From positions 319,071 through 383,070 of the forward strand of contig JANWYG010000017.1 in the NCBI GenBank assembly GCA_025057015.1: a DNA stretch of 64,000 bases, read 5' to 3'. Both the position numbers and the translations under genes were made by a program. The stretch is from Blastocatellia bacterium (GTDB taxonomy: Bacteria > Acidobacteriota > Blastocatellia > Chloracidobacteriales > JADJPF01). Below, one piece after another: positions 1 through 64,000 of the stretch. Positions within the stretch are counted from its first letter, which is position 1. Every line of letters begins with the position of its first letter. A model generated the notes under the pieces. That model saw only the letters and a program-made list of their open reading frames with translations. It ran no database searches and was not told where the DNA came from.

Positions 1-942
1 TTTTACCTATTTCTCTTCCTCTGGCTTGACAGATATGATCCAGAACCAGCTTGGGCACTGATCGCTTCGTTCGCCTGGGGTGGGCTTTTTGCTGTCATAG
101 TTTCTTTCATAGTGAACACTATTTTTGGCACTGTCGCTATAGGTATGATGGGAGAAGCTGGCGACGCATTAAGCGCCATTATCTCTGCACCAATCATAGA
201 AGAAGCCACTAAAGGCTTAGGTGTCGTCGCCGCTCTCTTGCTGCTTAGGAAAGAATTCGATGATATCCTAGATGGCATCGTCTATGCCGGTGTCATAGCT
301 TTGGGGTTCGCCACTGTAGAAAACGTTCTCTACTACGGTCGAGCTTTCCTCTCTGGAGGCGGCGTAGGGCTTTTCTTTGTCATGTTCCTTAGGGGTGTAC
401 TATCGCCATTTTCGCATTCGTTGTTTACTTCTATGACGGGTATAGGATGCGGTATAGCTCGCGAGACACACAACAAGGCTCTCAAGTTCATAGCTCCTTT
501 GGGAGGCTATCTGGCTGCTGTCTTTTTACATGCTCTCTGGAACACCATAGCATCGCTTGTAGGTCTCGTCGGGTTCATCGTCCTTTATCTGGTCATTTGG
601 CTACCTCTATTTCTTATCTTCATTGGAGTCATCATTTATCTTGCACGCCGCGAGGCTAAACTCATACGGGAGATGCTCGCAATAGAAGTAGCTCGAGGTC
701 TGATTTCGCAAAGTGACGTCGAGCTGGTAAGCTCCTACGTGAACCGTACGAAGTGGCTGTTGTCTTCACTGAGCAACACGACGAAACTTCAAGCCAGAAG
801 GCGCTTCTTACGAGCCGTCAGCAAACTTGCTCTATGTCATTGGCACGTAGCTCGAGCCAGCGCAGCGAATAATCAGACCCGCAGTTTACCGCTAATACCG
901 CAATTTCAAGCACAAATACTTGAACTCAAGGGCCAGATATAG
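1..942 (+). CDS. PrsW family intramembrane protease, 5' end outside the window
   Basis: The reading frame is open from the first base, so the N-terminus is missing. What is present starts with a WLDRYDPEP segment followed by membrane helices, as in PrsW/YhfE-type proteases that cut membrane proteins such as anti-sigma factors. Family motifs are visible in order: EEATK (putative metal/catalytic EExxK), a helix with GFATVEN, HSLFTSMTG, and FLHALWN. The C-terminal third is a soluble, basic, helical tail rather than membrane. The stop codon overlaps the GTG start of the next gene by one base, so the two are probably translationally coupled. The family call is firm; the substrate is unknown. Confidence 0.85.
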   Translation, partial: FYLFLFLWLDRYDPEPAWALIASFAWGGLFAVIVSFIVNTIFGTVAIGMMGEAGDALSAIISAPIIEEATKGLGVVAALLLLRKEFDDILDGIVYAGVIALGFATVENVLYYGRAFLSGGGVGLFFVMFLRGVLSPFSHSLFTSMTGIGCGIARETHNKALKFIAPLGGYLAAVFLHALWNTIASLVGLVGFIVLYLVIWLPLFLIFIGVIIYLARREAKLIREMLAIEVARGLISQSDVELVSSYVNRTKWLLSSLSNTTKLQARRRFLRAVSKLALCHWHVARASAANNQTRSLPLIPQFQAQILELKGQI

Positions 943-1556
943 TGTTTAGAACGAAAGACTTTGCTGCACTTTACGAACTACTATCAGCAGATTTTTTGAA
1001 CGAAGATTGTGGCCTTCGCTGTGGCAAATTTTGCTGTGTCGGTGATGGTCAACAGGATAATGCGTTCAAGTACCTGCTGCCCAACGAAATACATGTATTC
1101 GTCGCAAATGGTTTACACCATGAGGCCGTCCTAGAAGACTACGGCTTCGTGATCCACTTCCGATCAACGCAGCCTAACACGTGCGTCTGCCAAAACAAGA
1201 GAGCAGCAAGACCTTTCTGTTGCCGTATCTTTCCGTTCAGACCTGTAATCCAAAATGGCATGGTCGTCAGTCTCGCCAAAACCACCAACCCGCATTTCGC
1301 CCCCTGCTGGATTGAAACACCACTCTCTCAGTGGTACCAGCGCGCCGTAAGAGCATGGCAGTTTGTACTAAACGACATCGACAACTTAATCTTTTTTTGT
1401 AGGTTGTTTTATTGCCTGGAATACTCTAAATTTAATGACTGTTCGTTCAGTGAGGCTATGCAAGACAGAGCTTTCAGCTCGAAGTACGAGTCATTCTCCA
1501 GGCGATCCAGAATAGAGCTACTAACTTACAGCAAGATTTTTTTTGAGAGTTTCTAA
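942..1556 (+). CDS. Cysteine-cluster protein, YkgJ-like (putative metal-binding)
   Basis: A 204-residue soluble protein starting with GTG inside the previous stop codon (TAGTG). It carries many cysteines: C-x3-C-x2-CC near residues 23-31, CVC near residue 83, FCCRIFPF near residues 93-100, and a single Cys about 25 residues further on. The xFCCRxFPF element resembles the CRxFPF motif of the YkgJ/zinc-or-iron chelating family. I infer a metal-binding protein but not a reaction. It lies between a PrsW protease and a TPR-receiver regulator, 8 nt before the latter, so it belongs to the same operon. It could instead be a lineage-specific Cys-rich protein. Confidence 0.6.
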   Translation: MFRTKDFAALYELLSADFLNEDCGLRCGKFCCVGDGQQDNAFKYLLPNEIHVFVANGLHHEAVLEDYGFVIHFRSTQPNTCVCQNKRAARPFCCRIFPFRPVIQNGMVVSLAKTTNPHFAPCWIETPLSQWYQRAVRAWQFVLNDIDNLIFFCRLFYCLEYSKFNDCSFSEAMQDRAFSSKYESFSRRSRIELLTYSKIFFESF

Positions 1557-1564
1557 GGAGTCAT

Positions 1565-3088
1565 ATGTCAATCCTGAGCAGATTTACTACCGGCAATCTA
1601 GATGTCAAAGTAGCTAGAGAGATCGAGAGATTAAGACAACTACTAGCACAAAGGCCAAATGATCAAGAAGCCCTTCGCCAACTTGGATCAGCATATGAAA
1701 GCATCGGCATGGCCAACGAAGCCATAGAAGCCTTTTCTACGCTTGCTCGAACATACCAACAAAGCAACATGATGCAACTTGCGATAGCTTATTACCGCAA
1801 GGCTGAAAAGCTAGCTTCTGGCGAAGTAAAGGCTTCTATCCTCAAAAACATAGAAGCCATATACCGAAGCATGGGCAATTTCGATGAAGCATATAAGATT
1901 TCTAGGCAAATAGTAGAGTACTACTTATCTATCGGACAGAAGGAGGCTGCCCGCGGCTACGTCAACTCGTTGCCACCTTATGGTCTTAAGGACGCCATTT
2001 ATCGCAAAGAACTAGTAGAGATGATCGGCCTCAAAGACGAAAAGTGGATGCAAGGCCAAGTGTCAGGAAGCTGGATAGAAGGCTTACCTAAAGCTACACA
2101 GCTTGTCGCAAGCCTGCCTGGATATCCCTCGGCAAGAATTCCGGTTGCCAGTCGTCAAGAAAAGGACCTCTTTGCAACTATGAAAGTTCTCATAGTCGAC
2201 GACGATCCTGGCATATGTAAAGTCCTAAGCACTGCACTCAAAGCCATAGGCTGCCAAACCATTACAGCGGCAGACGGACTTGAAGGCCTAGAAACAGCTC
2301 GATGCGAGCGACCAGACCTCATAGTATCCGACTTGCTTATGCCCAAGATGGACGGCAATCAGCTTTTTACCGAGCTTAGTAAAGAGCAGGAACTCAGAGA
2401 CATCCCCTTCGTGTGCTTATCCTCACGTGGCCAGGAAGAGGAAAAGCTAGCTGCTTTTGATAAGGGAGTGGAAGAATATTGGGTTAAACCTTTCGTCCTG
2501 TCTGAAATTATTGCCCGTGCTAAGAAACTGCTTCAGAGGCAGTATCAGAAGAAGCATCAGATTGATCTCAACTACAAAAACTTTGAACTTGCCGGCAATC
2601 TCCGGCTCCTGCCCTGCGCTCAAGTACTGAAAATACTAGAATCAGGACAAGTTACCGGCTTACTTGGCCTAAACAATAGCCAACAGGAAGTAGGCTTTAT
2701 CCTGCTCGAAAACGGTCAACCAGTTGATGCACGGACAGGCGACTACTACGGCGAGCACGCTTTGTTCCTAATGCTCTACTGGCAAGAAGGTCACTTTGCC
2801 TTTCAAACTAGGCAGTTTCAAGCTACGAGAACCATATTCGGCACCCTGGATGAGCTGTTTGCGAAGCTGCGCAACGCTTATGAAGAGCAGCTTCTCATAG
2901 AACAGTTACCAGACAAAGAAACCATACTGAGATTTGTTCCGGCTGAAATTGGAGCAAACTTTGAAAAGTTATATCCACTCTTTGATGGCAACCGAACTCT
3001 TGGGGAATGCTTGTCACATCTACGTGGAGACATAGATTCGATCAGACTAATAATGGAACTCTACAAACAAGGGATGCTAAGCAGCTAG
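1565..3088 (+). CDS. TPR - response receiver - DUF4388 regulator
   Basis: A 507-residue three-part cytoplasmic protein. Residues about 1-150 form TPR-type helical repeats (ALRQLGSAYESIGMANEAI and similar). Residues about 208-325 are a CheY-like receiver with the acidic pair in LIVDDDPG, the phospho-acceptor Asp in SDLLMPKMDG and the conserved Lys in WVKPF, so it should be phosphorylatable. From about residue 338 there is a DUF4388/PATAN-type domain (LAGNLRLLPCAQVLKILES), common in delta-proteobacterial and acidobacterial regulators. No DNA-binding domain is visible. A ribosome site (aaggag) precedes the ATG. It ends an operon with PrsW and a Cys-cluster protein. The cognate kinase is not in the window. 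Confidence 0.88.
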   Translation: MSILSRFTTGNLDVKVAREIERLRQLLAQRPNDQEALRQLGSAYESIGMANEAIEAFSTLARTYQQSNMMQLAIAYYRKAEKLASGEVKASILKNIEAIYRSMGNFDEAYKISRQIVEYYLSIGQKEAARGYVNSLPPYGLKDAIYRKELVEMIGLKDEKWMQGQVSGSWIEGLPKATQLVASLPGYPSARIPVASRQEKDLFATMKVLIVDDDPGICKVLSTALKAIGCQTITAADGLEGLETARCERPDLIVSDLLMPKMDGNQLFTELSKEQELRDIPFVCLSSRGQEEEKLAAFDKGVEEYWVKPFVLSEIIARAKKLLQRQYQKKHQIDLNYKNFELAGNLRLLPCAQVLKILESGQVTGLLGLNNSQQEVGFILLENGQPVDARTGDYYGEHALFLMLYWQEGHFAFQTRQFQATRTIFGTLDELFAKLRNAYEEQLLIEQLPDKETILRFVPAEIGANFEKLYPLFDGNRTLGECLSHLRGDIDSIRLIMELYKQGMLSS

Positions 3089-3165
3089 ATACCTTACTTA
3101 GGGCTAAAGAAATTTTAGGCAACTGCTTTATTGCTGTTTAAATCCAGATAAGCAAAAAGCGGAGA

Positions 3166-3240
3166 GGCGAGCAGCGGGGATCGAACCCGCGACCTCCTGA
3201 TCCACAGTCAGGCGCTCTCACCAGCTGAGCTATGCTCGCC
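3166..3240 (-). tRNA. tRNA-His (GTG anticodon)
   Basis: The minus strand folds as a complete cloverleaf: acceptor GCGAGCA/TGCTCGC, D stem GCTC/GAGC, anticodon stem CCTGA/TCAGG with loop CTGTGGA (anticodon GTG), and T arm GCGGG-TTCGATC-CCCGC. An extra encoded G precedes the acceptor stem and faces a C at position 73, the G-1:C73 pair that is the identity mark of tRNA-His. CCA is not encoded. A good sigma70-type promoter lies just upstream. Confidence 0.97.
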
Positions 3241-3256
3241 GCACAAAGAGAGCTAG

Positions 3257-3285
3257 ATACTATGCCATTTTACTAAAAATGTCAA
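3257..3285 (-). promoter_or_regulatory. Sigma70-type promoter of tRNA-His
   Basis: On the minus strand TTGACA (3285-3280) and TAGTAT (3262-3257) are separated by 17 bp, ending 16 nt before the tRNA 5' end. The spacing and the perfect -35 support a housekeeping promoter. The rest of the 320-nt gap up to 3560 shows nothing else I can name apart from the LysR upstream element. Confidence 0.7.
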
Positions 3286-3480
3286 TTAAGAAGCCTTTGA
3301 ATAAACCACTTCTAGCCCTCTGCCGTAGATAATGACCCAGTTCAGAGGATTTTTCTAGGCGAGTTAATAAAAACACTTCACCGTGGCCCTGCTGACAAAG
3401 GCATCTATATTAGGTAATGTTATAGTGAAAAAAATCAGCCAAAACAACTGGTTTTCCACTACCCTCTGAGCGATATCACG

Positions 3481-3523
3481 TATAACCTTTTGTTATAGAA
3501 TAAAAATAAACATCATGTATAAT
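3481..3523 (+). promoter_or_regulatory. Putative LysR operator and -10 box
   Basis: A perfect inverted repeat TATAAC-N5-GTTATA (3481-3497) satisfies the T-N11-A form of LysR-type boxes and lies 64 nt before the LysR gene. A TATAAT hexamer follows at 3518-3523. No clear -35 sits at the right distance, as expected of an activated or autoregulated promoter. Inference from pattern only. Confidence 0.45.
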
Positions 3524-3560
3524 TATAACTGCACGATACCGTGGTAACAGGCAAAAGCTT

Positions 3561-4478
3561 ATGGAAATGTCACAGCTAGAGATGTTTCTTGCTGTAATAG
3601 AAGAAAAGAGCTTTTCGAGAGCGGGGCAAAGAGTTTTTAGGACGCAAGCAGCAGTAAGCCAAGCAATAAGAAAGCTTGAAACGGAGCTTGGCGAGGTACT
3701 CTTTGACCGAACTACTAAAGACGGTCGCTTGACCGATGCCGGCCAAGTTCTTGAAGGATATGCAAGGAAGATACTCGACTTGCGTTCTGAAGCTCGTAAG
3801 GCACTACAAGATTTAAGGAGCTTACAGAGAGGCAAGCTACAGATTGGTGCAAACGAGTATACTGTGATGTATCTGCTGCCGCTAGTAGCTCAGTTTAAAC
3901 AGCATTGCCCGCACATAATGGTTGAAGTAAAGCGATGCAAAGCAAGCCAGATTCCTAATGAGTTGCTCAGTTACAGCATAGATATAGGCGCTATCACCTT
4001 CAAACCTAAGCAGAGCGAGCTACAGTCAGTGCATGTAGCTAGCGATCCTCTAGTGTTAGTCGTTGCACCTACTCACCCGCTGGCTACGCGCAGTAGTGTC
4101 TCCGTCTGTGAACTTGGCAGCGAAGTATTCGTGGCTCACGACGTAGTCTCACCTTACAGAAGGAAAGTAATAGAAACTTTTGAACAATACAACACACCGC
4201 TAAACATTGTTCTCGAATTACCTTCTATAGAAGCGATCAAGCGGTTTGTAGAAATGCAACAAGGTATAGGCATACTGCCAAGACTTGCCGTAGAAGTTGA
4301 AGTTGCTCGTGGGCAACTTGTGGCGATACCTATACGCGAAATCGCCCTGGAACGAAAGATTCGCCTTGTCTATCGCAAAAAAGCTACTCTTTCACACACC
4401 GCAAAAGCATTCTTACAGATATGCAAAGTAGCTACTTCCCCGCTCGACGTTGCAGCAACTCTATCAGCAGATAGATAG
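3561..4478 (+). CDS. LysR family transcriptional regulator
   Basis: At 305 residues it has the usual LysR size. The N-terminal winged helix-turn-helix (about residues 5-65) reads RTQAAVSQAIRKLETELGE and then LFDRTTKDGRLTDAG, matching the family closely. A linker helix leads into a substrate-binding-like co-inducer domain beginning near LQIGANEYTVMYLLP. The start is either the ATG used here or a second ATG two codons later; neither has a clear ribosome site. The 3' end overlaps the convergent membrane-protein gene by 47 nt. The nearest functional neighbour does not reveal the target, so the regulated pathway is unknown. Confidence 0.9.
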   Translation: MEMSQLEMFLAVIEEKSFSRAGQRVFRTQAAVSQAIRKLETELGEVLFDRTTKDGRLTDAGQVLEGYARKILDLRSEARKALQDLRSLQRGKLQIGANEYTVMYLLPLVAQFKQHCPHIMVEVKRCKASQIPNELLSYSIDIGAITFKPKQSELQSVHVASDPLVLVVAPTHPLATRSSVSVCELGSEVFVAHDVVSPYRRKVIETFEQYNTPLNIVLELPSIEAIKRFVEMQQGIGILPRLAVEVEVARGQLVAIPIREIALERKIRLVYRKKATLSHTAKAFLQICKVATSPLDVAATLSADR

Positions 4479-4782
4479 CTAAGCTGCCAATCCAGGCCAA
4501 GACAAAGATATAGAGAGACTTTAGGTCGTATCTCGGACGAGCGATCGCAAGCACCGCTAGTCCCCCCATCACTACTGCCGTGCTAAACAATACTCCCGAC
4601 AGGTATCTCCATTTGTCTGCCACTCGACAGATCAAAAGAGAGAAAAAGCAAGTCAGCACAAACCAGATAAAAGGAGCAGCTACCCAAGACAAAATGCTTG
4701 CAATACCGGTAAGAAAACCAAGTACCAAGGCAAGATATCCTGATAAAGTGTCCCGATCTATGGGAAGGTCTTCTTTTCTCAT
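4432..4782 (-). CDS. Hypothetical four-helix membrane protein
   Basis: About 116 residues from the ATG at 4782, or 132 if a TTG at 4830 is used. After a short polar N-terminus (MRKEDLPIDRDT) there are four hydrophobic stretches covering most of the protein and a basic C-terminal tail LLQRRAGK. I do not recognise a family. Neither start has a well-placed ribosome site. Its 3' end runs 47 nt into the end of the convergent LysR gene, which leaves no room for a separate terminator. Confidence 0.55.
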   Translation of the reverse strand: MRKEDLPIDRDTLSGYLALVLGFLTGIASILSWVAAPFIWFVLTCFFSLLICRVADKWRYLSGVLFSTAVVMGGLAVLAIARPRYDLKSLYIFVLAWIGSLAIYLLIELLQRRAGK

Positions 4783-5512
4783 CAAATTCGGTTGTAGGTT
4801 GACTATACCGAAAAGTAACTCGTAAGCCAACTTCCATTATTGCTTGTCAATTTCTATGCTAGAACGAAAGGAAAAACGAAAGCTATCTCATGACGCCTTC
4901 AACCAAAGTCGCCTACTCTTGCCTGAGTACGCAGACAGTGGAAAATCTTCACTAGCTAGGCACAGATGAGCTTATACTCTCATTCTGTTGACTTTGGAAA
5001 GATCTAACTCAAGCGACGATACCGTAGAATCAGCTTAGCGCGGGATATTTGAATAGATTGTCTATTTGCTTTTAGCAAAATATTTTTTGTATTTCTCTAA
5101 GCATCTTATAAACGATTATCTTGGCTTTTCTCAACTAATTATTTCTTTCTCTAACCATCGAAATCTTGTACTCACAACGTAGATCGGTAGCTCGTATGCC
5201 ACTTTAAAAAAGCCGGCTACTTTAATCTCCGTACTAGACAGTTTATGGATATCTGTTTTGTTTGAACACAGACATCGAAAGGAAGCAAGTTTCACGAAAA
5301 CTATACAGGTCTTTGCAAAGCTTTCTGTAGCAGCTCAATCCTTCGGTATCGAGGCTTTTTGCCAACTTCGAGAAAATTACTAAACCAGTAGAGTCAGCAT
5401 CTGCTCCAAGTTTCTACTTACTTAGACAGCCCCATAAATGTAGCTAAACTCTGCGCCGCACAGCTACTGCAAACAGACAATTAGCCCGAAATCTTGACTA
5501 AGTTGAGTGAGT
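4783..5512. other. Long intergenic region with no recognised gene
   Basis: About 700 bp, AT-rich in places, between the small membrane protein gene and the end of the esterase-like gene. I found no open frame with a ribosome site, no tRNA fold and no strong hairpin followed by a T-run. A short frame at 5507-5692 on the plus strand lies antisense to the next gene and is not supported. It may hold a decayed gene, but nothing can be identified. Confidence 0.5.
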
Positions 5513-6619
5513 TTAGAAGACCAAACCTCTATTAACCATATGCTGCAAGTAGACTGGCTCATACATATGGTATCCGACAGGATTGAGAGTATCCTTAAAA
5601 GAGCTACCCAGGTCATCAATCAGTTGAGCTCCTATCCTTATAAGCACTTCTGCGGGGTTCTTGAACAGTCCAAAAACGTCTCCCAGGTCTAGGTCATGGA
5701 TTGTCGTAGCTACAAGGTCTTTATCGTGTCGCACGATTTCAAAGTTAGGTCTTGCAAGTTCTCCTGGGCCGGTCTCACGAGTTATTCTCTCATCAAACGG
5801 CTCGTTTTTGCCATAGAGCACTCGATCTTGGGTGGTGAAGTAATAGTCGAGCCGTTTAGTACCGGAAGTAGGTAGGCCAGGCGGAACGTTCGCGATAGTA
5901 TGAGCAGGATTATTGAGGTCAACCGGACAACCTACGAGGGTAACGCGTACGTTTTCACTCATCAAGTTACGGATCTGTTCATCGCTGTACCCATCCTGCT
6001 TCATTCGAGTTATGGCAAGTGATAGAGCATGCGTAGTAATTATCGAGCCTTGGCTATACCCTATAAGACTCATCTTCTGAGGCGGTTGTGCAGTAAGGTT
6101 CTTATAGATTTCGTTTGCGAGCGTCTCAGTAGGTTTAGAAGGCACGGCAAAAACCAGCTCCTTCACACACTGTAGCAAATCAGTAATCGGGCCTTCGGTA
6201 GCGTTCTTGATAAACGTGACATTGCTACCGAGTGCTTTGGCTGTCTGTTCGCCCATCTGGTCGCGCATGTACTCGTTTGTAGCTATCCCATTCACCAAGT
6301 AAACCTTAGGTTCAGAGCGCAAGCCACCACCTTTTGGATAATTTTCTATCTTCCCATCATTTATCTTATCAGGTGCCAAACCGCTAAGAGGTATAGTGCC
6401 AAGCAGCAATTTCCCGATGTCCTTTACGTTTTCAAACGAGAGCGGATTTTCTGGAAATCCGGCACGTTTTGCCATCTTCGTTGCAGCAGATAGCCCTGGC
6501 ACTAAATCACCTACAACTTTCGTAACTCCGGCCAGGTTACTACCTACAGTCTTAGCTACGGTTACCGCCCTGGTTGACTCTAGCTGCGGCACACTATCCA
6601 GCACCCTACCAATACGCAT
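5513..6619 (-). CDS. Alpha/beta-hydrolase-like protein with GxSxG motif
   Basis: 368 residues from the ATG at 6619, chosen because GGGGGAT lies 6-12 nt upstream; an upstream in-frame start would add 25 residues without a ribosome site. The central part has KVYLVNGIATNE (strand plus oxyanion-type turn) and, about 85 residues later, MSLIGYSQGSIITTHAL, a GYSQG nucleophile elbow typical of lipases and esterases. A later LVGCPVDLNNP could follow the core. No signal peptide is obvious. The first 100 residues (GSNLAGVTKVVGDLVPGLS...) look helical and unrelated. The substrate is unknown. It resembles DUF-type hydrolases with a lipase-like fold, by motif only. Confidence 0.6.
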   Translation of the reverse strand: MRIGRVLDSVPQLESTRAVTVAKTVGSNLAGVTKVVGDLVPGLSAATKMAKRAGFPENPLSFENVKDIGKLLLGTIPLSGLAPDKINDGKIENYPKGGGLRSEPKVYLVNGIATNEYMRDQMGEQTAKALGSNVTFIKNATEGPITDLLQCVKELVFAVPSKPTETLANEIYKNLTAQPPQKMSLIGYSQGSIITTHALSLAITRMKQDGYSDEQIRNLMSENVRVTLVGCPVDLNNPAHTIANVPPGLPTSGTKRLDYYFTTQDRVLYGKNEPFDERITRETGPGELARPNFEIVRHDKDLVATTIHDLDLGDVFGLFKNPAEVLIRIGAQLIDDLGSSFKDTLNPVGYHMYEPVYLQHMVNRGLVF

Positions 6620-6775
6620 CGCTCTATCCCCCTTAAAGACAATGTGATAAAAGCTTGCTTTTACTGACTGCTCGGTCAATCTTGTTATCGTCACAAAGAA
6701 GCTGCGAGTTGCTCTTGCTGCAGAAAATCCAGCAAGCTCACGCTAGAAAGCGATTTTTGAGTATTTATGAAGAGC

Positions 6776-8176
6776 TTAGGACTTCAGTTTCAGCATATCC
6801 AATATTTTGCTATGGATACCGCCAAAACTGCCGTTAGACATTACCACGACGACGTCACCTGGTTGCAGCTCGGTTTCTAGCAGCTCAACTATACTTTCCA
6901 CTCCCGACACTGCCCAGGCTTTTTTACCTTTCAAGCGCAGGGCTTCGGCCAGCTCTCCTGGTGAGAAGCGATCTTCAGAGGAGAGCTTAAATGATTCAAA
7001 AACGTCAGCTATTACTACCATTCTGGCAGCATCAAAAGCCGATTCATATTCTTTTTGGAAGACCCGCTTGCGTGATGACCATGACCTTGGCTCGAAGACA
7101 GCTACCAAACGTCTACCTGGATAGCGTTCAGAAATGGCTTCGAGCGTTTCGCGCACTGCAGTAGGGTGATGAGCGAAATCATCTATGACAGTTACACCAG
7201 CTATTGAGGCAAGCATCTGCATTCTACGTTTGACACTTCTAAAAGTCGCCAATGCTTGCTCTATGTCTTTGCGAGCTACTCCTAGAGCATCGGCAGCAGC
7301 TACTACTGCGAGGCAATTGCGTATGTTAAAGCGACCGGCCAGAGAAGTGACAAAGTCGCCGTAGAACTTACCGTTTTTATGAACTCGGAAGGCAGTTTCT
7401 TCGGCAGCTGTTAGCACTGTAGCTTGCCAAACTGCCTCTCCGTAGTCTGTAGCAAAGCTATCTACACTGCAAGGTGCGTGCAGTGCAAGTTCTCTCACGA
7501 CAGGGCTATCGTAGCCACACACTAATCTTCCACGAGAAGGTATGAGATTTATCAGACGCCGGAACGCCAACCTATAAGCCAAAGTATCGGGATAGATGTC
7601 TGCGTGGTCGTATTCGACATTATTCAGTATCACCATATCCGGAAGGTAGTGCATAAACTTCGGGCCTTTGTCAAAGAAGGCCGTATCGTATTCATCCCCT
7701 TCTATAACAAAATACTTTCCATCAGTAGCCCGGAAGCTTGTTCCAAAGTTTTCGGCCACGCCACCTATCAGAAACGACGGGTTGAGACCTGCTACTTCCA
7801 TCACCCAGGCCATTAGGGTAGTAGTAGTAGTTTTGCCGTGAGTACCGGCAACAACTATCGAGTAACGTCCTCGTATAAACAGCTCCTTGAGCACTTCTGG
7901 CATAGAAAGATAGTGCAGACGTTCATTTAGCACGTATTCCACTTCGGGATTTCCTCGTGGTATAGCATTTCCTATGACTACGTAATCTGGTCGAGGATGA
8001 AGGTTTTCTTTTTTATATCCGAGGCGTACTTCTATACCAAGCTCGGCTAGTTGTGTTGACATTGGCGGATAGATATTCGCATCGGAGCCCATGACTTCAT
8101 GCCCTATGGATTTTAAAAGCCCGGCAAGCGAAGCCATAGCTGTACCACATATGCCTATTAAATAGTATCGAGCCAT
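6776..8176 (-). CDS. mpl: UDP-N-acetylmuramate:L-alanyl-gamma-D-glutamyl-meso-diaminopimelate ligase
   Basis: 466 residues. Mpl joins recycled tripeptide to UDP-MurNAc in the cytoplasm, feeding peptidoglycan synthesis. The start is the ATG at 8176, preceded by GAGGAG; an upstream in-frame codon would run into the tRNA. The N-terminus GICGTAMASLAGLLKSIGH is the Mpl version of the Mur Rossmann domain, followed by SDANIYPPMS. The ATP site is GTHGKTTTT, and later Mur ligase signatures IEGDEYDTAFFDK and DDFAHHPTAVRETL are present. Length and motif order fit Mpl better than MurC. Two secreted or periplasmic peptidoglycan enzymes near 62 kb may provide related turnover. Confidence 0.95.
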   Translation of the reverse strand: MARYYLIGICGTAMASLAGLLKSIGHEVMGSDANIYPPMSTQLAELGIEVRLGYKKENLHPRPDYVVIGNAIPRGNPEVEYVLNERLHYLSMPEVLKELFIRGRYSIVVAGTHGKTTTTTLMAWVMEVAGLNPSFLIGGVAENFGTSFRATDGKYFVIEGDEYDTAFFDKGPKFMHYLPDMVILNNVEYDHADIYPDTLAYRLAFRRLINLIPSRGRLVCGYDSPVVRELALHAPCSVDSFATDYGEAVWQATVLTAAEETAFRVHKNGKFYGDFVTSLAGRFNIRNCLAVVAAADALGVARKDIEQALATFRSVKRRMQMLASIAGVTVIDDFAHHPTAVRETLEAISERYPGRRLVAVFEPRSWSSRKRVFQKEYESAFDAARMVVIADVFESFKLSSEDRFSPGELAEALRLKGKKAWAVSGVESIVELLETELQPGDVVVVMSNGSFGGIHSKILDMLKLKS

Positions 8177-8228
8177 AAACTCCTCGTAAAAAGCTTCTGG
8201 GCAAAGAAGAAGGAAAACGAAGGCGTGA

Positions 8229-8302
8229 TACACCCTAGTGGATTCGAACCACTGACCTTCGGCTCCGGAGGCCGACGCTCTATCCAGCTGAGCTAAGGGT
8301 GC
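8229..8302 (-). tRNA. tRNA-Arg (CCG anticodon)
   Basis: The minus strand folds into a cloverleaf: acceptor GCACCCT/AGGGTGT with a G1-U72 wobble, discriminator A, D stem GCTC/GAGC, anticodon stem TCGGC/GCCGA with loop CTCCGGA (anticodon CCG, reading CGG), and T arm AGTGG-TTCGAAT-CCACT. CCA is not encoded. A strong promoter is placed 11 nt upstream. Confidence 0.96.
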
Positions 8303-8313
8303 CTGAGGGAAAA

Positions 8314-8341
8314 ACTATAGCAGCATAAAGTAGCCTGTCAA
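8314..8341 (-). promoter_or_regulatory. Sigma70-type promoter of tRNA-Arg
   Basis: Minus strand TTGACA (8341-8336) and TATAGT (8319-8314) with a 16-bp spacer. The -35 overlaps the stop codon of the upstream universal stress protein gene. The distance to the tRNA 5' end (11 nt) fits a short leader. Confidence 0.75.
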
Positions 8342-8775
8342 GCAGGTATGCAGACTACCGGTATCTTCGTTGCCCTGAGCACCTTATCTACAGTGCTACC
8401 AAAAAAGATTTCTTTGAGAGGCGAGCTAGAGCCTCGGATCGACATCACGATTAGCGAAAAGTCCAGATCCTTTGCTATACGCAAGATTTCTACAAACGGC
8501 ACTCCTACCACAACCATTTTGTTAAGTTTAGCCTTTGCCTCTAAGTCGTTTTCTATAACTTCTCCAAGGATACGCTCGGCTCGCTCGCGCATAGACCCTA
8601 TTATCTGCTCCGAGGAACCCAACTCTTGCTCTACAGCTCTTTGCACAAAATCTTGGTCTATAACATGCAGAAGGTAGATTTCTCCATCACTTGCCACCAG
8701 CGACTTGGCATACTCAAGTGACTTAAGCGAAGTTTGGCTGAGGTCTGTCGGCACAAGAACGTCACTGAACTGCAT
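8338..8775 (-). CDS. Universal stress protein (UspA family)
   Basis: 145 residues, a single Usp domain. It starts DVLVPTDLSQTSLKSLEYA, has the IYLLHVID strand, a GVPFVEILRIAKD segment and the C-terminal nucleotide loop SIRGSSSPLKEIFFGST. The last resembles G-2x-G-9x-G(S/T) but with Ser in place of the first Gly, so ATP binding is likely but not certain. It ends VVCIPA. The gene begins 3 nt after the barrel-like gene, with GTGAGG as ribosome site inside that gene's end, so the two form an operon. Confidence 0.92.
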   Translation of the reverse strand: MQFSDVLVPTDLSQTSLKSLEYAKSLVASDGEIYLLHVIDQDFVQRAVEQELGSSEQIIGSMRERAERILGEVIENDLEAKAKLNKMVVVGVPFVEILRIAKDLDFSLIVMSIRGSSSPLKEIFFGSTVDKVLRATKIPVVCIPA

Positions 8776-8778
8776 ACA

Positions 8779-9645
8779 TCACCTCACAGGAGTAAAAGCT
8801 TTAATATCCTTCGTTAGGCCCAAGACGATGCCTGAACGCGGACTAAAGTTGGTAAGCCCTTTGACACCAGCTAAATCAAAACGTAAACCAGCTGCAAATA
8901 GCTGCATACCTAGACGCGCTTGAGCAATGTCTTCAGTGCCAGCAGCAGCTACACGCGTGCTGTAGCGACCGTGCACTTCTCCCACGAGGTTGATCCTGTT
9001 ATTAAGCTTAAAAATTCCTGCAAGCCCGTACAGCAATACATCATTCTGGGAAAAACGCTCAAGCGGAGCATCAAGTATTCCAAGTCCTAAGTTAGCAAAA
9101 ATATTCAGTCTGTTGGAAAACAACCGCTTGCCAAGCAAAGCCGTAGCAAAGAAGTTCATCGAATTCGTCCCAAGCCCACGAGCTTGGTTTGTGTTGGGCA
9201 GCTGTACGCCGAAGCGGAAGCCCACTGCAGGAAAGCGACGCGACTCATTGCGCAGCTTGATTTTTGTCGCAAGTGTAAAATCTCCCACATCGCTAGCATT
9301 TACAGCGTCTGGCGGTATATCCAAGGGTATTAGAGCCTTACTACGACTATTTATGCTTAAAAAGTCGCGTATCGTACCCTCAACTTCAAACTGCACGTTC
9401 GGAGCTAACCCAAAAGCCAAGTCAATTATGCCAAGACGCGTAAGATCACCTTTTAAGCCTGAAAGTGCGTAGTGCTGATCTTGTAGAAATTCGGACCCTA
9501 TCTGCGCCCTGACCATGCCTGGTTCTATTATGTCTACATCTTCAGTCAGCAGCGGCCTTTGCTGTGCCAAGGCACTATAAGATATCATCAAGATGAAGAA
9601 CAGTAGCCTTATCACCGGCGCAATTTTAGTTAGAGGTCTGCTCAC
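8779..9645 (-). CDS. Predicted outer-membrane beta-barrel protein
   Basis: 288 residues starting at GTG with GGAGAG 7 nt upstream. A signal peptide ends near YSALAQ (about residues 1-27). The rest is rich in alternating hydrophobic/polar strands (VRAQIGSEFLQ, FTLATKIKLRNE, VGFRFGVQLPN, GEVHGRYSTRV, GLRFDL), as in transporter-like or MetA-pathway barrel proteins. I recognise the overall type, not the specific family. It is co-transcribed with the universal stress protein gene downstream and diverges from the TPR-PilZ gene. Confidence 0.6.
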   Translation of the reverse strand: MSRPLTKIAPVIRLLFFILMISYSALAQQRPLLTEDVDIIEPGMVRAQIGSEFLQDQHYALSGLKGDLTRLGIIDLAFGLAPNVQFEVEGTIRDFLSINSRSKALIPLDIPPDAVNASDVGDFTLATKIKLRNESRRFPAVGFRFGVQLPNTNQARGLGTNSMNFFATALLGKRLFSNRLNIFANLGLGILDAPLERFSQNDVLLYGLAGIFKLNNRINLVGEVHGRYSTRVAAAGTEDIAQARLGMQLFAAGLRFDLAGVKGLTNFSPRSGIVLGLTKDIKAFTPVR

Positions 9646-9796
9646 GTGTCAACTCTCCAAAAACCTCGTTGTTGCATTTCCACTTATAGAAACTATAATA
9701 CTTTTTATACTCCTTGCCAAAATTTCCAGCCTCTTTACTACCAGCGAAACCTGATGGCGAGGCCTGGACTGAAGGAAACACTGAGGCTAGATTGCC

Positions 9797-10321
9797 TTGA
9801 AGAAAGAAGAAGATTTTGAGATTCACTTCCAGCAAGGACTAGAAAAATTCAGAGCAGGCAAGTTCGCCGAATCACTCTCGGAGTTCTTCAACGCTGCTCA
9901 AATCGATCCTACTTCAGCAGAGCTGCACTACTACATCGGAGAAGCACTTGAGTTACATCGTAGGTCTATCGGAGCATCAACCAAACAACCTGAAGAACAG
10001 AAAAGGCGTCATGCTCCTCGCTATAATCACAGGATACCAGTCATAGTAGTCGCATACGACGTTGACGGCAAATTCTTCGCCGAACTTGCCTCTACAGACA
10101 CTACAAGCGTGAAGGGAGCAAGCATAGAGTTGCGTCATAGATCAGTCAAGGTTGGTGCGCAACTCATGATCTTCACCGTAGACAGCATGCATTCTGTCCC
10201 TGCTGCTGTACGTAACGTACGCAGCTCTGCCGCAGGAACAACGATCTTAGGTGTAGAGTTCCTCAAAGGGCCTATAGAATGGCTGCTGCCACCTCTAGAA
10301 GAACAAGGAGCACAGACATGA
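9797..10321 (+). CDS. TPR - PilZ domain protein
   Basis: 174 residues from a TTG start with GAGG about 10 nt upstream. Residues about 5-55 form one or two TPR-like helices (FQQGLEKFRAGKFAESLSEF, then IDPTSAELHYYIGEALEL). From about residue 68 there is a PilZ-like domain: RRHAPRYNHRIPV then DTTSVKGASI (the DxSxxG element), ending in GVEFLKGP. PilZ domains bind cyclic di-GMP. The basic motif here is close to consensus but not perfect. Its stop overlaps the ATG of pepQ (ATGA). Confidence 0.72.
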   Translation: MKKEEDFEIHFQQGLEKFRAGKFAESLSEFFNAAQIDPTSAELHYYIGEALELHRRSIGASTKQPEEQKRRHAPRYNHRIPVIVVAYDVDGKFFAELASTDTTSVKGASIELRHRSVKVGAQLMIFTVDSMHSVPAAVRNVRSSAAGTTILGVEFLKGPIEWLLPPLEEQGAQT

Positions 10322-11643
10322 AGGATCTATACAAAGAGCATGTCCGACAGTTGCAGAACAAGTATGAAGCTATCCTAGAGACGCTCGAAAGAGATGGTCA
10401 GCCTATAGAAGCTGTGTTACTGCACTCTGGTACAGAAAGCTACTATTTTGCAGACGACATACACATCCCGTTTAGAACAGTACCGCATTTTGCTCATTGG
10501 CTACCTCTGCAAGGCCCCGACCACTTACTTTTAGTACAACCAGGAAAAAAGCCTTTCCTCATCAAGCATGTACCCAAAGATTTCTGGTACGAAGTCCCCG
10601 ATAGCCGAAACGAGTATTGGATGGAGGAATTCGATATAGTTGAGGTAGACAGCCTCGATAAGCTGTCTGCCTTCTTGCCAGACGACTTGAGCGGAACGGC
10701 TTATATTGGCGATAACGAAGCTTTTGCAAGCTCTATAGGTATAGAACTCATAGCACCGCGTAAGCTGATGACTCGTCTTGACTTTGCACGCTCGATCAAG
10801 ACACCCTACGAAGTAGAATGCACTAGACAAGCTGCGGCAAAGGCAGCAAGAGGACACCTAGCAGCAGCGCAGGCTTTTAGAGAAGGAGCTAGCGAGTACG
10901 AGATCCACATAAGATACCTAATGGCTTGCGAGGCTACAGACTCTCAAATGCCCTATAATACTATAGTAGCTTTAGACGAAAAGGCTGCAATATTGCATTA
11001 TCAAAATAAACGTGGTCGAGGTGCTACAACGGGTAACCTACTACTTATCGATGCTGGTGCTCGCGTAAATGGCTACTGTAGCGACATTACAAGAACCTAC
11101 TTGCGCGAAGGACAAGATTCCCTGTTCTACGGGATACTAAACAGAATGGAAGATCTGCAAAGCTCGCTTGTAGAGATGGTAAAGCCAGGGGTTGATTATG
11201 TAGAGCTACACCGAGAGGCTCATCGCGGCGTCGCCAGAATACTGTCTGAAACAGGCCTCGTCCGCTTAAGCCCCGAAGAGATCTTTGAGCGAGGATACAC
11301 TCAACCCTTCTTCCCACACGGCCTAGGTCACCTACTCGGCATACAAGTACACGACGTATCAGGACATTATGCCGACGAAGATGGCTCCTTGCTCCTACCA
11401 CCCAAGGAATACCCTTTCTTACGCTTTACCCGCAAGATAGTAGCTGGTAACCTCTTTACTATAGAACCAGGTTTCTACTTCATACCGATGCTGCTCGAAC
11501 CTTTCAGAAATAGCCAACATAGCATTGACTTCGACTGGGAGACGATTGATAGGCTAACTCCGCTAGGCGGCATACGCATCGAAGACGATATCTTTGTCAC
11601 TGAAGAGGGGTATGAAAACCTCACGAGACCCTATCTGCCGTAG
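10318..11643 (+). CDS. pepQ: Xaa-Pro dipeptidase (PepQ-like, M24B)
   Basis: 441 residues, close to the 443 of E. coli PepQ. The enzyme hydrolyses Xaa-Pro dipeptides in the cytoplasm with two divalent metals. The start is the ATG at 10318 with AAGGAG 7 nt upstream. The metal ligands are all present: two Asp in DAGARVNGYCSDITRTY, His in PHGLGHLLGIQVHD, Glu in TIEPGFYF and Glu in GGIRIEDDIFV. The creatinase-like N-terminal domain precedes it. It overlaps the PilZ gene by 4 nt and is followed at 12 nt by a ureohydrolase gene, suggesting a peptide/amino-acid catabolic operon. Confidence 0.93.
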   Translation: MKDLYKEHVRQLQNKYEAILETLERDGQPIEAVLLHSGTESYYFADDIHIPFRTVPHFAHWLPLQGPDHLLLVQPGKKPFLIKHVPKDFWYEVPDSRNEYWMEEFDIVEVDSLDKLSAFLPDDLSGTAYIGDNEAFASSIGIELIAPRKLMTRLDFARSIKTPYEVECTRQAAAKAARGHLAAAQAFREGASEYEIHIRYLMACEATDSQMPYNTIVALDEKAAILHYQNKRGRGATTGNLLLIDAGARVNGYCSDITRTYLREGQDSLFYGILNRMEDLQSSLVEMVKPGVDYVELHREAHRGVARILSETGLVRLSPEEIFERGYTQPFFPHGLGHLLGIQVHDVSGHYADEDGSLLLPPKEYPFLRFTRKIVAGNLFTIEPGFYFIPMLLEPFRNSQHSIDFDWETIDRLTPLGGIRIEDDIFVTEEGYENLTRPYLP

Positions 11644-11655
11644 GAAGTCATAACA

Positions 11656-12687
11656 ATGAAGAGATTCGACCCTAACGCAGCGGCCACTCCAGACTCAGGC
11701 ATATTTGGGCTGACTTCAGGTCGAGACGATAGCCGTGTGGTGCTTATACCGGTACCCTTCGAAGCCACTACTTCCTACCGAGCAGGCACGGCACGAGGTC
11801 CGTCGGCAATACTTGAAGCCAGCCGACAAGTGGATCTTTATGACTATGTTACAGGTCGACCTTATGAGGCAGGTATCTATCTGCTACCTGAATCTAAAGA
11901 GATATTAGAACTCAATCGCAAAGCAAGGCGTGCCGTCCGAGAGATACGTGGTGAGGCAGCACCAAACAAGCTGCAAAAGCTGCTCGACAAGGTCAACAAC
12001 TCAGGAGAAAGATTAAACGAGATAGTTTACGAGCAATGCAAGGACCTTATTGCGGAAGGCAAGCTCGTTGGCGTCATAGGCGGCGATCATTCGGTGCCCT
12101 ATGGGGCGATACAAGCCCATGCAGAAACTTACTCGGGTTTAGGCATACTTCATCTAGACGCACATTTAGATCTCAGGGAAGCATACGAAGGCTTCACATG
12201 GTCGCATGCTTCGATCATGTTTAACGTAATCACTAGGCTACCACAAGTAGCTAAGCTGGTTCAGGTTGGCATACGCGACTTTTGCGAAGCTGAACTAGAG
12301 CTGGTAAAAACTTACAAAGACCGCATCTCGGTCTACTTTGACGAGTTTCTCGCTGAGCGCAAGTTTCAAGGTGCTTCTTGGACAGAACTTGCCGACAGAA
12401 TAGTAGCTGAGCTACCTGAAAACGTTTATTTGTCATTTGACATAGATGGCTTAGACCCAGCTTTATGTCCTAATACAGGCACGCCTGTCCCTGGCGGATT
12501 AAGCTTTCAAGAGACCGTCGCTTTGCTTGCACGTCTCGTAGACAGCGGGCGAAAGATAGTAGGATTCGATCTAAGCGAGGTAGCACCTGCAGAAGACGGA
12601 AAAGACAACTGGGACGCAAACGTTGGCGCAAGATTGCTTTACAAGATGATAGGTTACATGCTGTTTAGTCACCGCAGAATAAACTAG
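11656..12687 (+). CDS. Agmatinase/arginase family ureohydrolase
   Basis: 343 residues. The Mn-binding motifs of ureohydrolases are complete: GGDHS, LDAHLDLREAYEGFTWSHAS and SFDIDGLDPALCPNTGTPVP followed by GG. GGAAG precedes the ATG. The enzyme should split a guanidino substrate to urea plus amine. Agmatine is the most common substrate for this sequence type, but formiminoglutamate or guanidinobutyrate cannot be excluded. An insertion around residues 85-115 (KARRAVREIRGEAAPNKLQK...) makes it longer than a typical SpeB (about 300). The end overlaps the convergent DUF4253 gene by 4 nt. Confidence 0.85.
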   Translation: MKRFDPNAAATPDSGIFGLTSGRDDSRVVLIPVPFEATTSYRAGTARGPSAILEASRQVDLYDYVTGRPYEAGIYLLPESKEILELNRKARRAVREIRGEAAPNKLQKLLDKVNNSGERLNEIVYEQCKDLIAEGKLVGVIGGDHSVPYGAIQAHAETYSGLGILHLDAHLDLREAYEGFTWSHASIMFNVITRLPQVAKLVQVGIRDFCEAELELVKTYKDRISVYFDEFLAERKFQGASWTELADRIVAELPENVYLSFDIDGLDPALCPNTGTPVPGGLSFQETVALLARLVDSGRKIVGFDLSEVAPAEDGKDNWDANVGARLLYKMIGYMLFSHRRIN

Positions 12688-13415
12688 TTCCAGCAGAAAT
12701 GCCATATACGACACCGCTTCAAGTACTCAGCTAACACGTCTATAGAACCTGTGTCTTGAAAGACCACGTCCGGGCAGTAGACAAAATGTTCGCGGGCTAG
12801 CTCAAGCGTATCACCTTCTGGTGGATCGGCAACGGTCAGTTCCATAGTATCGCGAGACAAAGTGACTATCCTAGCGCCATAAAGCTCGTACCAGTGCCTG
12901 AGGACAGCTACATGCTCAGCTGGTTCAGGGCAATCACCCCATCCACCGAAACCCAACCAAGCAGGTACTTCCCAACAATATCTTGTAGGAAGTAATGCCA
13001 AGACAACTTCGTCGAGAAGATGACTGCCATCGTGGCTATAAAGCACTGCAAATATCTCAGGCACTGACTCAAGCTCTATCACTTTAGAGCGTGGCAGTTC
13101 GAAATATTCCCTGTCAGAATTGACCCTCTGCTCAAACCAACTTACGGGATCTATCTCCTCAGCTTGACAGATTAGCTCTTCTGGCGAGAAATCCCCTATG
13201 TCAAGATCCACAAGATCCTCTTCCACTTCTTCAGGATCGCCCAGTATCACAGGATAGTAGCCGCTTCTAGCAGATTCAGCCGCAAGCAGCTCAAAGCACT
13301 CCAGAGCAAGCTCGGTAGCAACATTGACCGCCCAGACCGTCTTTCTATCAAAAGAGTACAAACTTTCGGCTCGGCGATCTATCCCAACTTGCTTGAGTAA
13401 CTCGTTGATTTGCAT
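12684..13415 (-). CDS. DUF4253 domain protein
   Basis: 243 residues, soluble and acidic. The C-terminal half carries the DUF4253 signature: VPAWLGFGGWGDCPEPAEHV, then a WYELYGARIV segment, ALA-type helix LELAREHFVYCPDVV and a terminal aromatic run IWHFCWN. The function of the domain is not known. The gene starts 14 nt after mscL on the same strand and probably shares its transcript. Confidence 0.85.
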   Translation of the reverse strand: MQINELLKQVGIDRRAESLYSFDRKTVWAVNVATELALECFELLAAESARSGYYPVILGDPEEVEEDLVDLDIGDFSPEELICQAEEIDPVSWFEQRVNSDREYFELPRSKVIELESVPEIFAVLYSHDGSHLLDEVVLALLPTRYCWEVPAWLGFGGWGDCPEPAEHVAVLRHWYELYGARIVTLSRDTMELTVADPPEGDTLELAREHFVYCPDVVFQDTGSIDVLAEYLKRCRIWHFCWN

Positions 13416-13429
13416 AACAAATTAAAAAC

Positions 13430-13831
13430 TCAGCTGACCTGCTTTTTCAAAATGTCTCTAATCTCAGCAAGAAGCAGCTCCTGCTTAGGAGGCTCGGGCG
13501 GTGGTTCAGGTACGGCCGGTGACTGCCGTTTGAGTGCGTTTACAGTTTTCACCATGGCAAAAACTACCGCGGCTATGATTAAAAAGTCTATGACGTTTTG
13601 CACAAACTGTCCGTAGTTGAGCATTACCGGTGAGGCATCCGTACCGCCTATCCTCAGCTTAAGATGTGCGAAATTCACCCCGCCAGTGAAAAGACCCAAA
13701 ACCGGAGTTAGTACGTCACTTACAAAGGAGGAGATTATTTTACCAAAGGCACCGCCTACTATCACGCCCACTGCAAGATCAACCACATTACCACGAGCAA
13801 TGAATTCCTTAAACTCTGAAACTACGCGCAT
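13430..13831 (-). CDS. mscL: Large-conductance mechanosensitive channel
   Basis: 133 residues with the MscL layout: N-terminal amphipathic helix SEFKEFIARGNVVDLAVGVI, first transmembrane helix with GGAFGKIISSFVSDVLTP, a periplasmic loop (NFAHLKLRIGG), a second helix around FVQNVIDFLIIAAVVFAMVK and a cytoplasmic helix after a Pro-rich linker. It forms a homopentameric pore that releases solutes on hypo-osmotic shock. The gene lies 7 nt after the ACT protein gene in a minus-strand operon. Confidence 0.97.
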   Translation of the reverse strand: MRVVSEFKEFIARGNVVDLAVGVIVGGAFGKIISSFVSDVLTPVLGLFTGGVNFAHLKLRIGGTDASPVMLNYGQFVQNVIDFLIIAAVVFAMVKTVNALKRQSPAVPEPPPEPPKQELLLAEIRDILKKQVS

Positions 13832-13838
13832 ATTCCAC

Positions 13839-14354
13839 CTAGTTGCTGCTAAGCTCTATATCTATGTTTTCTTCCTCGCCTATTTGTTGCAGATGAGCGC
13901 GCAAGCGCGGCAAATTCACGTGCGTAGGAACAGAGATGTCTGCCTCAAACCTAAACATAGGAGCACCGCTTGTAGGAGCATAGTAGTGTTTTGTCTCCAT
14001 TGCCTCAATGTTTATTCCTGCTTCAGCAAGCGTTCTAGTTATTCTATAGACTATGCCCGGATGGTCTAGGGAGGATGCCGTAATCCGATACGGAATCGTG
14101 GGTTCACCACGTGGTCTATCCGACGGCTTGCGAATAAAGACGGTCAAGCCATGCTGACGTAGCTCGTCGGAGCGTCGCTCTAAAGTAGCTAAAGCTTGCT
14201 CACTACCAGCCACAAGAAAGATAGCAGCAAACTCACCGCAAAAGACAGCCATTTTACTGTCTTCTATATTGCAATTACAATCATTGATGACCTTAGATAT
14301 AGCCTCCACTAGACCTACACGGTCAGGTCCTATTGTGCTGATTACTAGCTTCAT
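13839..14354 (-). CDS. Two-ACT-domain protein, GcvR-like
   Basis: 171 residues from the ATG at 14354, which has AAAGGAG about 10 nt upstream; a TTG two codons earlier is less likely. Two ACT domains are visible, the first beginning KLVISTIGPDRVGLVEAIS and the second RITASSLDHPGIVYRITRTL. The layout matches the glycine cleavage system repressor GcvR and related amino-acid sensors. No DNA-binding domain is present, as in GcvR, so it would act through a partner. No gcv gene is in the window, so the exact role is inferred from family only. Confidence 0.82.
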   Translation of the reverse strand: MKLVISTIGPDRVGLVEAISKVINDCNCNIEDSKMAVFCGEFAAIFLVAGSEQALATLERRSDELRQHGLTVFIRKPSDRPRGEPTIPYRITASSLDHPGIVYRITRTLAEAGINIEAMETKHYYAPTSGAPMFRFEADISVPTHVNLPRLRAHLQQIGEEENIDIELSSN

Positions 14355-14664
14355 AACCAAAAACTCCTTTAACTGCCGACAGCCTTTTACTACTCGGCCT
14401 TATGACCAACCACTGAAGCTCTTCTTCACAAGGGAACACTTACGAAACTGACAGCATTACTAAGCTACCACAGGCCCTTGGCTGAATTATCACCACACGC
14501 ATCGAAGATACTAGTGCTATGTCCGTTATCACGCATGAATACCGACTACGGTAGTGCTAGCATACAGACTAAAGAATCTCCATCAGCAAAATCCAGCTCA
14601 AGAGGCTTGTAGGGCACGTACTTTTCTAGCTCTAAGTCTTCCCTGCTCGTCAGCTTGCTGCTTC
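14355..14664. other. Intergenic region, possible small frame
   Basis: About 310 bp between the ACT gene and the NTF2-like gene. The half nearest the ACT gene holds the ribosome site of that gene and nothing else recognised. The other half carries a 47-codon open frame on the minus strand, listed separately. Confidence 0.4.
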
Positions 14665-14689
14665 TCAGTGCAGAATATCCTCGTCCCAA
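14546..14689 (-). CDS. Possible 47-residue small protein
   Basis: A minus-strand frame from a TTG at 14689, overlapping the 3' end of the NTF2-like gene by 25 nt. Its composition is protein-like (acidic middle REDLELEKYVPYKPLELDF, hydrophobic end VCMLALP) but there is no clear ribosome site. It could be translated by coupling, or be the tail of a decayed gene. Confidence 0.22.
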   Translation of the reverse strand: MGRGYSALRSSKLTSREDLELEKYVPYKPLELDFADGDSLVCMLALP

Positions 14690-15084
14690 TCATCAGGCAC
14701 ATCTGCGGGTAACAGCGACGCATGATGGTGTATCATTTTCCATCCGTCCTCAGTACGCAGAAAAATATTCGTTGACTGCACCTGACCGGAAGTAAAGCCA
14801 TGCTCGAAAAACGTAGCTATATTCTCTAGACACTCAACCCAGGCCATATCACCAACTACTTTGATAAACAGGTTAGATATCGATAATTTTATGCTCTTCG
14901 TGCTGGAAAATATCTCAGCCCAACTATTTCGCACCTCTTTCCAACCGACAACTATCTCCGAACCTGGATGTATGCACCTGACCCAATCAGCTTGCAGCCA
15001 GACTTGGTCCATGGCAGCAGTACTGCATTCCTCAAAGGCTTTGTAAAACCTAGCGTTAGCCTGTTCTACTTCTTCTATAGCCAT
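14665..15084 (-). CDS. SnoaL/NTF2-like (SnoaL_3) protein
   Basis: 139 residues from the ATG at 15084. A longer TTG-start version would extend into the enoyl-CoA hydratase gene, but family proteins begin at the equivalent of VEQANARFYKAFE. The fold elements of the SnoaL_3/DUF4440 group are present: VRCIHPGSEIVVGW in the loop and WKMIHHHASLL near the end. These small cone-shaped proteins are enzymes or ligand binders; no specific activity can be assigned. It lies directly downstream of the enoyl-CoA hydratase gene. Confidence 0.8.
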   Translation of the reverse strand: MAIEEVEQANARFYKAFEECSTAAMDQVWLQADWVRCIHPGSEIVVGWKEVRNSWAEIFSSTKSIKLSISNLFIKVVGDMAWVECLENIATFFEHGFTSGQVQSTNIFLRTEDGWKMIHHHASLLPADVPDDWDEDILH

Positions 15085-15139
15085 AGCAGAGAATAGCAAG
15101 AATAAATTATGCCGTATGGATAATTCAAGCCAAACGCTG

Positions 15140-15928
15140 CTAATATCCAACAAACTTTGGGGGGCGCTTTTCTAAGAAAGCACGAACACCTTCAGAAAAA
15201 TCCTGCGAGCTGGCACACTCGGCCTGAAACTGAGCTTCAAGAGATAGCTGCTGCTGGAGGGAGTGAGAAAAGCTAGCATCGAGCAGCTTTTTTAGCCTTC
15301 CGATCGTGGCAGTGGGTAGCATTGCCATCCGCATAGCAAACTCGCGTGCAGCAAGCATCAGCTGAGCTTCACTGACTACTAGGTTCACTACCCCCAGCTC
15401 TTTTGCCTGCATAGCAGTCAAGGTTTCACCCGTAAGCATAAGCTCAAAGGCCTTTGCCAGGCCAACTATTCTCGGCAAGAAGAATGTACCTCCACAGTCT
15501 GGTATCAGGCCAAGACGTACGAAAGCCTGACTAAATGTTGCGCTTTCAACTGCTATCCTGACATCACAGGCAAGTGCGAGATTAAACCCCGCTCCAATAG
15601 CGACACCGTTTACTGCCGCCACTACTGGTTTAGGCAAATCTCTGATGGCACATATTAGCTGATTATAAGCTAAAAGTGCTTCGTAGATGCGGGACGGTAA
15701 ATCAGCTACGGTCGTCAAAGCTGCCATTTGCTTGATGTCACCGCCAGAAGAAAAAGCTCGTCCTGTACCGGTAAGAATTACACTCCTTACTTCGCTCATG
15801 CCAGTTAACTTTGTAAACACCTCTGATAGTGCTGCAGTCAGCTCGACACTCATAGCATTGAGCGATTCAGGACGATTCAGCGTTACAGTAGCTATACCTT
15901 CAGTTACTTCAAAGAGAACTAGTTCCAC
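15140..15928 (-). CDS. Enoyl-CoA hydratase/isomerase family protein
   Basis: 262 residues from a GTG at 15928, which has AGGGAG about 7 nt upstream; an upstream TTG gives 273 but lacks a ribosome site. Crotonase features are clear: VTLNRPESLNAMS, the oxyanion segment GTGRAFSSGGDIKQM, VAAVNGVAIGAGFNLALACD and a Glu/Asp-poor active loop RLGLIPDCGGTFFLPRIVG. The second catalytic Glu of classical hydratases is replaced in that loop (PDCGGT), as in some isomerases such as PaaG-type enzymes, so the reaction could be isomerisation. It is followed by the NTF2-like gene. Confidence 0.87.
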   Translation of the reverse strand: MELVLFEVTEGIATVTLNRPESLNAMSVELTAALSEVFTKLTGMSEVRSVILTGTGRAFSSGGDIKQMAALTTVADLPSRIYEALLAYNQLICAIRDLPKPVVAAVNGVAIGAGFNLALACDVRIAVESATFSQAFVRLGLIPDCGGTFFLPRIVGLAKAFELMLTGETLTAMQAKELGVVNLVVSEAQLMLAAREFAMRMAMLPTATIGRLKKLLDASFSHSLQQQLSLEAQFQAECASSQDFSEGVRAFLEKRPPKFVGY

Positions 15929-16088
15929 ATACTTCTCCCTAGAAAGTCTAAGTGCAATCAAGTCTAAGCTCCTAGGGGCAGATTTTCAATAACTCATCAG
16001 AAAAGGAGCAACTGCTGCAAAGTCATTGACCACAACCGAGGGTATGAATAAGCTAGCAGCCGACTACAAAGTTTTAGGAGGGAAAAAC

Positions 16089-17174
16089 GTGACCGAGAGA
16101 ATATTTAACTTCAGCGCCGGGCCGGCAATGCTTCCACTGCCGGTTTTAGAAGAAGCTCAGCGCGACCTACTCAGTTTACCTGGGGTAGGAATGTCTGTGC
16201 TTGAAATAAGCCACAGATCGAAGATTTTTGAAGACATTATTCAAGCAGCAGAGGCTGACCTGCGCACTTTGCTCGGCATCTCGGACGACTACCATGTCCT
16301 GTTTCTTCAAGGTGGTGCCAGTACGCAATTTTCTATGGTACCTATGAACCTTATGGAAAAAGGCGGTAAGGCAGACTATCTAGTCACCGGCTTATGGTCA
16401 AAAGCTGCCGTCAAGGAAGCTAAGAAGGTCGGCACGGTCAATATCGCAGCATCTACGGAAGAGGAAAACTTTGTCCGGATACCTAAACAGGAAGAGTTCA
16501 AGCTTGATCCTGAGGCAGCATACGTCCACTACACCTCGAATAACACCATCTACGGGACAGAGTGGCACCGTGTGCCTGAAGTAGGAAACGTACCTCTAGT
16601 TTGTGATGCCTCCTCGGACATACTTTCAAGGCCAATGGACGTAAGCAAACATGCCCTGATCTATGCTGGTGCACAGAAAAACATGGGGCCAGCAGGCGTT
16701 ACCGTAGTCATCATCCGCAGAGATATGGTTAAAGACCCTCCCCCAGATATGGGCACGATGTTTGCTTATAAGACCCACGTTGAAGCTAAGTCTCTTTACA
16801 ATACTCCGCCGGTATTTGCTATCTATATCGTCCGACTTGTTTGCAAATGGTTATTAGGCTTAGGCGGATTGGAAGCAATGCAAAAGATAAACGAAGAGAA
16901 GGCTAAAATGCTGTACGACGTAATAGATTCGAGTGACTTTTACAGAGGGCATGCACAGCCAGACAGCAGATCCCTGATGAACGTAACCTTCAGGCTGCCA
17001 AACGAAGAACTGGAAAAGAAGTTTGTCAAGGAAGCCACTGCAGCAGGCCTGGATGGACTAAAAGGACATCGATCGGTAGGGGGATTGCGGGCATCCATAT
17101 ACAATGCTTTTCCTAAAGAGGGTGTTAAAGCATTGGTCGATTTTATGAAAGAATTCGAAAATAAAAACGGCTAA
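16089..17174 (+). CDS. serC: Phosphoserine aminotransferase
   Basis: 361 residues, the normal SerC length. It converts 3-phosphohydroxypyruvate to phosphoserine (serine synthesis) and serves vitamin B6 synthesis in many bacteria, with PLP. The start is a GTG at 16089 with AGGAGGG 6 nt upstream; a longer frame from 16026 has none. Motifs: RIFNFSAGPAMLP, LFLQGGASTQFSMVP, HYTSNNTIYGTEW and the PLP lysine in YAGAQKNMGPAGV. The end GHRSVGGLRASIYNA is the SerC C-terminal arginine motif. It stands alone as a transcription unit. Confidence 0.96.
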   Translation: MTERIFNFSAGPAMLPLPVLEEAQRDLLSLPGVGMSVLEISHRSKIFEDIIQAAEADLRTLLGISDDYHVLFLQGGASTQFSMVPMNLMEKGGKADYLVTGLWSKAAVKEAKKVGTVNIAASTEEENFVRIPKQEEFKLDPEAAYVHYTSNNTIYGTEWHRVPEVGNVPLVCDASSDILSRPMDVSKHALIYAGAQKNMGPAGVTVVIIRRDMVKDPPPDMGTMFAYKTHVEAKSLYNTPPVFAIYIVRLVCKWLLGLGGLEAMQKINEEKAKMLYDVIDSSDFYRGHAQPDSRSLMNVTFRLPNEELEKKFVKEATAAGLDGLKGHRSVGGLRASIYNAFPKEGVKALVDFMKEFENKNG

Positions 17175-17612
17175 AATGCTAGTGTCCAACCTTATCCAAG
17201 CTATGTGCGCGCCGAGTCGCGCATATAGCCGGATCCGACTAACTTCCAAATAAACTTCCGGCAAAAACCTAAATTTCAATTGATTAAAGGCAGAGAAATA
17301 ACTATATTACTGTCTGCTTTCTACTGCTGAGCATTTCAGAGCACTGCCTAAGGCAGCTTTTGGTAAACTTTGGTAACAAGAGCCAAGCGAAGGCCTCTTG
17401 TAGACTGTTGTTCGGTAGGTATGTATTAAGCATCTAATGTAAACTAAATACCGCCGAGTAATGTATACTGATGCTAACCTTAACTCTTATTCATAGAGAC
17501 CTTATAATTGACTACGATGTGGCGTCTTGTTGCGTGTTATAATAACATCTTCCGCAGCCCAGTTGGTAGAAAGTACTAGTTTTGCAATAAGGAATGAGGC
17601 TCAAAAAACGCC
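17175..17612. other. Intergenic region upstream of the bactofilin cluster
   Basis: A 438-bp AT-rich gap. I see several TATAAT-like hexamers (17503-17508 and 17538-17543), the second inside a perfect short palindrome GTTAT-A-ATAAC (17536-17546), but no -35 at standard spacing. It probably holds the promoter of the downstream cluster. No gene is seen. Confidence 0.4.
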
Positions 17613-18023
17613 ATGATGGCAGTCATCGGAAGCAGGTTTAGAAGTTTTGAAGAAAGCAGCTGGGAAGTCGCAATTCTAGGACCTGGACTGAGACACTCAG
17701 GACTACGCTGGGACAAAGTATCTCGCTTACTTTTAAATAAGGTGCCCAGAGCCAAAGATCAAACTCCTTCGAAACAGCTAGAGCCGCAACCCAGTTACAA
17801 AAATATCCGTTTTGGCGGCAATCTCGACAGCCAGTCTCTAGTCAGAAGTTATATTCCGCAAGCAGCAGATTCAGTGATATATTTTTACAAGTCGAGACGT
17901 CGTCCCAAGAAACGCGGCAATATAGCTATAGTCGCGGCAGACAGATCTTCTGTAGACAGGAACTCTAGAAGTTTAAGTAGTCAAAAAGCCCCAAATCCAC
18001 AGGAGATGGTATGGGAATTTTAG
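17613..18023 (+). CDS. Hypothetical basic protein upstream of the scaffold gene
   Basis: 136 codons from ATG-ATG at 17613. No family recognised. The sequence is mostly polar with a basic cluster KSRRRPKKRG near residue 95 and a Ser/Asn-rich tail. Its 3' end overlaps the ATG of the next gene by 13 nt and contains that gene's ribosome site (AGGAG). The only candidate site of its own (GAGG) is about 14 nt away, too far. It may be a real leader gene or just an open leader region. Confidence 0.35.
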   Translation: MMAVIGSRFRSFEESSWEVAILGPGLRHSGLRWDKVSRLLLNKVPRAKDQTPSKQLEPQPSYKNIRFGGNLDSQSLVRSYIPQAADSVIYFYKSRRRPKKRGNIAIVAADRSSVDRNSRSLSSQKAPNPQEMVWEF

Positions 18024-19375
18024 ACAAGATCTTCAAATCACTCTGGGGTAAAGAAGAAGTAACTCCTACTCCTCCGCCAAAAAGAGAGGAAGTCCGTTAC
18101 GAGCCACCTAGAGTAGAACCGAAAACAACGCGGCAGCAGCAACCTGAGGTTGCAAGGGTACAGGCTGAACCAATGAGGCCACAGCCCGAACCGGCTAGGC
18201 CGCAACCTGAACCCGCTAGGCTGCAACCAGAGATTATCACTCCTCCTGTCGACCTGCAGCCTCAGAGCCTCACTCAGCCTGAGCAATACGAGCAGCAGCA
18301 AACATTCATCGAAGAGCTGCAAGAAGTACAACCTGCGGCAGCAACGTTCGGAGAGGACATATTTCAGCCTCCACCACAAATTGAAACTCCTAGAGAAGGC
18401 CCAGAAAGCGGATTTAATATCTTCGATGAAATGGTCGAAGATTTCGATGAAGCCTTCGATGCAGCATTTAACAGAAACTTCCCATCCGAAGTGCTGTCGA
18501 CACCTGCTTCTGGAGCGGGTGAGGTTAAGCACGACGAAGCAGCTATACAGGATCTCTTCGCAAATATTGCCGCAAATTATGCTAAGCCAGTCAAAAACTT
18601 TGTCTTCGAGCTAAAGCGAGGTACTGCCACTAAAGAGTGGATCGACATCTGCCGGCCAGCATTGCGCAGCATCAGCAGAGCAGCCGAGTCGATGGAACTC
18701 AAGGCAGCTGCCAAGAAGATGGTCGACTTCGATGAAGCGCTATCCTTAGCACAAGCTAGCGAAGACAGAGTGCTTGGGGGAGACATAAGGGATCTGATCC
18801 TATCAAGCTATGACGAGCTGATAGAAGTACTGCCGCAGACCTTTACCATAGGAGAAGAAGAACAGCAACGCGAAGGTATAATAATTAACTCTCTACTCAA
18901 ACAGATTCCAGATCTAGGGCGCGTGACCTTCGAGAAGCTCTACGGAGCTGGGCTTACTTCCCTCGACACCCTTTTTTTGGCAAAGAAAGAAGATTTGGCT
19001 GCTGCTACCGGTATCCCGCTGTGGCTATGTGAACGCATCTGCAACAAATTCCAAGAGTATAGAGAAGAACTAGAAGGCACTCCTCGCGATGTAGCCCAGT
19101 CAGGATACCGTAACAGACTTATCGAGCTGGTAGCGGAGCTGAAGAGGCAACATGAAGGCTTCGAGCGAGCCTCAGCAGAAGAATGGGCCAACCCAGCACT
19201 GGCACACGAAAAGCGAAAATTCCGGCAAAACAGGCAAGCTTGTGTACTGCAAATAAACGTAGTGCTTGCCGAAATGGGTGAGTTAGACCTAGTTAATGAA
19301 CTCCAGAAACTATCGTTCGATAGACGTATACAACGACTAGAGGAGTATATACAAAGCACTGCAGGAATGATGTAG
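18011..19375 (+). CDS. Scaffold-like protein: Pro/Gln-rich linker, helical region, HhH domain
   Basis: 454 residues, cytoplasmic, AGGAG before the ATG. Residues about 1-12 (MGILDKIFKSLW) form a short amphipathic helix. Residues 15-130 are a low-complexity linker of Pro, Gln and Glu with heptads such as RPQPEPA. Residues about 180-285 are helical. Residues about 295-355 look like a helix-hairpin-helix/DUF4332 domain (LGRVTFEKLYGAGLTSLDTL, then KKEDLAAATGIPLWL). The last 85 residues form charged coiled-coil helices. I do not know a named family. It heads a cluster with a pentapeptide/bactofilin-like protein and a bactofilin, so a role as adaptor of a bactofilin structure is inferred. Confidence 0.7.
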   Translation: MGILDKIFKSLWGKEEVTPTPPPKREEVRYEPPRVEPKTTRQQQPEVARVQAEPMRPQPEPARPQPEPARLQPEIITPPVDLQPQSLTQPEQYEQQQTFIEELQEVQPAAATFGEDIFQPPPQIETPREGPESGFNIFDEMVEDFDEAFDAAFNRNFPSEVLSTPASGAGEVKHDEAAIQDLFANIAANYAKPVKNFVFELKRGTATKEWIDICRPALRSISRAAESMELKAAAKKMVDFDEALSLAQASEDRVLGGDIRDLILSSYDELIEVLPQTFTIGEEEQQREGIIINSLLKQIPDLGRVTFEKLYGAGLTSLDTLFLAKKEDLAAATGIPLWLCERICNKFQEYREELEGTPRDVAQSGYRNRLIELVAELKRQHEGFERASAEEWANPALAHEKRKFRQNRQACVLQINVVLAEMGELDLVNELQKLSFDRRIQRLEEYIQSTAGMM

Positions 19376-19394
19376 CCCAAAGATCTTAACTCAA

Positions 19395-19410
19395 GCCCCT
19401 GTTTCGGGGC
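19395..19410 (+). other. Intercistronic hairpin
   Basis: GCCCC (19395-19399) pairs with GGGGC (19406-19410) around a six-base loop, placed between the scaffold gene and the ribosome site (GAGAGGG) of the pentapeptide gene. No T-run follows, so it is more likely an RNA-stability or mild attenuation element than a terminator. Confidence 0.4.
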
Positions 19411-19430
19411 AGCAAAGGTGAGAGGGACTT

Positions 19431-20711
19431 ATGGCAGATTATTCTAGAGAAGAAGTCTTAGAAAAAGTTAATAGAGGCGAGAGTTTAGAAAGAGCAGACT
19501 TAAGAGATATCTCTCTAAGTCAAGCTAATTTAGAGAATGCTAACTTGCGACGCGCTGATCTTGAAGGCGTAAATCTCGAAGAAAGTAATCTCAGAAAAGC
19601 CAATCTCTCTAGCGCCAATCTCAGAGACGCCTATCTTGTCCGAGCAGATCTCGAAGGTGCAAACTTGCAGAAAGCAGATCTCGAAGGTGCAAATCTAGAG
19701 CAAGCAAACCTGCAACATGCAGACCTAAGTAGAGCTAACCTCGAAGGCGCTACCCTCGAAGGTGCCAAACTTATAGGTGCTCGACTCAGCTACGCCCAAC
19801 TAGAGCTAGCTAACCTCGGCGGCGCCACCCTTGAAAAAGTACAGCTATCAAACGCAGATCTAAACGAAGCATACCTTGGAGGTACAAAAGCAAAAGGCAT
19901 CGACCTTCAGTACTCACGTCTCGAAAAAGCCAACCTAGAAGAAGCAGATCTTTCTGGAGCAAACCTCAGAGAAGCAGTCTTAAAGGATGCCTACTGCGAA
20001 GGTATTAACCTTAGCAACGCCAGTCTAGAAGGAGCTAATTTTGAGAACGCATCCCTAGCTCGGGCCAACTTGACCGGAGCTGATCTGCGCCAAGCCAATC
20101 TCAAGGGTGCTAAACTCTCCTCAGCCAACCTAACAGGAGCAAAACTCTATGGCCTGGAAATTAATCCAGAACAGTTGGCAAGCGTTCTAGCTGAAACAGT
20201 AGACTTTTCTCCAGAAGGCAATGGATCAGTAATGGTGCCCGGTAGTAAACTGGTCGAATACTACAGACAAGCTAAAAGTGGCGTCATCACCATAGTAGAA
20301 CCAGCCACAGCATCAGCCGTGGCCCCAGCCGCACCGCCAGCAGAAATACAGGCAAAACGCTTTTTCGGCAAAGGTGATGTGCTCAAAAACGCCACTCTCG
20401 AATTCGGTGAGAACTCCATAGTAGAAATTGAAAGTAGGTTCGTAAAATGCTCCATTACTGTTGGTAACGGAGCCCAACTTACTATAGGCCCTAACGGAGT
20501 CTTGGAAGGATGTCAAATAGTAGGCGCTGGCGAAATTACAGTACATGGTAGGTTCAACGAAGACGGTGACTCGCCCGGTATAGTAGGTCCAAAAGTGCTA
20601 TTCGTAGGTAAATCAGGTTCTGTGATAGGCACCGTTCAACAACCACCAGAACAAACTAGATTCGGCTTCGAGAAAGGTTGTCACCTCAGACTCAAGATTT
20701 TGAAATCCTAA
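19431..20711 (+). CDS. Pentapeptide-repeat protein with C-terminal bactofilin-like domain
   Basis: 426 residues. Residues about 27-245 are almost uninterrupted A(D/N)LxX pentapeptides (for example ANLENANLRRADLEGVNLEE), roughly 40 units, predicting a right-handed quadrilateral beta-helix. A linker rich in Ala and Pro follows (AVAPAAPPAE, about residues 298-305). From about residue 308 the chain has bactofilin-style strands with Gly turns: ITVGNGAQLTIGPNGVLEG, GEITVHGRFNEDG, VLFVGKSGSVIGTV. Two different beta-helix modules joined in one chain is unusual. The gene lies 15 nt before a bactofilin gene and in one operon with the scaffold gene upstream. Confidence 0.85.
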   Translation: MADYSREEVLEKVNRGESLERADLRDISLSQANLENANLRRADLEGVNLEESNLRKANLSSANLRDAYLVRADLEGANLQKADLEGANLEQANLQHADLSRANLEGATLEGAKLIGARLSYAQLELANLGGATLEKVQLSNADLNEAYLGGTKAKGIDLQYSRLEKANLEEADLSGANLREAVLKDAYCEGINLSNASLEGANFENASLARANLTGADLRQANLKGAKLSSANLTGAKLYGLEINPEQLASVLAETVDFSPEGNGSVMVPGSKLVEYYRQAKSGVITIVEPATASAVAPAAPPAEIQAKRFFGKGDVLKNATLEFGENSIVEIESRFVKCSITVGNGAQLTIGPNGVLEGCQIVGAGEITVHGRFNEDGDSPGIVGPKVLFVGKSGSVIGTVQQPPEQTRFGFEKGCHLRLKILKS

Positions 20712-20726
20712 GAAAGGAGAGCCATA

Positions 20727-21143
20727 ATGCCAGAGGAACTCAAACAAACTATTTTGGAAGACGGAACGGAGGTTGAAGGCTCTATCAGGTCTAGAGGCCC
20801 TATTACTGTCAGCGGTAAAGTAAAAGGCGAGGTTTCGGCACCAGCATTGCTCGTCACTCAAACTGGCGCTGTACACGGGCAAGTCAAAGTCTCACAGCTT
20901 AAGTCTCAAGGTGAAATAGCAGGCGAGATCGATGCCGACAGCGTTGAACTTTCAGGCAAAGTAAATGACCAAACCGTGATCAAAGCAAATACACTAGAGG
21001 TGATGCTAAGCCGCTCAGACGGTAAGCTACAGGTTAGCTTTGGTAATTGCGAGTTGCATGTAGGCGATAAAGCAGCTACCACACCAAAACCTGAACAAAA
21101 GATCCAGCAGCAAGCTCAACCTAAAGAATCGAAGGTAAAGTAG
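20727..21143 (+). CDS. Bactofilin (polymer-forming cytoskeletal protein)
   Basis: 138 residues with GAAAGGAG before the ATG. The core (about residues 8-105) is the DUF583 beta-helix: EDGTEVEGSIRSRGPITVSG, KVKGEVSAPALLVTQTGAVH, GEIAGEIDADSVELSGKV. Bactofilins polymerise without nucleotide and position wall enzymes or other complexes. The C-terminal tail is a short disordered Gln/Lys/Pro stretch. It ends the three-gene beta-helix cluster and is followed by a terminator-like hairpin. Confidence 0.92.
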   Translation: MPEELKQTILEDGTEVEGSIRSRGPITVSGKVKGEVSAPALLVTQTGAVHGQVKVSQLKSQGEIAGEIDADSVELSGKVNDQTVIKANTLEVMLSRSDGKLQVSFGNCELHVGDKAATTPKPEQKIQQQAQPKESKVK

Positions 21144-21207
21144 CTCTTCAGCAACGATGCCGAGGAATCATTAGGCGAGAGCTCACACATAACGCCTCCA
21201 GTAGCAT

Positions 21208-21246
21208 GTAAGGCGCTCAAGCCCCTAGGCACGAGCGCTTACTTTT
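21208..21246 (+). terminator. Rho-independent terminator of the bactofilin operon
   Basis: GTAAGGCGCTC (21208-21218) pairs with GAGCGCTTAC (21233-21242) with one bulged G and a 14-nt loop, directly followed by TTTT. It lies 65 nt after the bactofilin stop. Confidence 0.65.
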
Positions 21247-21318
21247 AGCTCTTCTCTCCCTCCCCAACAATAACAACTAGGCTACCGCAAATAATGTCTA
21301 ATACTTCTACACAGCTAG

Positions 21319-23547
21319 CTATATACAAGCTCCCCGCACACATACGTTGTGATCACCTACCTTGCCTTCCCATAAAATATCCTTACAGAAGCGCTTTAGA
21401 TTCTTCCACATACACAGATTTTCAAAAGTCTCTCTGTCTGGTTCAAACATCTCAAAAATAGAGCGCGATGCAACAAGTACCATCTTCTTGCGTGCTCGAC
21501 TAAGTGCTACAGTAAGCCTCCTCGGATCAAGCAAAAACTTGCTGCACAGTTGTATAAACTGCGGATCGCTTTCAGTAGCACTAACGACTACTACATCCCG
21601 CTCATCGCCCTGAAACCGCTCAACCGTGTCCACTGCAGAGGTACCATCCGTCGTAAGACAAGATACAAAGCGCCTTATAAGCCCACGCTGCAACCTATGA
21701 GGTACAACTACACCTAATCCATCAGAAGCATCCAGACCATATAGCTTGCTAAGTGCCTCCAGCACAGGCCTTGTAAGACTTAGCTCATACAAATTCTGCG
21801 TTTGACTTACCGCTTCATCATGTATGACCACTATTAATGGATAGTCACTTTTGAGCACAGCCCGAACAAAAGGTTCGTCATACGAAACGTCGTCTAACAG
21901 TTCTTCTCGCCTAGAATAAAAGTTTATTCCATCACGAATGTAAACCTCGTTGCATAAAAACCTTGCCATTACCTTATGTAGCCTAAAACTCTCGCTGAAC
22001 CTGACTATAGGCACATCTCTAGACATAAGCAGCCCAAAAAGCGAGCGAAAAGATTCATACTCCTGAAACGTCCTTCGTGGCTCTCCTTCCCAATCGTGGC
22101 GGACTATCGGAGGCATCTGCCTATGATCGCCTACAACTATCAACTGTCCTTCTTCACCTAATCCCAAAGCAGCCATGCATGCTTCAGGCAAATTAATCTG
22201 CGAGGCTTCGTCAATTACCAAACAATCAGCCCAGCGGCAGTTACCCTCACGGTCATTCCATGCAAGCTTGTAAGCAGACCCAGGCGTCATTGCTACTGCT
22301 ACCCATCGATACTTCCCTATCTCCTTTAGTACTTTGTTGAAACTCGAATCTTTGGGGTACTCGATGAAACCTCCACCTAACTGCTCCCGTCCACCTACTC
22401 TAATCAATGGTACTGCTAGTAAGCGACGGTCAAAGTACTTGGAAAACAGCTCTGGTCGCTCCTCGTGAAGCTTCATCAAAATCTGTTGTACCTTGCGTAA
22501 GCTCTTGATTAGTACATCAGTTGCCGCATGCGTCTTACAAGAGAGCTGTACGCAATACCTGCGCTCTTCAGCCATAGCTCCCTGCATCCGAGCCAGTACA
22601 GCAAAAGCTGTAGTATAGCTCTTTCCCGTACCAGGCGGTCCTTGCACTAAAAGTATCGCATCAGAGCCATGGCCGGATATGTAGTCGGCTCTCTCTTCGT
22701 CGAAGTGATGAAGAAGCCCTTCTTTGGCAAATTCTTCTAAACCTCGTAAAAATCTCTCCTGTGCCTGTTGCGCCGTTTGCGACCATGCTACCGAAGGTTT
22801 GTTCCTAGTAAGTCTATAATACAGCGCATTTGATTCGGGCTTTCCATGCTCTTCGGCCGAGCATAACCGCTCTACAACCTGCAAGCACAAGTAGCTGTAT
22901 ATGTTGTTAGGATCTATATCCAGGGTGTATAGCCCCGGCTCTATAGGCTTTTCAATAGAATTAAAACAGTAAACCCTATCAGACCGACGAGTCGGTTCCA
23001 TAGTCAGCTCTACATACCCAGCAACAACAGTTCCATCTTCAGCTCTATCCAGTACTATTTTGTCTAGCGATGCCCGTGGCCCATAAAGTAGCTGGCGTAC
23101 GGTCGGCGTAAAAGGTTTCTGTTCACTAATTGGTAATCGGTCATCCACTGCCCAGCGACTGTATACTACTACTTTGTCGCCTTCCTGTAAGGTGCTTCGT
23201 AACACCATATCATCGAGCGTGCACTTCAAGCCTGTGTCAGCTAGCCGCAGTTTCACCGACAGTTTGTCATATGACCAACGAAATAACTTTTTCTCATCAG
23301 CAGTTAGTTGACCTACCCGCTCTAGCTCTACCTTCTTTTTATACTTTTCGGCACCTCGCCGGATAGCTTCAGCAACAGCCGAAGGTTGATCTTCCTCACA
23401 ATAGCGTACAAGTAACGTTTCACCACGCAAGACGCGCTTTTCTGGCTCTAGCCACCTTGCTGCTTTCCATTCTGCCAGCTCTACATGCCGCTCTATGGTT
23501 ATGAATTCCTTCATCGATTCAGCCAAATGACGTGCCTTATTCCGCAA
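21319..23547 (-). CDS. SF1 DNA/RNA helicase (DNA2-like, AAA_11/AAA_12), C-terminal part of a split nuclease-helicase
   Basis: 742 residues from a TTG at 23547. The frame is open without any ATG/GTG/TTG back to about 23689, and those extra 47 codons read like protein (HIEDLEAFEKCRLGALEHIA), resembling the end of the RNase H-like domain in TM0106-type proteins. Helicase motifs: Walker A LLVQGPPGTGKSYTT (about residues 300-314), Walker B LVIDEASQINLPEA, motif III VVGDHRQMPPI, motif V region VDTVERFQGDERDVVVVS and motif VI RRLTVALSRARKKMV. It should translocate on nucleic acid with ATP. The upstream nuclease gene ends in the neighbouring frame, so I read the two as one gene broken by a single-base shift near 23686-23689. 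Confidence 0.82.
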   Translation of the reverse strand: MRNKARHLAESMKEFITIERHVELAEWKAARWLEPEKRVLRGETLLVRYCEEDQPSAVAEAIRRGAEKYKKKVELERVGQLTADEKKLFRWSYDKLSVKLRLADTGLKCTLDDMVLRSTLQEGDKVVVYSRWAVDDRLPISEQKPFTPTVRQLLYGPRASLDKIVLDRAEDGTVVAGYVELTMEPTRRSDRVYCFNSIEKPIEPGLYTLDIDPNNIYSYLCLQVVERLCSAEEHGKPESNALYYRLTRNKPSVAWSQTAQQAQERFLRGLEEFAKEGLLHHFDEERADYISGHGSDAILLVQGPPGTGKSYTTAFAVLARMQGAMAEERRYCVQLSCKTHAATDVLIKSLRKVQQILMKLHEERPELFSKYFDRRLLAVPLIRVGGREQLGGGFIEYPKDSSFNKVLKEIGKYRWVAVAMTPGSAYKLAWNDREGNCRWADCLVIDEASQINLPEACMAALGLGEEGQLIVVGDHRQMPPIVRHDWEGEPRRTFQEYESFRSLFGLLMSRDVPIVRFSESFRLHKVMARFLCNEVYIRDGINFYSRREELLDDVSYDEPFVRAVLKSDYPLIVVIHDEAVSQTQNLYELSLTRPVLEALSKLYGLDASDGLGVVVPHRLQRGLIRRFVSCLTTDGTSAVDTVERFQGDERDVVVVSATESDPQFIQLCSKFLLDPRRLTVALSRARKKMVLVASRSIFEMFEPDRETFENLCMWKNLKRFCKDILWEGKVGDHNVCVRGACI

Positions 23548-23663
23548 AGACCTCAGTGTATGCAGCTCAAATGGATGTTTGGTAGAACAGTTGTCTTTGG
23601 GAAGATCCGATGCTATGTGTTCTAGTGCCCCTAATCGACACTTCTCGAAAGCTTCTAAGTCCT

Positions 23664-25505
23664 CTATATGCTGACCTTGCCATACTTTTCAAATTCTTTG
23701 TCTGCTTGCAACGTCCTCCAGGCAACATATGCGTATTCCAATGGGATCGTCGAACTAAAGCGTGCCTTTGCCGTGTATTTCCTCTTACCGTCCTTTCCGT
23801 CGAGTACTCCTGCCCAGTCAAACAACCGCTCGTGAAACAGCTTCTTATAGTCTCGCTTTTCGTCCCTCCAAGAATAGCCCAAGTAACAGGCCAGCTGCTG
23901 TAGCGAATGGGAGACCAAAGGATAGGCACTGAAGCTACGGATTTCCTCAGTGAGAAAGGTTATGACAGGTGAGTCGTATGCTGCTACCTGTGTTATAAAA
24001 TCATAAAGCGATGTCGTACCAAACACGTCAGACAGATGGCGCGACATACCGTCCAGCAGATGTTGCCACGTCAAACGATCAAAGAAGACCATGTGTATAG
24101 GAGCTTTTTTCCAGCCATCTAGCGTCGGTTCAGCAATCTCTACTATGGTATCGAGCAGTTCCCCTGTCCACTGGCAATAGAGATTCATCTCCTTTTCTGC
24201 GGTATCGGGCACAGAATCCGTCATCTTGACGACATAGCGACGTCTCTTCGGCGCACCCGCAGCGTACGCTACTACGAGCGCTCCTAACATAAACACTCGC
24301 TCCTGAAAATAGTCCTTCTGAGCATCGAGATAAACCATCACGAGGTTAGAATTCATGTTCAGGTCGCTATGGGGAAGCGAACTATGTCTTTTGGTAGGAA
24401 TCCTTTGAGTTGCATAGGTACTACGATTGCGAGAATGTAACCACACATTAGCGCGAAATATCAGTTCGTCTAGGCGTGCTCCCAAATCAAAAAGTCGAAA
24501 AAGCTCTGCTTTTAGAGAATTTTCTTGCTTAGCTTGAACGTTCCCTTCATCAATGCCAAGGGCAGCTAGTTGAGGTATGGCCTTTATACCCTTACTGATA
24601 AGTGCCTTGCGGTCAGTTACGTTTATGAAAGGCAGTAACGCCAGATCCTGGTATTCCTCGCACCATCTCATACAGTAGGTGTTATAGGAGCAAGTATCAC
24701 ACTTTTGGTCTAAGCTAAAGTCTAGATCTTCCAGTTTAGCAGCAAGCAAACTCTCGGCTTTAGATTTAGGTCCAAGGACAAGATCTTCCAGTTCATACCT
24801 ATATGTTTCGTAGTCATCGATGAATTCCAAAAAGGCATCTGGCGCAGCAAGCAACTTTAAAGAAGCTTTCCGATGTCGCCTGAGTTTTGCACGCTCAGCA
24901 TCGTCTTTTACCCTGAAATAATCTCTCGAGCCGCGATATACCACAGCTGTCCTGATCTTCGAACAATCTATACCGTTGTTCTGGAAGACGGTCTCCAAGA
25001 GCAACCTGTAGAAGACTACTTGTAGTTTATGCTCGACTTTTACCTCAGAAGAGCACTTGGCATCTATTATCAAAGCGCTCAGGCGGCCACGTCGATCACG
25101 ACGCAGCCTCAGCAAATCTAGGGTACCGTCCACTACCCAGCCATTTATTTCAGCGCTAAGAGCTACTTGAGCAAGAAAGACCACCCCACCTGCAGGTAAT
25201 CGTGCTATCACCTCTTTCAATACCTCTAAACTGCCTTTCTCAGGTAAGGGTAGCCGCCGTAGACTGTACCTATGAGCTATTGCAGCTTCCACTTCGCGCT
25301 CGAATTTCTCCCCCATAGTTTTAAGGATCGGAGGAATTGGGTCATGCTTCACTTCGCTAAAGATCCTGCCATGTAAGGCGTCCTTATGCAGTCGAAAATA
25401 CAAATACCGTTCACATTTATCTAGGTCTACATACCGAGTAATGTCGGTAGGTACTATCTTTTTGACAACCATCTCTGCCACCGGAAACATTAAATACTCT
25501 ATCAT
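23664..25505 (-). CDS. RecB-like nuclease (TM0106 family), N-terminal part of a split nuclease-helicase
   Basis: 613 residues. The N-terminal half is a Cas4/RecB-type PD-(D/E)xK nuclease: VDGTLDLLRL (D126/D130), LIIDAK (D148, K150) and Q162-x3-Y166. Cys31 plus CDTCSYNTYC and CMRWC near residue 270 suggest an iron-sulfur site like that of Cas4 and AddB. From about residue 385 a DEDD/RNase H-like domain begins (NLVMVYLDAQKD). The chain stops early at YGKVSI, while the neighbouring frame continues with matching RNase H-like sequence and then a helicase. No CRISPR or cas gene is nearby, so a repair role is more likely. The ATG at 25505 has no strong ribosome site. Confidence 0.82.
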   Translation of the reverse strand: MIEYLMFPVAEMVVKKIVPTDITRYVDLDKCERYLYFRLHKDALHGRIFSEVKHDPIPPILKTMGEKFEREVEAAIAHRYSLRRLPLPEKGSLEVLKEVIARLPAGGVVFLAQVALSAEINGWVVDGTLDLLRLRRDRRGRLSALIIDAKCSSEVKVEHKLQVVFYRLLLETVFQNNGIDCSKIRTAVVYRGSRDYFRVKDDAERAKLRRHRKASLKLLAAPDAFLEFIDDYETYRYELEDLVLGPKSKAESLLAAKLEDLDFSLDQKCDTCSYNTYCMRWCEEYQDLALLPFINVTDRKALISKGIKAIPQLAALGIDEGNVQAKQENSLKAELFRLFDLGARLDELIFRANVWLHSRNRSTYATQRIPTKRHSSLPHSDLNMNSNLVMVYLDAQKDYFQERVFMLGALVVAYAAGAPKRRRYVVKMTDSVPDTAEKEMNLYCQWTGELLDTIVEIAEPTLDGWKKAPIHMVFFDRLTWQHLLDGMSRHLSDVFGTTSLYDFITQVAAYDSPVITFLTEEIRSFSAYPLVSHSLQQLACYLGYSWRDEKRDYKKLFHERLFDWAGVLDGKDGKRKYTAKARFSSTIPLEYAYVAWRTLQADKEFEKYGKVSI

Positions 25506-25577
25506 GAACGATTAAAGCAGACAAAATACAAATACGTAATATCCGCAGCCATGGCTGGTATATGCTAGCTAACTCAC

Positions 25578-25599
25578 GTTATAATTTGGGTTTTATAAC
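25578..25599 (+). promoter_or_regulatory. Inverted repeat and -10 box upstream of gyrA
   Basis: GTTATAA (25578-25584) and TTATAAC (25593-25599) form a perfect 7-bp inverted repeat with 8 bp between. The left arm contains the only TATAAT hexamer (25580-25585) before gyrA, 47 nt from the ATG. A repressor or supercoiling-sensitive element is possible. No matching -35 is obvious. Confidence 0.4.
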
Positions 25600-25631
25600 C
25601 TCAATAACTTCGAACACAGGTATGAGAATAA

Positions 25632-28064
25632 ATGATCGCAGAAAAAGTACCAGTCAATCTAGAAGAAGAGATGAAGCGTAGTTATCTCGACTACGCTATG
25701 TCAGTCATTATAGGACGCGCACTGCCCGACGTCCGAGATGGTCTTAAGCCTGTACATAGGCGGGTACTATGGGCAATGCATGAGCTAGGCAATACGCATA
25801 ACAAGCCGTATAAGAAATCAGCTCGCATAGTTGGCGATGTGATAGGTAAGTACCACCCCCACGGGGATGCTGCCGTCTACGATACAATAGTCAGGCTTGT
25901 ACAAGACTTTTCCATGAGATTACCGCTCATTGATGGACAGGGTAACTTTGGCTCAATCGACGGCGATGCCGCTGCTGCAATGCGTTACACCGAAGTACGC
26001 ATGGCAAAGATTGCCGAGATGATGCTTGCCGATATAGACAAAGAGACCGTAGATTTTCATCCTAACTATGATGAGACATTGCAAGAACCTACTGTGCTGC
26101 CAACGCGCTTTCCGAATCTACTGGTCAACGGAGCTTCAGGCATAGCGGTCGGCATGGCTACAAACATCCCGCCGCACAATCTAGGTGAAGCTATCGAAGC
26201 TGCTATACTGCTTCTACGTAAACCCGAGGCAACCATAGACGAACTAATGCAGGTACTGCCTGGCCCGGACTTTCCTACAGGTGCGTTTATTTGCGGACGT
26301 AGCGGAATAAGGCAAGCATATGAGACCGGTCGCGGTACGATCATCATGCGAGCCCGAGCAGCAATTGACCACGTAGGCAAAAATGATGAACGCGAAGCAA
26401 TAGTCGTCACTGCAATTCCTTACCAAGTCAATAAGGCTAAACTAATAGAGCGCATAGCAGAGCTAGTCAACGAAAAGAAGTTAGAGGATATAGCCGATTT
26501 ACGAGATGAATCCGACCGCGAAGGAATGAGAATAGTCATAGAGCTAAAGCGCGGTGCAGTAGCCCAGATGGTACTCAACAACCTCTACAAACTGACTCCG
26601 ATGCAAACTACTTTCGGAGTGATTAACCTCGCGATAGTCAACGGTCGGCCTAAGGTACTCAGTCTGAAAGAGCTATTGCTCTTGTTTATCGACTTCCGAC
26701 GAGAAGTGGTGCTGCGCAGAACCGAGTTTGAGCTGCGCAAGGCCCGCTCAAGGCAGCATATCCTCGAAGGATTAGCCAAGGCACTAGACCACATAGATGA
26801 AATAATCGCCTTAATACGTTCGTCTAAGTCGGCTCCAGAAGCCAAGGTAGAGCTAGTAAATCGGTTTGCTTTCTCGCAGATGCAAGCACAAGCTATTCTT
26901 GACCTACAACTTCAGAAACTCACTAGTCTTGAAAGACAAAAAATCCAGGATGAATTGAAAGATATTCTCCACCTCATAAGCGAGCTAGAGGAAATCCTCA
27001 ACAGCGAAACAGCTCTTAAGAATGTCATAGTCAAAGAACTGCGTGAGGTACAGAAGAATTTTGCTGATAGCAGGCGTACGCAGATAGTAGACGAAGAAAC
27101 TGAGTTAACGCTAGAAGACCTAATTCCCGATGAAGAAATGGTAATTACTGTCACTCATGGTGGATACATAAAACGTACCCCGCTTGCAGCTTATCGTAGC
27201 CAGCGTCGTGGTGGTACAGGTCGACGTGGAATGACTACTAAAGCCGAAGATGCAGTAGATCACATCTTCGTAGCTTCTACACACTCCTACATTCTGTTCT
27301 TTACGGACCGCGGTCAGGTCTACACCCTTAAAGTACACGAAATACCAGACGTAGCGACCACCGGAAAAGGTAAAGCTATAGTCAATCTGATAAACCTGCC
27401 AAGCAACGAACGAGTAGCCACTATAGCTACCGTAAAAGAGTTTTCACAAGGGACATACTTGATAATGGTTACGCGCAAAGGGATGATTAAGCGCGTCGAG
27501 CTGTCAGATCTAGCCTACAGTCGCTCGAAAGGTATAATCGCCATGAACGTAGCAGAAGATGACAGCCTAATAGCAGCAGAACTCAGCGACGGCAAAAAGC
27601 GGATTTTCCTTGCCACTCGTAACGGGATGGCGGTTTATTTCGACGAAGCAGAAGTGCGCCCTATGGGTCGCCAAGCAAAAGGAGTACGCGGCATCGACCT
27701 GCGCGAAGGTGATGTAGTAGTCGCCATGGCAATAGTCTCCGGTGATGAACAAATGCTCACCATATCCGAACAAGGCCTGGGCAAGCGTACACCAATCAGC
27801 GAGTATCGCTTCCAGTCTAGAGCCGGCTTGGGAGTCATAAACATGAAAGTAACCGAACGCACAGGTCACGTGGTCACTGTAATGCCCGTACGTGATGAAG
27901 ATGAGATAATCATAATCAGCGCTTATGGCAAAGTTATTAGACTACACGTAGGTGAGATACGCGAAGCAGGCAGAAACACACAAGGCGTCATACTAATCGA
28001 TACTGCTGATGGCGATCGCGTCGCGTCAGCCTCGCTGATACGAAATAATGAGTCGATGCAGTAA
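25632..28064 (+). CDS. gyrA: DNA gyrase subunit A
   Basis: 810 residues. With GyrB it introduces negative supercoils. The catalytic Tyr is Y119 in [18 protein letters not shown]. The quinolone-determining region reads [12 protein letters not shown], with Ala at the place of E. coli Ser83. The C-terminal domain starts after a Glu-rich coiled region ([16 protein letters not shown]) and has the GyrA box [11 protein letters not shown], which marks it as gyrase rather than topoisomerase IV, followed by beta-pinwheel repeats. The stop lies 2 nt before a NuoH-like gene, so the downstream six-gene set is probably read through from gyrA. Confidence 0.97.
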
Positions 28065-28066
28065 AT

Positions 28067-29050
28067 ATGCCAGCTCTGTTGCTTAAAGCTGCCGTCCTAT
28101 TCCTATGGACACAGCATAATTCCTCACGGTCAGTAATGCCCTGTCGGCTACAGCTAGTAGCCGACTTAGTCAAAATTCTTACTAAACAGGAGGTCATTTC
28201 CACAAAGGCCGACGTCGCTACAGCAGAACTAGCCCTCAGTATCTCTATTGCCGCAAGCGCTGCCGCAACAATTGCACTCCCTTGGTGGCCAGGACAACAG
28301 GAAGTAAACTTGCTCTTCGTACTAGCTATGGCTGCATCAAGTAAGTCAGCCCTGATGCTTGCACTGTCTGCCTGTGGCAGCAAGGTAACACCAAAGATAA
28401 TAGCTTGCGAGATAGTAAGCGTACTTCCTATTCTAGCTACGCTCACCTACTGCCAAACGCTTTCTGTGCAAGATATAGTCTTAGCCCAACACCAGCTCTG
28501 GTACATCCTACTTCAACCTACAAATTTCATTATCTACCTCGTTTGTAGCTTAGCGACCCTAGAGGCTATAAATGAGCAGCTTCGCGCAGAAAGCAACTGC
28601 GGCACAGTTCACTTGTGGATGTTCTCCCTACTCAGCCACTCCTACCGTTTCTTCACAGCAGTGCTCGCAGTCACGATCTTCCTAGGTGGCTGGACACTGC
28701 CCGGCATAAACTTTCTGAGCATCATTTCTCACCAACTCTTCACTACAGCTTCATGCATCATCTTTTTGTCCAAAACGGCGCTCGTAATTTATACTCTCTC
28801 CCCTAAAAGACGAGCATTTGCGTTATCTCGATCGATATGGAAAGTAGTAGTACCCGTCGTAGTACTTAACACAGCACTTACAGACGTAATGTTGATCATC
28901 GGAGTAAAACTCGAGCTCATAACCAGGCAAGTCAGCACAGTAGCACAAGGCGCCCTCGGCTACTTCTACTTACTAAGTACGTCACTACTAGTTTCTTGCC
29001 TGTCAGCAGTGCTGTTGCTATACAATCATCGCCAAACAAAGGCTCAATAA
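28067..29050 (+). CDS. NuoH-like membrane protein, degenerate
   Basis: 327 residues, eight or so membrane helices. Relation to NuoH is visible in RLQLVADLVKILTKQEVIS (compare the LQxxADxxKxxxKE element), in TIFLGGW before the sixth helix, and in helix order. The normal N-terminal loop with ERxxLGxxQxRxGPNRVG is missing: the frame cannot extend upstream because a stop lies six codons before the ATG. The PFDxPExExELxxGYxxEYSG loop is reduced to LATLEAINEQLRAES. Both loops line the quinone site in complex I, so quinone chemistry is unlikely. It starts 2 nt after gyrA and 4 nt before the NuoJ-like gene; no NuoI gene lies between. Confidence 0.72.
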   Translation: MPALLLKAAVLFLWTQHNSSRSVMPCRLQLVADLVKILTKQEVISTKADVATAELALSISIAASAAATIALPWWPGQQEVNLLFVLAMAASSKSALMLALSACGSKVTPKIIACEIVSVLPILATLTYCQTLSVQDIVLAQHQLWYILLQPTNFIIYLVCSLATLEAINEQLRAESNCGTVHLWMFSLLSHSYRFFTAVLAVTIFLGGWTLPGINFLSIISHQLFTTASCIIFLSKTALVIYTLSPKRRAFALSRSIWKVVVPVVVLNTALTDVMLIIGVKLELITRQVSTVAQGALGYFYLLSTSLLVSCLSAVLLLYNHRQTKAQ

Positions 29051-29053
29051 AAA

Positions 29054-29509
29054 ATGGAAGCTCTACTGTTTTATCTCTGTACCTCGATCATACTTGTAGC
29101 AGCTATTTTTACTATCTCTTCTGCTAACATAGAGCGAAGCAGTACTGCTTTCGCTAGCATGATGTTAGCTCTGGCCGGCATATATCTGCTTCTGAATGAA
29201 GAGCTGCTAGCAAGCATACAAATACTACTCTATGCGGCCATCTTACCTGCCTCCTTTCTAGCCACCCCTGCAAGCACTTCGAACGGAAAGGCTCATCCAA
29301 AAACTTCCTCATCAAAGCTCTTACTTATACCCATACTAACCCTACTTTTACTCGCAGCAATAAAAACACAACCAAAGCAAGTTGCCGTAAGCTACCGCTC
29401 AGAAATGGTCTACGAAGACGCTGTTGCGGAAATTCAAATAATGCTACTCGTTCTGCTAGCAGCAATTCTAGGAACGTTACGCCTGAAAGACCATCATGAT
29501 AGCTCCTGA
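29054..29509 (+). CDS. NuoJ-like membrane protein, degenerate
   Basis: 151 residues, about five helices. Its place between H-like and K-like genes and the helix pattern identify it. The hallmark of the third helix, normally EIxVYAGAIMVLF, reads IQILLYAAILPASFLATPAS here. The conserved Gly at the pi-bulge is gone and Pro and Ala replace the usual hydrophobic run. It overlaps the NuoK-like gene by 14 nt. Confidence 0.68.
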   Translation: MEALLFYLCTSIILVAAIFTISSANIERSSTAFASMMLALAGIYLLLNEELLASIQILLYAAILPASFLATPASTSNGKAHPKTSSSKLLLIPILTLLLLAAIKTQPKQVAVSYRSEMVYEDAVAEIQIMLLVLLAAILGTLRLKDHHDSS

Positions 29510-29813
29510 AATCTACGATATACTCGCCAAAATCGACGTAAGACATTACCTCGTACTAAGCATCCTGCTCTTTTGCATAGGACTATGCGGAGTGTTGCTT
29601 CGGCGCAGTTTGCTTTCTGTGTTGATGTCAGTACTGATAATGATTAACTCGGTAAACATCAATTTCTTAGCATTTGCACAAAAGGAGCATAGCAGTACCA
29701 AGGGACACATGTTCGCCTTCTTCGTCATAGTAGTAGCTGCAGCAGAAACACTCGTAGGCCTGATACTTCTTGCTTCGTACCGAAGAGAGGGTAAGAAAGT
29801 ACTAAAATGGTAG
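29496..29813 (+). CDS. NuoK-like membrane protein lacking the first channel glutamate
   Basis: 105 residues, three helices, the best conserved small subunit of the set: HYLVLSILLFCIGLCGVLLR, then SVLMSVLIMINSVNINFLAF and GHMFAFFVIVVAAAETLVGL. In complex I the second helix carries an essential Glu (E. coli Glu36, in GLEIMIN); here the aligned residue is Leu47. The second Glu (E. coli Glu72) is kept as Glu84. Proton transfer through the normal K/J path should therefore be impaired. It overlaps both neighbours (14 and 7 nt). Confidence 0.82.
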   Translation: MIAPEIYDILAKIDVRHYLVLSILLFCIGLCGVLLRRSLLSVLMSVLIMINSVNINFLAFAQKEHSSTKGHMFAFFVIVVAAAETLVGLILLASYRREGKKVLKW

Positions 29814-31426
29814 CAGCAGAATTAGTCTTAGTAGTGCTAGTAGCTCCGCTTACAGGGTTTATTTTCAACAACGTATTTGCAGAGCGATTTACACGCCTCA
29901 CTTTGTCGCGTATAGCTCTTCTCTGCACTGCTAGCTCACTATTAGCTGCTACATACCTAGCCTACATCACTTACGGCCAGAGCAACAAAATAGCGTTATA
30001 CAACTTGATGTCCAAACCTATCGCCATAGAAGTTTCATTTCTCTTAGACAAGTCAACCTGCCGGTTGATGCTACTTGTAACTCTCGTGGCACTGCTAGCA
30101 CACATAGCGCTGCGGCTAGACCTGCGTTTTGCTAATCATCTAAACCTATTTTTAGCAGTCACTCTCACATCAATACTCAGCGCAAACTCAGTGGTTACGT
30201 TAGTCAGTTGGACACTTATAAGCCTCTGTTCATACCTACTCTTAGCACAACACGCTACTACTGACGACATAGCCTTAGAAAGCCAGTTTGTACCCGACCT
30301 ATGTCTCTTATTGAGCATAGCTTATTGCCATGCTTTCTACGGAAATATAGTCGACTATGAAACTGTTGGACTCATCGACCGAAAGCTACCTGCTGCTTTA
30401 ATGCTATTTGCTATAATCGGTAAAAGTTTGCAGACCTTACCGCTTCTGCAAGTTAAAACGCTGCCATTTAACAAGGTACTCTTGATTACAGCAAGCTCGA
30501 CGCTTGCTGCAGCCGCGCTAATGCTACAAATAAAGCTAGCAATATCGACGGTAGTAGCAACAGTAGGAATGGCCGCCGCTATCATCACTGCAATCATTGC
30601 AGGGTCACAGATAGCAAAAGTGGCTGCCTACTTTGCAATCTCACAAACCGGATATGCTCTTTTCTGTTTTGGACTAGGAGCTAGTGAAGCTGCAGTGCTG
30701 CAACTAGCAACACAAATACCTTGTACAGTACTACTTGCTTTAGCTACTACACAAAGAGTAAGTCTCACTTTCAGAACACTAGTCTGGCTTACTAGCTGTG
30801 GAGCTTTCCCATCAGGTTTTTGGTTCAGAACTGCTTTCATAGCTACAGCGTCTGAAAGCGTTCTCTGGGCTAGCATTGCCTTTCTAGCCTTAACTTCAAC
30901 CTACCTAGCAAGAACATTGCTGTACCGAACAAAATCTGCAAAGCTAAACATAGCTAGCTGGGGACTGTTACTATGCGCATCTGCTCCAAGTTTCACAATC
31001 AACACACCAACTTTCCACAAAGTCACAAATTTCGCCTTGCTAATCTTTGCGTCATTATTCGGGCTAGTAGTGTTCATAAAACTACCTAAAAAATTTGCTG
31101 AGCTAATTAAGCTACCGCTATTTAGATTACAGAAAGTGTTAGCAAGCGAGAAATTTGGAAAATACAAGCAGCTAGGTAAGAGCCTACTAGGCACGCTGAC
31201 TAGAATGCGTTTCCTTGGACAGGTATTTGCTTGGATTGACCAACATTTAATTGACCTCGGAATCAACTTCCTTGGTTGGGCTGTAAGGGTAATGTCCGTA
31301 GTAGTTAGGCAAATGCATTCGGGCACAATAGGAGGCTATCTCAAAATGACAGTAGTGGCGCTACTGACTGCTCTACTACTTCTAGAACACGAAGTTATAA
31401 AACAACTTTTCTTGCTACTGTGGTAA
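29807..31426 (+). CDS. NuoL-like antiporter-type subunit, degenerate
   Basis: 539 residues, shorter than the usual 600-plus. The C-terminal lateral helix and last membrane helix are recognisable (WIDQHLIDLGINFLGWAVRV, then LKMTVVALLTALLLLEHEV). In the antiporter core, VSWTLISLCSYLLL aligns with the WEGVGLCSYLL element, but the essential Glu is Thr136. GKS with Lys206 is kept, but the following WLPDAMxGPTPVSALIH block is lost (LPLLQVKTLPFNKVLLITAS). The half-channels should therefore not pump protons as in NuoL. No frameshift or stop is present, so the frame appears to be maintained. Confidence 0.72.
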   Translation: MVAAELVLVVLVAPLTGFIFNNVFAERFTRLTLSRIALLCTASSLLAATYLAYITYGQSNKIALYNLMSKPIAIEVSFLLDKSTCRLMLLVTLVALLAHIALRLDLRFANHLNLFLAVTLTSILSANSVVTLVSWTLISLCSYLLLAQHATTDDIALESQFVPDLCLLLSIAYCHAFYGNIVDYETVGLIDRKLPAALMLFAIIGKSLQTLPLLQVKTLPFNKVLLITASSTLAAAALMLQIKLAISTVVATVGMAAAIITAIIAGSQIAKVAAYFAISQTGYALFCFGLGASEAAVLQLATQIPCTVLLALATTQRVSLTFRTLVWLTSCGAFPSGFWFRTAFIATASESVLWASIAFLALTSTYLARTLLYRTKSAKLNIASWGLLLCASAPSFTINTPTFHKVTNFALLIFASLFGLVVFIKLPKKFAELIKLPLFRLQKVLASEKFGKYKQLGKSLLGTLTRMRFLGQVFAWIDQHLIDLGINFLGWAVRVMSVVVRQMHSGTIGGYLKMTVVALLTALLLLEHEVIKQLFLLLW

Positions 31427-32964
31427 TGGACTTTCTAGGCATAGGGATACTTTCTTGGCTGACTTGGCTACCGTTTATAGGGGCTATAGTACTGCTACTG
31501 TTTCAGACTGACAGCGAGAAGACGCGTCAATTTGCAAGCTTCTGGTCGATGTTGTGTCTACTGTTGACTTTGCTACTGTTTCATAACTTTGACGCAAGAA
31601 AAGGTTTGCAGTACATAGAGGATCACGAATGGATATCTTCAATAGGGGCGCGTTATCAGCTAGGAATGGATGGAATCAGCCTAATACTGATAACAACTAC
31701 AACGCTGCTAAGCAGCATAACAGTTTTTCTAAAGTCACACCATCGGCAGCAACTTGTTTTGCTGTTTGCTCTACAGACTTGCATCACGGGTACTTTTCTA
31801 GCTACAGACTTCTTACTACTCTACTTTTTTTGGATAGCAAGTCTGTTACTTTGCTACTTTCTAGTGACGCCAAAATCTGGCCACCGTGAGGCGACGAAAT
31901 TTTTACTCTGCACGCTGTCCGGCGCAACAGCGGTTCTGCTCGTCGCATTGAAACTTCACCTAGCGTTTCCCGAAGCTATAGCCGCTAGCCCAGAGAGATA
32001 TGAATCAGCAGCTAGACTACTCATCAGTGAGGACTCATCGCTAGCTGGTTTACTCAATCAGGCTCATGTTACAGGCAAGACATTCAATATTTGGGCAATT
32101 CAGCTAGCTATTCCGCTACTTTCATATCAGTCGCAACTGCTGCTTTTTGTAACCTTACTACTTGGCCTTGCCGCCAACATACCAACATTTCCACTACATA
32201 ACTGCTTCTTAGGGACACAGAATACTTCATTTCATCTTCTCTTACTGCCTTGTATAATCGGCATCTATGGCATTCTACGCTTCAACTTAATACTTACGCA
32301 GGTAGCACCAGAAGTGCTATTGACAGTAGCTTTTGTCAGCATAGCAGCAGCACTATATTTTACGCTATGTGCAACAGCACAGAGCGATCTGAAACTTCTA
32401 TTGTCATACCTTTACTTGAGCCAGGTTGCGTTAGCCGTCTGTGGTGTTGCTACGCTGAATCCTAAAGGACTTGACGGTGCGCTCTTACAAATCAACCTGC
32501 AAGTTCTACAAGCGGGTGGCATCCACCTGCTACTAGAAAAGCTACCCGATAGAAAAGTAAGTAGCTTCAACAGCCTAGCTCGACAGGCGCCGCGACTTGC
32601 AGTCTTGTTTGCCGTGCTACTATTCGGTCTTGTCGGGTTACCGCCATCAGGTAGCTTCATGGCAACACTGCTGCTGCTGTGCGGCATAGCTGAAACCCAA
32701 CTGCAATGGGCGATCGTTGTCGGCTTCAGTATGGCTATCAGCAGCGGATGTGTCCTTCGCCTTTACCGAAGAACCTTAGAAACCTCCAACGGGAAGTTGC
32801 AAGACATAAGCGTAAGCGAGACGACCTATCTGTTGCCACTGGCTATATTAGTCATTTGGATAGGGATCTATCCGCAAAAAGTGCTATCGTACTTTGATAC
32901 CGCTACCAAAGGGATAGTCCGGCAAGCAAGAGTCAGCACGACACTTCTACAAACGAGGAAATGA
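31426..32964 (+). CDS. NuoM-like antiporter-type subunit, degenerate
   Basis: 512 residues from the ATG overlapping the previous stop (TAATG); a GTG six bases earlier is an alternative. By eye against NuoM: the essential Glu in FFELxLIPM is Ile137 (YFFWIASLLL), the Lys in VKVPMFP is Asn251 (AANIPTFPLH), the middle Lys of LLKMGTYG is Ile277 (CIIGIYG), the His of SHMG is Gln333 (YLSQVAL), and the Glu of NGFVGE is Thr414. The fold is otherwise intact (LPPSGSFMATLLLL, KFLLCTLSGA). It should be a structural rather than proton-pumping subunit. It overlaps the NuoN gene by 4 nt. Confidence 0.76.
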   Translation: MDFLGIGILSWLTWLPFIGAIVLLLFQTDSEKTRQFASFWSMLCLLLTLLLFHNFDARKGLQYIEDHEWISSIGARYQLGMDGISLILITTTTLLSSITVFLKSHHRQQLVLLFALQTCITGTFLATDFLLLYFFWIASLLLCYFLVTPKSGHREATKFLLCTLSGATAVLLVALKLHLAFPEAIAASPERYESAARLLISEDSSLAGLLNQAHVTGKTFNIWAIQLAIPLLSYQSQLLLFVTLLLGLAANIPTFPLHNCFLGTQNTSFHLLLLPCIIGIYGILRFNLILTQVAPEVLLTVAFVSIAAALYFTLCATAQSDLKLLLSYLYLSQVALAVCGVATLNPKGLDGALLQINLQVLQAGGIHLLLEKLPDRKVSSFNSLARQAPRLAVLFAVLLFGLVGLPPSGSFMATLLLLCGIAETQLQWAIVVGFSMAISSGCVLRLYRRTLETSNGKLQDISVSETTYLLPLAILVIWIGIYPQKVLSYFDTATKGIVRQARVSTTLLQTRK

Positions 32965-34397
32965 TGCCGCTAAAGCCTCTTTTTCTGATGAGTCCTGAGC
33001 TGCAATTAGCACTTTTTGTCTGTCTACTGCTTGTACTTGCGATGCTTCTTCCGCAACAGCAGCAGCGTATAGGGGCTTATACTGCTCTACTTGGAATAGG
33101 CTTTGCAGCAGCCAGCTTAGGAGTAACTGCATACTCATGCTGGCATGTACTGCCACAAAATGCGTTTGGTTACAGAATCGATTCGTTTGGGATTCTATTC
33201 AAGGCTATAGCACTTGCTTGTAGCGGACTATCGATTATCGCCTCTATTAAGTATTTAGAGGCAAAGTCTAAGCAGCACTGCGATTACTACGCGTTGATAT
33301 TGCTTGCCGTGATAGGCATGATGCTTGCGTCTTCGGCGCGGGATCTTATAGTGCTTTACCTGTCGCTAGAACTTTCAGCAGTAAGCACATATCTACTAGT
33401 ATGGTATCCTGGCAGATTGAGATCCGCCGAAGGTGCACTTACCTACTACCTACTTGCGATGACGTCAACAGGCATACTCCTATACGGTATGTCAGTGGTG
33501 TATGCCACAACGGGTGAGACATCTTTTGACGCGATAGTAAAAGCCGGGCAGTCAGACAGCCTGTTCAGCATCGGAATAACATTGATGAGCCTGGGAATAC
33601 TTTTCAAGGTCGCTGCCATACCACTGCATGCTTGGCTACCAGATACTTGTGAAGCAGCACCTACGCCCGTAATCCCTCTTCTTCTGATGACTAATTCTAC
33701 AGGCTACATTGTAGCGATAACACTTGTAAAACTCTTTCCGCAAAATCTTGCTGCAGGTCTGCAGTTGATTATGACTGTAACGGCGACAGTTTCGATGATG
33801 GTAGGTAATTTGGCAGCTGCTACACAAACAAATCTAAAGAGGATGCTCGGCTACGCCGGAATTGCTCACAGCAGCAACGTGATGCTCGCTGTAGCGCTTA
33901 CAGATAACAAAGCCACTTTTTTCTACATAGCTAGTTACTGCCTGACCAGCGCAGGCATCTGCATCGTACTTTCGGCACTTTCAACTTCAGCAGATGATGA
34001 AGAAACAGGCGAGTATATAGATGATCTAAATGGTTTATTTAAGACTAATTCCCGACTAGGCATAGCAGCTACTATTCTTTTACTTAGTTTTGCAGGGATA
34101 CCGCCAACTTGTGGTTTCATAGCCAAATATCTGGTGCTTAGCTCCGTGGTTAAGGCCGATTTGCAATGGCAACTACTTTTGATTGCTATCAACGTCCCCT
34201 TAGCTTTTTACATCAGTTGGCGCTGCATTAGGGCAATTTTCGAAGACAAAAAGCAGCAACTAGCTAGCATCGACAAAACACTACTTACAACAGCGCTACT
34301 TCTAGCAGGGCTGATAGCAGGTACAGGGATCTATCCACAACCATTAATTAGGATTTGCGACGCAGCAACTGCCGTAAGATCGCAGTACCAGAAATAA
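32961..34397 (+). CDS. NuoN-like subunit, key residues mostly kept
   Basis: 478 residues, about 14 helices, starting at ATG-ATG with GAGG just upstream. Unlike its neighbours it keeps the antiporter residues: Glu137 in YLSLELSAVS, Lys216 in LFKVAAIPLHAWLPD, the AAPTPV block, Lys293 and His303 in LKRMLGYAGIAHSSN, and Lys389 in GIPPTCGFIAKY. Only the lysine expected in the eighth helix seems replaced by a small residue (LLLMTNSTGY). It is thus the one subunit here that could still move protons. The 3' end overlaps the convergent DUF3592 gene by 50 nt. Confidence 0.88.
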   Translation: MMPLKPLFLMSPELQLALFVCLLLVLAMLLPQQQQRIGAYTALLGIGFAAASLGVTAYSCWHVLPQNAFGYRIDSFGILFKAIALACSGLSIIASIKYLEAKSKQHCDYYALILLAVIGMMLASSARDLIVLYLSLELSAVSTYLLVWYPGRLRSAEGALTYYLLAMTSTGILLYGMSVVYATTGETSFDAIVKAGQSDSLFSIGITLMSLGILFKVAAIPLHAWLPDTCEAAPTPVIPLLLMTNSTGYIVAITLVKLFPQNLAAGLQLIMTVTATVSMMVGNLAAATQTNLKRMLGYAGIAHSSNVMLAVALTDNKATFFYIASYCLTSAGICIVLSALSTSADDEETGEYIDDLNGLFKTNSRLGIAATILLLSFAGIPPTCGFIAKYLVLSSVVKADLQWQLLLIAINVPLAFYISWRCIRAIFEDKKQQLASIDKTLLTTALLLAGLIAGTGIYPQPLIRICDAATAVRSQYQK

Positions 34398-34857
34398 CGT
34401 TAACAAGACCTATTGCCAAGATAAAAATCCAGAATGAAGAAGAGATAGGTCTATGCACCGACCTTGACTCAGCTACATTTAGAGGGTTGTAGTAGATCTG
34501 AAGCCGTGAAGCAGTCTCGTAGTAATTGGCCACTGCTTCCGCTTGCTTTATGCTCGATAGATCAGCAGCTTGACGTGGCGCTATGCTCTGTCCGGAGTAT
34601 GACTTACCATTTACACGATAGGCATACTCGAGATTAACTTCATATATAGTAGAAGCATACTGGTTATTTTGGGTTCCAGTACGTATAGTAATCGGTTTAA
34701 TCCACACCTTCGTGATGTCGGCAGTTACTTCTGGCCAGGTTGCTGCAAGACGATTTTTATTTAGCTCCGTCATGGAAGCCATGACAGCTACTACGCCGGT
34801 GGCAAGCATTGCCAAGCTGAAGAGGAAATAGAGAACGTTCAGCAGTTTTCTGTGCAT
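34348..34857 (-). CDS. DUF3592 domain membrane protein
   Basis: About 169 residues from the ATG at 34857; a TTG further up would add 23. A membrane helix near the N-terminus (LLNVLYFLFSLAMLATGVV) and one near the C-terminus flank an extracytoplasmic beta domain: AATWPEVTADITKVWIKP, then EVNLEYAYRVNGKSYSGQSI and LQIYYNPLNVAESR, the usual DUF3592 signatures. Function unknown. It lies downstream of the hsp20 pair and overlaps the nuoN-like gene tail-to-tail. Confidence 0.8.
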   Translation of the reverse strand: MHRKLLNVLYFLFSLAMLATGVVAVMASMTELNKNRLAATWPEVTADITKVWIKPITIRTGTQNNQYASTIYEVNLEYAYRVNGKSYSGQSIAPRQAADLSSIKQAEAVANYYETASRLQIYYNPLNVAESRSVHRPISSSFWIFILAIGLVNVISGTAILRQLLRRKS

Positions 34858-34933
34858 CAGTCGGTGGAATCTTAAGCAAGAAGACTTGAGAACACAAGAC
34901 TTGTATGCCGCCACAAAGGGCGGCAATACAAGT

Positions 34934-35335
34934 TTACACGACGTTGATGGCTATCTCGCGAGGTTTAGCGGCAGCCTTCTTTGGCAAAGTTATTTGTAGT
35001 ATGCCGCGCGAGTAGACTGCTTTGACGGCGTCGAGCTCTATGTTGTCAGGCAGCGCTATACTACGCTTGAAAGTGCCAGCCGGCCGCTCCTGCCTGCTCA
35101 AACGGCGGCCTTCTACCTCTAGCTTTCTCTCACCGCTAATGGTGATTACGTTGTTATCGAGGTTGAGTTTAAAATCGGACTCCTTCATGCCGGGCACTTC
35201 AGCGAGTAAAACTATGTCGTTTGCCGTTTCGTAGATATCGAGTGCAGGGTACCAGCCTTGCTCCTCGGTCTGGTCAGCACCGAGAACCTCCTCAAATATC
35301 CTCTGGATCTGCCTGTGAAGATCACTTGCAAACAT
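34934..35335 (-). CDS. Small heat shock protein Hsp20 (second copy)
   Basis: 133 residues with the alpha-crystallin domain: YPALDIYETANDIVLLAEVP, GMKESDFKLNLDNNVITISG, ERKLEVEG and the closing strands SRGILQITLPKK. It is an ATP-independent holdase forming oligomers. GGAGGGGGG lies before the ATG. It is 19 nt after the first hsp20 and shares its heat-shock-type promoter. Confidence 0.95.
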   Translation of the reverse strand: MFASDLHRQIQRIFEEVLGADQTEEQGWYPALDIYETANDIVLLAEVPGMKESDFKLNLDNNVITISGERKLEVEGRRLSRQERPAGTFKRSIALPDNIELDAVKAVYSRGILQITLPKKAAAKPREIAINVV

Positions 35336-35354
35336 ATTTCCCCCCTCCTTTCAA

Positions 35355-35762
35355 TTAACCTAAACTGATAGAGATCTGACGCGGCTTGGCAGCTTCCTTC
35401 TTCGGGATAAAGATGGTAAGCACGCCGTCCTTCAGTTCAGCTTTGATCTGGTCAGGATCGGTTTCAGGCGATAACGAAAACGATCTTTGGAAACGGCCTA
35501 TGAAACTTTCTCGGCGATGATAGCGAGCACCTTCGATCTCTTGCTGCTTACGCTCGCCACTTACCGTAAGCACTCTGTTTTCATACCTAACCTTGAGCGA
35601 ATCTTCACTCATGCCTGGTACATCCATCGCCAGATAAAATCCATCATCAGTCTCGTATATGTCTGCCTTTGGCCCGACAAACTCGCTTGGCCAGCCTCCC
35701 CACGAAAAGAACGGACTTTGTAACCATCCTGTTACTGGCTTTGTCATCGCTTTGCTCGTCAT
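35355..35762 (-). CDS. Small heat shock protein Hsp20 (first copy)
   Basis: 135 residues from the ATG at 35762. An ATG 15 nt further up is in frame, but its next codons (AAGGAGG) are the ribosome site of this start, so the shorter form is chosen. Alpha-crystallin motifs: KADIYETDDGFYLAMDVPG, SEDSLKVRYENRVLTVSGER and LKDGVLTIFIPKKE. A WLQSPFFSWGGW stretch precedes the domain. It is the promoter-proximal gene of a two-copy hsp20 operon that faces lon. Confidence 0.95.
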   Translation of the reverse strand: MTSKAMTKPVTGWLQSPFFSWGGWPSEFVGPKADIYETDDGFYLAMDVPGMSEDSLKVRYENRVLTVSGERKQQEIEGARYHRRESFIGRFQRSFSLSPETDPDQIKAELKDGVLTIFIPKKEAAKPRQISISLG

Positions 35763-35801
35763 AAGTTCCTCCTTCATGTGATGGAAGTTGATTACACTAT
35801 C

Positions 35802-35831
35802 ATCATAAAACTTGATACTAGATTTGTCAAG
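35802..35831 (-). promoter_or_regulatory. hsp20 promoter overlapped by a HAIR-like element
   Basis: On the minus strand TTGACA (35830-35825) and TATGAT (35807-35802) are 17 bp apart, a near-ideal sigma70 promoter. The inverted repeat CTTGA-N11-TCAAG (35811-35831) covers the -35 and spacer and has exactly the arm spacing of the HspR operator HAIR (CTTGAGT-N7-ACTCAAG). Repression by an HspR/MerR-type regulator is inferred; no such gene is in the window. Confidence 0.7.
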
Positions 35832-35890
35832 TCTTTTTTTGCAAAAAAATTTCAGCCGGGTTCGGTTCGATTTTTCGTAGCAAAGTAAAA

Positions 35891-35920
35891 CTTGATATTT
35901 ATAAGCTCAACTATTATGAT
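35891..35920 (+). promoter_or_regulatory. lon promoter overlapped by a second HAIR-like element
   Basis: TTGATA (35892-35897) and TATGAT (35915-35920) are separated by 17 bp, 28 nt before the lon ATG. CTTGA-N11-TCAA (35891-35910, next base C instead of G) repeats the element seen at the divergent hsp20 promoter and again covers the -35 and spacer. An alternative TATAAT lies at 35926-35931. Confidence 0.65.
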
Positions 35921-35948
35921 AAAGGTATAATAAGCATGGAGGTAAGTT

Positions 35949-38300
35949 ATGGAGGAAAGAGTAAGTTTAGCGGTAATACCGTTAAAGGGTACTGTGGTTT
36001 ATCCACAGATGGTAATACCGCTATCTGTGGGTAGGCCGGGCTCTCTGGCTGCTGCTGAGGTAGCTCTCTCTACGGAAGAAAAGATCGCCCTGGTAGTAGC
36101 TCAGCGTGACAGCAACATAGATGAGCCGAAGGCGGAAGATCTATATGACGTAGCCACTCTAGTGGTAATAAGAAGATCGATCTGGCTAAATGACAAGACC
36201 TTGCAACTGATAGTTCAGGGACTTAAGAGAGTAAAGCTTGACCGAATAGAAATGACCGACAAGGGTTACTTGCTCGGCAAGGGATGTATCCTACCTGACA
36301 TACTAGAAGAAACGATGGAAGCAGAAGCTCTCTATAGAGCCCTAAGCGAAAAGATCAGAAAAGCACTGTCGCTCATTCAGAACGTTCCCGAAGAGTTTGC
36401 CTCGCTGATAATGACTACGGATGAACCTCGTAAGCTGTGCTACATGCTCGCTACGCTTCTTAATCTCAGCGTAGAAAAGGAACAGAAAGTGCTAGAAATA
36501 AACTCTACGGTAGAGCTTCTGCGAGCTATGCACGCACATTTAGCACATGAGATAGCCGTTCTCGAGCTCAGACAGAAAATACAAGGTGAAACCCAGGCTG
36601 AATTGAGCAAAGCACAACGGGACTACATACTGCGCCAACAGCTCAAACAGATACAAAAAGAACTGGGAGACGAAGACAACGAGAAAGCCGAAGTAGAAGA
36701 GCTCCGAAGCAAAATAAATGCTCTAGGCCTTAGTGAAGAGTTAGCCAAGGAAGTCTTAAAGGAGCTTAAAAGACTAGAAAAACTCAACTCCTCTTCGGGT
36801 GACTATCAGGTACTTAGAAATTACCTAGAAACTGTAGCTGAACTTCCCTGGAACAAGTTAACCGAAGATAATCTTGACCTGCGCAATGCACGCCAAGTTT
36901 TGGAAGAAGATCATTACGGCCTCGATGAAATTAAAGATCGCATACTGGAGCACCTAGCCGTAATGAAGCTCAATCCACAAGCTCGTTCACCTATACTGCT
37001 CTTTGTAGGCCCGCCCGGCGTTGGCAAGACTTCGCTAGGACAATCGATAGCCAGAGCACTTGGCCGTAAGTTTGAGCGGATGAGTCTAGGTGGAGTACAT
37101 GATGAAGCAGAGCTACGCGGACATCGCAGAACCTACGTTGGAGCGATGCCAGGACGTGTAATACAGGCCATCAGGCGCGCCGCAGTGCGCAACCCAGTCC
37201 TCATGCTCGACGAAGTTGACAAGCTCGGACGCGACTTTAGAGGCGATCCGGCAGCAGCTCTGCTAGAAATACTCGACCCTGCTCAGAATAACTCTTTCCG
37301 AGATAACTACCTGGAACTACCCTTCGATCTCTCAAAAGTGTTCTTCATCTGCACGGCAAACACTACAGAGACCATACCAAGCCCACTGCTTGATAGAATG
37401 GAGTTGATATCTTTGTCCGGTTACACAGAGCAGGAAAAAGTTGAAATAGCAAAAAGATATCTTATCCCGCGAGCCACTACCGATGCCGGCCTTAGTAAAG
37501 AACAATTCCACATATCTGACGAAGCACTACGCAAGCTCATAACCAACTACACCCGCGAATCAGGTGTAAGACAGCTAGAGCGTAGGATATCTCAGCTTGC
37601 CCGTAAAGCTGCGCTGAAGCTTACGCTCGGTGAAATTCAGTCCCTGCAGGTAAATACCGAAGAGCTAACCGAACTACTAGGTCCGCAGGTTTCCTCTCTA
37701 GAGCAGACGCGTCGAATGCTCGAACCCGGTGTCGCTGCAGGTCTTGCCTGGACGCCTACAGGCGGTGAGGTGCTGTACGTTGAAGCTACTTTGCTGCCAG
37801 GGGGTAAGGATATGGTGCTAACAGGCCAACTAGGCGATGTGATGAAAGAGTCTGCCCGTGCAGCGATGAGCTACTTCTGGGCCAACAGCTCGCACTTTGG
37901 TATAGACTACAAAGTGATCCGGGACAATGGCATACACCTGCACGTACCTGCTGGAGCTGTACCTAAAGACGGCCCGTCAGCAGGCGTAACCATGGCTACA
38001 GCCCTAGCTTCGCTCTACCTCAAAACCCCGATGAGAACAGATACTGCTATGACTGGCGAGATAACCCTATCAGGTCTTGTCTTACCCATAGGAGGAGTCA
38101 AAGAAAAACTACTTGCAGCCAGGCGAGCAGGACTTAAGCGAATAATCCTGCCCAAAGGAAACGAGAAGGATCTACGCAAGTTGCCCGATGAACTAAGACA
38201 AGAGTTAGAAATCATACTCGTAGAGCGTATAGAAGAAGTCCTCTGTGCTGCAATACCTCGCTTCAAGCAACTTGTAGAATCTATGTGTTCGGCTGCTTAA
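35949..38300 (+). CDS. lon: ATP-dependent protease La
   Basis: 783 residues, LonA type. It degrades misfolded and regulatory proteins in the cytoplasm. Domains: N-terminal LAN domain (VIPLKGTVVYPQMVIPLSVG), coiled region, AAA+ with Walker A FVGPPGVGKTS (about residue 352) and Walker B NPVLMLDEVDK, and a C-terminal protease with the dyad Ser677 in KDGPSAGVTM and Lys720 in GGVKEKLLAARRAG (spacing 43, as in E. coli Ser679/Lys722). GGAGG precedes the ATG. It diverges from the hsp20 pair and likely shares heat-shock control with it. Confidence 0.97.
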   Translation: MEERVSLAVIPLKGTVVYPQMVIPLSVGRPGSLAAAEVALSTEEKIALVVAQRDSNIDEPKAEDLYDVATLVVIRRSIWLNDKTLQLIVQGLKRVKLDRIEMTDKGYLLGKGCILPDILEETMEAEALYRALSEKIRKALSLIQNVPEEFASLIMTTDEPRKLCYMLATLLNLSVEKEQKVLEINSTVELLRAMHAHLAHEIAVLELRQKIQGETQAELSKAQRDYILRQQLKQIQKELGDEDNEKAEVEELRSKINALGLSEELAKEVLKELKRLEKLNSSSGDYQVLRNYLETVAELPWNKLTEDNLDLRNARQVLEEDHYGLDEIKDRILEHLAVMKLNPQARSPILLFVGPPGVGKTSLGQSIARALGRKFERMSLGGVHDEAELRGHRRTYVGAMPGRVIQAIRRAAVRNPVLMLDEVDKLGRDFRGDPAAALLEILDPAQNNSFRDNYLELPFDLSKVFFICTANTTETIPSPLLDRMELISLSGYTEQEKVEIAKRYLIPRATTDAGLSKEQFHISDEALRKLITNYTRESGVRQLERRISQLARKAALKLTLGEIQSLQVNTEELTELLGPQVSSLEQTRRMLEPGVAAGLAWTPTGGEVLYVEATLLPGGKDMVLTGQLGDVMKESARAAMSYFWANSSHFGIDYKVIRDNGIHLHVPAGAVPKDGPSAGVTMATALASLYLKTPMRTDTAMTGEITLSGLVLPIGGVKEKLLAARRAGLKRIILPKGNEKDLRKLPDELRQELEIILVERIEEVLCAAIPRFKQLVESMCSAA

Positions 38301-38344
38301 TCTGATTCTATAGATAACTGCTAAGTATTAAAAACCTCTCAAGC

Positions 38345-38376
38345 ACCTCTGAGGCAAGGCCTCAGAGGTTATTTCT
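38345..38376 (+). terminator. Rho-independent terminator after lon
   Basis: ACCTCTGAGGC (38345-38355) and GCCTCAGAGGT (38359-38369) form a perfect 11-bp stem with a 3-nt loop, followed by TATTTCT. It lies 45 nt after the lon stop. Confidence 0.8.
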
Positions 38377-38451
38377 ACCTCTTGACTGTTTCTCCGCCTG
38401 TGGTATCAAGTAGACCGCCTGTGTCCAAACGCCAGATCGAAAGGAGAAAAA

Positions 38452-39492
38452 ATGAACCTCATACATGGCCTTACTTTCGACGATGTGCTACTTGTACCAA
38501 ACTACAATGGCATCCGCTCTCGCCAAGACGTAAGCACCTCAGTCTCCATGGGCAGAATAAACTTCGACATTCCCATCATCAGTTCAAATATGGACACAAT
38601 CACCGGCATCAGAATGGCTAATGCTATGGCAGAACTCGGTGGATTAGGTATCCTACACCGCTTTATGTCTATCGAGCAGAACGTAGAAGAATTTCGCAAG
38701 GCTGTAAACAAAGAGCGCGTAGGTGTATCGATAGGCGTAGGCGAAGCTGCTATAGAACGTGCCGAAGCCTTGATAGCTGAAGGAGCTGTAATTATTTGCC
38801 TCGATGTAGCTCACGGTCACGCTAAGCTCGTCAATCAAACCATCAAGACGCTCAAAAAGAAATTCCGCGATCAAATAGTAGTTATAGCAGGCAATGTGGC
38901 TACCTATGCTGGTGCAGACTACCTAGCTGCCGCTGGTGCGGATGTTATAAAAGTAGGTATAGGTGGCGGCTCGGTTTGCACAACTAGAATAAAGACCGGC
39001 TTTGGAGTACCGCAACTAACCGCCATAATGATGTGCCGCCAAGTAGACAGGGTGTTGATAGCTGATGGCGGGATAAAAACGCCCGGCGATGCAGTCAAAG
39101 CGCTTGCTGCCGGAGCAGACTTCGTCATGCTTGGTGGAATGCTTGCAGGTACTGAAGAAACCCCAGGAGAAGTAAGATACAAAAGCCTTCCTGACGGACG
39201 ACAAGTAGCAGTTAAGATTTTCCGTGGCATGGCTTCTAAAGAAGCTCAAGAAGACTTCATGGGTGGCATGGCAGAATGGAAAACAGCAGAAGGTATTTCT
39301 GTAGAAGTTCCAGCCAGAGGACCTGTAGCAGAAGTCATCAGAGACGTCATGGGAGGCATTAGATCAGGTTTGACTTACTGCGGAGCAGCTACCATAAAAG
39401 ATCTGCAACGAAAAGCACAGTTTATGACGATTACCCCAGCTGGTGCTCGCGAAAGCGCCCCACACGCTCTAGGCCGTATTACCGTAGAGTAG
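38452..39492 (+). CDS. guaC: GMP reductase-type IMPDH/GMPR enzyme
   Basis: 346 residues, the size of GMP reductase, without the CBS pair of IMP dehydrogenase. It starts LTFDDVLLVPNYNGIRSR and has IPIISSNMDTITG, the catalytic Cys loop GIGGGSVCTTRIKTGFGVPQ (the KTG form typical of GMPR rather than the IMPDH form), VLIADGGIKTPGDA and FMGGMAEWK. It should deaminate GMP to IMP using NADPH in purine salvage. GAAAGGAG precedes the ATG. Substrate assignment between GMPR and a CBS-less IMPDH is the only real doubt. Confidence 0.85.
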   Translation: MNLIHGLTFDDVLLVPNYNGIRSRQDVSTSVSMGRINFDIPIISSNMDTITGIRMANAMAELGGLGILHRFMSIEQNVEEFRKAVNKERVGVSIGVGEAAIERAEALIAEGAVIICLDVAHGHAKLVNQTIKTLKKKFRDQIVVIAGNVATYAGADYLAAAGADVIKVGIGGGSVCTTRIKTGFGVPQLTAIMMCRQVDRVLIADGGIKTPGDAVKALAAGADFVMLGGMLAGTEETPGEVRYKSLPDGRQVAVKIFRGMASKEAQEDFMGGMAEWKTAEGISVEVPARGPVAEVIRDVMGGIRSGLTYCGAATIKDLQRKAQFMTITPAGARESAPHALGRITVE

Positions 39493-39779
39493 TCTCACAC
39501 GCTTTCACCCATCAAGCGGAACCTCTACACACTCTACGCAGGTTAGCTGTAGTGTCTGCCGAGCAGAAAGCACTGGTCATCTCTCGGCAGCACACAGCAG
39601 ACATTTGACTTGCTCTCGAAATTCTTTCGATTCTTCGCTTAAGTTTCTCCTGCGCTTCTCGACGGCAACAAGACATTCTTTGTCCCTACAATACTGCAAC
39701 CCTAGAGCGAACTACACATAGTTTATAGATGAATCTAGGATATAATTCGGTAACACCTTTTGCTCTGAGTGAAACCTAG
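39493..39779. other. Intergenic region with overlapping hairpins
   Basis: Two mutually exclusive stems: CTGCCGAG (39556-39563) with CTCGGCAG (39583-39590), and TGTCTGC (39553-39559) with GCAGACA (39597-39603). No T-run follows. A TATAAT at 39741-39746 may be the -10 of the next operon. Nothing else seen. Confidence 0.35.
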
Positions 39780-40322
39780 ATGAAAAAGGTCTTTCGTCCT
39801 TCATTTTGGTACCTCTGGAAAAGGATGAGCTTGCTCGGCTGCGGTATGGTACTAGTCAGCCTTGTGGCAACACAGCTTGCTACAGCAGGGGTGAACCTCG
39901 GCGGCTTTGGCCCTGAACACTTGCTTCTATGCGCGTTAATGTGTGTTTTTATACTTGCCTTGACAGCCCTCCTTGTTTGGCTGCACGTCTACTTCTTCCC
40001 AATCGTGCTCGACGACCATGGCATTACTGCCTATCGAGGCCCCCGCAGTGACCGGCTCGAATGGGACGAGATCGCCGGCTTTAAAAACACCAAGCAAGCC
40101 GGCATACCTGCCTACAAGCTCGTGCCTCAAAACAACAAGCCCTCCATAGTTATCCCCAAATGTATAAACGGAATTAAAGAAATCGAGGACGCTCTCAGAA
40201 AACACTCCATCTCGCTTATAGAACTCAAGCCAGCTAGCGCTACTAGAGAGCGTAGACAAGCCCCGTCAGTACGTTCCTCAGATGGATACATAGAAGTGAC
40301 CACAGAAAGGGAAAAAGAATGA
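39780..40322 (+). CDS. Membrane protein with PH-like C-terminal domain
   Basis: 180 residues. Two membrane helices lie at about residues 17-37 and 47-72. After them comes a bacterial PH-like stretch (VLDDHGITAYRGPRSDRLEW, then DEIAGFKNTKQAGIPAYKLV), and the end is charged and probably disordered. No specific function is known. Its stop overlaps the start of the uridine kinase-like gene (ATGA), so the two are co-translated. Confidence 0.6.
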   Translation: MKKVFRPSFWYLWKRMSLLGCGMVLVSLVATQLATAGVNLGGFGPEHLLLCALMCVFILALTALLVWLHVYFFPIVLDDHGITAYRGPRSDRLEWDEIAGFKNTKQAGIPAYKLVPQNNKPSIVIPKCINGIKEIEDALRKHSISLIELKPASATRERRQAPSVRSSDGYIEVTTEREKE

Positions 40323-40924
40323 TAACAGTAGGCATTGCAGGTGGCTCTGGTTCTGGAAAAAGCACACTTGCGCGGCTCTTGGCAAAATCCATAAACAACT
40401 GTGTGCTTCTGCAACAAGACAGCTACTACAAAGACTTTTCTGAATGTCCCCACAAGATAAACTTCGATCATCCTGATTCCCTAGATCTAGACTCACTTAA
40501 GCTACACCTGAGGCTGCTTGCCGAGGGTAAGCCTATCGAACAACCGCTCTATGACTTCACTACCCACCGCCGACTTTGCTCTTTTCGGCGAATTGACCCA
40601 CAACCTGTAGTAGTACTGGACGGCACGCTAATCCTTACTGACCCACAGATATGCTCTTTTATCACGCTCAAGATATTCATCGATACTGCAGCGGATATAC
40701 GTTTCATTCGCAGACTAAGACGCGATCGGGCTGAACGTGGCCGCAGCGTCGAATCTATAGTCGAACAATACCTGACTCAAGTTAAGCCCATGCACGAGCT
40801 ACTCGTTGAACCTTGTAAAGTAATAGCAGATATAGTAGTTCGCAACGATGACGAAAAGATTTCCTCGCTAGAACGAATAGCTACAATAGTAGCTGCGTGG
40901 ATACAGCAAAGGCTAAATACCTGA
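40319..40924 (+). CDS. udk: Uridine kinase-like P-loop kinase
   Basis: 201 residues. Walker A is GIAGGSGSGKSTLARLLA, followed by QQDSYYKDF (the uridine kinase substrate region), NFDHPDSLDLDSLKLHL and YDFTTHRR, then RLRRDRAERGRSVESIVEQY, the lid with catalytic Arg residues. These match uridine kinase (UMP and CMP from the nucleosides). Phosphoribulokinase-type enzymes share the fold but are longer. It overlaps the preceding PH-like gene by 4 nt. Confidence 0.88.
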   Translation: MITVGIAGGSGSGKSTLARLLAKSINNCVLLQQDSYYKDFSECPHKINFDHPDSLDLDSLKLHLRLLAEGKPIEQPLYDFTTHRRLCSFRRIDPQPVVVLDGTLILTDPQICSFITLKIFIDTAADIRFIRRLRRDRAERGRSVESIVEQYLTQVKPMHELLVEPCKVIADIVVRNDDEKISSLERIATIVAAWIQQRLNT

Positions 40925-40935
40925 GGATTCTTCAT

Positions 40936-43374
40936 ATGAAAAAAACTTGGTTCTGGACCGGACTTGGTCTACTTGCAGGAGCAGGCTTAGCTGCAGGTAG
41001 TATCTATGCCTGGAAGAAAACTTCAGAAAGGTTTCAACCTCAAACCTCTGGTAAGCTGAGCTTCAAGCAGCTTAACTCAAGAGTAGAAGTACTGCGCGAC
41101 CGATGGGGCGTGCCGCATATCTACGCCGAAAGTGAAGCTGATCTGTTGTTTGCTCAGGGCTACGTGCATGCACAAGACAGGCTCTGGCAGATGGAAATCA
41201 ACCGCCGAGTTCCACAAGGAAGGCTTTCGGCGATACTAGGTGAAGCAGCGCTAGAGCTCGACCTGCTAGCACACCGCACTGGACTAGTACAAGTAAACGA
41301 GACCGCTTCAGACGAAGAGTCGCTAAAACTGCTCGATAGCTACTGTGCCGGCATAAATGCTTTCATAGAGCAAGATCGGCTGCCGATAGAATTTTCAATA
41401 TTGCGACATAAACCTTCGCCTTGGTCGCCTCAAGACGTAGCAGCTGTAGGCAGGTTAATGGCTTGGTCACTTTCGGGAAACCATCAGATAGAACTCGTCC
41501 GTGCACGAACAGCCCGCCGACTCGGTAGGGTCATCTCCAAGCTAACCCCATTCTTCCCAAAAGGTTACCCAGTGATCTTTCCTCCTGGATCAACTTGGGA
41601 AGGCAGCTCTGAACCTCTAAACAAGGCATACTCTCTGATGCCACTTATAGAACAAGGTGGCGGCTCAAACAACTGGACCGTGAGCGGCACACTCACCGAA
41701 ACCGGTAAGCCGATACTTGCAAACGATCCCCATTTAGCGCTACAGATGCCGAACATTTGGTACGAGCTTCACCTATGCTGCCCCACACTTGAAGCCATAG
41801 GTGCAACTATACCAGGAATACCGTTCGTCGCAATAGGGCACAACCGCCGCATAGCTTGGGGCGTAACGTCTGCTATGGCAGATGTACAAGATTTGTTTAT
41901 AGAACGCTTCCATGACTCAGACGAAGAGCTCTACCTCTACGATGGCACCTGGCACAAGGCTGAAAAAAGGCATATAAAAATAGATATCCGTGGTGGAAAG
42001 CTACACGAAGAGGACATACTGCTTACAGCACATGGCCCTGTAGTAGCAAACTTGGACAAACAACACCGTTTATCCCTGAGCTGGGTAGGTCATACTCTAT
42101 CAAATGAGCCTGCAGCATTACTGGCTTTAAACCGTGCCTCTAATTGGCAAGAGTTTCGCAGCGCCCTTGCAAAGTGGCAGCTACCCACGCTGAACTTTGT
42201 TTATGCCGACGTAGACGGTAACATAGGCTATCAACTAGCCGGACGTATACCCGTCCGCAACCGTTACGGGGGAATAGTGCCGCTACCCGGATGGGATAAG
42301 GCAAACGACTGGCAAGGAACGGTTCCATTTGAAGAACTTCCCAGCTGTCTCAATCCTGAACAAGGATTCGTCGTCACGGCAAACAACAAACTGACGACAG
42401 ACGATTTTCCTTACAACCTCGGTAGTGACTTCGCTACTGGCTATCGAGCTGAGCGTATCACGAAGCTACTTACAAGTTGCAAGAAAGTGACCGTAAGTGA
42501 CAGCAAACGCATACAACTGGACTGTTATACGATACCGGGCAAGCGTTTCGCTGAACTGCTAGTAAGTCGGTTGAAAAAAAGTAACTTATCGCCTATTGCG
42601 CAGAAAGCGCTCGATATTCTAGCTCACTGGGATGGCCAAGCATCGGTAGACTCCAGTGCCGAAACTATCTATCAAAGCACTATGGAAAAGCTGCTCGTTG
42701 CGGTTTTTTCTGCCCATCTCGGCGAAGATCTAGCGGCATTCTTGGGAACCTTGCACATTGGGTCCGTAGCTATGACCAATGGACTTGCTGGCAGGATGCT
42801 ACCAGTAGTACTAGAACATCTCACCACAGATGACCCTCTGCTTCCAGAACTTGCTGGAAAAGCCTCGTGGACTGAGCTACTAGAAAGCAGTTTCTTCGAA
42901 GCCGTTAACGAACTTAGCCGAAAACTAGGTAGCGAGCCTAGCAAGTGGCACTGGGGCAAGTTGCACAAAGTCAGTCTCAATCATCCGCTTGGCGTGCTAC
43001 CTGGCTTAAGGAAGTTGTTTAATCGCGGCCCAATTCCCTTCCCCGGCGACTCAGAAACGCCTGCGCAAGCAGCATTCATTCCCTTAGAAGGGTTTGAAGC
43101 CAAAAGCTGGATGCCGTCATATCGGCAAATAATTGATCTGTCAGACTTTGACAAATCTATGATGATTATTGCAGGTGGTCAGTGTGGCTCACCTTTTAGC
43201 AGCCATTACGATGACTTTATCAAGCCCTGGGCCGAAGGTAAGCTACATCCGATGCTGTTTGCTCGCCAGAGCATAGAACAACATCTTGAGGCAAAACTTG
43301 AACTCCTCCCCGGCTTAAAACTCATCAAGGAGACAGAATATGGCCGAGCCCAAGATACTGCTATACACGCTTAG
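40936..43374 (+). CDS. Penicillin acylase family protein (S45 Ntn hydrolase)
   Basis: 812 residues from the ATG at 40936 with TGAGGA about 9 nt upstream; a GTG at 40897 overlapping udk has no ribosome site. An N-terminal membrane anchor or signal (WFWTGLGLLAGAGLAAGSIY) is followed by VLRDRWGVPHIYAESEADLL (alpha chain) and the autocatalytic site with nucleophile Ser in GGGSNNWTVSG, then ANDPHLALQMPNIWYE. Typical later motifs NFVYADVDGNIGYQLAGRIP and VTANNKL are present. Such enzymes cleave penicillins, acyl-homoserine lactones or other amides outside the cytoplasm. The substrate is not decided by sequence. Its end overlaps the next gene by 35 nt. Confidence 0.92.
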   Translation: MKKTWFWTGLGLLAGAGLAAGSIYAWKKTSERFQPQTSGKLSFKQLNSRVEVLRDRWGVPHIYAESEADLLFAQGYVHAQDRLWQMEINRRVPQGRLSAILGEAALELDLLAHRTGLVQVNETASDEESLKLLDSYCAGINAFIEQDRLPIEFSILRHKPSPWSPQDVAAVGRLMAWSLSGNHQIELVRARTARRLGRVISKLTPFFPKGYPVIFPPGSTWEGSSEPLNKAYSLMPLIEQGGGSNNWTVSGTLTETGKPILANDPHLALQMPNIWYELHLCCPTLEAIGATIPGIPFVAIGHNRRIAWGVTSAMADVQDLFIERFHDSDEELYLYDGTWHKAEKRHIKIDIRGGKLHEEDILLTAHGPVVANLDKQHRLSLSWVGHTLSNEPAALLALNRASNWQEFRSALAKWQLPTLNFVYADVDGNIGYQLAGRIPVRNRYGGIVPLPGWDKANDWQGTVPFEELPSCLNPEQGFVVTANNKLTTDDFPYNLGSDFATGYRAERITKLLTSCKKVTVSDSKRIQLDCYTIPGKRFAELLVSRLKKSNLSPIAQKALDILAHWDGQASVDSSAETIYQSTMEKLLVAVFSAHLGEDLAAFLGTLHIGSVAMTNGLAGRMLPVVLEHLTTDDPLLPELAGKASWTELLESSFFEAVNELSRKLGSEPSKWHWGKLHKVSLNHPLGVLPGLRKLFNRGPIPFPGDSETPAQAAFIPLEGFEAKSWMPSYRQIIDLSDFDKSMMIIAGGQCGSPFSSHYDDFIKPWAEGKLHPMLFARQSIEQHLEAKLELLPGLKLIKETEYGRAQDTAIHA

Positions 43375-44284
43375 AGGAGATCTAGCGGAGTACGTAAGGT
43401 TGCTCACCGAAAAGGGTTTTGGTCCGCAGCTACTACCCTGCCGTAACCGAGAAGACATAGACCGGCAGATAGAACAGGCAGAAATAATCTTCGGTGTGCA
43501 CCTACCACATGAATGTTATGCCAAAGCTACAAAGCTTAAGTGGATACAGTCGATGTGGGCCGGAGTAGACAAAATTCTTTCTGCGTCTATACGACCCGAA
43601 GTGATTATTACCAAACCGTTTGGTGTTTTCGGGCAGTACTTAGCGCAGTACGCATTTGGCTACTTTTTGGCAGATCAAATACAACTACAACGTAATTTAA
43701 AGCAGCAAGAGCGCAAAGAGTGGAAGTTCTATCAGATAGAGCGCATACGCGGCAAAGTAATAGGTGTTGCAGGTGTAGGTGATATAGGCCAGGAGATAGT
43801 ACGTGTTGCCCAAGCGTTCAAAATGCAAGTCTGGGGATTGAATTCTCGAAGAAAGCCAGAGTTGCATCTTGACAAGCAGTTTGTCACAGAAGAGATAGAA
43901 GAATTCGTCGCCGGACTAGACCTATTAGTTTGTACTTTACCGCTCACACCTGCCACGCGTGGGCTATTTAGCCGCCAAGTACTTGAGCAACTAAAACCTT
44001 CAGCGATGGTGATTAATTTAGGCCGCGGTCCAATCTTTGACGAAGTTGCTCTAGCTGAGCTACTTGCAAACGGTCAGATAAGGCTTGCCGTACTTGACGT
44101 CTTCTCAGTCGAGCCGTTACCACAAGATAGTCCTTTTTGGACGTTGCCGAACTGTATAGTCACTCCACACGTCGCCGGCCCGAGCTTACCTGAAGACATC
44201 ACCGACTGCTTTCTAGAAAACTACAGCAGATACATAACCGGCAAACCGCTGCTAGCAGTTATCGATCGCAACCGGGGATACTAG
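43340..44284 (+). CDS. D-isomer-specific 2-hydroxyacid dehydrogenase
   Basis: 314 residues. NAD-binding motif VIGVAGVGDIGQEIVRVA; catalytic Arg in INLGRGPIFDE, Glu in DVFSVEPLPQDSPFW and His in TPHVAGPS. The N-terminal domain is short (IQSMWAGVDKIL marks the hinge). It resembles the glyoxylate/hydroxypyruvate reductase-like branch, but substrate is uncertain. The ATG has AAGGAGA upstream, inside the end of the penicillin acylase gene. It ends 4 nt into the convergent HD hydrolase gene. Confidence 0.88.
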   Translation: MAEPKILLYTLRGDLAEYVRLLTEKGFGPQLLPCRNREDIDRQIEQAEIIFGVHLPHECYAKATKLKWIQSMWAGVDKILSASIRPEVIITKPFGVFGQYLAQYAFGYFLADQIQLQRNLKQQERKEWKFYQIERIRGKVIGVAGVGDIGQEIVRVAQAFKMQVWGLNSRRKPELHLDKQFVTEEIEEFVAGLDLLVCTLPLTPATRGLFSRQVLEQLKPSAMVINLGRGPIFDEVALAELLANGQIRLAVLDVFSVEPLPQDSPFWTLPNCIVTPHVAGPSLPEDITDCFLENYSRYITGKPLLAVIDRNRGY

Positions 44285-45546
44285 TTCGGCAAAAGCGCAT
44301 ATATTTTTTCGCTGACCTCTTTAGGAAAGCAAAGCCGCTCGATAGTGAAGCTGCGTAGGTTGCGAACTACTTCTGACACTTCTGTAATTTCGCACAACCG
44401 GTAACCTATGTTTTGTCCTCGCCGGTGAGCTTCGACGTAAATTTTAGACTGCGGGCGCTGCTTCGGCTCATAAGGTCCAAAGTAAGGCACATCTGCAGCA
44501 CTATCTCGCAACAAGTAGTATTGTTCGTCAAAGCCAGCAGCTCTTACTATAGCCCTTGCGCGAACAACTAGCTCCTCATCAACTGGCTGAGGCAAGTCGA
44601 CAGATCTAAACAGCTTGCGGTTAAGAAATCTAGTACAAAGGTCCGCAAGCACAGGATCTGGCTCATCAACCCAGCGCTTTATATGGTACATAAGGTCGTG
44701 ATCATCCAAAAGTAGATACTCTGCCGTGGTCATTTGCTGACCAGTAAGGAGCTTTCCGAGCGGCCAATACAGAAAATTTAGCCGTGAAGACTCTGCAAGT
44801 ACCCTGGCACGGCGCATTATCGCTATCAACATGTTTTCTACGGCACGCAGAGAATGATGAAAATACACCTGCCTGAACATGTAAAATCGTGCCTGCAAAT
44901 ACTCCTCTACGGCATAGATACCTTTTGCAGAAACATACAATTGCCCATCCGGGCTTAGCTTTAGCGAATGTAGTACCCACTCCAAGTCGTAGTTACCGTA
45001 CTTAGCACCAGTCATCAAACTATCTCGCAGCAAGTAGTCAAAGCGGTCACAATCTAGCTGCGAACTGACCAATTGACAGGCATAAGTAGGCACGTAGTCG
45101 TGCTTATAGACAGAAACCACCGTCCGAGGCAGTGCTGGGTCGAAGTTAGTAAGTATCTGACATACTTGTGTCTGAGGATCGAGCAGTATCTGCTCGGTCC
45201 AAAGTTCATGCCTTAGACCCGTAGCTTTTTCTATCACGTGAGAAAAAGGCCCATGGCCTATGTCGTGCAGTAAAGCAGCCACGCGGGCTACTAGTCGAAC
45301 TTGCTCTGGCACATCGTCTAGTAGCGACAGTGCACGAGTAACAACGTGCATCACACCTAGCGAGTGGGTAAAGCGGCTATGCTCTGCACCTTGATATGTA
45401 TACAAAGCGAGCCCTAACTGCTTTATTCGGCGTAAACGTTGAAATTCTTTCGAATCTATCAGCTCGATAAGTAAAGCATCTGCCGATTGTGAGCTATTTA
45501 GGCAGATTATATTGTGCACCGGATCTCTGTAACGTCGTTCTGGCAT
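44281..45546 (-). CDS. HD domain phosphohydrolase (SAMHD1/YdhJ-like)
   Basis: 421 residues from the ATG overlapping the previous stop (TGATG) with AGGAG upstream. HD motifs: HSRFTHSLGVMHVV, ALLHDIGHGPFSHVIE and LDCDRFDYLLRDS supply the metal ligands of the HD superfamily. The N-terminus YRDPVHNIICLNS and the QLGLALYTYQGAEHSR stretch match the deoxynucleotide triphosphohydrolase-like group. It may control dNTP pools or hydrolyse another nucleotide. It ends an ECF sigma - small membrane protein - HD operon. Confidence 0.9.
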   Translation of the reverse strand: MPERRYRDPVHNIICLNSSQSADALLIELIDSKEFQRLRRIKQLGLALYTYQGAEHSRFTHSLGVMHVVTRALSLLDDVPEQVRLVARVAALLHDIGHGPFSHVIEKATGLRHELWTEQILLDPQTQVCQILTNFDPALPRTVVSVYKHDYVPTYACQLVSSQLDCDRFDYLLRDSLMTGAKYGNYDLEWVLHSLKLSPDGQLYVSAKGIYAVEEYLQARFYMFRQVYFHHSLRAVENMLIAIMRRARVLAESSRLNFLYWPLGKLLTGQQMTTAEYLLLDDHDLMYHIKRWVDEPDPVLADLCTRFLNRKLFRSVDLPQPVDEELVVRARAIVRAAGFDEQYYLLRDSAADVPYFGPYEPKQRPQSKIYVEAHRRGQNIGYRLCEITEVSEVVRNLRSFTIERLCFPKEVSEKIYALLPN

Positions 45547-45752
45547 CAACTCCTCTTGCTAGCTTCTTCAGCAGACAATATCTTCCATACCACATAGAAT
45601 GCAGTAGCCACTATCGCAACCATCAGCAACGTCTTCAGCAGCAGCAGCAACTTGAGCAGCAATGAGTAGAAGAAACCAGCTAGCAGACTAGCCAAATAAT
45701 AAAGCCCTAGCAAGGCTCCAGTCACTTTTAAAGTGGTCTTCAGGAGTTTCAT
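45546..45752 (-). CDS. Small membrane protein (68 residues)
   Basis: Sequence is mostly hydrophobic: a helix around TGALLGLYYLASLLAGFFYS and a second around LLLLKTLLMVAIVATAFYVV, with a basic N-terminus (MKLLKTTLK) and a charged tail (SAEEASKRS). GAGGTG lies about 7 nt before the ATG. No family recognised. It sits 13 nt after an ECF sigma gene, the usual position of an anti-sigma factor, but lacks any zinc anti-sigma domain. Confidence 0.7.
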   Translation of the reverse strand: MKLLKTTLKVTGALLGLYYLASLLAGFFYSLLLKLLLLLKTLLMVAIVATAFYVVWKILSAEEASKRS

Positions 45753-45765
45753 ACCAGCACCTCTT

Positions 45766-46341
45766 TTATACGACTTTCATTCTGTGTAACACCTTAGCAA
45801 GCTCTATCCTGCCTCGATTAATGCGAGATTTGACCGTACCTTCAGGTATTTGCAATCGAGCGACTATTTCCTGGTAGCTCAAGCCCTCGATATCCCGCAA
45901 GACAACACACTCACGCAGCTCCGGCGAAAGTTTGTCTATGGCCGCACGTATTTGCAATGACCTTTCTTTGCGCTCTACACGACGCTGCGGAGTATCAGAC
46001 TCTAACCGCAAGTGATATATATGTTCGTCTATGCTCTCTGAAGAAGAATCATTTGGTCGGCGTTGACGTTTCCGATAGTCGTCTATTATCAGGTTACGTG
46101 CAAGCCGCATCAGCCAACTTGAAAGCTCTCCGATGCCGGCATCGTATTGATTGAGCGACCTGTAGATCTTTATAAACACTTCTTGCGTCAGATCCTCGGC
46201 TGACTCATGCTTACCAGTAAATTTGTAGGCAAGGTTATATATTCTTCTGGAGTAAAGCCTCACGATGTACTCCCATGCCTGGGGATCACCCGCTTTACAC
46301 CTATCTATCAGTTCCACTTCATTGCGTGTGTCCAAGACCAA
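45766..46341 (-). CDS. ECF RNA polymerase sigma factor (RpoE-like)
   Basis: 191 residues. Sigma2 region: WEYIVRLYSRRIYNLAYKFT then SAEDLTQEVFIKIYRSL. Sigma4 region: IDKLSPELRECVVLRDIEGL and SYQEIVARLQIPEGTVKSRI. Start is a TTG at 46341 or, with better spacing to GGGAT, the TTG two codons later. No ATG is available. It is the first gene of a unit with a small membrane protein and an HD hydrolase. No classical anti-sigma gene is adjacent. Confidence 0.92.
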   Translation of the reverse strand: MVLDTRNEVELIDRCKAGDPQAWEYIVRLYSRRIYNLAYKFTGKHESAEDLTQEVFIKIYRSLNQYDAGIGELSSWLMRLARNLIIDDYRKRQRRPNDSSSESIDEHIYHLRLESDTPQRRVERKERSLQIRAAIDKLSPELRECVVLRDIEGLSYQEIVARLQIPEGTVKSRINRGRIELAKVLHRMKVV

Positions 46342-46455
46342 AATCCCGATAAAAGACGAAGCTTGGATTAACTAACTTTGACGAAACAGCGCCCACGTGA
46401 TTGAATTTCAAAAGCATTTTATCTATCAAATCCAAACTGTGGCAAGGAAAACTAA

Positions 46456-47253
46456 ATGCCATTTTTACAGTTGGACGAAGCAAACCTTTTCTACCGCGAG
46501 TTTGGTCAAGGTCGTAGCGTCGTCTTCGTCAACGGATGGACTAGCTCTTTTGAGTACTGGTTGCCTCTAGTAGATCAACTCAAAAGCAGCTTTCGGTGCA
46601 TCGTCTACGATATGCGAGGCTTTGGCAGCTCACAACCTACAAACAACGCTATATTTGATCTAGACCAATACGCCGATGACTTACATCGGCTCATCGAGTC
46701 ACTCGATGCACCGGATGCATGCCTTGTAGCTCATGGAATGGGAGCCTGGGTAGCCGTGGTGACGGCTAGGTTACATCCGCAAGACTTATCCCGCCTTACG
46801 CTAATCTCACCAGAACTAGCCACTGCTTCTGACGTTTGGCAACAAGCTAGCTTAGTATTTAAAGACCTGGCTTCAGTTCCGCTACTGCGTAACCTAGTAG
46901 TAAGGCGTTTCAGGCATTCTCCAGAACCATTTAAAAGTCGACTGTTCGAAGATTTTGCCCGTGCCGATAGGCGTGCAGCTTTCCAATTACTAGCAAGCTG
47001 TGCAGAAAATGAACTTTCCGGCCGCCTCAAAAAAGCCCTCAGCGAGATCACTGCACCAGTAATGATAGTCCGAGGTACTAATGACAAGCTCTGTTCTAAA
47101 GAACAAGCTCAAACACTGTTTGAAACTATACGCGTAGGCAAGCTTGTAACCATTAAAGGCTGCCATCATTTACCAATGCTGGAGTTCACAAAACCGCTTG
47201 CAGAACTATTGACTGCTTTTTTCCAGATTAACAAACCGAATACTAGAGCTTAA
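46456..47253 (+). CDS. Alpha/beta hydrolase homologue lacking the nucleophile serine
   Basis: 265 residues with a standard alpha/beta hydrolase outline: VVFVNGWTSSFEYW (oxyanion strand), YDMRGFGSSQP, nucleophile elbow VAHGMGAW, acid in VRGTNDKLC and GCHHLPMLE near the end. At the elbow the expected GxSxG Ser is Gly94 (codon gga), so ordinary serine hydrolase chemistry is excluded. Asp and His positions appear kept. It could be a binding or signalling protein derived from a hydrolase. It lies 25 nt before the kinase-propeller gene and may be in one operon with it. Confidence 0.85.
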   Translation: MPFLQLDEANLFYREFGQGRSVVFVNGWTSSFEYWLPLVDQLKSSFRCIVYDMRGFGSSQPTNNAIFDLDQYADDLHRLIESLDAPDACLVAHGMGAWVAVVTARLHPQDLSRLTLISPELATASDVWQQASLVFKDLASVPLLRNLVVRRFRHSPEPFKSRLFEDFARADRRAAFQLLASCAENELSGRLKKALSEITAPVMIVRGTNDKLCSKEQAQTLFETIRVGKLVTIKGCHHLPMLEFTKPLAELLTAFFQINKPNTRA

Positions 47254-47278
47254 AAAGTTGTAGTATTATAGTCCCAAA

Positions 47279-49981
47279 ATGGAAAGCCAGAGGCTACTTG
47301 GAAAGATTGGCCACTACAAGCTACATAAGTTTCTAGATAGCGGCGGAATGGGGGAAGTATATCTAGCTACAGATGAGATATTAAAGCGACAAGTAGCAAT
47401 CAAAATACTCAAACCTAATGACCGAACCAAAGCAAGATTCCTGACTGAAGCAAGAGCAGTAGCATCGCTCAATCATCCCAACATAGTAATCATCTATGAA
47501 GTAGGGTACACCGACAAAAACTGCCCCTTTATAGTGATGGAATACATAGAAGGCACTTCTCTAGAAGAGTTGCTCTTAGCAGGGCATCTTCCTCTTGAGA
47601 AAACGTTGGACTTGGCCATACAAGCAGCTGAAGGGCTAGCAGCAGCACACGTACAAAAAATAGTCCACAGGGACATTAAACCCTCTAACCTGATGATCAG
47701 CAAAGACGGTCGGCTAAAGATACTTGACTTTGGTCTATCTAAACTACTTCAAGATATCCCAGCCGACGCTTCTACCCAAATAAAGCATACCTCAGAGGGT
47801 ACGATCCTAGGCACTATAGCCTACCTAAGTCCTGAACAAGCCCTAGGACAAAATGTAGATCACCGCAGCGATATCTTCTCTTTTGGCATAGTGCTATACA
47901 AAATGCTAACTGGTAAACATCCTTTCCCAGGCAGCAACTCTGTGGAAACTACCATGAAGATAGTCACTCAGTCTGCTGAAAAGTGGCCTAAAGATTCTGC
48001 TATCCCGATAGAGCTGAAGAAGTTGGTGATGAAATGCCTGATGAAGTCTCCCGATGACCGCTATCAAAGCATGAAAGAAGTAGTTGAAGAACTGCAACAG
48101 CTACGTTTCAAGCTAAGCTCAGAGCAGCTACGACGGTCACTGCCATCGCCTGCAGATACCACTGAAGCTACTTTAATCCCCATGGCGACATCTCAAAGTA
48201 GGTTCAAGTTATTCAGGCAAGTAGTATCTACAGGGGTAATTGTAGCCGCTCTATCAGTAGCAGTCATACTATCCTGGCAACACAGCAAAACTCGCCAGTT
48301 TAAGACACAAAAGACCACACAACTTACAAACTCGCTAGGATTAGATATTTATCCAACTTTCTCACCTGACGGCAAATCTATAGCATACAGTTCGGATCGT
48401 AGCGGAGCGTTCGAAATATACATCAAGCAACTGGTAGCTGGAGGTAAAGAGTTCCAGTTAACAAATGATGGACATCAGAATCTTCAACCTGCTTGGTCGC
48501 CCGACGGAGAGAAAATTGCCTACCACTGTAGCAAACAGAGCGGTATATGGCTTATCCCAAGTCTAGGCGGACCTGCAAGACAACTTACAGACTTTGGCTC
48601 CAAGCCAGCCTGGTCTCCAGACGGCACGTACATTGCTTTCCAATCAGACCCTTTAGTAGATCTTGCTGCTAACGCTTCACCTGCAATGCCTCCATCGACA
48701 ATATGGATGATACCCAGCGACGGAGGCGTACCTATGCAGCTAACCAGCGCTGGCACTCCTCTGGGTGGACACGGGACCCCGCACTGGTCGCCAAATGGCA
48801 AAAGAATAGTGTTTGCAAGCTACGACCGACGCAATAGTTCCATATGGGCAATCTCAGTAGAAGACAAATCTCTGATCAGGATAGTAGACAACCAGAGATA
48901 TATCTATGACCCTATCTACACTCCCGACGGAAGCGCGATCGTGTACTGTGCTAGGACGGAGCAGAGCGATTTCGCAATATGGAAGGTGAATGTTGACAGA
49001 GAAACAGGTCAACCCCAAGGAGAGCCTGAACAACAGTCTAAGTTAGGGATGGGCATCATACGGCACCTGGTCTTGTCAAAGGATGGAAATAAGTTACTCT
49101 ACAGTAACCTTTCCATGATGAGTAACATAGTTTCCATTCCCATAGACAAAGCTGGAAAGCCCACGGGTAGGCCTGTAGCGCTTACGAGTGAGACTGGCAG
49201 AAACTCTCGTCCCATATTCTCTCCCGACGGCTCGAAAATAGCCTTTGAAAAATGGCAAGCAGGTCTCAACCCTGATATATGGATAATGGACTCTAACGGC
49301 AGTAATCCTATTCAACTTACCTCAGACCCTAACGTGGACTCTGTACCTAGCTGGTATCCAGATTCCAACAAGATTCTCTTTAGAACCAATCGAAACAAAC
49401 AGGCGGAATTTTGGACTATATCACTGCACAACCGTAAGGAAGAAAAGCTAATTGCGTTAGGAAACACCGTAGACTACGGACGGTTATCTCCAGATGGCAG
49501 ATACTTTGCCTACAACTCAAGTCAGGACAAAACCATAAACATCTGGCTAGTTGATCTGCAAACTGGGGTTCGCAAGCAGCTCACCTTCGATAAAGAAATG
49601 GCAGGCTTTCCCTGCTGGTCTCCAGATGGTAAATACATCGCAGTACAAGTTAAACGAAATGATGACACTAACATAAACGTTATTTCACTAGACACACAAG
49701 AGACCAGGGTACTTACCTCTGGCAAAGGTCAACATTGGTCATCCAGTTGGTCTCCTGATGGAGATAAGATAGCATATGCTGGTCTTGTAGACAGCTTTTG
49801 GAACATCTATTGGATATCGCTGTCATCAAACAAAGTATTCCAAGTAACAACCTACGAGAAACTCAATGCATACGTACGCTATCCTGCCTGGTCTCCTCGT
49901 GGAGATCGAATTGTCTACGAGTATGCTGAAACCTGGGGCAACATTTGGCTTCTGGAAGAGCTTACTGAACCTTCTAACTAA
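47279..49981 (+). CDS. Ser/Thr protein kinase with C-terminal PD40/TolB-like propeller
   Basis: 900 residues. Kinase domain about residues 10-280: P-loop SGGMGEVYLATDE, Lys42 in VAIKIL, catalytic VHRDIKPSNLMIS (Asp near 132), ILDFGLSK and GTIAYLSPEQALG. A membrane helix follows near residues 315-333 (VSTGVIVAALSVAVILSW). The extracytoplasmic part has repeated PD40/WD40-like blades with SPDG motifs (YPTFSPDGKSIAYSSD, AWSPDGEKIAYHC and more), at least ten. This kinase-propeller design is typical of Acidobacteria. The ligand of the propeller is unknown. Confidence 0.95.
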   Translation: MESQRLLGKIGHYKLHKFLDSGGMGEVYLATDEILKRQVAIKILKPNDRTKARFLTEARAVASLNHPNIVIIYEVGYTDKNCPFIVMEYIEGTSLEELLLAGHLPLEKTLDLAIQAAEGLAAAHVQKIVHRDIKPSNLMISKDGRLKILDFGLSKLLQDIPADASTQIKHTSEGTILGTIAYLSPEQALGQNVDHRSDIFSFGIVLYKMLTGKHPFPGSNSVETTMKIVTQSAEKWPKDSAIPIELKKLVMKCLMKSPDDRYQSMKEVVEELQQLRFKLSSEQLRRSLPSPADTTEATLIPMATSQSRFKLFRQVVSTGVIVAALSVAVILSWQHSKTRQFKTQKTTQLTNSLGLDIYPTFSPDGKSIAYSSDRSGAFEIYIKQLVAGGKEFQLTNDGHQNLQPAWSPDGEKIAYHCSKQSGIWLIPSLGGPARQLTDFGSKPAWSPDGTYIAFQSDPLVDLAANASPAMPPSTIWMIPSDGGVPMQLTSAGTPLGGHGTPHWSPNGKRIVFASYDRRNSSIWAISVEDKSLIRIVDNQRYIYDPIYTPDGSAIVYCARTEQSDFAIWKVNVDRETGQPQGEPEQQSKLGMGIIRHLVLSKDGNKLLYSNLSMMSNIVSIPIDKAGKPTGRPVALTSETGRNSRPIFSPDGSKIAFEKWQAGLNPDIWIMDSNGSNPIQLTSDPNVDSVPSWYPDSNKILFRTNRNKQAEFWTISLHNRKEEKLIALGNTVDYGRLSPDGRYFAYNSSQDKTINIWLVDLQTGVRKQLTFDKEMAGFPCWSPDGKYIAVQVKRNDDTNINVISLDTQETRVLTSGKGQHWSSSWSPDGDKIAYAGLVDSFWNIYWISLSSNKVFQVTTYEKLNAYVRYPAWSPRGDRIVYEYAETWGNIWLLEELTEPSN

Positions 49982-50375
49982 GAAGCTGCAAGCGCATCAC
50001 TCGATCCTAGTGTTGATAGGAGGAGTACTAGTTATAAGCATCGTTTGGACGCCGCCTGATGAACCTAATTTTACCTTGTGTGGATTTAAAAACCTTACAG
50101 GCCTGCCCTGTCCGGGCTGCGGTTTGACTCGTTCTTTCTGCGCTATAGGAAAAGGAGACATCTACAAGGCCATGCACTTCAACGCGCTAGGTCCGGCATT
50201 ATACTTGCTGGCGGCATACTTTTGGATAGCAGCCTTGCTAAGACTTCTCAACAGACCACTTCTTTTAGAGAAAGGCAAAGCATTGATATACTCAAAGTAC
50301 TTTTTACCGCTGCTAATAACTTCAATGTTAGCTTTCTGGATAATCAGGATACTGTTTCTAATCGCACAAAAGTAG
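49923..50375 (+). CDS. DUF2752 membrane protein
   Basis: About 150 residues from the ATG at 49923; a start 19 codons earlier is possible and a GTG at 50010 is the shortest. The first 59 nt overlap the end of the kinase gene in another frame. The DUF2752 signature is clear: LCGFKNLTGLPCPGCGLTRS followed by FCAIGKGDIYKAMHFN. There are three membrane helices. The conserved CxxCG-type cysteines may bind metal, but the function of the family is unknown. Confidence 0.78.
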   Translation: MLKPGATFGFWKSLLNLLTKKLQAHHSILVLIGGVLVISIVWTPPDEPNFTLCGFKNLTGLPCPGCGLTRSFCAIGKGDIYKAMHFNALGPALYLLAAYFWIAALLRLLNRPLLLEKGKALIYSKYFLPLLITSMLAFWIIRILFLIAQK

Positions 50376-50376
50376 A

Positions 50377-51201
50377 CTACCTTGTCGGCACTTGAAGCTG
50401 CACACCTGTTTCGGAACCGTAGACTATAGTAAGCGGCCCTTGATGGTTTTTGATACCCTCGGCACGTGCATTTTCTATTTCAAGTAAGAGTTCAAGCTTC
50501 CTAATTTCAAACAGTGCCGGATTGGAATAAGTTTGGGCTTCTATCTGCTTAGTCTTTGCAGCCACTTCCGCTGCTGCAAGGCGTGCCTCCTCGGCTTGTT
50601 TCTGCTTCTCGTTTGCCACGACGGCACTAGCAGCCTGTTCTATCCTATCATCTAAAAAATCTGGATTTCCTATCTGCACGCTCTCCATTTGCAAGAAAAG
50701 CTGATTAGCAAGCAGCGGCCGCAGGGACTCGATTATGCGCTTTTGTATTGCTTCCTGATTGGCATAAATCTCATAAGCGCCATACTCAGCAAACGCGTTA
50801 CGGGCCTCGGTCTGCACAAGCCCAGAGAGTATCTCGTTACGTCGTTTGTAACGCTCATTTTGGTCAAAGCCAAACTTACGCAAGTATTCCTCTACTTTGT
50901 TAGGATCAGTAGCAGCGGTCACGCTTATCGGCACCTGCAGCGCAGCATTATCTTTCGAAGTAACTCTAGGTGTCGCCGTTTCGGTAAAAGAACGCAGATT
51001 TACCTCATAAGCACGTTGTCCCGGTAAAAGAGTCAGAAACCATCCGTCCGACGGCTTATATATTCTCTTTATCGATCCCCACTGAGTCAGTACCTTAACT
51101 GTACCTTCTTCGGCATACTCTAAGTTTCTACTTATGATGACAACTAACGAGATTACCAATACAAAAGCCACCGTTATACTAATAATCTTTTTATTACTCA
51201 C
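50377..51201 (-). CDS. SPFH/Band 7 (prohibitin-like) protein
   Basis: 274 residues. One N-terminal membrane helix (IISITVAFVLVISLVVIIS) is followed by an SPFH domain (GTVKVLTQWGSIKRIYKPSD, NLRSFTETATPRVTSKDNAA) and a charged coiled coil (EKQKQAEEARLAAAEVAAKT). These proteins form large membrane-bound rings that organise membrane domains and protease access. It overlaps the upstream HTH gene by 8 nt, so it is translated from a LuxR-HTH/HTH_17/SPFH transcript. Confidence 0.87.
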   Translation of the reverse strand: MSNKKIISITVAFVLVISLVVIISRNLEYAEEGTVKVLTQWGSIKRIYKPSDGWFLTLLPGQRAYEVNLRSFTETATPRVTSKDNAALQVPISVTAATDPNKVEEYLRKFGFDQNERYKRRNEILSGLVQTEARNAFAEYGAYEIYANQEAIQKRIIESLRPLLANQLFLQMESVQIGNPDFLDDRIEQAASAVVANEKQKQAEEARLAAAEVAAKTKQIEAQTYSNPALFEIRKLELLLEIENARAEGIKNHQGPLTIVYGSETGVQLQVPTR

Positions 51202-52129
51202 TTCTTCTCTCCATAGATAAAATTACCCACCTGCGAGCAACTTTAATAGCAGGCAGTTTGCCGCTGCTACACCACCTTCGCAGAGTTCTTTCCGAAACAC
51301 CTAGTTCTTCTGCAGCAGCCGCTGTTGTCCAAGTAGCTGTGTACCCGTGTCGAGATACCCAGTTCATAATATTAGAGTAGTGATTCCTAAGCAAACGGAA
51401 AACTTGTTGGCAGAGATCTTCACACTTAAGCGTTTGGACAAACGCTTCTTCTCCTAAGGCAAGTCTGTAGAAATCCTCTTCTTTCTGTCGCAAGGATTCC
51501 AGCCACTCTATTCGCTCACGATACGCTTCTACGCTTCTAACCGCCTGCTCTGTAGGCTCTTTTCCAGCTTCATAAAGCCGTATAAGTCGCAGCTCTGCCC
51601 TTCTTAGATGCTCCTGCATGGCAGCTAATGCTGCATCTACAGGAGGGCCAAGCTGGTCGCTTATCCGCCTTATCTTCAACCTGTAGATAAAATTATGCCC
51701 TTTGTGTACACCTATTCCCCGTGGTAAAGAAAGATACGGAACTACTCGACGCTTAAACAGCTGCCACTGTTGGTTTCTTTCGTCGGGGCGACCTAACTTG
51801 CCCATAGCAAGCAGGCTCTCTACAGGCCCTGGTATACTGAATTTTAGCAACGTTATGCCCTGCCTAGGATGTAAAGGGAAAGCTGGAAGCAGATCCAACT
51901 CCAACCGTTCCCTTACTCCAGCCTTGGGCACCTCAGCAGTTATCGGTATATCCAGCGGAATATTGCCTACTACAGCCCCATATACCTGTAGCCTGCTCAA
52001 GCTAGAAACCGCCGACAACAACTCCTTTGCTCGAACTGTCAGCGACTCTCCTTCAGGCAAAGCAAAGTGAAACCACGTGAAACACCTTTCGTGCTGATCT
52101 CGCCAAAATATCGCTAAGCGATAGAGCAC
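51194..52129 (-). CDS. HTH_17 (MerR/excisionase-like) regulator with long N-terminal region
   Basis: 311 residues from a GTG 6 nt after the LuxR-type gene. The C-terminal 50 residues are a MerR/excisionase-style helix-turn-helix: WTTAAAAEELGVSERTLRRW, then CSSGKLPAIKVARRW. The first 145 residues form an unrecognised mixed fold (GAVVGNIPLDIPITAEVP, LLKFSIPGPVESLLAMGK), followed by a charged helical region. I do not know a family for the N-terminal part. Its operon partners suggest control of, or response to, the SPFH membrane protein. Confidence 0.65.
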   Translation of the reverse strand: MLYRLAIFWRDQHERCFTWFHFALPEGESLTVRAKELLSAVSSLSRLQVYGAVVGNIPLDIPITAEVPKAGVRERLELDLLPAFPLHPRQGITLLKFSIPGPVESLLAMGKLGRPDERNQQWQLFKRRVVPYLSLPRGIGVHKGHNFIYRLKIRRISDQLGPPVDAALAAMQEHLRRAELRLIRLYEAGKEPTEQAVRSVEAYRERIEWLESLRQKEEDFYRLALGEEAFVQTLKCEDLCQQVFRLLRNHYSNIMNWVSRHGYTATWTTAAAAEELGVSERTLRRWCSSGKLPAIKVARRWVILSMERRSE

Positions 52130-52135
52130 TGTGTA

Positions 52136-52408
52136 TTAGGAAGGCTCCTGCATACGTTGGTAGCTTCTGTGCTCATTGACTGAGGTTATCCCAGCCCTAA
52201 TCGAGTATTTGACAAGAGCTGGCAGATCATGAAGGTTCAACTTGAGCATTATCCTAGCTCGATGGGCCTCTATGGTTCTGCGAGAAAGCCCCAGTATCTT
52301 GCCCACCTCTTCGTTCGTGTAACCATTGACCAAAAACTTCAGTACTTCTTTCTCCCTCTCTGTAAGCGAAGGCTGTTGCTTGGCACTCCCTCTTCGTCTA
52401 GATGCCAT
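52136..52408 (-). CDS. LuxR/GerE-type DNA-binding protein (stand-alone HTH)
   Basis: 90 residues, essentially only the GerE helix-turn-helix: SLTEREKEVLKFLVNGYTNE and VGKILGLSRRTIEAHRARIM. There is no receiver or autoinducer domain. AAAAGGAG precedes the ATG. It is the first gene of the operon with the HTH_17 and SPFH proteins. The signal it answers to is not visible. Confidence 0.9.
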   Translation of the reverse strand: MASRRRGSAKQQPSLTEREKEVLKFLVNGYTNEEVGKILGLSRRTIEAHRARIMLKLNLHDLPALVKYSIRAGITSVNEHRSYQRMQEPS

Positions 52409-52604
52409 TTTTTACTCTCCTTTTTTGGTCATGCACAGTAACTTCTCTTGATCAGTTTGTTCACTTAGTCAAGATACGTTTATATACTGTTACTAATTGT
52501 AAAACAATTACTTGCCTCTACAAATTAGTCAAGAATATAGTATTCTAAACAACTAGAAATGGCAACCATATTTTCCGCTTTAAAAACCAAATGAACTGAT
52601 AACT

Positions 52605-53447
52605 TCAGCCAATTTCAATTTCATGGAACGACTTAAGTAGCTGTGTGTAGATCTGCGACCGATGCTCATAGCGCTGATGCCCTATCAAAGCGACCCGTGT
52701 CAGTCCTCTTACCGACGAGCTGATGAACACTTCCTCCGCAGCCAGCAGATGCTCCATCCGAAAAGCTGCCTCGACTACCTCAATTTTAAGACTGCAAGCT
52801 AATTTCAATACCAGCTCTCTTGTAATTCCTGCTAGACACCCTACAGACAGTGCCGGCGTATAAAGAGTTTCATTGCCTATCCAAAAGATATTTGCAAGTG
52901 CCGCACTTACTATTTCGGCATTTTCGTTTAACACAACAGCTTCATCATAACCGCAAGCCTTGGCATGTTGAAGAGTAAGCATTGGCTGTAAGTAGTTCAA
53001 TGACTTAACCCCTGCAAGAGGAGAGCTAGAACTTACCTTATATGAAGAAATAGTCATCCGGACATCCTGGCATTCTTCAGCTAGCGGCGCAGTGAAGATC
53101 AGCAGGTCGCAACCAAGCCCCCGACCAAGCTTGTGCCAATAGAGATTCTCCACCTGAAGCAAGTTAATCCTAGCTCGCCCCTCCTTGACACAATTTGCCG
53201 CTATAAGTTGAGTCAAACTCTCTAGGACTTCACTCTCGGTCCACCTCAAAGCAAGGTTTATCCTCTCAGCATGCGCTTCCAGCCTACGCCAATGCTCCCC
53301 GTAGAGAAAAGGCTTACCACGAGATATCCTAAGCGTAGTAAAAACCCCGTAACCATACGCTAAAGCCCCGCTCAAAGGCCATACCTTTAACTTCTCTGGC
53401 AAACCAATCTCCCCGTTCAAACATATTAAGCCGTGCATCTCAAACAT
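52605..53447 (-). CDS. Class IV aminotransferase (PabC/IlvE-like)
   Basis: 280 residues, fold type IV PLP enzyme. PLP-related motifs: SGALAYGYGVFTTLRI, GKPFLYGEHWRRLEAHAERI, the PLP Lys in GVKSLNYLQPML, YDEAVVLNENAEIVSAALANIFWI and the end motif EEVFISSSVRGLTRV. Size and the Ser-rich Thr-free end fit aminodeoxychorismate lyase (folate synthesis) or D-amino-acid/branched-chain aminotransferase. No pabB-like gene is nearby to decide. The ATG overlaps the end of the amylase-like gene by 8 nt; a second ATG four codons in is equally likely. Confidence 0.78.
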   Translation of the reverse strand: MFEMHGLICLNGEIGLPEKLKVWPLSGALAYGYGVFTTLRISRGKPFLYGEHWRRLEAHAERINLALRWTESEVLESLTQLIAANCVKEGRARINLLQVENLYWHKLGRGLGCDLLIFTAPLAEECQDVRMTISSYKVSSSSPLAGVKSLNYLQPMLTLQHAKACGYDEAVVLNENAEIVSAALANIFWIGNETLYTPALSVGCLAGITRELVLKLACSLKIEVVEAAFRMEHLLAAEEVFISSSVRGLTRVALIGHQRYEHRSQIYTQLLKSFHEIEIG

Positions 53448-54006
53448 TAAACTCTAGGATAAAACTATGTGTTTGCGACCAAGACTTAAACTCAGCCTGT
53501 CGTATCCGCAGATCATGCCCGACACGTCCAACATACACAGGTTGCTTGTTCCAGCGATCCATAGGATTTTTGATCCACTCGCCAAAAGAAGCTCCTATCA
53601 TGTCAAAAGGCAACGCCACTTCTGGATTCGTAGGCATAGACGCAGTTAAATCGACACCTATCATAGCTACCCTGTTTTTCAACCTACGAGCTATCAACAC
53701 AAGCCCCGACTGCGGCCATAAAGTAAGCGTACCCCCTGCTCTGTATAACGGATCCTTGGCTATACTCAAAAGCCGTTCATAAAATGCCCTAAGCTCTAGA
53801 TCTGGCTTCTGGTCTTTGACAGGCCTCACCCGTTGAACCGGTAACTTCTCGTCAAAACCCTCCATCTGACCATCATGCACAAAAGGTACTCCAGGTATGA
53901 GATAAGAAAGCACCGCAGAAGGCCTAGCTCTGCGACCAAATCTCACTTGAGCTCTTTCTTGTTTTCCAGGAAATGTACACACCTGCTCAAGTAATAATTT
54001 GGACAA
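53440..54006 (-). CDS. C-terminal part of a frameshifted GH13 amylase-like gene
   Basis: 188 codons by the listed frame, of which the first 14 are antiphase reading of the N-terminal part. Real homology starts about 53965: RAQVRFGRRARPSAVLSYLI, then PGVPFVHDGQMEGFDEKLPV and LRAFYERLLSIAKDP, the end of the barrel and the C-terminal beta domain of a GH13 family amylase. No start codon or ribosome site of its own is convincing. It continues the gene at 53943-54836 after a net one-base shift. Confidence 0.7.
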   Translation of the reverse strand: MSKLLLEQVCTFPGKQERAQVRFGRRARPSAVLSYLIPGVPFVHDGQMEGFDEKLPVQRVRPVKDQKPDLELRAFYERLLSIAKDPLYRAGGTLTLWPQSGLVLIARRLKNRVAMIGVDLTASMPTNPEVALPFDMIGASFGEWIKNPMDRWNKQPVYVGRVGHDLRIRQAEFKSWSQTHSFILEFNV

Positions 54007-54836
54007 GACTTGAGATATATCGACACACTTTGCGGCGGAGCATTATGTGCCAATAAGTCATACAGTCTTTTGTCATACGTCAAATCGAAACCTAAAGATT
54101 GCAGCTCAGCTTCTTTGTTCCAGTAAACTTCTGCCATAAAGATGAAGTCCCGACGAAATGACTTTATCTTCGCTATCGCTTCAGCCCAAAACTCGGTTGG
54201 CATACGGCGTTCGAACTCTTCCCAAAGCAATAGCGGATACCACTGTGACTTTATCTGCCGGCGTAAAACGAGCATAGCCATATCGCACCTTATGCCATCT
54301 ACCTTGCAAGCAAGCCCGCAAAGCACATCTATCTGGTGTCTACGTAGATTTGCATTTGTGTAGTCCAGTTGAGCTGTGTCTATCCAGCAAGGAAAGTAAG
54401 GATCTCGACCGTAAGCTATTAAGCCACTACGATGCTGAAAATAATCCTCAGAACGCTCGTTTTCCCTAACTCTAGGATCGCTGTGTACAAAGTATTCCGG
54501 ATGCTCATCTATAAGCGGACTATCTATCGCCATATGATTCGCAACAAAATCTACCATCACGCGCAGCCCCACCTTATGTGCCCGCTCGACAAACCTGCTA
54601 AACGCCTGCTCGCCACCAAGCTTAGGATTCACCGAATAATCGAGTAACGCATAAGGCGAAGCCTCAAAATCTGGCGATTGCCGCTTGAATATCTCCCGTG
54701 AGGCCGGACTTTCTGAATATATCCCCATTACCCAAAGCCAATCTATGCCTATATCTGCAAGCTGCCGCAGATAAGCTTCATCTATCTCATCAAAGGTCTT
54801 GCCATGTGTTCTAACGTTCAACTCGTATATGATCAT
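53943..54836 (-). CDS. N-terminal part of a frameshifted GH13 amylase-like gene
   Basis: 297 residues ending early at FLENKKELK. GH13 regions: I DFVANHM, II VDGIRCDMA (nucleophile Asp) and III FMAEVYW (acid Glu) are present in a cytoplasmic type protein with no signal peptide (MIIYELNVRTHGKTFDEI). Region IV, normally xENHD, reads LENKK just before the frame ends, so the third catalytic Asp is missing. The C-terminal part follows in the next frame (53440-53965). Together they would give about 470 residues, normal for the family. The gene is either decayed or the assembly lost a base in an A-run. Confidence 0.8.
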   Translation of the reverse strand: MIIYELNVRTHGKTFDEIDEAYLRQLADIGIDWLWVMGIYSESPASREIFKRQSPDFEASPYALLDYSVNPKLGGEQAFSRFVERAHKVGLRVMVDFVANHMAIDSPLIDEHPEYFVHSDPRVRENERSEDYFQHRSGLIAYGRDPYFPCWIDTAQLDYTNANLRRHQIDVLCGLACKVDGIRCDMAMLVLRRQIKSQWYPLLLWEEFERRMPTEFWAEAIAKIKSFRRDFIFMAEVYWNKEAELQSLGFDLTYDKRLYDLLAHNAPPQSVSIYLKSCPNYYLSRCVHFLENKKELK

Positions 54837-55298
54837 TTTGCGCCCCTCACCGAGATATAAACCTATCTACCGCCGCCAATCCTGCTATTGCCAGTACGCC
54901 CAAACAGATTTTCGCTTTACCGGGATATAAGCCTATCTACTGCTGCCAAATCTCAACTCGAATCTAGCTTGAGCTCCAAAGCCCAGCCGCCAATTCCTGA
55001 AGCTAAAACCAGTACCCTCACCCGCCAAGAAGCGCAAAGAAGATCCATGATTGACCATAGTAGTAGCAGCAACCGTACAACCGAAAAACGTTTAGCTATT
55101 ACAGTTAATTTAACCTAAATTCCAGGATACACAAAGATAACAGTTATGTGCTAGATAGACAATTAGAACAACGAACTGCTAGCCAATATCTGTCCTTCAA
55201 CTTTGAGGACAAACCTTTTTCCACTTTTGAGCAGTTGAAGTTAAGGGTCGGCAAGCTCGATGTAAGTTCGATAGCTATACAACTCTTTCCGAATATCT
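54837..55298. other. Intergenic region with an imperfect direct repeat
   Basis: A 462-bp gap. Two copies of about 34 bp (54847-54880 and 54917-54950, offset 70, mostly transitions) read on the minus strand as AAVDR(F/L)ISR plus stop in both. A 29-codon frame ending in the first copy (KICLGVLAIAGLAAVDRF) looks membrane-like. No ribosome site. Probably the remains of a tandem-duplicated gene end. Nothing else recognised. Confidence 0.45.
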
Positions 55299-56060
55299 CT
55301 ATTTCTTCATCTCTACAAGATGAAAAGTTATCGTGCCAAAAGAACCTTTTACCTGCGCCATTAGCGGTATCCTCTTTAGATCATCGCTCAGCCAGATCCT
55401 AAGACTACCAGAACGACGTAGCAGCTTACCAAAGACTTTTACGTCGATTTCTAAGGCAGTATACTTGCCAAACTCAGTCTCTACAGTCTTACGCCCAACG
55501 GGAGCGATTTCGATCTCATACAACTCACCGTTATCAGTTACCGGTAAAACAATCGGTGCATCAAGTTTCGAGTACCGGCAAACGTATATACCAGCTAAAG
55601 TATCCGTCACCCAATAAGGTACCTCTCGCTCCTTGCTTTGCAGCAACTTTTCAGGATGGCGCAGATCTCTACTTTGCCATCGAATCCAGCGGCATTCCCT
55701 AGATACATCGGCACGCATTACAACGTGCCGCTTGCTATCATCCAAATCTTTCTCCGTCGTAAGCAGTCCCAAATCGGTATCTACAGTAGAACTGAATCGA
55801 TAGTTTACTTTAACGCCAACAAGTTTCGTCAGAAAACCCTTCGAGCGAGCCTCACAACTAAAGCGCCATCGCCCATTTAGCCTCTGGGTTTCAAAAGCCA
55901 GCTCGCCAACTTTTCCATAAAACGGAAACTTCGACAGACGGGCCTCATACACAAATCGCTCACCATCAGCAAACGGTATGGTCTCGAGTAACTTCAGCTC
56001 TTTAGCAACGGAAGAGATACTTGCTAAGAATGTTAGAACAAAAGCGGTTATCGTGCGCAT
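55299..56060 (-). CDS. DUF3108 exported protein
   Basis: 253 residues with an N-terminal signal (MRTITAFVLTFLASISSVAK). The DUF3108 pattern is present: FADGERFVYEARLSKFPFYG, VNYRFSSTVDTDLG, a WVTDTLAGIYVCRYSK segment, and the end GSLRIWLSDDLKRIPLMAQV. Proteins of this type are periplasmic and of unknown function, often near cell-envelope genes. It is the last gene of the ADP-heptose/heptosyltransferase operon, starting 1 nt after the methyltransferase stop. Confidence 0.85.
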   Translation of the reverse strand: MRTITAFVLTFLASISSVAKELKLLETIPFADGERFVYEARLSKFPFYGKVGELAFETQRLNGRWRFSCEARSKGFLTKLVGVKVNYRFSSTVDTDLGLLTTEKDLDDSKRHVVMRADVSRECRWIRWQSRDLRHPEKLLQSKEREVPYWVTDTLAGIYVCRYSKLDAPIVLPVTDNGELYEIEIAPVGRKTVETEFGKYTALEIDVKVFGKLLRRSGSLRIWLSDDLKRIPLMAQVKGSFGTITFHLVEMKK

Positions 56061-56061
56061 A

Positions 56062-56616
56062 TCAAGAAATTAGATAAGCTTTAGCAACAAGCGTTGCCAA
56101 GGTCAGCAAAGTTCCAAATAGTGCCCTGTATTCGCGATATCGAAGATAAAGCTTCACGTCAAAATTCCCTTTGTTACGTCCAGGCCACGGTTTCAGCCGA
56201 GGAAAAAACAACGGCACCCGTAGCGCGTACTCTGAATAAGCTTCTGGAAACAAGTTGTACATTACTTCCTGCTCAGCCAGCATCACTGGCCAATAGACCG
56301 TTAAATAAAAAAAAACGTATATCACGAAAAGTATAAACTTGTTAGCAGCCAGTACCAAACCTAGTCCCAGCAGAAAGCTTCCCAGATACAGCGGGTTGCG
56401 AGTATAAGCATAAGGTCCGTCTGTAGCTAGCTGCTCGTTTTTCCGCAGATGACCACAAGCCCAAGCCCTCACAACCAGCCCTAACAACGCTACCGCCGTT
56501 CCTGTAGCTATGCTCATAGCGGTAGGGCTAGCTAACAGTAATACAACAGCACCCAGCACAAAACCGAGCGGTACACGCAGTCTGACTAACCTCTGTTTCA
56601 GCGCTTCAACTGCCAT
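56062..56616 (-). CDS. Membrane methyltransferase of the ICMT/PEMT type
   Basis: 184 residues from the ATG at 56616; the first 19 nt overlap the GT9 gene. Four or five membrane helices and the SAM-site signature ATDGPYAYTRNPLYLGSFLL, then EQEVMYNLFPEAYSEYALRV, identify the isoprenylcysteine carboxyl/phospholipid methyltransferase group. The acceptor cannot be named. Its place in an LPS-type operon suggests a lipid or envelope substrate. Confidence 0.78.
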   Translation of the reverse strand: MAVEALKQRLVRLRVPLGFVLGAVVLLLASPTAMSIATGTAVALLGLVVRAWACGHLRKNEQLATDGPYAYTRNPLYLGSFLLGLGLVLAANKFILFVIYVFFYLTVYWPVMLAEQEVMYNLFPEAYSEYALRVPLFFPRLKPWPGRNKGNFDVKLYLRYREYRALFGTLLTLATLVAKAYLIS

Positions 56617-57635
56617 AACTTTGTTTGCTGTAATCTCCTCTCTACACCTCGCAGAACTTGATCTACCGAAATGTCCATACACTCAATCGTCGGACAGTGC
56701 CGCCTATAACAGCCTTGCCGGCACTCGACATTGAGCTCGACGCAAACATCCAGCGGATTTATAGGGCCGTTTCTGCTTGGATCAGTAGGACCGTATATAC
56801 CGACTATTGGTGTAGCAACCGCAGCGGCTATATGCAAAGGCCCAGTGTCCGAGCCCACAAACAATACCGCACGCTTTGCTAAAGCTACAAACTGCTTCAA
56901 ATTGACATTCACAGCAGTAGCAACACTCCTACGACTCGAACTAACCACTCTATCAGCAAGTTGCTCCTCGCCAGGTCCTAAGGTAACTAGACTATACAGC
57001 CCGAAGTGCTCAGCTAAAGCGTCAGCCAGCAAGCCGAAGCGCTCAGCAGGCCACAGTTTCGTCACCCAACCACCGCCAGGATTAATTATAGCAAACCGTC
57101 CTACTGCTAGTTTGCCAAGTAGCTCGTCTATGTATCCTTCGTCAGCTTCAGAGACGTATATGGGAAACTTATAGCCCGAAGTCTTGGCTCCGATAGCACG
57201 AACTAGCTGCAAGTTCTTTTCAATAACATGCAGTCTGCTATCTACTACTACTTGATGAGTCAAGAAAAACCTTGATGCCTCTTCCCGCAGTCCGTTGTTA
57301 GAAAAGCCAAGCCTCACTTTAGCTGTTGAAAGCGCTGCAAAAAGGCCAGATTTAAGAAGTCCTTGCATATCGAGTGCCACATCGAAGCCCTTCCTACAAC
57401 GAGCTACAGCTGTCATTGCCTCCCGCCAAGCAAGAAATGGAGAGCGTCGCCACAACTTCGTATCCACCACTATTAACTCATCTATCACAGGTGAGCCTTC
57501 CAAGATCTTAGCCGCCGTTTTTTCGACAACCCAGCCGATGCGCGAATCTGGGAAAGTCTCCTTCAACGCCGCCACCGCAGGTAGAGCATGTACACAATCG
57601 CCTATTGCGCTTAGCCTTACCACCAAAAAGTTCAT
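56598..57635 (-). CDS. Glycosyltransferase family 9 (heptosyltransferase-like)
   Basis: 345 residues from the ATG at 57635, chosen because GT9 enzymes start at MxxLVVRLSAIGD. Motifs: RLSAIGDCVHALPAVAAL, DMQGLLKSGLFAAL, INPGGGWVTKLWPAERFG, and LFVGSDTGPLHIAAAVATPI with the acceptor/ADP-heptose pocket, then GIYGPTDPSRNGP. A Cys-rich end (ECRQGCYRRHCPTIEC) is common in this group. With the two RfaE genes upstream it should transfer heptose to the LPS core. Confidence 0.9.
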   Translation of the reverse strand: MNFLVVRLSAIGDCVHALPAVAALKETFPDSRIGWVVEKTAAKILEGSPVIDELIVVDTKLWRRSPFLAWREAMTAVARCRKGFDVALDMQGLLKSGLFAALSTAKVRLGFSNNGLREEASRFFLTHQVVVDSRLHVIEKNLQLVRAIGAKTSGYKFPIYVSEADEGYIDELLGKLAVGRFAIINPGGGWVTKLWPAERFGLLADALAEHFGLYSLVTLGPGEEQLADRVVSSSRRSVATAVNVNLKQFVALAKRAVLFVGSDTGPLHIAAAVATPIVGIYGPTDPSRNGPINPLDVCVELNVECRQGCYRRHCPTIECMDISVDQVLRGVERRLQQTKLWQLKR

Positions 57636-57658
57636 CCTTAAGATTTGCTCAGCTAATT

Positions 57659-58144
57659 TCAGTTTCCGCAAACGACGTTCACTATACTATTTAGTAATGC
57701 CGTCGTAGAGTGCTCCTTTGGATCGCCAACTATGGCAACTGTTCCGCCGTAGCTTCTAACCACCTCACGCTCAGGTACGCTGTCAATCGTATAATCAGTG
57801 CCTTTCGCATGTACGTCTGGCTTGAGTAAAAGCAGCAAGTCTGAAACGGTAGTTCCATCAAAGACCGTAACATAATCCACACACCGCAGCGCAGCCACTA
57901 GCTCAGCTCGCTCATGCTGCGGTACCAAAGGTCTACCTTCACCTTTCAACTCCCTTACCGAACGGTCGCTATTTACGGCAACTACTAGGACGTCTCCTAA
58001 TAGACGTGCCGCTTGCAGATAACGTACATGGCCTACATGCAGTAGGTCAAAGCAACCGTTCGCTAGTACGACTTTTGTTGCCACAAGCCGTTTCCTAAGC
58101 AAAGTAAGTTCTCTGAGAAGCTCATCCAAAGTAACTATCGCCAT
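57659..58144 (-). CDS. rfaE2: D-glycero-beta-D-manno-heptose 1-phosphate adenylyltransferase
   Basis: 161 residues from the ATG at 58144, which has GAAGGG at good spacing. Nucleotidyltransferase motifs [40 protein letters not shown] and [12 protein letters not shown] match RfaE domain II (HldE C-terminal half). It makes ADP-heptose for LPS. The kinase half is the separate gene upstream, overlapping by 10 nt. Confidence 0.93.
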
Positions 58145-59121
58145 CTGCATTCCCTTCGTACTGATTCGAGTAGCTCTGCTTGCGTAACCGTAGCGGTAGC
58201 TCGCTTCATGACAACTATACCACCAGCATGATTAGCTATGTTAGCAGCATCTTTGAAAGTAGCGCCGGCAGCTATAGCTAAAGCAAATGCTGCCATTACA
58301 GTATCCCCAGCCCCGGTTACATCCACAGGATCTAGGCTGCCTACGGCATCGAACTTAGTAGCAGATCCATCAGGTAAAAAAAGACTCATACCTTCAGATC
58401 CTCTTGTAAGCAGCAATGCCTTTAGTCCTAGTTCTTCACGAAGTTGTTTGCCAGCACAAACAACCTCTTCTTCGCTGAAGACCTCTCGCTTAAGAAGCTC
58501 CTCCAGTTCCGCGTGGTTAGGCGTTGCTGCTGTAACACCAGCAAAGAGTTTCAGCCGATGCCTTGAGTCAACTAAAACAGGGACTCGTCTGTCAACATCC
58601 CGTAGAAGCGTCACGACATCATCACCTATCGCACCATAGTTATAGTCAGAGACAACTACAGCATCTACCGTATTGACAGTAGCGGCCACTTCGGAGCGAA
58701 GCCTGTCGAGAAACTCGAAACCAGGAGTTGCTTTAGGCTCGCGGTCAATTCTGATCACTTGCTGCCGCGTAGAATGTGCTGAGCCGGCTAGTATACGTGT
58801 TTTCGTAGGGGTGACGTAGCCAGGCACGGTAACCAGCTTGCAGACCACACCGAGCTGCTTGAGCGATAGATTAAGCGCTCTCCCGCTGCGATCTTTGCCG
58901 AGAAAGCCACAAATAGTCACCTTACCACCCAACGCTGCAATGTTTGCTGCGGCATTTGCGGCACCACCTGGTAGCAACTGGGTCTTTTCGTACTCCAGTA
59001 TCATCACAGGTGCTTCACGCGAAATGCGGGCTATACGACCATACACAAACTCATCAGCTATCAGATCGCCTATGACAAGCAGCCGACACTTAGCAAAATC
59101 GGTTATAATTTGTTCAAGCAT
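58135..59121 (-). CDS. rfaE1: D-glycero-beta-D-manno-heptose-7-phosphate kinase
   Basis: 328 residues, PfkB fold: [40 protein letters not shown], and the catalytic [20 protein letters not shown] with Asp. This is RfaE domain I (HldE N-terminal half), phosphorylating heptose 7-phosphate at C1. It is the first gene of a five-gene minus-strand operon for ADP-heptose and its use. It diverges from the phosphatase gene 41 nt away. Confidence 0.94.
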
Positions 59122-59162
59122 AAACCTGAAATTTTAGCTAAAAGCTGACCTGTATCCAAACC

Positions 59163-59861
59163 ATGAAGACGTTCGCCGTCGGAGACGTACATGGACAATT
59201 TCGCGCCTTAAAAAGGCTGTTGGCAAAACTGCCAATCGACTATGACAAAGACTTGCTTGTTTTCGTTGGAGATCTAGTCGATCGCGGTCCGCAGTCCGAT
59301 CGCGTTTTAGACTATGTGCGTAACCTACAGCGAGCCATCGTGCTACAAGGCAATCATGAACAGATGATGCTCAAAGCATACGAAAATGAGCTAGCTTTTG
59401 ATGTATGGATATCGATGGGAGGAAACACGACCTATCGCAACTACTGTGGTAACAACCTTCCGGACTGGAAGCTCTATCGCCGGCTCGTACCTAAAGATGT
59501 GCTCGCATATTTGGCAAGTTTACCCTGGATCTACCGCAACGAACATGCCTTATTCGTACACGCCGGAGCCCGCAGAACGGCAACCGGCGCCTGGTCAGTC
59601 GAAGATCGCTACACAGCCCTTTGGTACAGAGACCTAGACTTTTGGCGTGAGTATGATGCCGAAAATATAGTCGTAGGACATACCCCGACTAATAAAATAC
59701 GTAAAATGCTTGGTCAGCCACTTCAGCCTGACAAGCAAATGCAAGCTTGGAGCCGAGGCCCTATACTTGCCATCGACTGTGGTGCTGGACTTGGCTACAG
59801 ACTCTGCGCAGTACAACTGCCAGAACGCGTCTTCTATTATGAAGAAATAGGCCCTAAGTGA
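59163..59861 (+). CDS. PPP-family serine/threonine protein phosphatase
   Basis: 232 residues with the metallophosphatase motifs GDVHG (residues 7-11), GDLVDRG, GNHE, the HAGARRT loop and VVGHTPTNKI. The layout is that of bacterial PrpA/PphA-type phosphatases, which act on phosphoserine, -threonine or -tyrosine, or on dinucleotide polyphosphates. It could counter the kinase encoded 12 kb to the left, but that is speculative. Confidence 0.9.
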   Translation: MKTFAVGDVHGQFRALKRLLAKLPIDYDKDLLVFVGDLVDRGPQSDRVLDYVRNLQRAIVLQGNHEQMMLKAYENELAFDVWISMGGNTTYRNYCGNNLPDWKLYRRLVPKDVLAYLASLPWIYRNEHALFVHAGARRTATGAWSVEDRYTALWYRDLDFWREYDAENIVVGHTPTNKIRKMLGQPLQPDKQMQAWSRGPILAIDCGAGLGYRLCAVQLPERVFYYEEIGPK

Positions 59862-59973
59862 AAACAGAAGGCCTGATAAAAAACACATCCATTGCCTTTA
59901 TACATCCAAATCTTAGTGCTAAAGTTAAATTAGGTCTGTTCCTACATAAAACTGAGTTGTTTAAGGAGGATTT

Positions 59974-61080
59974 ATGAAACCGCTCATACTAGTTATATTG
60001 CTACTATCAGCAGTCACAGTGTTCGCCGATAAAGCTCAAACAAAAAAGGTTAAACTTAAGGACAAAGAAAATCCTGAAAAGATTGGCAAACGTGACATTA
60101 ATAACAATCAGATTAATTTTTATTCATTAGAGAGAGAAATAGCCATAGGACAGCAGCTAGCTGCAGAAACAGAGCGGCAGTTGAAGTTAATAGACGATCC
60201 TGTAGTTACTGAATATATCAATCGTTTAGGTCAAAACATAGCCCTCAACTCCGATGCCAAGGTACCATTTACGATCAAGGTGATAGACTCGGAGGAGGTG
60301 AATGCTTTTGCGTTGCCAGGAGGATACTTCTTTGTCAACAAAGGGTTGATACTAGCAGCTGACACAGAGGCCGAACTTGTCGGTGTAATGGCACATGAAA
60401 TAGCCCACGTAGCCGCACGCCATGGCACAGAACAAGTGTCTAAAGGGCAACTGCTTGAGTTCGGTTCTATACCTCTCATCTTCCTCGGTGGTGGCATAGG
60501 TGTCCTTGCTAGAACGGCTGCGAGCTTTGCCATACCGCTGACTTTTCTCAAATTTAGCCGCGGCGCAGAAAGCGAGGCAGATATGCTCGGCGCGCAGTAC
60601 GCTTGGGCAAGTGGTTATGACCCGAACGGAATGATAATGATGTTCGAAAAACTCCAGCAAAAAGAGAGTAAGAAACCTGGTACTATGTCCAAGATCTTCA
60701 GTAGTCACCCAGCTACTGGTGATAGGGCCATAGCATTAAGAGCTCTCATAGCTAAATTTCCAGAAAAAGAGGAATACATAATCACCTCATCTGATTTTCA
60801 GAAAGTCAAAAACAGGCTGCTTGCTTTCTCCGGACCTCGTCGATCATTACTTGCAGGAGACGAACAACCAACCGAGGGACGACCTACACTGAGACGGCGG
60901 CGAGATAGTGATATCGACAATCCAGACTACGAAGACACGCAGCCTAAGGAGCGCCCCACGCTACGTAGGCGCGGCGATAGTCCCTTGGATACGCAAGAAC
61001 AGCAAGACAACACTGATAGCACTCCGGTCGAACCTTCGCGGCCAACGTTAAAACGTTCAGGAGGGGGAGGCAGTCAATAG
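59974..61080 (+). CDS. M48 family metalloprotease with repeat tail
   Basis: 368 residues. A signal peptide (MKPLILVILLLSAVTVFA) is followed by an M48 domain with the zinc site MAHEIAHVAARHG and the third ligand in ESEADMLGAQYAW, plus ALPGGYFFVNKGLI. It resembles BepA/YfgC-type periplasmic proteases that help outer-membrane protein assembly. The last about 70 residues carry three copies of RPTL(R/K)R, ending SGGGGSQ, likely disordered and basic. AAGGAGG precedes the ATG. Its stop directly abuts the ATG of rsmI. Confidence 0.92.
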   Translation: MKPLILVILLLSAVTVFADKAQTKKVKLKDKENPEKIGKRDINNNQINFYSLEREIAIGQQLAAETERQLKLIDDPVVTEYINRLGQNIALNSDAKVPFTIKVIDSEEVNAFALPGGYFFVNKGLILAADTEAELVGVMAHEIAHVAARHGTEQVSKGQLLEFGSIPLIFLGGGIGVLARTAASFAIPLTFLKFSRGAESEADMLGAQYAWASGYDPNGMIMMFEKLQQKESKKPGTMSKIFSSHPATGDRAIALRALIAKFPEKEEYIITSSDFQKVKNRLLAFSGPRRSLLAGDEQPTEGRPTLRRRRDSDIDNPDYEDTQPKERPTLRRRGDSPLDTQEQQDNTDSTPVEPSRPTLKRSGGGGSQ

Positions 61081-61920
61081 ATGTCCGGTAAGCTCTATGT
61101 GGTCGCTACGCCCATAGGCAACCTAGAAGACATCACTATCAGAGCACTCAACGTCCTCAAAAGCGTAGCCCTTATAGCTTGCGAAGATACGCGTCATACT
61201 GCTAAGCTGTTGAAGCACTATGAGATATCTACGCCTACGATAAGTTATCATGAACATAACGAAAAGGAGCGTGCACTACAGATACTGGGCAGATTAGAAC
61301 AAGGCGATTCGGTAGCGCTTGTAAGTGACGCCGGTACGCCACTACTCTCAGACCCAGGGCATGTCATAGTGTGTCTAGCAATAGAAGCTGGCTTTAAGAT
61401 CGAGCCTGTACCAGGTGCTTCAGCTCTATTAGCAGGACTAGTAGCGTCAGGTCTTCCCTTACATGACTTCTTCTTTTGCGGCTTTCTTCCAGCAAGAGCA
61501 TCCCAACGTCGACGTCGACTGAGGCAACTGCTAGATATAGGTACTACTCTTGTCTTCTATGAAGCCCCACACCGTATCCGCGAAGCGCTACAAGACTTGT
61601 CTCAGGTATGTCCTGATATCACTTTGGTAGTAGCCCGCGAGCTGACCAAACTACATGAAGAGTTCCTGCGAGGTACACCGACGGAACTCCTAGAGAAGTT
61701 AACCTTTCCTCGCGGTGAGTTCGTCATACTGCTCGACAGCAGACAACTTGACAGCAGCCAAGCCACAGTTATTTCCGACAACAAGAGTATAAAAAGCCGG
61801 GTAGAAGCGCTTCAGATGCAAGGACTAGATCGAATGGATGCAATCAAGCAAGTCGCTAAAAAACTCGGCATCAGCAAAAGCGAGGCCTATAGAAGGTTAC
61901 AAGAGGAGCTTAGTCAATAA
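61081..61920 (+). CDS. rsmI: 16S rRNA (cytidine(1402)-2'-O)-methyltransferase
   Basis: 279 residues. SAM-dependent tetrapyrrole-methylase fold: LYVVATPIGNLEDITIRAL, ACEDTRHTAKLLKHY, SVALVSDAGTPLLSDPG, GLPLHDFFFCGFLP and VFYEAPHRIREAL. It methylates the ribose of C1402 in the P site. The C-terminal extension (MDAIKQVAKKLGISKSEAYR) is the usual RsmI tail. The ATG follows the M48 stop with no spacer, so translation is coupled. Confidence 0.96.
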   Translation: MSGKLYVVATPIGNLEDITIRALNVLKSVALIACEDTRHTAKLLKHYEISTPTISYHEHNEKERALQILGRLEQGDSVALVSDAGTPLLSDPGHVIVCLAIEAGFKIEPVPGASALLAGLVASGLPLHDFFFCGFLPARASQRRRRLRQLLDIGTTLVFYEAPHRIREALQDLSQVCPDITLVVARELTKLHEEFLRGTPTELLEKLTFPRGEFVILLDSRQLDSSQATVISDNKSIKSRVEALQMQGLDRMDAIKQVAKKLGISKSEAYRRLQEELSQ

Positions 61921-62620
61921 AATAGTTACCTCTGTTATCTACTTTTACACTAGGCAACAGTCTGTGCTTTTCAAAATATTCGTAAAGTGGCCTTAGATTT
62001 TGCCAGAACTCGAGAAACTGCGACCTAGCATTTAGTATCTTGAAACCTTGTTCGTCGAGCCTCGTAGGGAAGATATGAACAGCTATGACTTGCTGTCCAT
62101 TAGACTTAGCCATCACAGCAGTTATATAAAGTTCTTTTATGCCTTCATCCGTAATTGGCAGGCAGCCTATAGTTACACAGTCACCGTGAATATAGATATC
62201 TCCACCAAGAGCAGGTTTGTAGCCAAGTATTTTGTCCGACTCGTTAGGATAGCTTACTCGCATAGAGAGGTGGTACTTACTGAGCGGATTGAAGACATCT
62301 ATATGATAAACTCCTTCGGGAACTTGCAGGTCACCTTCGCGACGCTTTGGCCCAAGAGTTCCAGAGGACGCACAGATCTCATACTTTTTGACAAACTTGT
62401 AGGGCAAGCTACGTTTGTCTCTAGCCCATAGTTCCAACACGGCCTCATGTTTGAATACTCTGATAAAGACTTCTCTAGGAGGATAGCTGAGGCCTGCTTC
62501 GGTAAATGAAGCTTCCACTACTGCTGATTTCTCTTGGAACGCTTTCCTTACCCGCTCAAACTGCAGCTGACGCTCTAGAAAACCAGCCTGTATAACCATA
62601 AATGCAATAGCAAGTTTCAT
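61910..62620 (-). CDS. L,D-transpeptidase (YafK-like, YkuD domain)
   Basis: 236 residues with an N-terminal signal-like stretch (MKLAIAFMVIQAGF). YkuD catalytic site: IHGDCVTIGCLPITDEGIK with His and Cys in the HGx(4-6)GC pattern. PEGVYHIDVFNPLSKYHLSM is the strand leading to it. These enzymes make 3-3 cross-links or attach lipoproteins to peptidoglycan. It overlaps the lytic transglycosylase gene by 4 nt (ATGA) and the rsmI end by 11 nt. Confidence 0.9.
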   Translation of the reverse strand: MKLAIAFMVIQAGFLERQLQFERVRKAFQEKSAVVEASFTEAGLSYPPREVFIRVFKHEAVLELWARDKRSLPYKFVKKYEICASSGTLGPKRREGDLQVPEGVYHIDVFNPLSKYHLSMRVSYPNESDKILGYKPALGGDIYIHGDCVTIGCLPITDEGIKELYITAVMAKSNGQQVIAVHIFPTRLDEQGFKILNARSQFLEFWQNLRPLYEYFEKHRLLPSVKVDNRGNYFID

Positions 62621-63237
62621 TCACTAGTCCATCCATAAGGCATAAGTAGATGCCGTTTATAAGTACGATAGCGTTGCATTACCTTGAGCACATAACTTCT
62701 TGTTTCCGGGAAGTCTATCTGCTCGATATATTGAGCAGGAGTATGCTGGTTAGCAATACTTGCTTGCCATCTGGTAGCATGGCTTGGGCCTGCATTGTAA
62801 CTTGCGAGAATAACCGGTAGAGGTTCTGCAAGATGACCGTACTTTGTCATCAACCGATCTATGTACCAACAGCCCAAGTATATATTGACTTCCGGTTCAA
62901 GCAGCAGCTCCTCCTCGGTTCTGCCACGCCCGGCCTTGAAAACTTCGGCCAGGTGTCGTAGTCCGGTCACGCGCTTCCACTCACGCAGCGTAGCCTGAGT
63001 CACCTGCATTAGCCCTACCGCCCCAGCACGGGAGCGTGCCGCAGGATTAAAGCGCGACTCTTCATAAATAATAGCGTGTATCAACGCCGGATCCAGGCCA
63101 TAACTGCTACTTATGCGAACAATTATGTGATCATATCTGTGAAAATAGTGATGGTGCACAAACTGAGCTAATGCAGCGCTCATAGCAAGCAGCACTACTG
63201 CAGCCAATACGCAAATTATTTTTTTAGTTCTAATCAT
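62617..63237 (-). CDS. Lytic transglycosylase (SLT domain)
   Basis: 206 residues from the ATG at 63237, with an N-terminal membrane anchor (KIICVLAAVVLLAMSAALAQ). The SLT fold is clear: catalytic Glu in IYEESRFNPAARSRAGAVGL and MQVTQATLREW, then LEPEVNIYLGCWYIDRLM and SYNAGPSHATRW. It cleaves peptidoglycan glycan strands. Paired with an L,D-transpeptidase in one operon, it fits wall remodelling. Confidence 0.93.
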   Translation of the reverse strand: MIRTKKIICVLAAVVLLAMSAALAQFVHHHYFHRYDHIIVRISSSYGLDPALIHAIIYEESRFNPAARSRAGAVGLMQVTQATLREWKRVTGLRHLAEVFKAGRGRTEEELLLEPEVNIYLGCWYIDRLMTKYGHLAEPLPVILASYNAGPSHATRWQASIANQHTPAQYIEQIDFPETRSYVLKVMQRYRTYKRHLLMPYGWTSE

Positions 63238-63337
63238 CGCCAACCAACAGCAAAACAGCAGTAATCAAAATCGTCTTGTACGTCTTTTATTAGGATGTTA
63301 CCTTGTTTATATACTATAGCTCAGTAGGCAAAGAATT

Positions 63338-63841
63338 ATGAAACTACTTCTTATGCTAAGTCTGCTGCTTGTTGCAGTGCCTCAGAACTTACAAAAAGAC
63401 AACGCACTCAGCTTCGATAAGCCTAAACAGCAGCAGTCAATTCCCAATCCTTATGTCGTAAGCTATCCCAAGGACGTAGTAGTAGAAAGATTAGCAGGCT
63501 ACTTCAAGGACAGTCAGATGCAGCTAGACACTACGTTTACCAGAAAAGAGGAAGGTTTTTTGGTAACTAAGCCGTTTGTTTTCGTCAAGGGTACCCTTAC
63601 TCGCAGCCAACTAGACAGATTTGGCAGTTGTCCGGCAGCAGAGAAGCGTAATTGGACAAGAGCTAGGGCAACATTCCAAATTACGGTCGAAGCTACAGCG
63701 CCAGATCAGTCAAGGATAACGGTTAGCAGCAAGCTTGAGGGATTGTCGCAAGAGCTCACAGGCAGCAGCTGGGTAAGCTGCAAGTCCAATGGACAAATGG
63801 AACTGCAAATACTAGAGCAGATACTAGAGTCGCTCAAATAG
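63338..63841 (+). CDS. Hypothetical secreted protein
   Basis: 167 residues with a signal peptide (MKLLLMLSLLLVAVPQNLQ). The mature part has alternating strands (GFLVTKPFVFVKGTLTRSQL, ATFQITVEATAPDQSRITVS) and two Cys (SCPAAEKRNW and WVSCKSNGQM) that could pair. I do not recognise a family. It precedes the partial gene at the window end by 8 nt. Confidence 0.72.
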   Translation: MKLLLMLSLLLVAVPQNLQKDNALSFDKPKQQQSIPNPYVVSYPKDVVVERLAGYFKDSQMQLDTTFTRKEEGFLVTKPFVFVKGTLTRSQLDRFGSCPAAEKRNWTRARATFQITVEATAPDQSRITVSSKLEGLSQELTGSSWVSCKSNGQMELQILEQILESLK

Positions 63842-63849
63842 GTAGAAAG

Positions 63850-64000
63850 ATGACAGACAAAAGGACTAGAAATCTCAGTAGCAGTACAGAAAAATTACCT
63901 TCGTTCCAAAAAAAGAGCCTAAAAACCTCCAATCTCGCCAGCAGTCACACTGCTCCGCTCGAGCAGGAAACAATGACAACACCGCTCACTTCAGCAACAG
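63850..64000 (+). CDS. Start of a gene cut by the window edge
   Basis: An ATG at 63850 follows AGGTAGAAAG and opens a frame of 50 codons that is still open at the last base. The visible part (MTDKRTRNLSSSTEKLPSFQ...) is rich in Ser, Thr and Lys and contains no recognisable domain. It lies 8 nt after the secreted-protein gene and is probably co-transcribed. Confidence 0.5.
   Translation, partial: MTDKRTRNLSSSTEKLPSFQKKSLKTSNLASSHTAPLEQETMTTPLTSAT

Follow-up and report, generated by a model that had tools for sequence, protein, structure and literature searches.

A complex I-derived membrane module without a redox arm downstream of gyrA in a Blastocatellia bacterium

We analysed a stretch of 64,000 nucleotides from the genome of a Blastocatellia bacterium (assembly GCA_025057015.1, contig JANWYG010000017.1), below called the window. 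Six genes directly following gyrA in the window are identified by sequence comparison as orthologues of H2-N2, the membrane subunit genes of a class-wide second complex I, and represent its remainder in this genome. The encoded proteins probably form a membrane complex that descends from complex I, has no redox arm and is maintained by selection for a putative function. Among the explanations considered, such a maintained non-redox complex ranks as the most likely, a protected genomic fossil is the second, and a hybrid enzyme or an Mrp-like antiporter is less likely. The genes are listed in Table 1.

Table 1. The gyrA locus of the window and the basis for each assignment
Feature	Coordinates	Strand	Basis
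gyrA (DNA gyrase subunit A)	25632..28064	+	NF004043/TIGR01063 equivalogs
dH, derived NuoH2	28067..29050	+	PF00146 E 9.5e-21, alignment, AF2/Foldseek
dJ, derived NuoJ2	29054..29509	+	PF00499 slightly below threshold; nearest is J2 of the same family
dK, derived NuoK2	29496..29813	+	PF00420 E 3.3e-22
dL, strongly derived NuoL2	29807..31426	+	NuoL models E ~1e-16; best PDB match 4he8_L E 1e-9
dM, derived NuoM2, GTG start	31420..32964	+	TIGR01972 E 3e-68; PF00361 E 3.9e-18
dN, derived NuoN2	32961..34397	+	PF00361 E 1.2e-52

The first gene of the module starts 2 nt after the end of gyrA. It is followed by a 3 nt gap (dH/dJ) and by overlaps of 14 nt (dJ/dK), 7 nt (dK/dL), 7 nt (dL/dM) and 4 nt (dM/dN). 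The coordinates and profile matches agree with the original prediction of a tight run of six nuoH-J-K-L-M-N-like genes with intact frames: all six frames are open, with zero stops. All products are recognized by HMMs as complex I membrane subunits, but the matches are weak. The dJ protein scores 32.3 bits against the PF00499 cut-off of 33.2, and dL has no Pfam match and is recognized only through the NCBIfam NuoL models. The gene scan also agrees with the predicted absence of subunits A-G from the window and of NuoI between dH and dJ; neither A-G nor I was found beside the six genes.

No terminator-like site was observed in the gyrA-dH junction, and promoter-like matches around the module are no more common than expected by chance. 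Thus read-through from gyrA is the simplest assumption. The spacing suggests that the six genes are co-transcribed with gyrA, and gyrA probably carries the promoter of the module. Contamination or misassembly is unlikely: the gyrA gene next to the module shares 79% identity with that of the nearest genome from the same family (73-79% within the family), and the GC content of the module is the same as that of the window.

The genome (3.33 Mb, 23 contigs, 97% complete) contains a separate canonical nuo operon on contig C14, with the gene order A B C D E F G H J K L M N. NuoA, NuoB, NuoC and NuoD are each encoded once in the whole genome, inside this operon, and the one full-scoring NuoI genome-wide is encoded at an unlinked position on contig C3. 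Thus the window module is a second membrane arm lacking a redox arm, which bears out this part of the original prediction. A genome-wide search of the 97% complete assembly found no NuoB, NuoC, NuoD or NuoI for it; unlinked partner genes could be missing from an assembly of this completeness. The prediction had also been made dependent on the existence of another nuo set in the genome and on proteins that do not align normally and fully with complex I; both are observed. The missing NuoI is not a special sign of the module, since the canonical operon lacks nuoI too and two relatives from the same family have no gene between H2 and J2. Genome-wide, PF00361 matches just five proteins, canonical L, M and N together with dM and dN of the window; dL is absent from this list because it is too diverged for the model.

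A search with dH revealed a second NuoH-like protein of ~424-490 amino acids in many genomes of the class. We read up to 20 kb around 20 second-NuoH loci of relatives. In most of these 20 relatives there is a second operon C2-D2-H2-(I2)-J2-K2-L2-M2-N2 without NuoE/F/G. The ORF between H2 and J2 is a putative I2, judging by its position and length rather than by a NuoI model match. A2 and B2 form a separate unlinked pair in two relatives (loci L173, L179), and B2 without an adjacent recognized A2 was observed in two genomes of the same family (L175, L176). The canonical operon is also present in relatives (L172, L174, L178, L181, L182). An H2-based scan returned NuoH from many phyla, used mainly for alignments, and one named match to H2 comes from a Pyrinomonadaceae MAG (57%), which would indicate the class Blastocatellia of the Acidobacteriota.

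The module itself is known from a single genome. No similar module was found in the 162 genomes of the class and 396 genomes of the phylum examined, the latter being a sample drawn evenly from a larger group, beyond which further examples may exist, and a contig scan with dN alone found no relative. The gyrA-H-J-K-L-M-N order, for which the original prediction suggested looking in related genomes, is not conserved there: where neighbourhoods were read, gyrA is adjoined by unrelated genes, with no nuo gene beside it. The flanks of the relatives' second operon are also absent from the window, and an old conserved gyrA-nuo linkage was rejected.

The dH, dJ, dL, dM and dN genes are clearly closer to the second-operon gene of their own family than to the canonical copy; for dK this is not clear. 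The dH protein retains the C-terminal extension typical of H2, and the order of the orthologous membrane subunits is the same as in the second operon. In a concatenated tree of H, K, L, M and N (LG+F+G4), the window module branches as sister to L040/L041, the second operon from its own family, and the split has bootstrap 96%. The window branch is 2.8 substitutions per site, about ten times longer than the other second-operon tips (0.04-0.45). Long-branch effects are possible, yet a pull toward the short L040/L041 branch is not expected. The window genes have 30-43% identity to the family's second operon, compared with 59-73% between second operons within the family (measurable for H, J and K) and 58-83% between canonical orthologues within the family. 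Thus derivation from the membrane arm of complex I, as originally predicted, stands, whereas the source of the module is not obscure but is the second complex I of the class. The module differs from that operon in the absence of A2-D2, the truncated H, the loss of docking loops and ion-path residues, and the position behind gyrA.

Following this origin, the lineage has lost A2, B2, C2 and D2 of its second complex I. One rearrangement or deletion probably took out C2 and D2 along with the beginning of H2, placing the remaining genes behind gyrA. Such a single event is conceivable because C2-D2 directly precede H2 in relatives, and the N-terminal part of dH is missing exactly at gyrA. The losses of A2 and B2 must have been separate. 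The six surviving proteins then evolved some ten times faster, apparently still under selection as membrane proteins.

The losses differ between subunits. The dH gene is truncated at the 5' end, so that most of TMH1 is missing. In the alignment, dH also lacks the TMH1-2 loop ER..R.GPNRVGP, the SLLGALRS (LLGALR) loop, and the ETNRAPFDLPEAE loop together with the EYSG that comes after it. The first and the last of these loops are present in canonical NuoH and in nine aligned H2 and are deleted or replaced in dH. In the established structure of complex I, the missing loops make up the quinone cavity and contact NuoB/D. The dJ protein has five predicted TM segments and retains Tyr60 (the position of Y59 in E. 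coli). In dK, the first essential glutamate, Glu36, is replaced by Leu47, and Glu72 is retained as Glu84.

The dL protein has 539 amino acids, compared with 673-789 in NuoL2, and retains the region aligned with the lateral helix HL and TM16. With residues of L, M and N numbered by their own canonical subunits, dL has lost E147, R178, H270, H350, H354, K358 and D415, has K414 replaced by Arg, and has retained D181 and K245; that is, the TM7 lysine is kept, the TM12 lysine is an arginine, and most proton-path residues are gone. In dM, E142, K232, K263, H320, H346 and E405 are lost and only H239 is retained among the proton-path residues checked, so that the TM5 glutamate, the TM7 and TM8 lysines and the TM12 glutamate are all gone. 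The least diverged of the large subunits is dN, with retained E148, K239, H246, K322 and K415 (including the TM5 glutamate, the TM7 lysine, the histidine and the TM12 lysine) and lost K269, the TM8 lysine, which is a serine. The ion-path residues checked are intact in every second operon compared. Of five complex I features considered, the module has only the homology of membrane subunits (HMM matches of all six, folds of the dH and dL models); the redox arm, the NuoH loops, the NuoK Glu36+Glu72 pair and the antiporter residues are wanting.

One possibility is that the module serves as an alternative membrane arm, pairing with the single canonical NuoA-G and NuoI in a hybrid enzyme. Indeed, the genome has only one peripheral arm set. 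However, dH lacks the cytoplasmic loops for NuoB/D binding and the quinone cavity, its identity to the canonical NuoH that it would replace is no more than 24-25%, and most of the proton path is missing from dM and dL. We consider such pairing very improbable. In its present form the module is excluded from acting as a second complete enzyme with redox-driven pumping, since there is no second redox arm and dH lacks the known interface to the canonical one.

The comparison of predicted folds, suggested in the original prediction, was done for dH and dL with Foldseek, and both models match the expected folds. The AF2 model of dH (pLDDT 79.8, pTM 0.77) matches E. coli NuoH with E 7e-9, and that of dL (pLDDT 76.0) matches NuoL with E ~1e-15 to 1e-14. 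This retention of folds is partly built in, because the AF2 alignments contained real complex I subunits. Compared with the E. coli NuoH-N arm (3rko/7nyh), the folds agree, whereas identity in structural alignments is ~20%, and NuoA, the quinone-site loops and the proton-path residues of M are absent from the window. Where dL aligns with helix HL and TM16, the model is helical but of low confidence, which suggests that the arm may still assemble. Given the predicted folds, the numbers of TM helices and the preserved HL-aligned region, the six proteins would most likely form a membrane arm.

The next question is whether the genes are maintained or are decaying. In a neutral simulation over the six genes, 35-65 stops are expected at 67-34% identity, and none is observed. 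The alignments contain ~67 gap runs, all of them in frame, a count that comes from a divergent alignment. Simulated neutral drift roughly halves the number of TM segments, whereas the window genes keep TM counts and hydropathy similar to those of their orthologues. Thus selection seems to maintain the genes, since neutral drift should have introduced tens of stops and erased TM segments, and neither is seen; in particular, the stops and frameshifts that mark a pseudogene are not at the level of neutral expectation. Judging by these sequence patterns, selection seems to keep the six genes for a role outside the usual work of complex I.

On the other hand, among the sites conserved in at least 90% of sequences elsewhere, the window genes keep 177 of 379 (47%), as expected of strongly relaxed constraint, which counts against a maintained complex. 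Preferential loss of charged over structural residues was considered and rejected: 35 of 80 charged and 142 of 299 other sites are kept (Fisher p 0.61). The residue loss is thus broad and not aimed at charges, since charged sites are kept no worse than others. These observations are compatible with a late-stage genomic fossil, in which the redox arm is gone and the membrane genes decay without a function of their own, the frames persisting since truncated polytopic membrane proteins are harmful or since constraint was lost recently. Loss of catalytic, docking and ion-path residues with no preference between charged and other ones, the roughly 10-fold longer branch, the many in-frame deletions in dL and the lack of a counterpart in the other genomes searched would all fit. 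However, neutral drift to such divergence would leave tens of stops and fewer TM segments, seen in none of the six genes, and recent loss of constraint would leave identity near the 59-73% of the family. We regard a fossil as unlikely, if by no means negligible.

As regards the function of a maintained complex, quinone binding and the docking of a redox arm are not expected of it in any known way. It would be impaired as a pump, with the known proton-path residues gone from dM and mostly from dL. The original prediction spoke of a new ion or scaffold complex. With most proton-path residues gone from dM and dL, a conventional ion pump is unlikely; a scaffold or another non-redox complex is possible. 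Since only dN is nearly complete in proton-channel residues, the complex may most likely conduct ions, passively or as a secondary transporter, or it may have a structural or regulatory role. It is possible, if rather less than probable, that the membrane arm now stands alone as a complex whose function is new and non-redox, selected after the loss of the redox arm, the quinone site and most pump residues.

Another candidate activity is Mrp-like secondary cation/proton antiport, with the L, M/N, K and J homologues as the building blocks. Mrp is likewise a redox-less complex with L-, N-, K- and J-type subunits, and L, N, K and J are homologous to MrpA-N, MrpD, MrpC and MrpA-C, respectively (PMC7419157). 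Most antiporter residues are retained in dN, and no Mrp is seen in the genome, as the PF00361 proteins are confined to the two nuo sets. However, Mrp has no NuoH, contains MrpE/F/G and keeps the key Glu/Lys in the antiporter-like subunits (PMC7419157), whereas the window module includes dH, its dL has lost the TM5 glutamate and most proton-path residues, and no MrpE/F/G-like genes were recognized among the neighbours scanned. We give this activity only a slight chance.

Among the closest known systems is the complex I-like enzyme of 11 subunits that lacks the NADH module and occurs, for example, in Desulfitobacterium, where growth on lactate and pyruvate depends on it (PMC11238625). It shares with the window module the absence of NuoE/F/G and the same kinds of membrane subunits; however, it retains the NuoB/C/D/I redox part (PMC11238625), of which the window module has nothing. 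In the literature searched there was no match to an orphan NuoH-N module or to a relict complex I, and no paper on NuoH-J-K-L-M-N without NuoB/D.

The preferred reading, a maintained redox-less complex, would bear on the evolution of the enzyme. Complex I is thought to have arisen when a hydrogenase-like redox module joined an Mrp-like transporter. If true, the window module would be the reverse natural case, a membrane arm kept after loss of its redox arm while the quinone site and pump residues decayed, and it would reveal which of the arm's parts are useful when no electrons are transferred. The observed pattern, with N kept, M stripped, L partly stripped and H devoid of its loops, resembles a mutagenesis of the coupling machinery carried out by nature.

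In this genome, the canonical nuo operon passes from nuoH to nuoJ with no nuoI in the interval (L003:11567-13178). The sole full-scoring nuoI of the genome is situated on a different contig (G000:C3:16414-16800).

A second complex I lacking NuoE, NuoF and NuoG is widespread in the class, as observed in the stretches from class relatives around its NuoH-like gene, H2 (L040-L058). The H2 subunit of this second complex is extended (about 424-490 aa), and A2-B2, the pair encoding two further subunits, is unlinked.

Features neighbouring gyrA and dN (derived NuoN2, the last gene of the module behind gyrA)
Feature	Window position	Strand	Remark
AAA helicase-like protein and adjoining RecB-like PD-(D/E)XK nuclease	21319-25505	-	divergent from gyrA
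DUF3592 protein	34348-34926	-	3' end shares 50 bp with 3' end of dN, on opposite strands
Two HSP20 genes in tandem	34934-35777	-	divergent from lon
lon	35949-38300	+	divergent from tandem HSP20 genes
IMPDH/GMP reductase domain protein, 346 aa	38452-39489	+	below every equivalog cut-off
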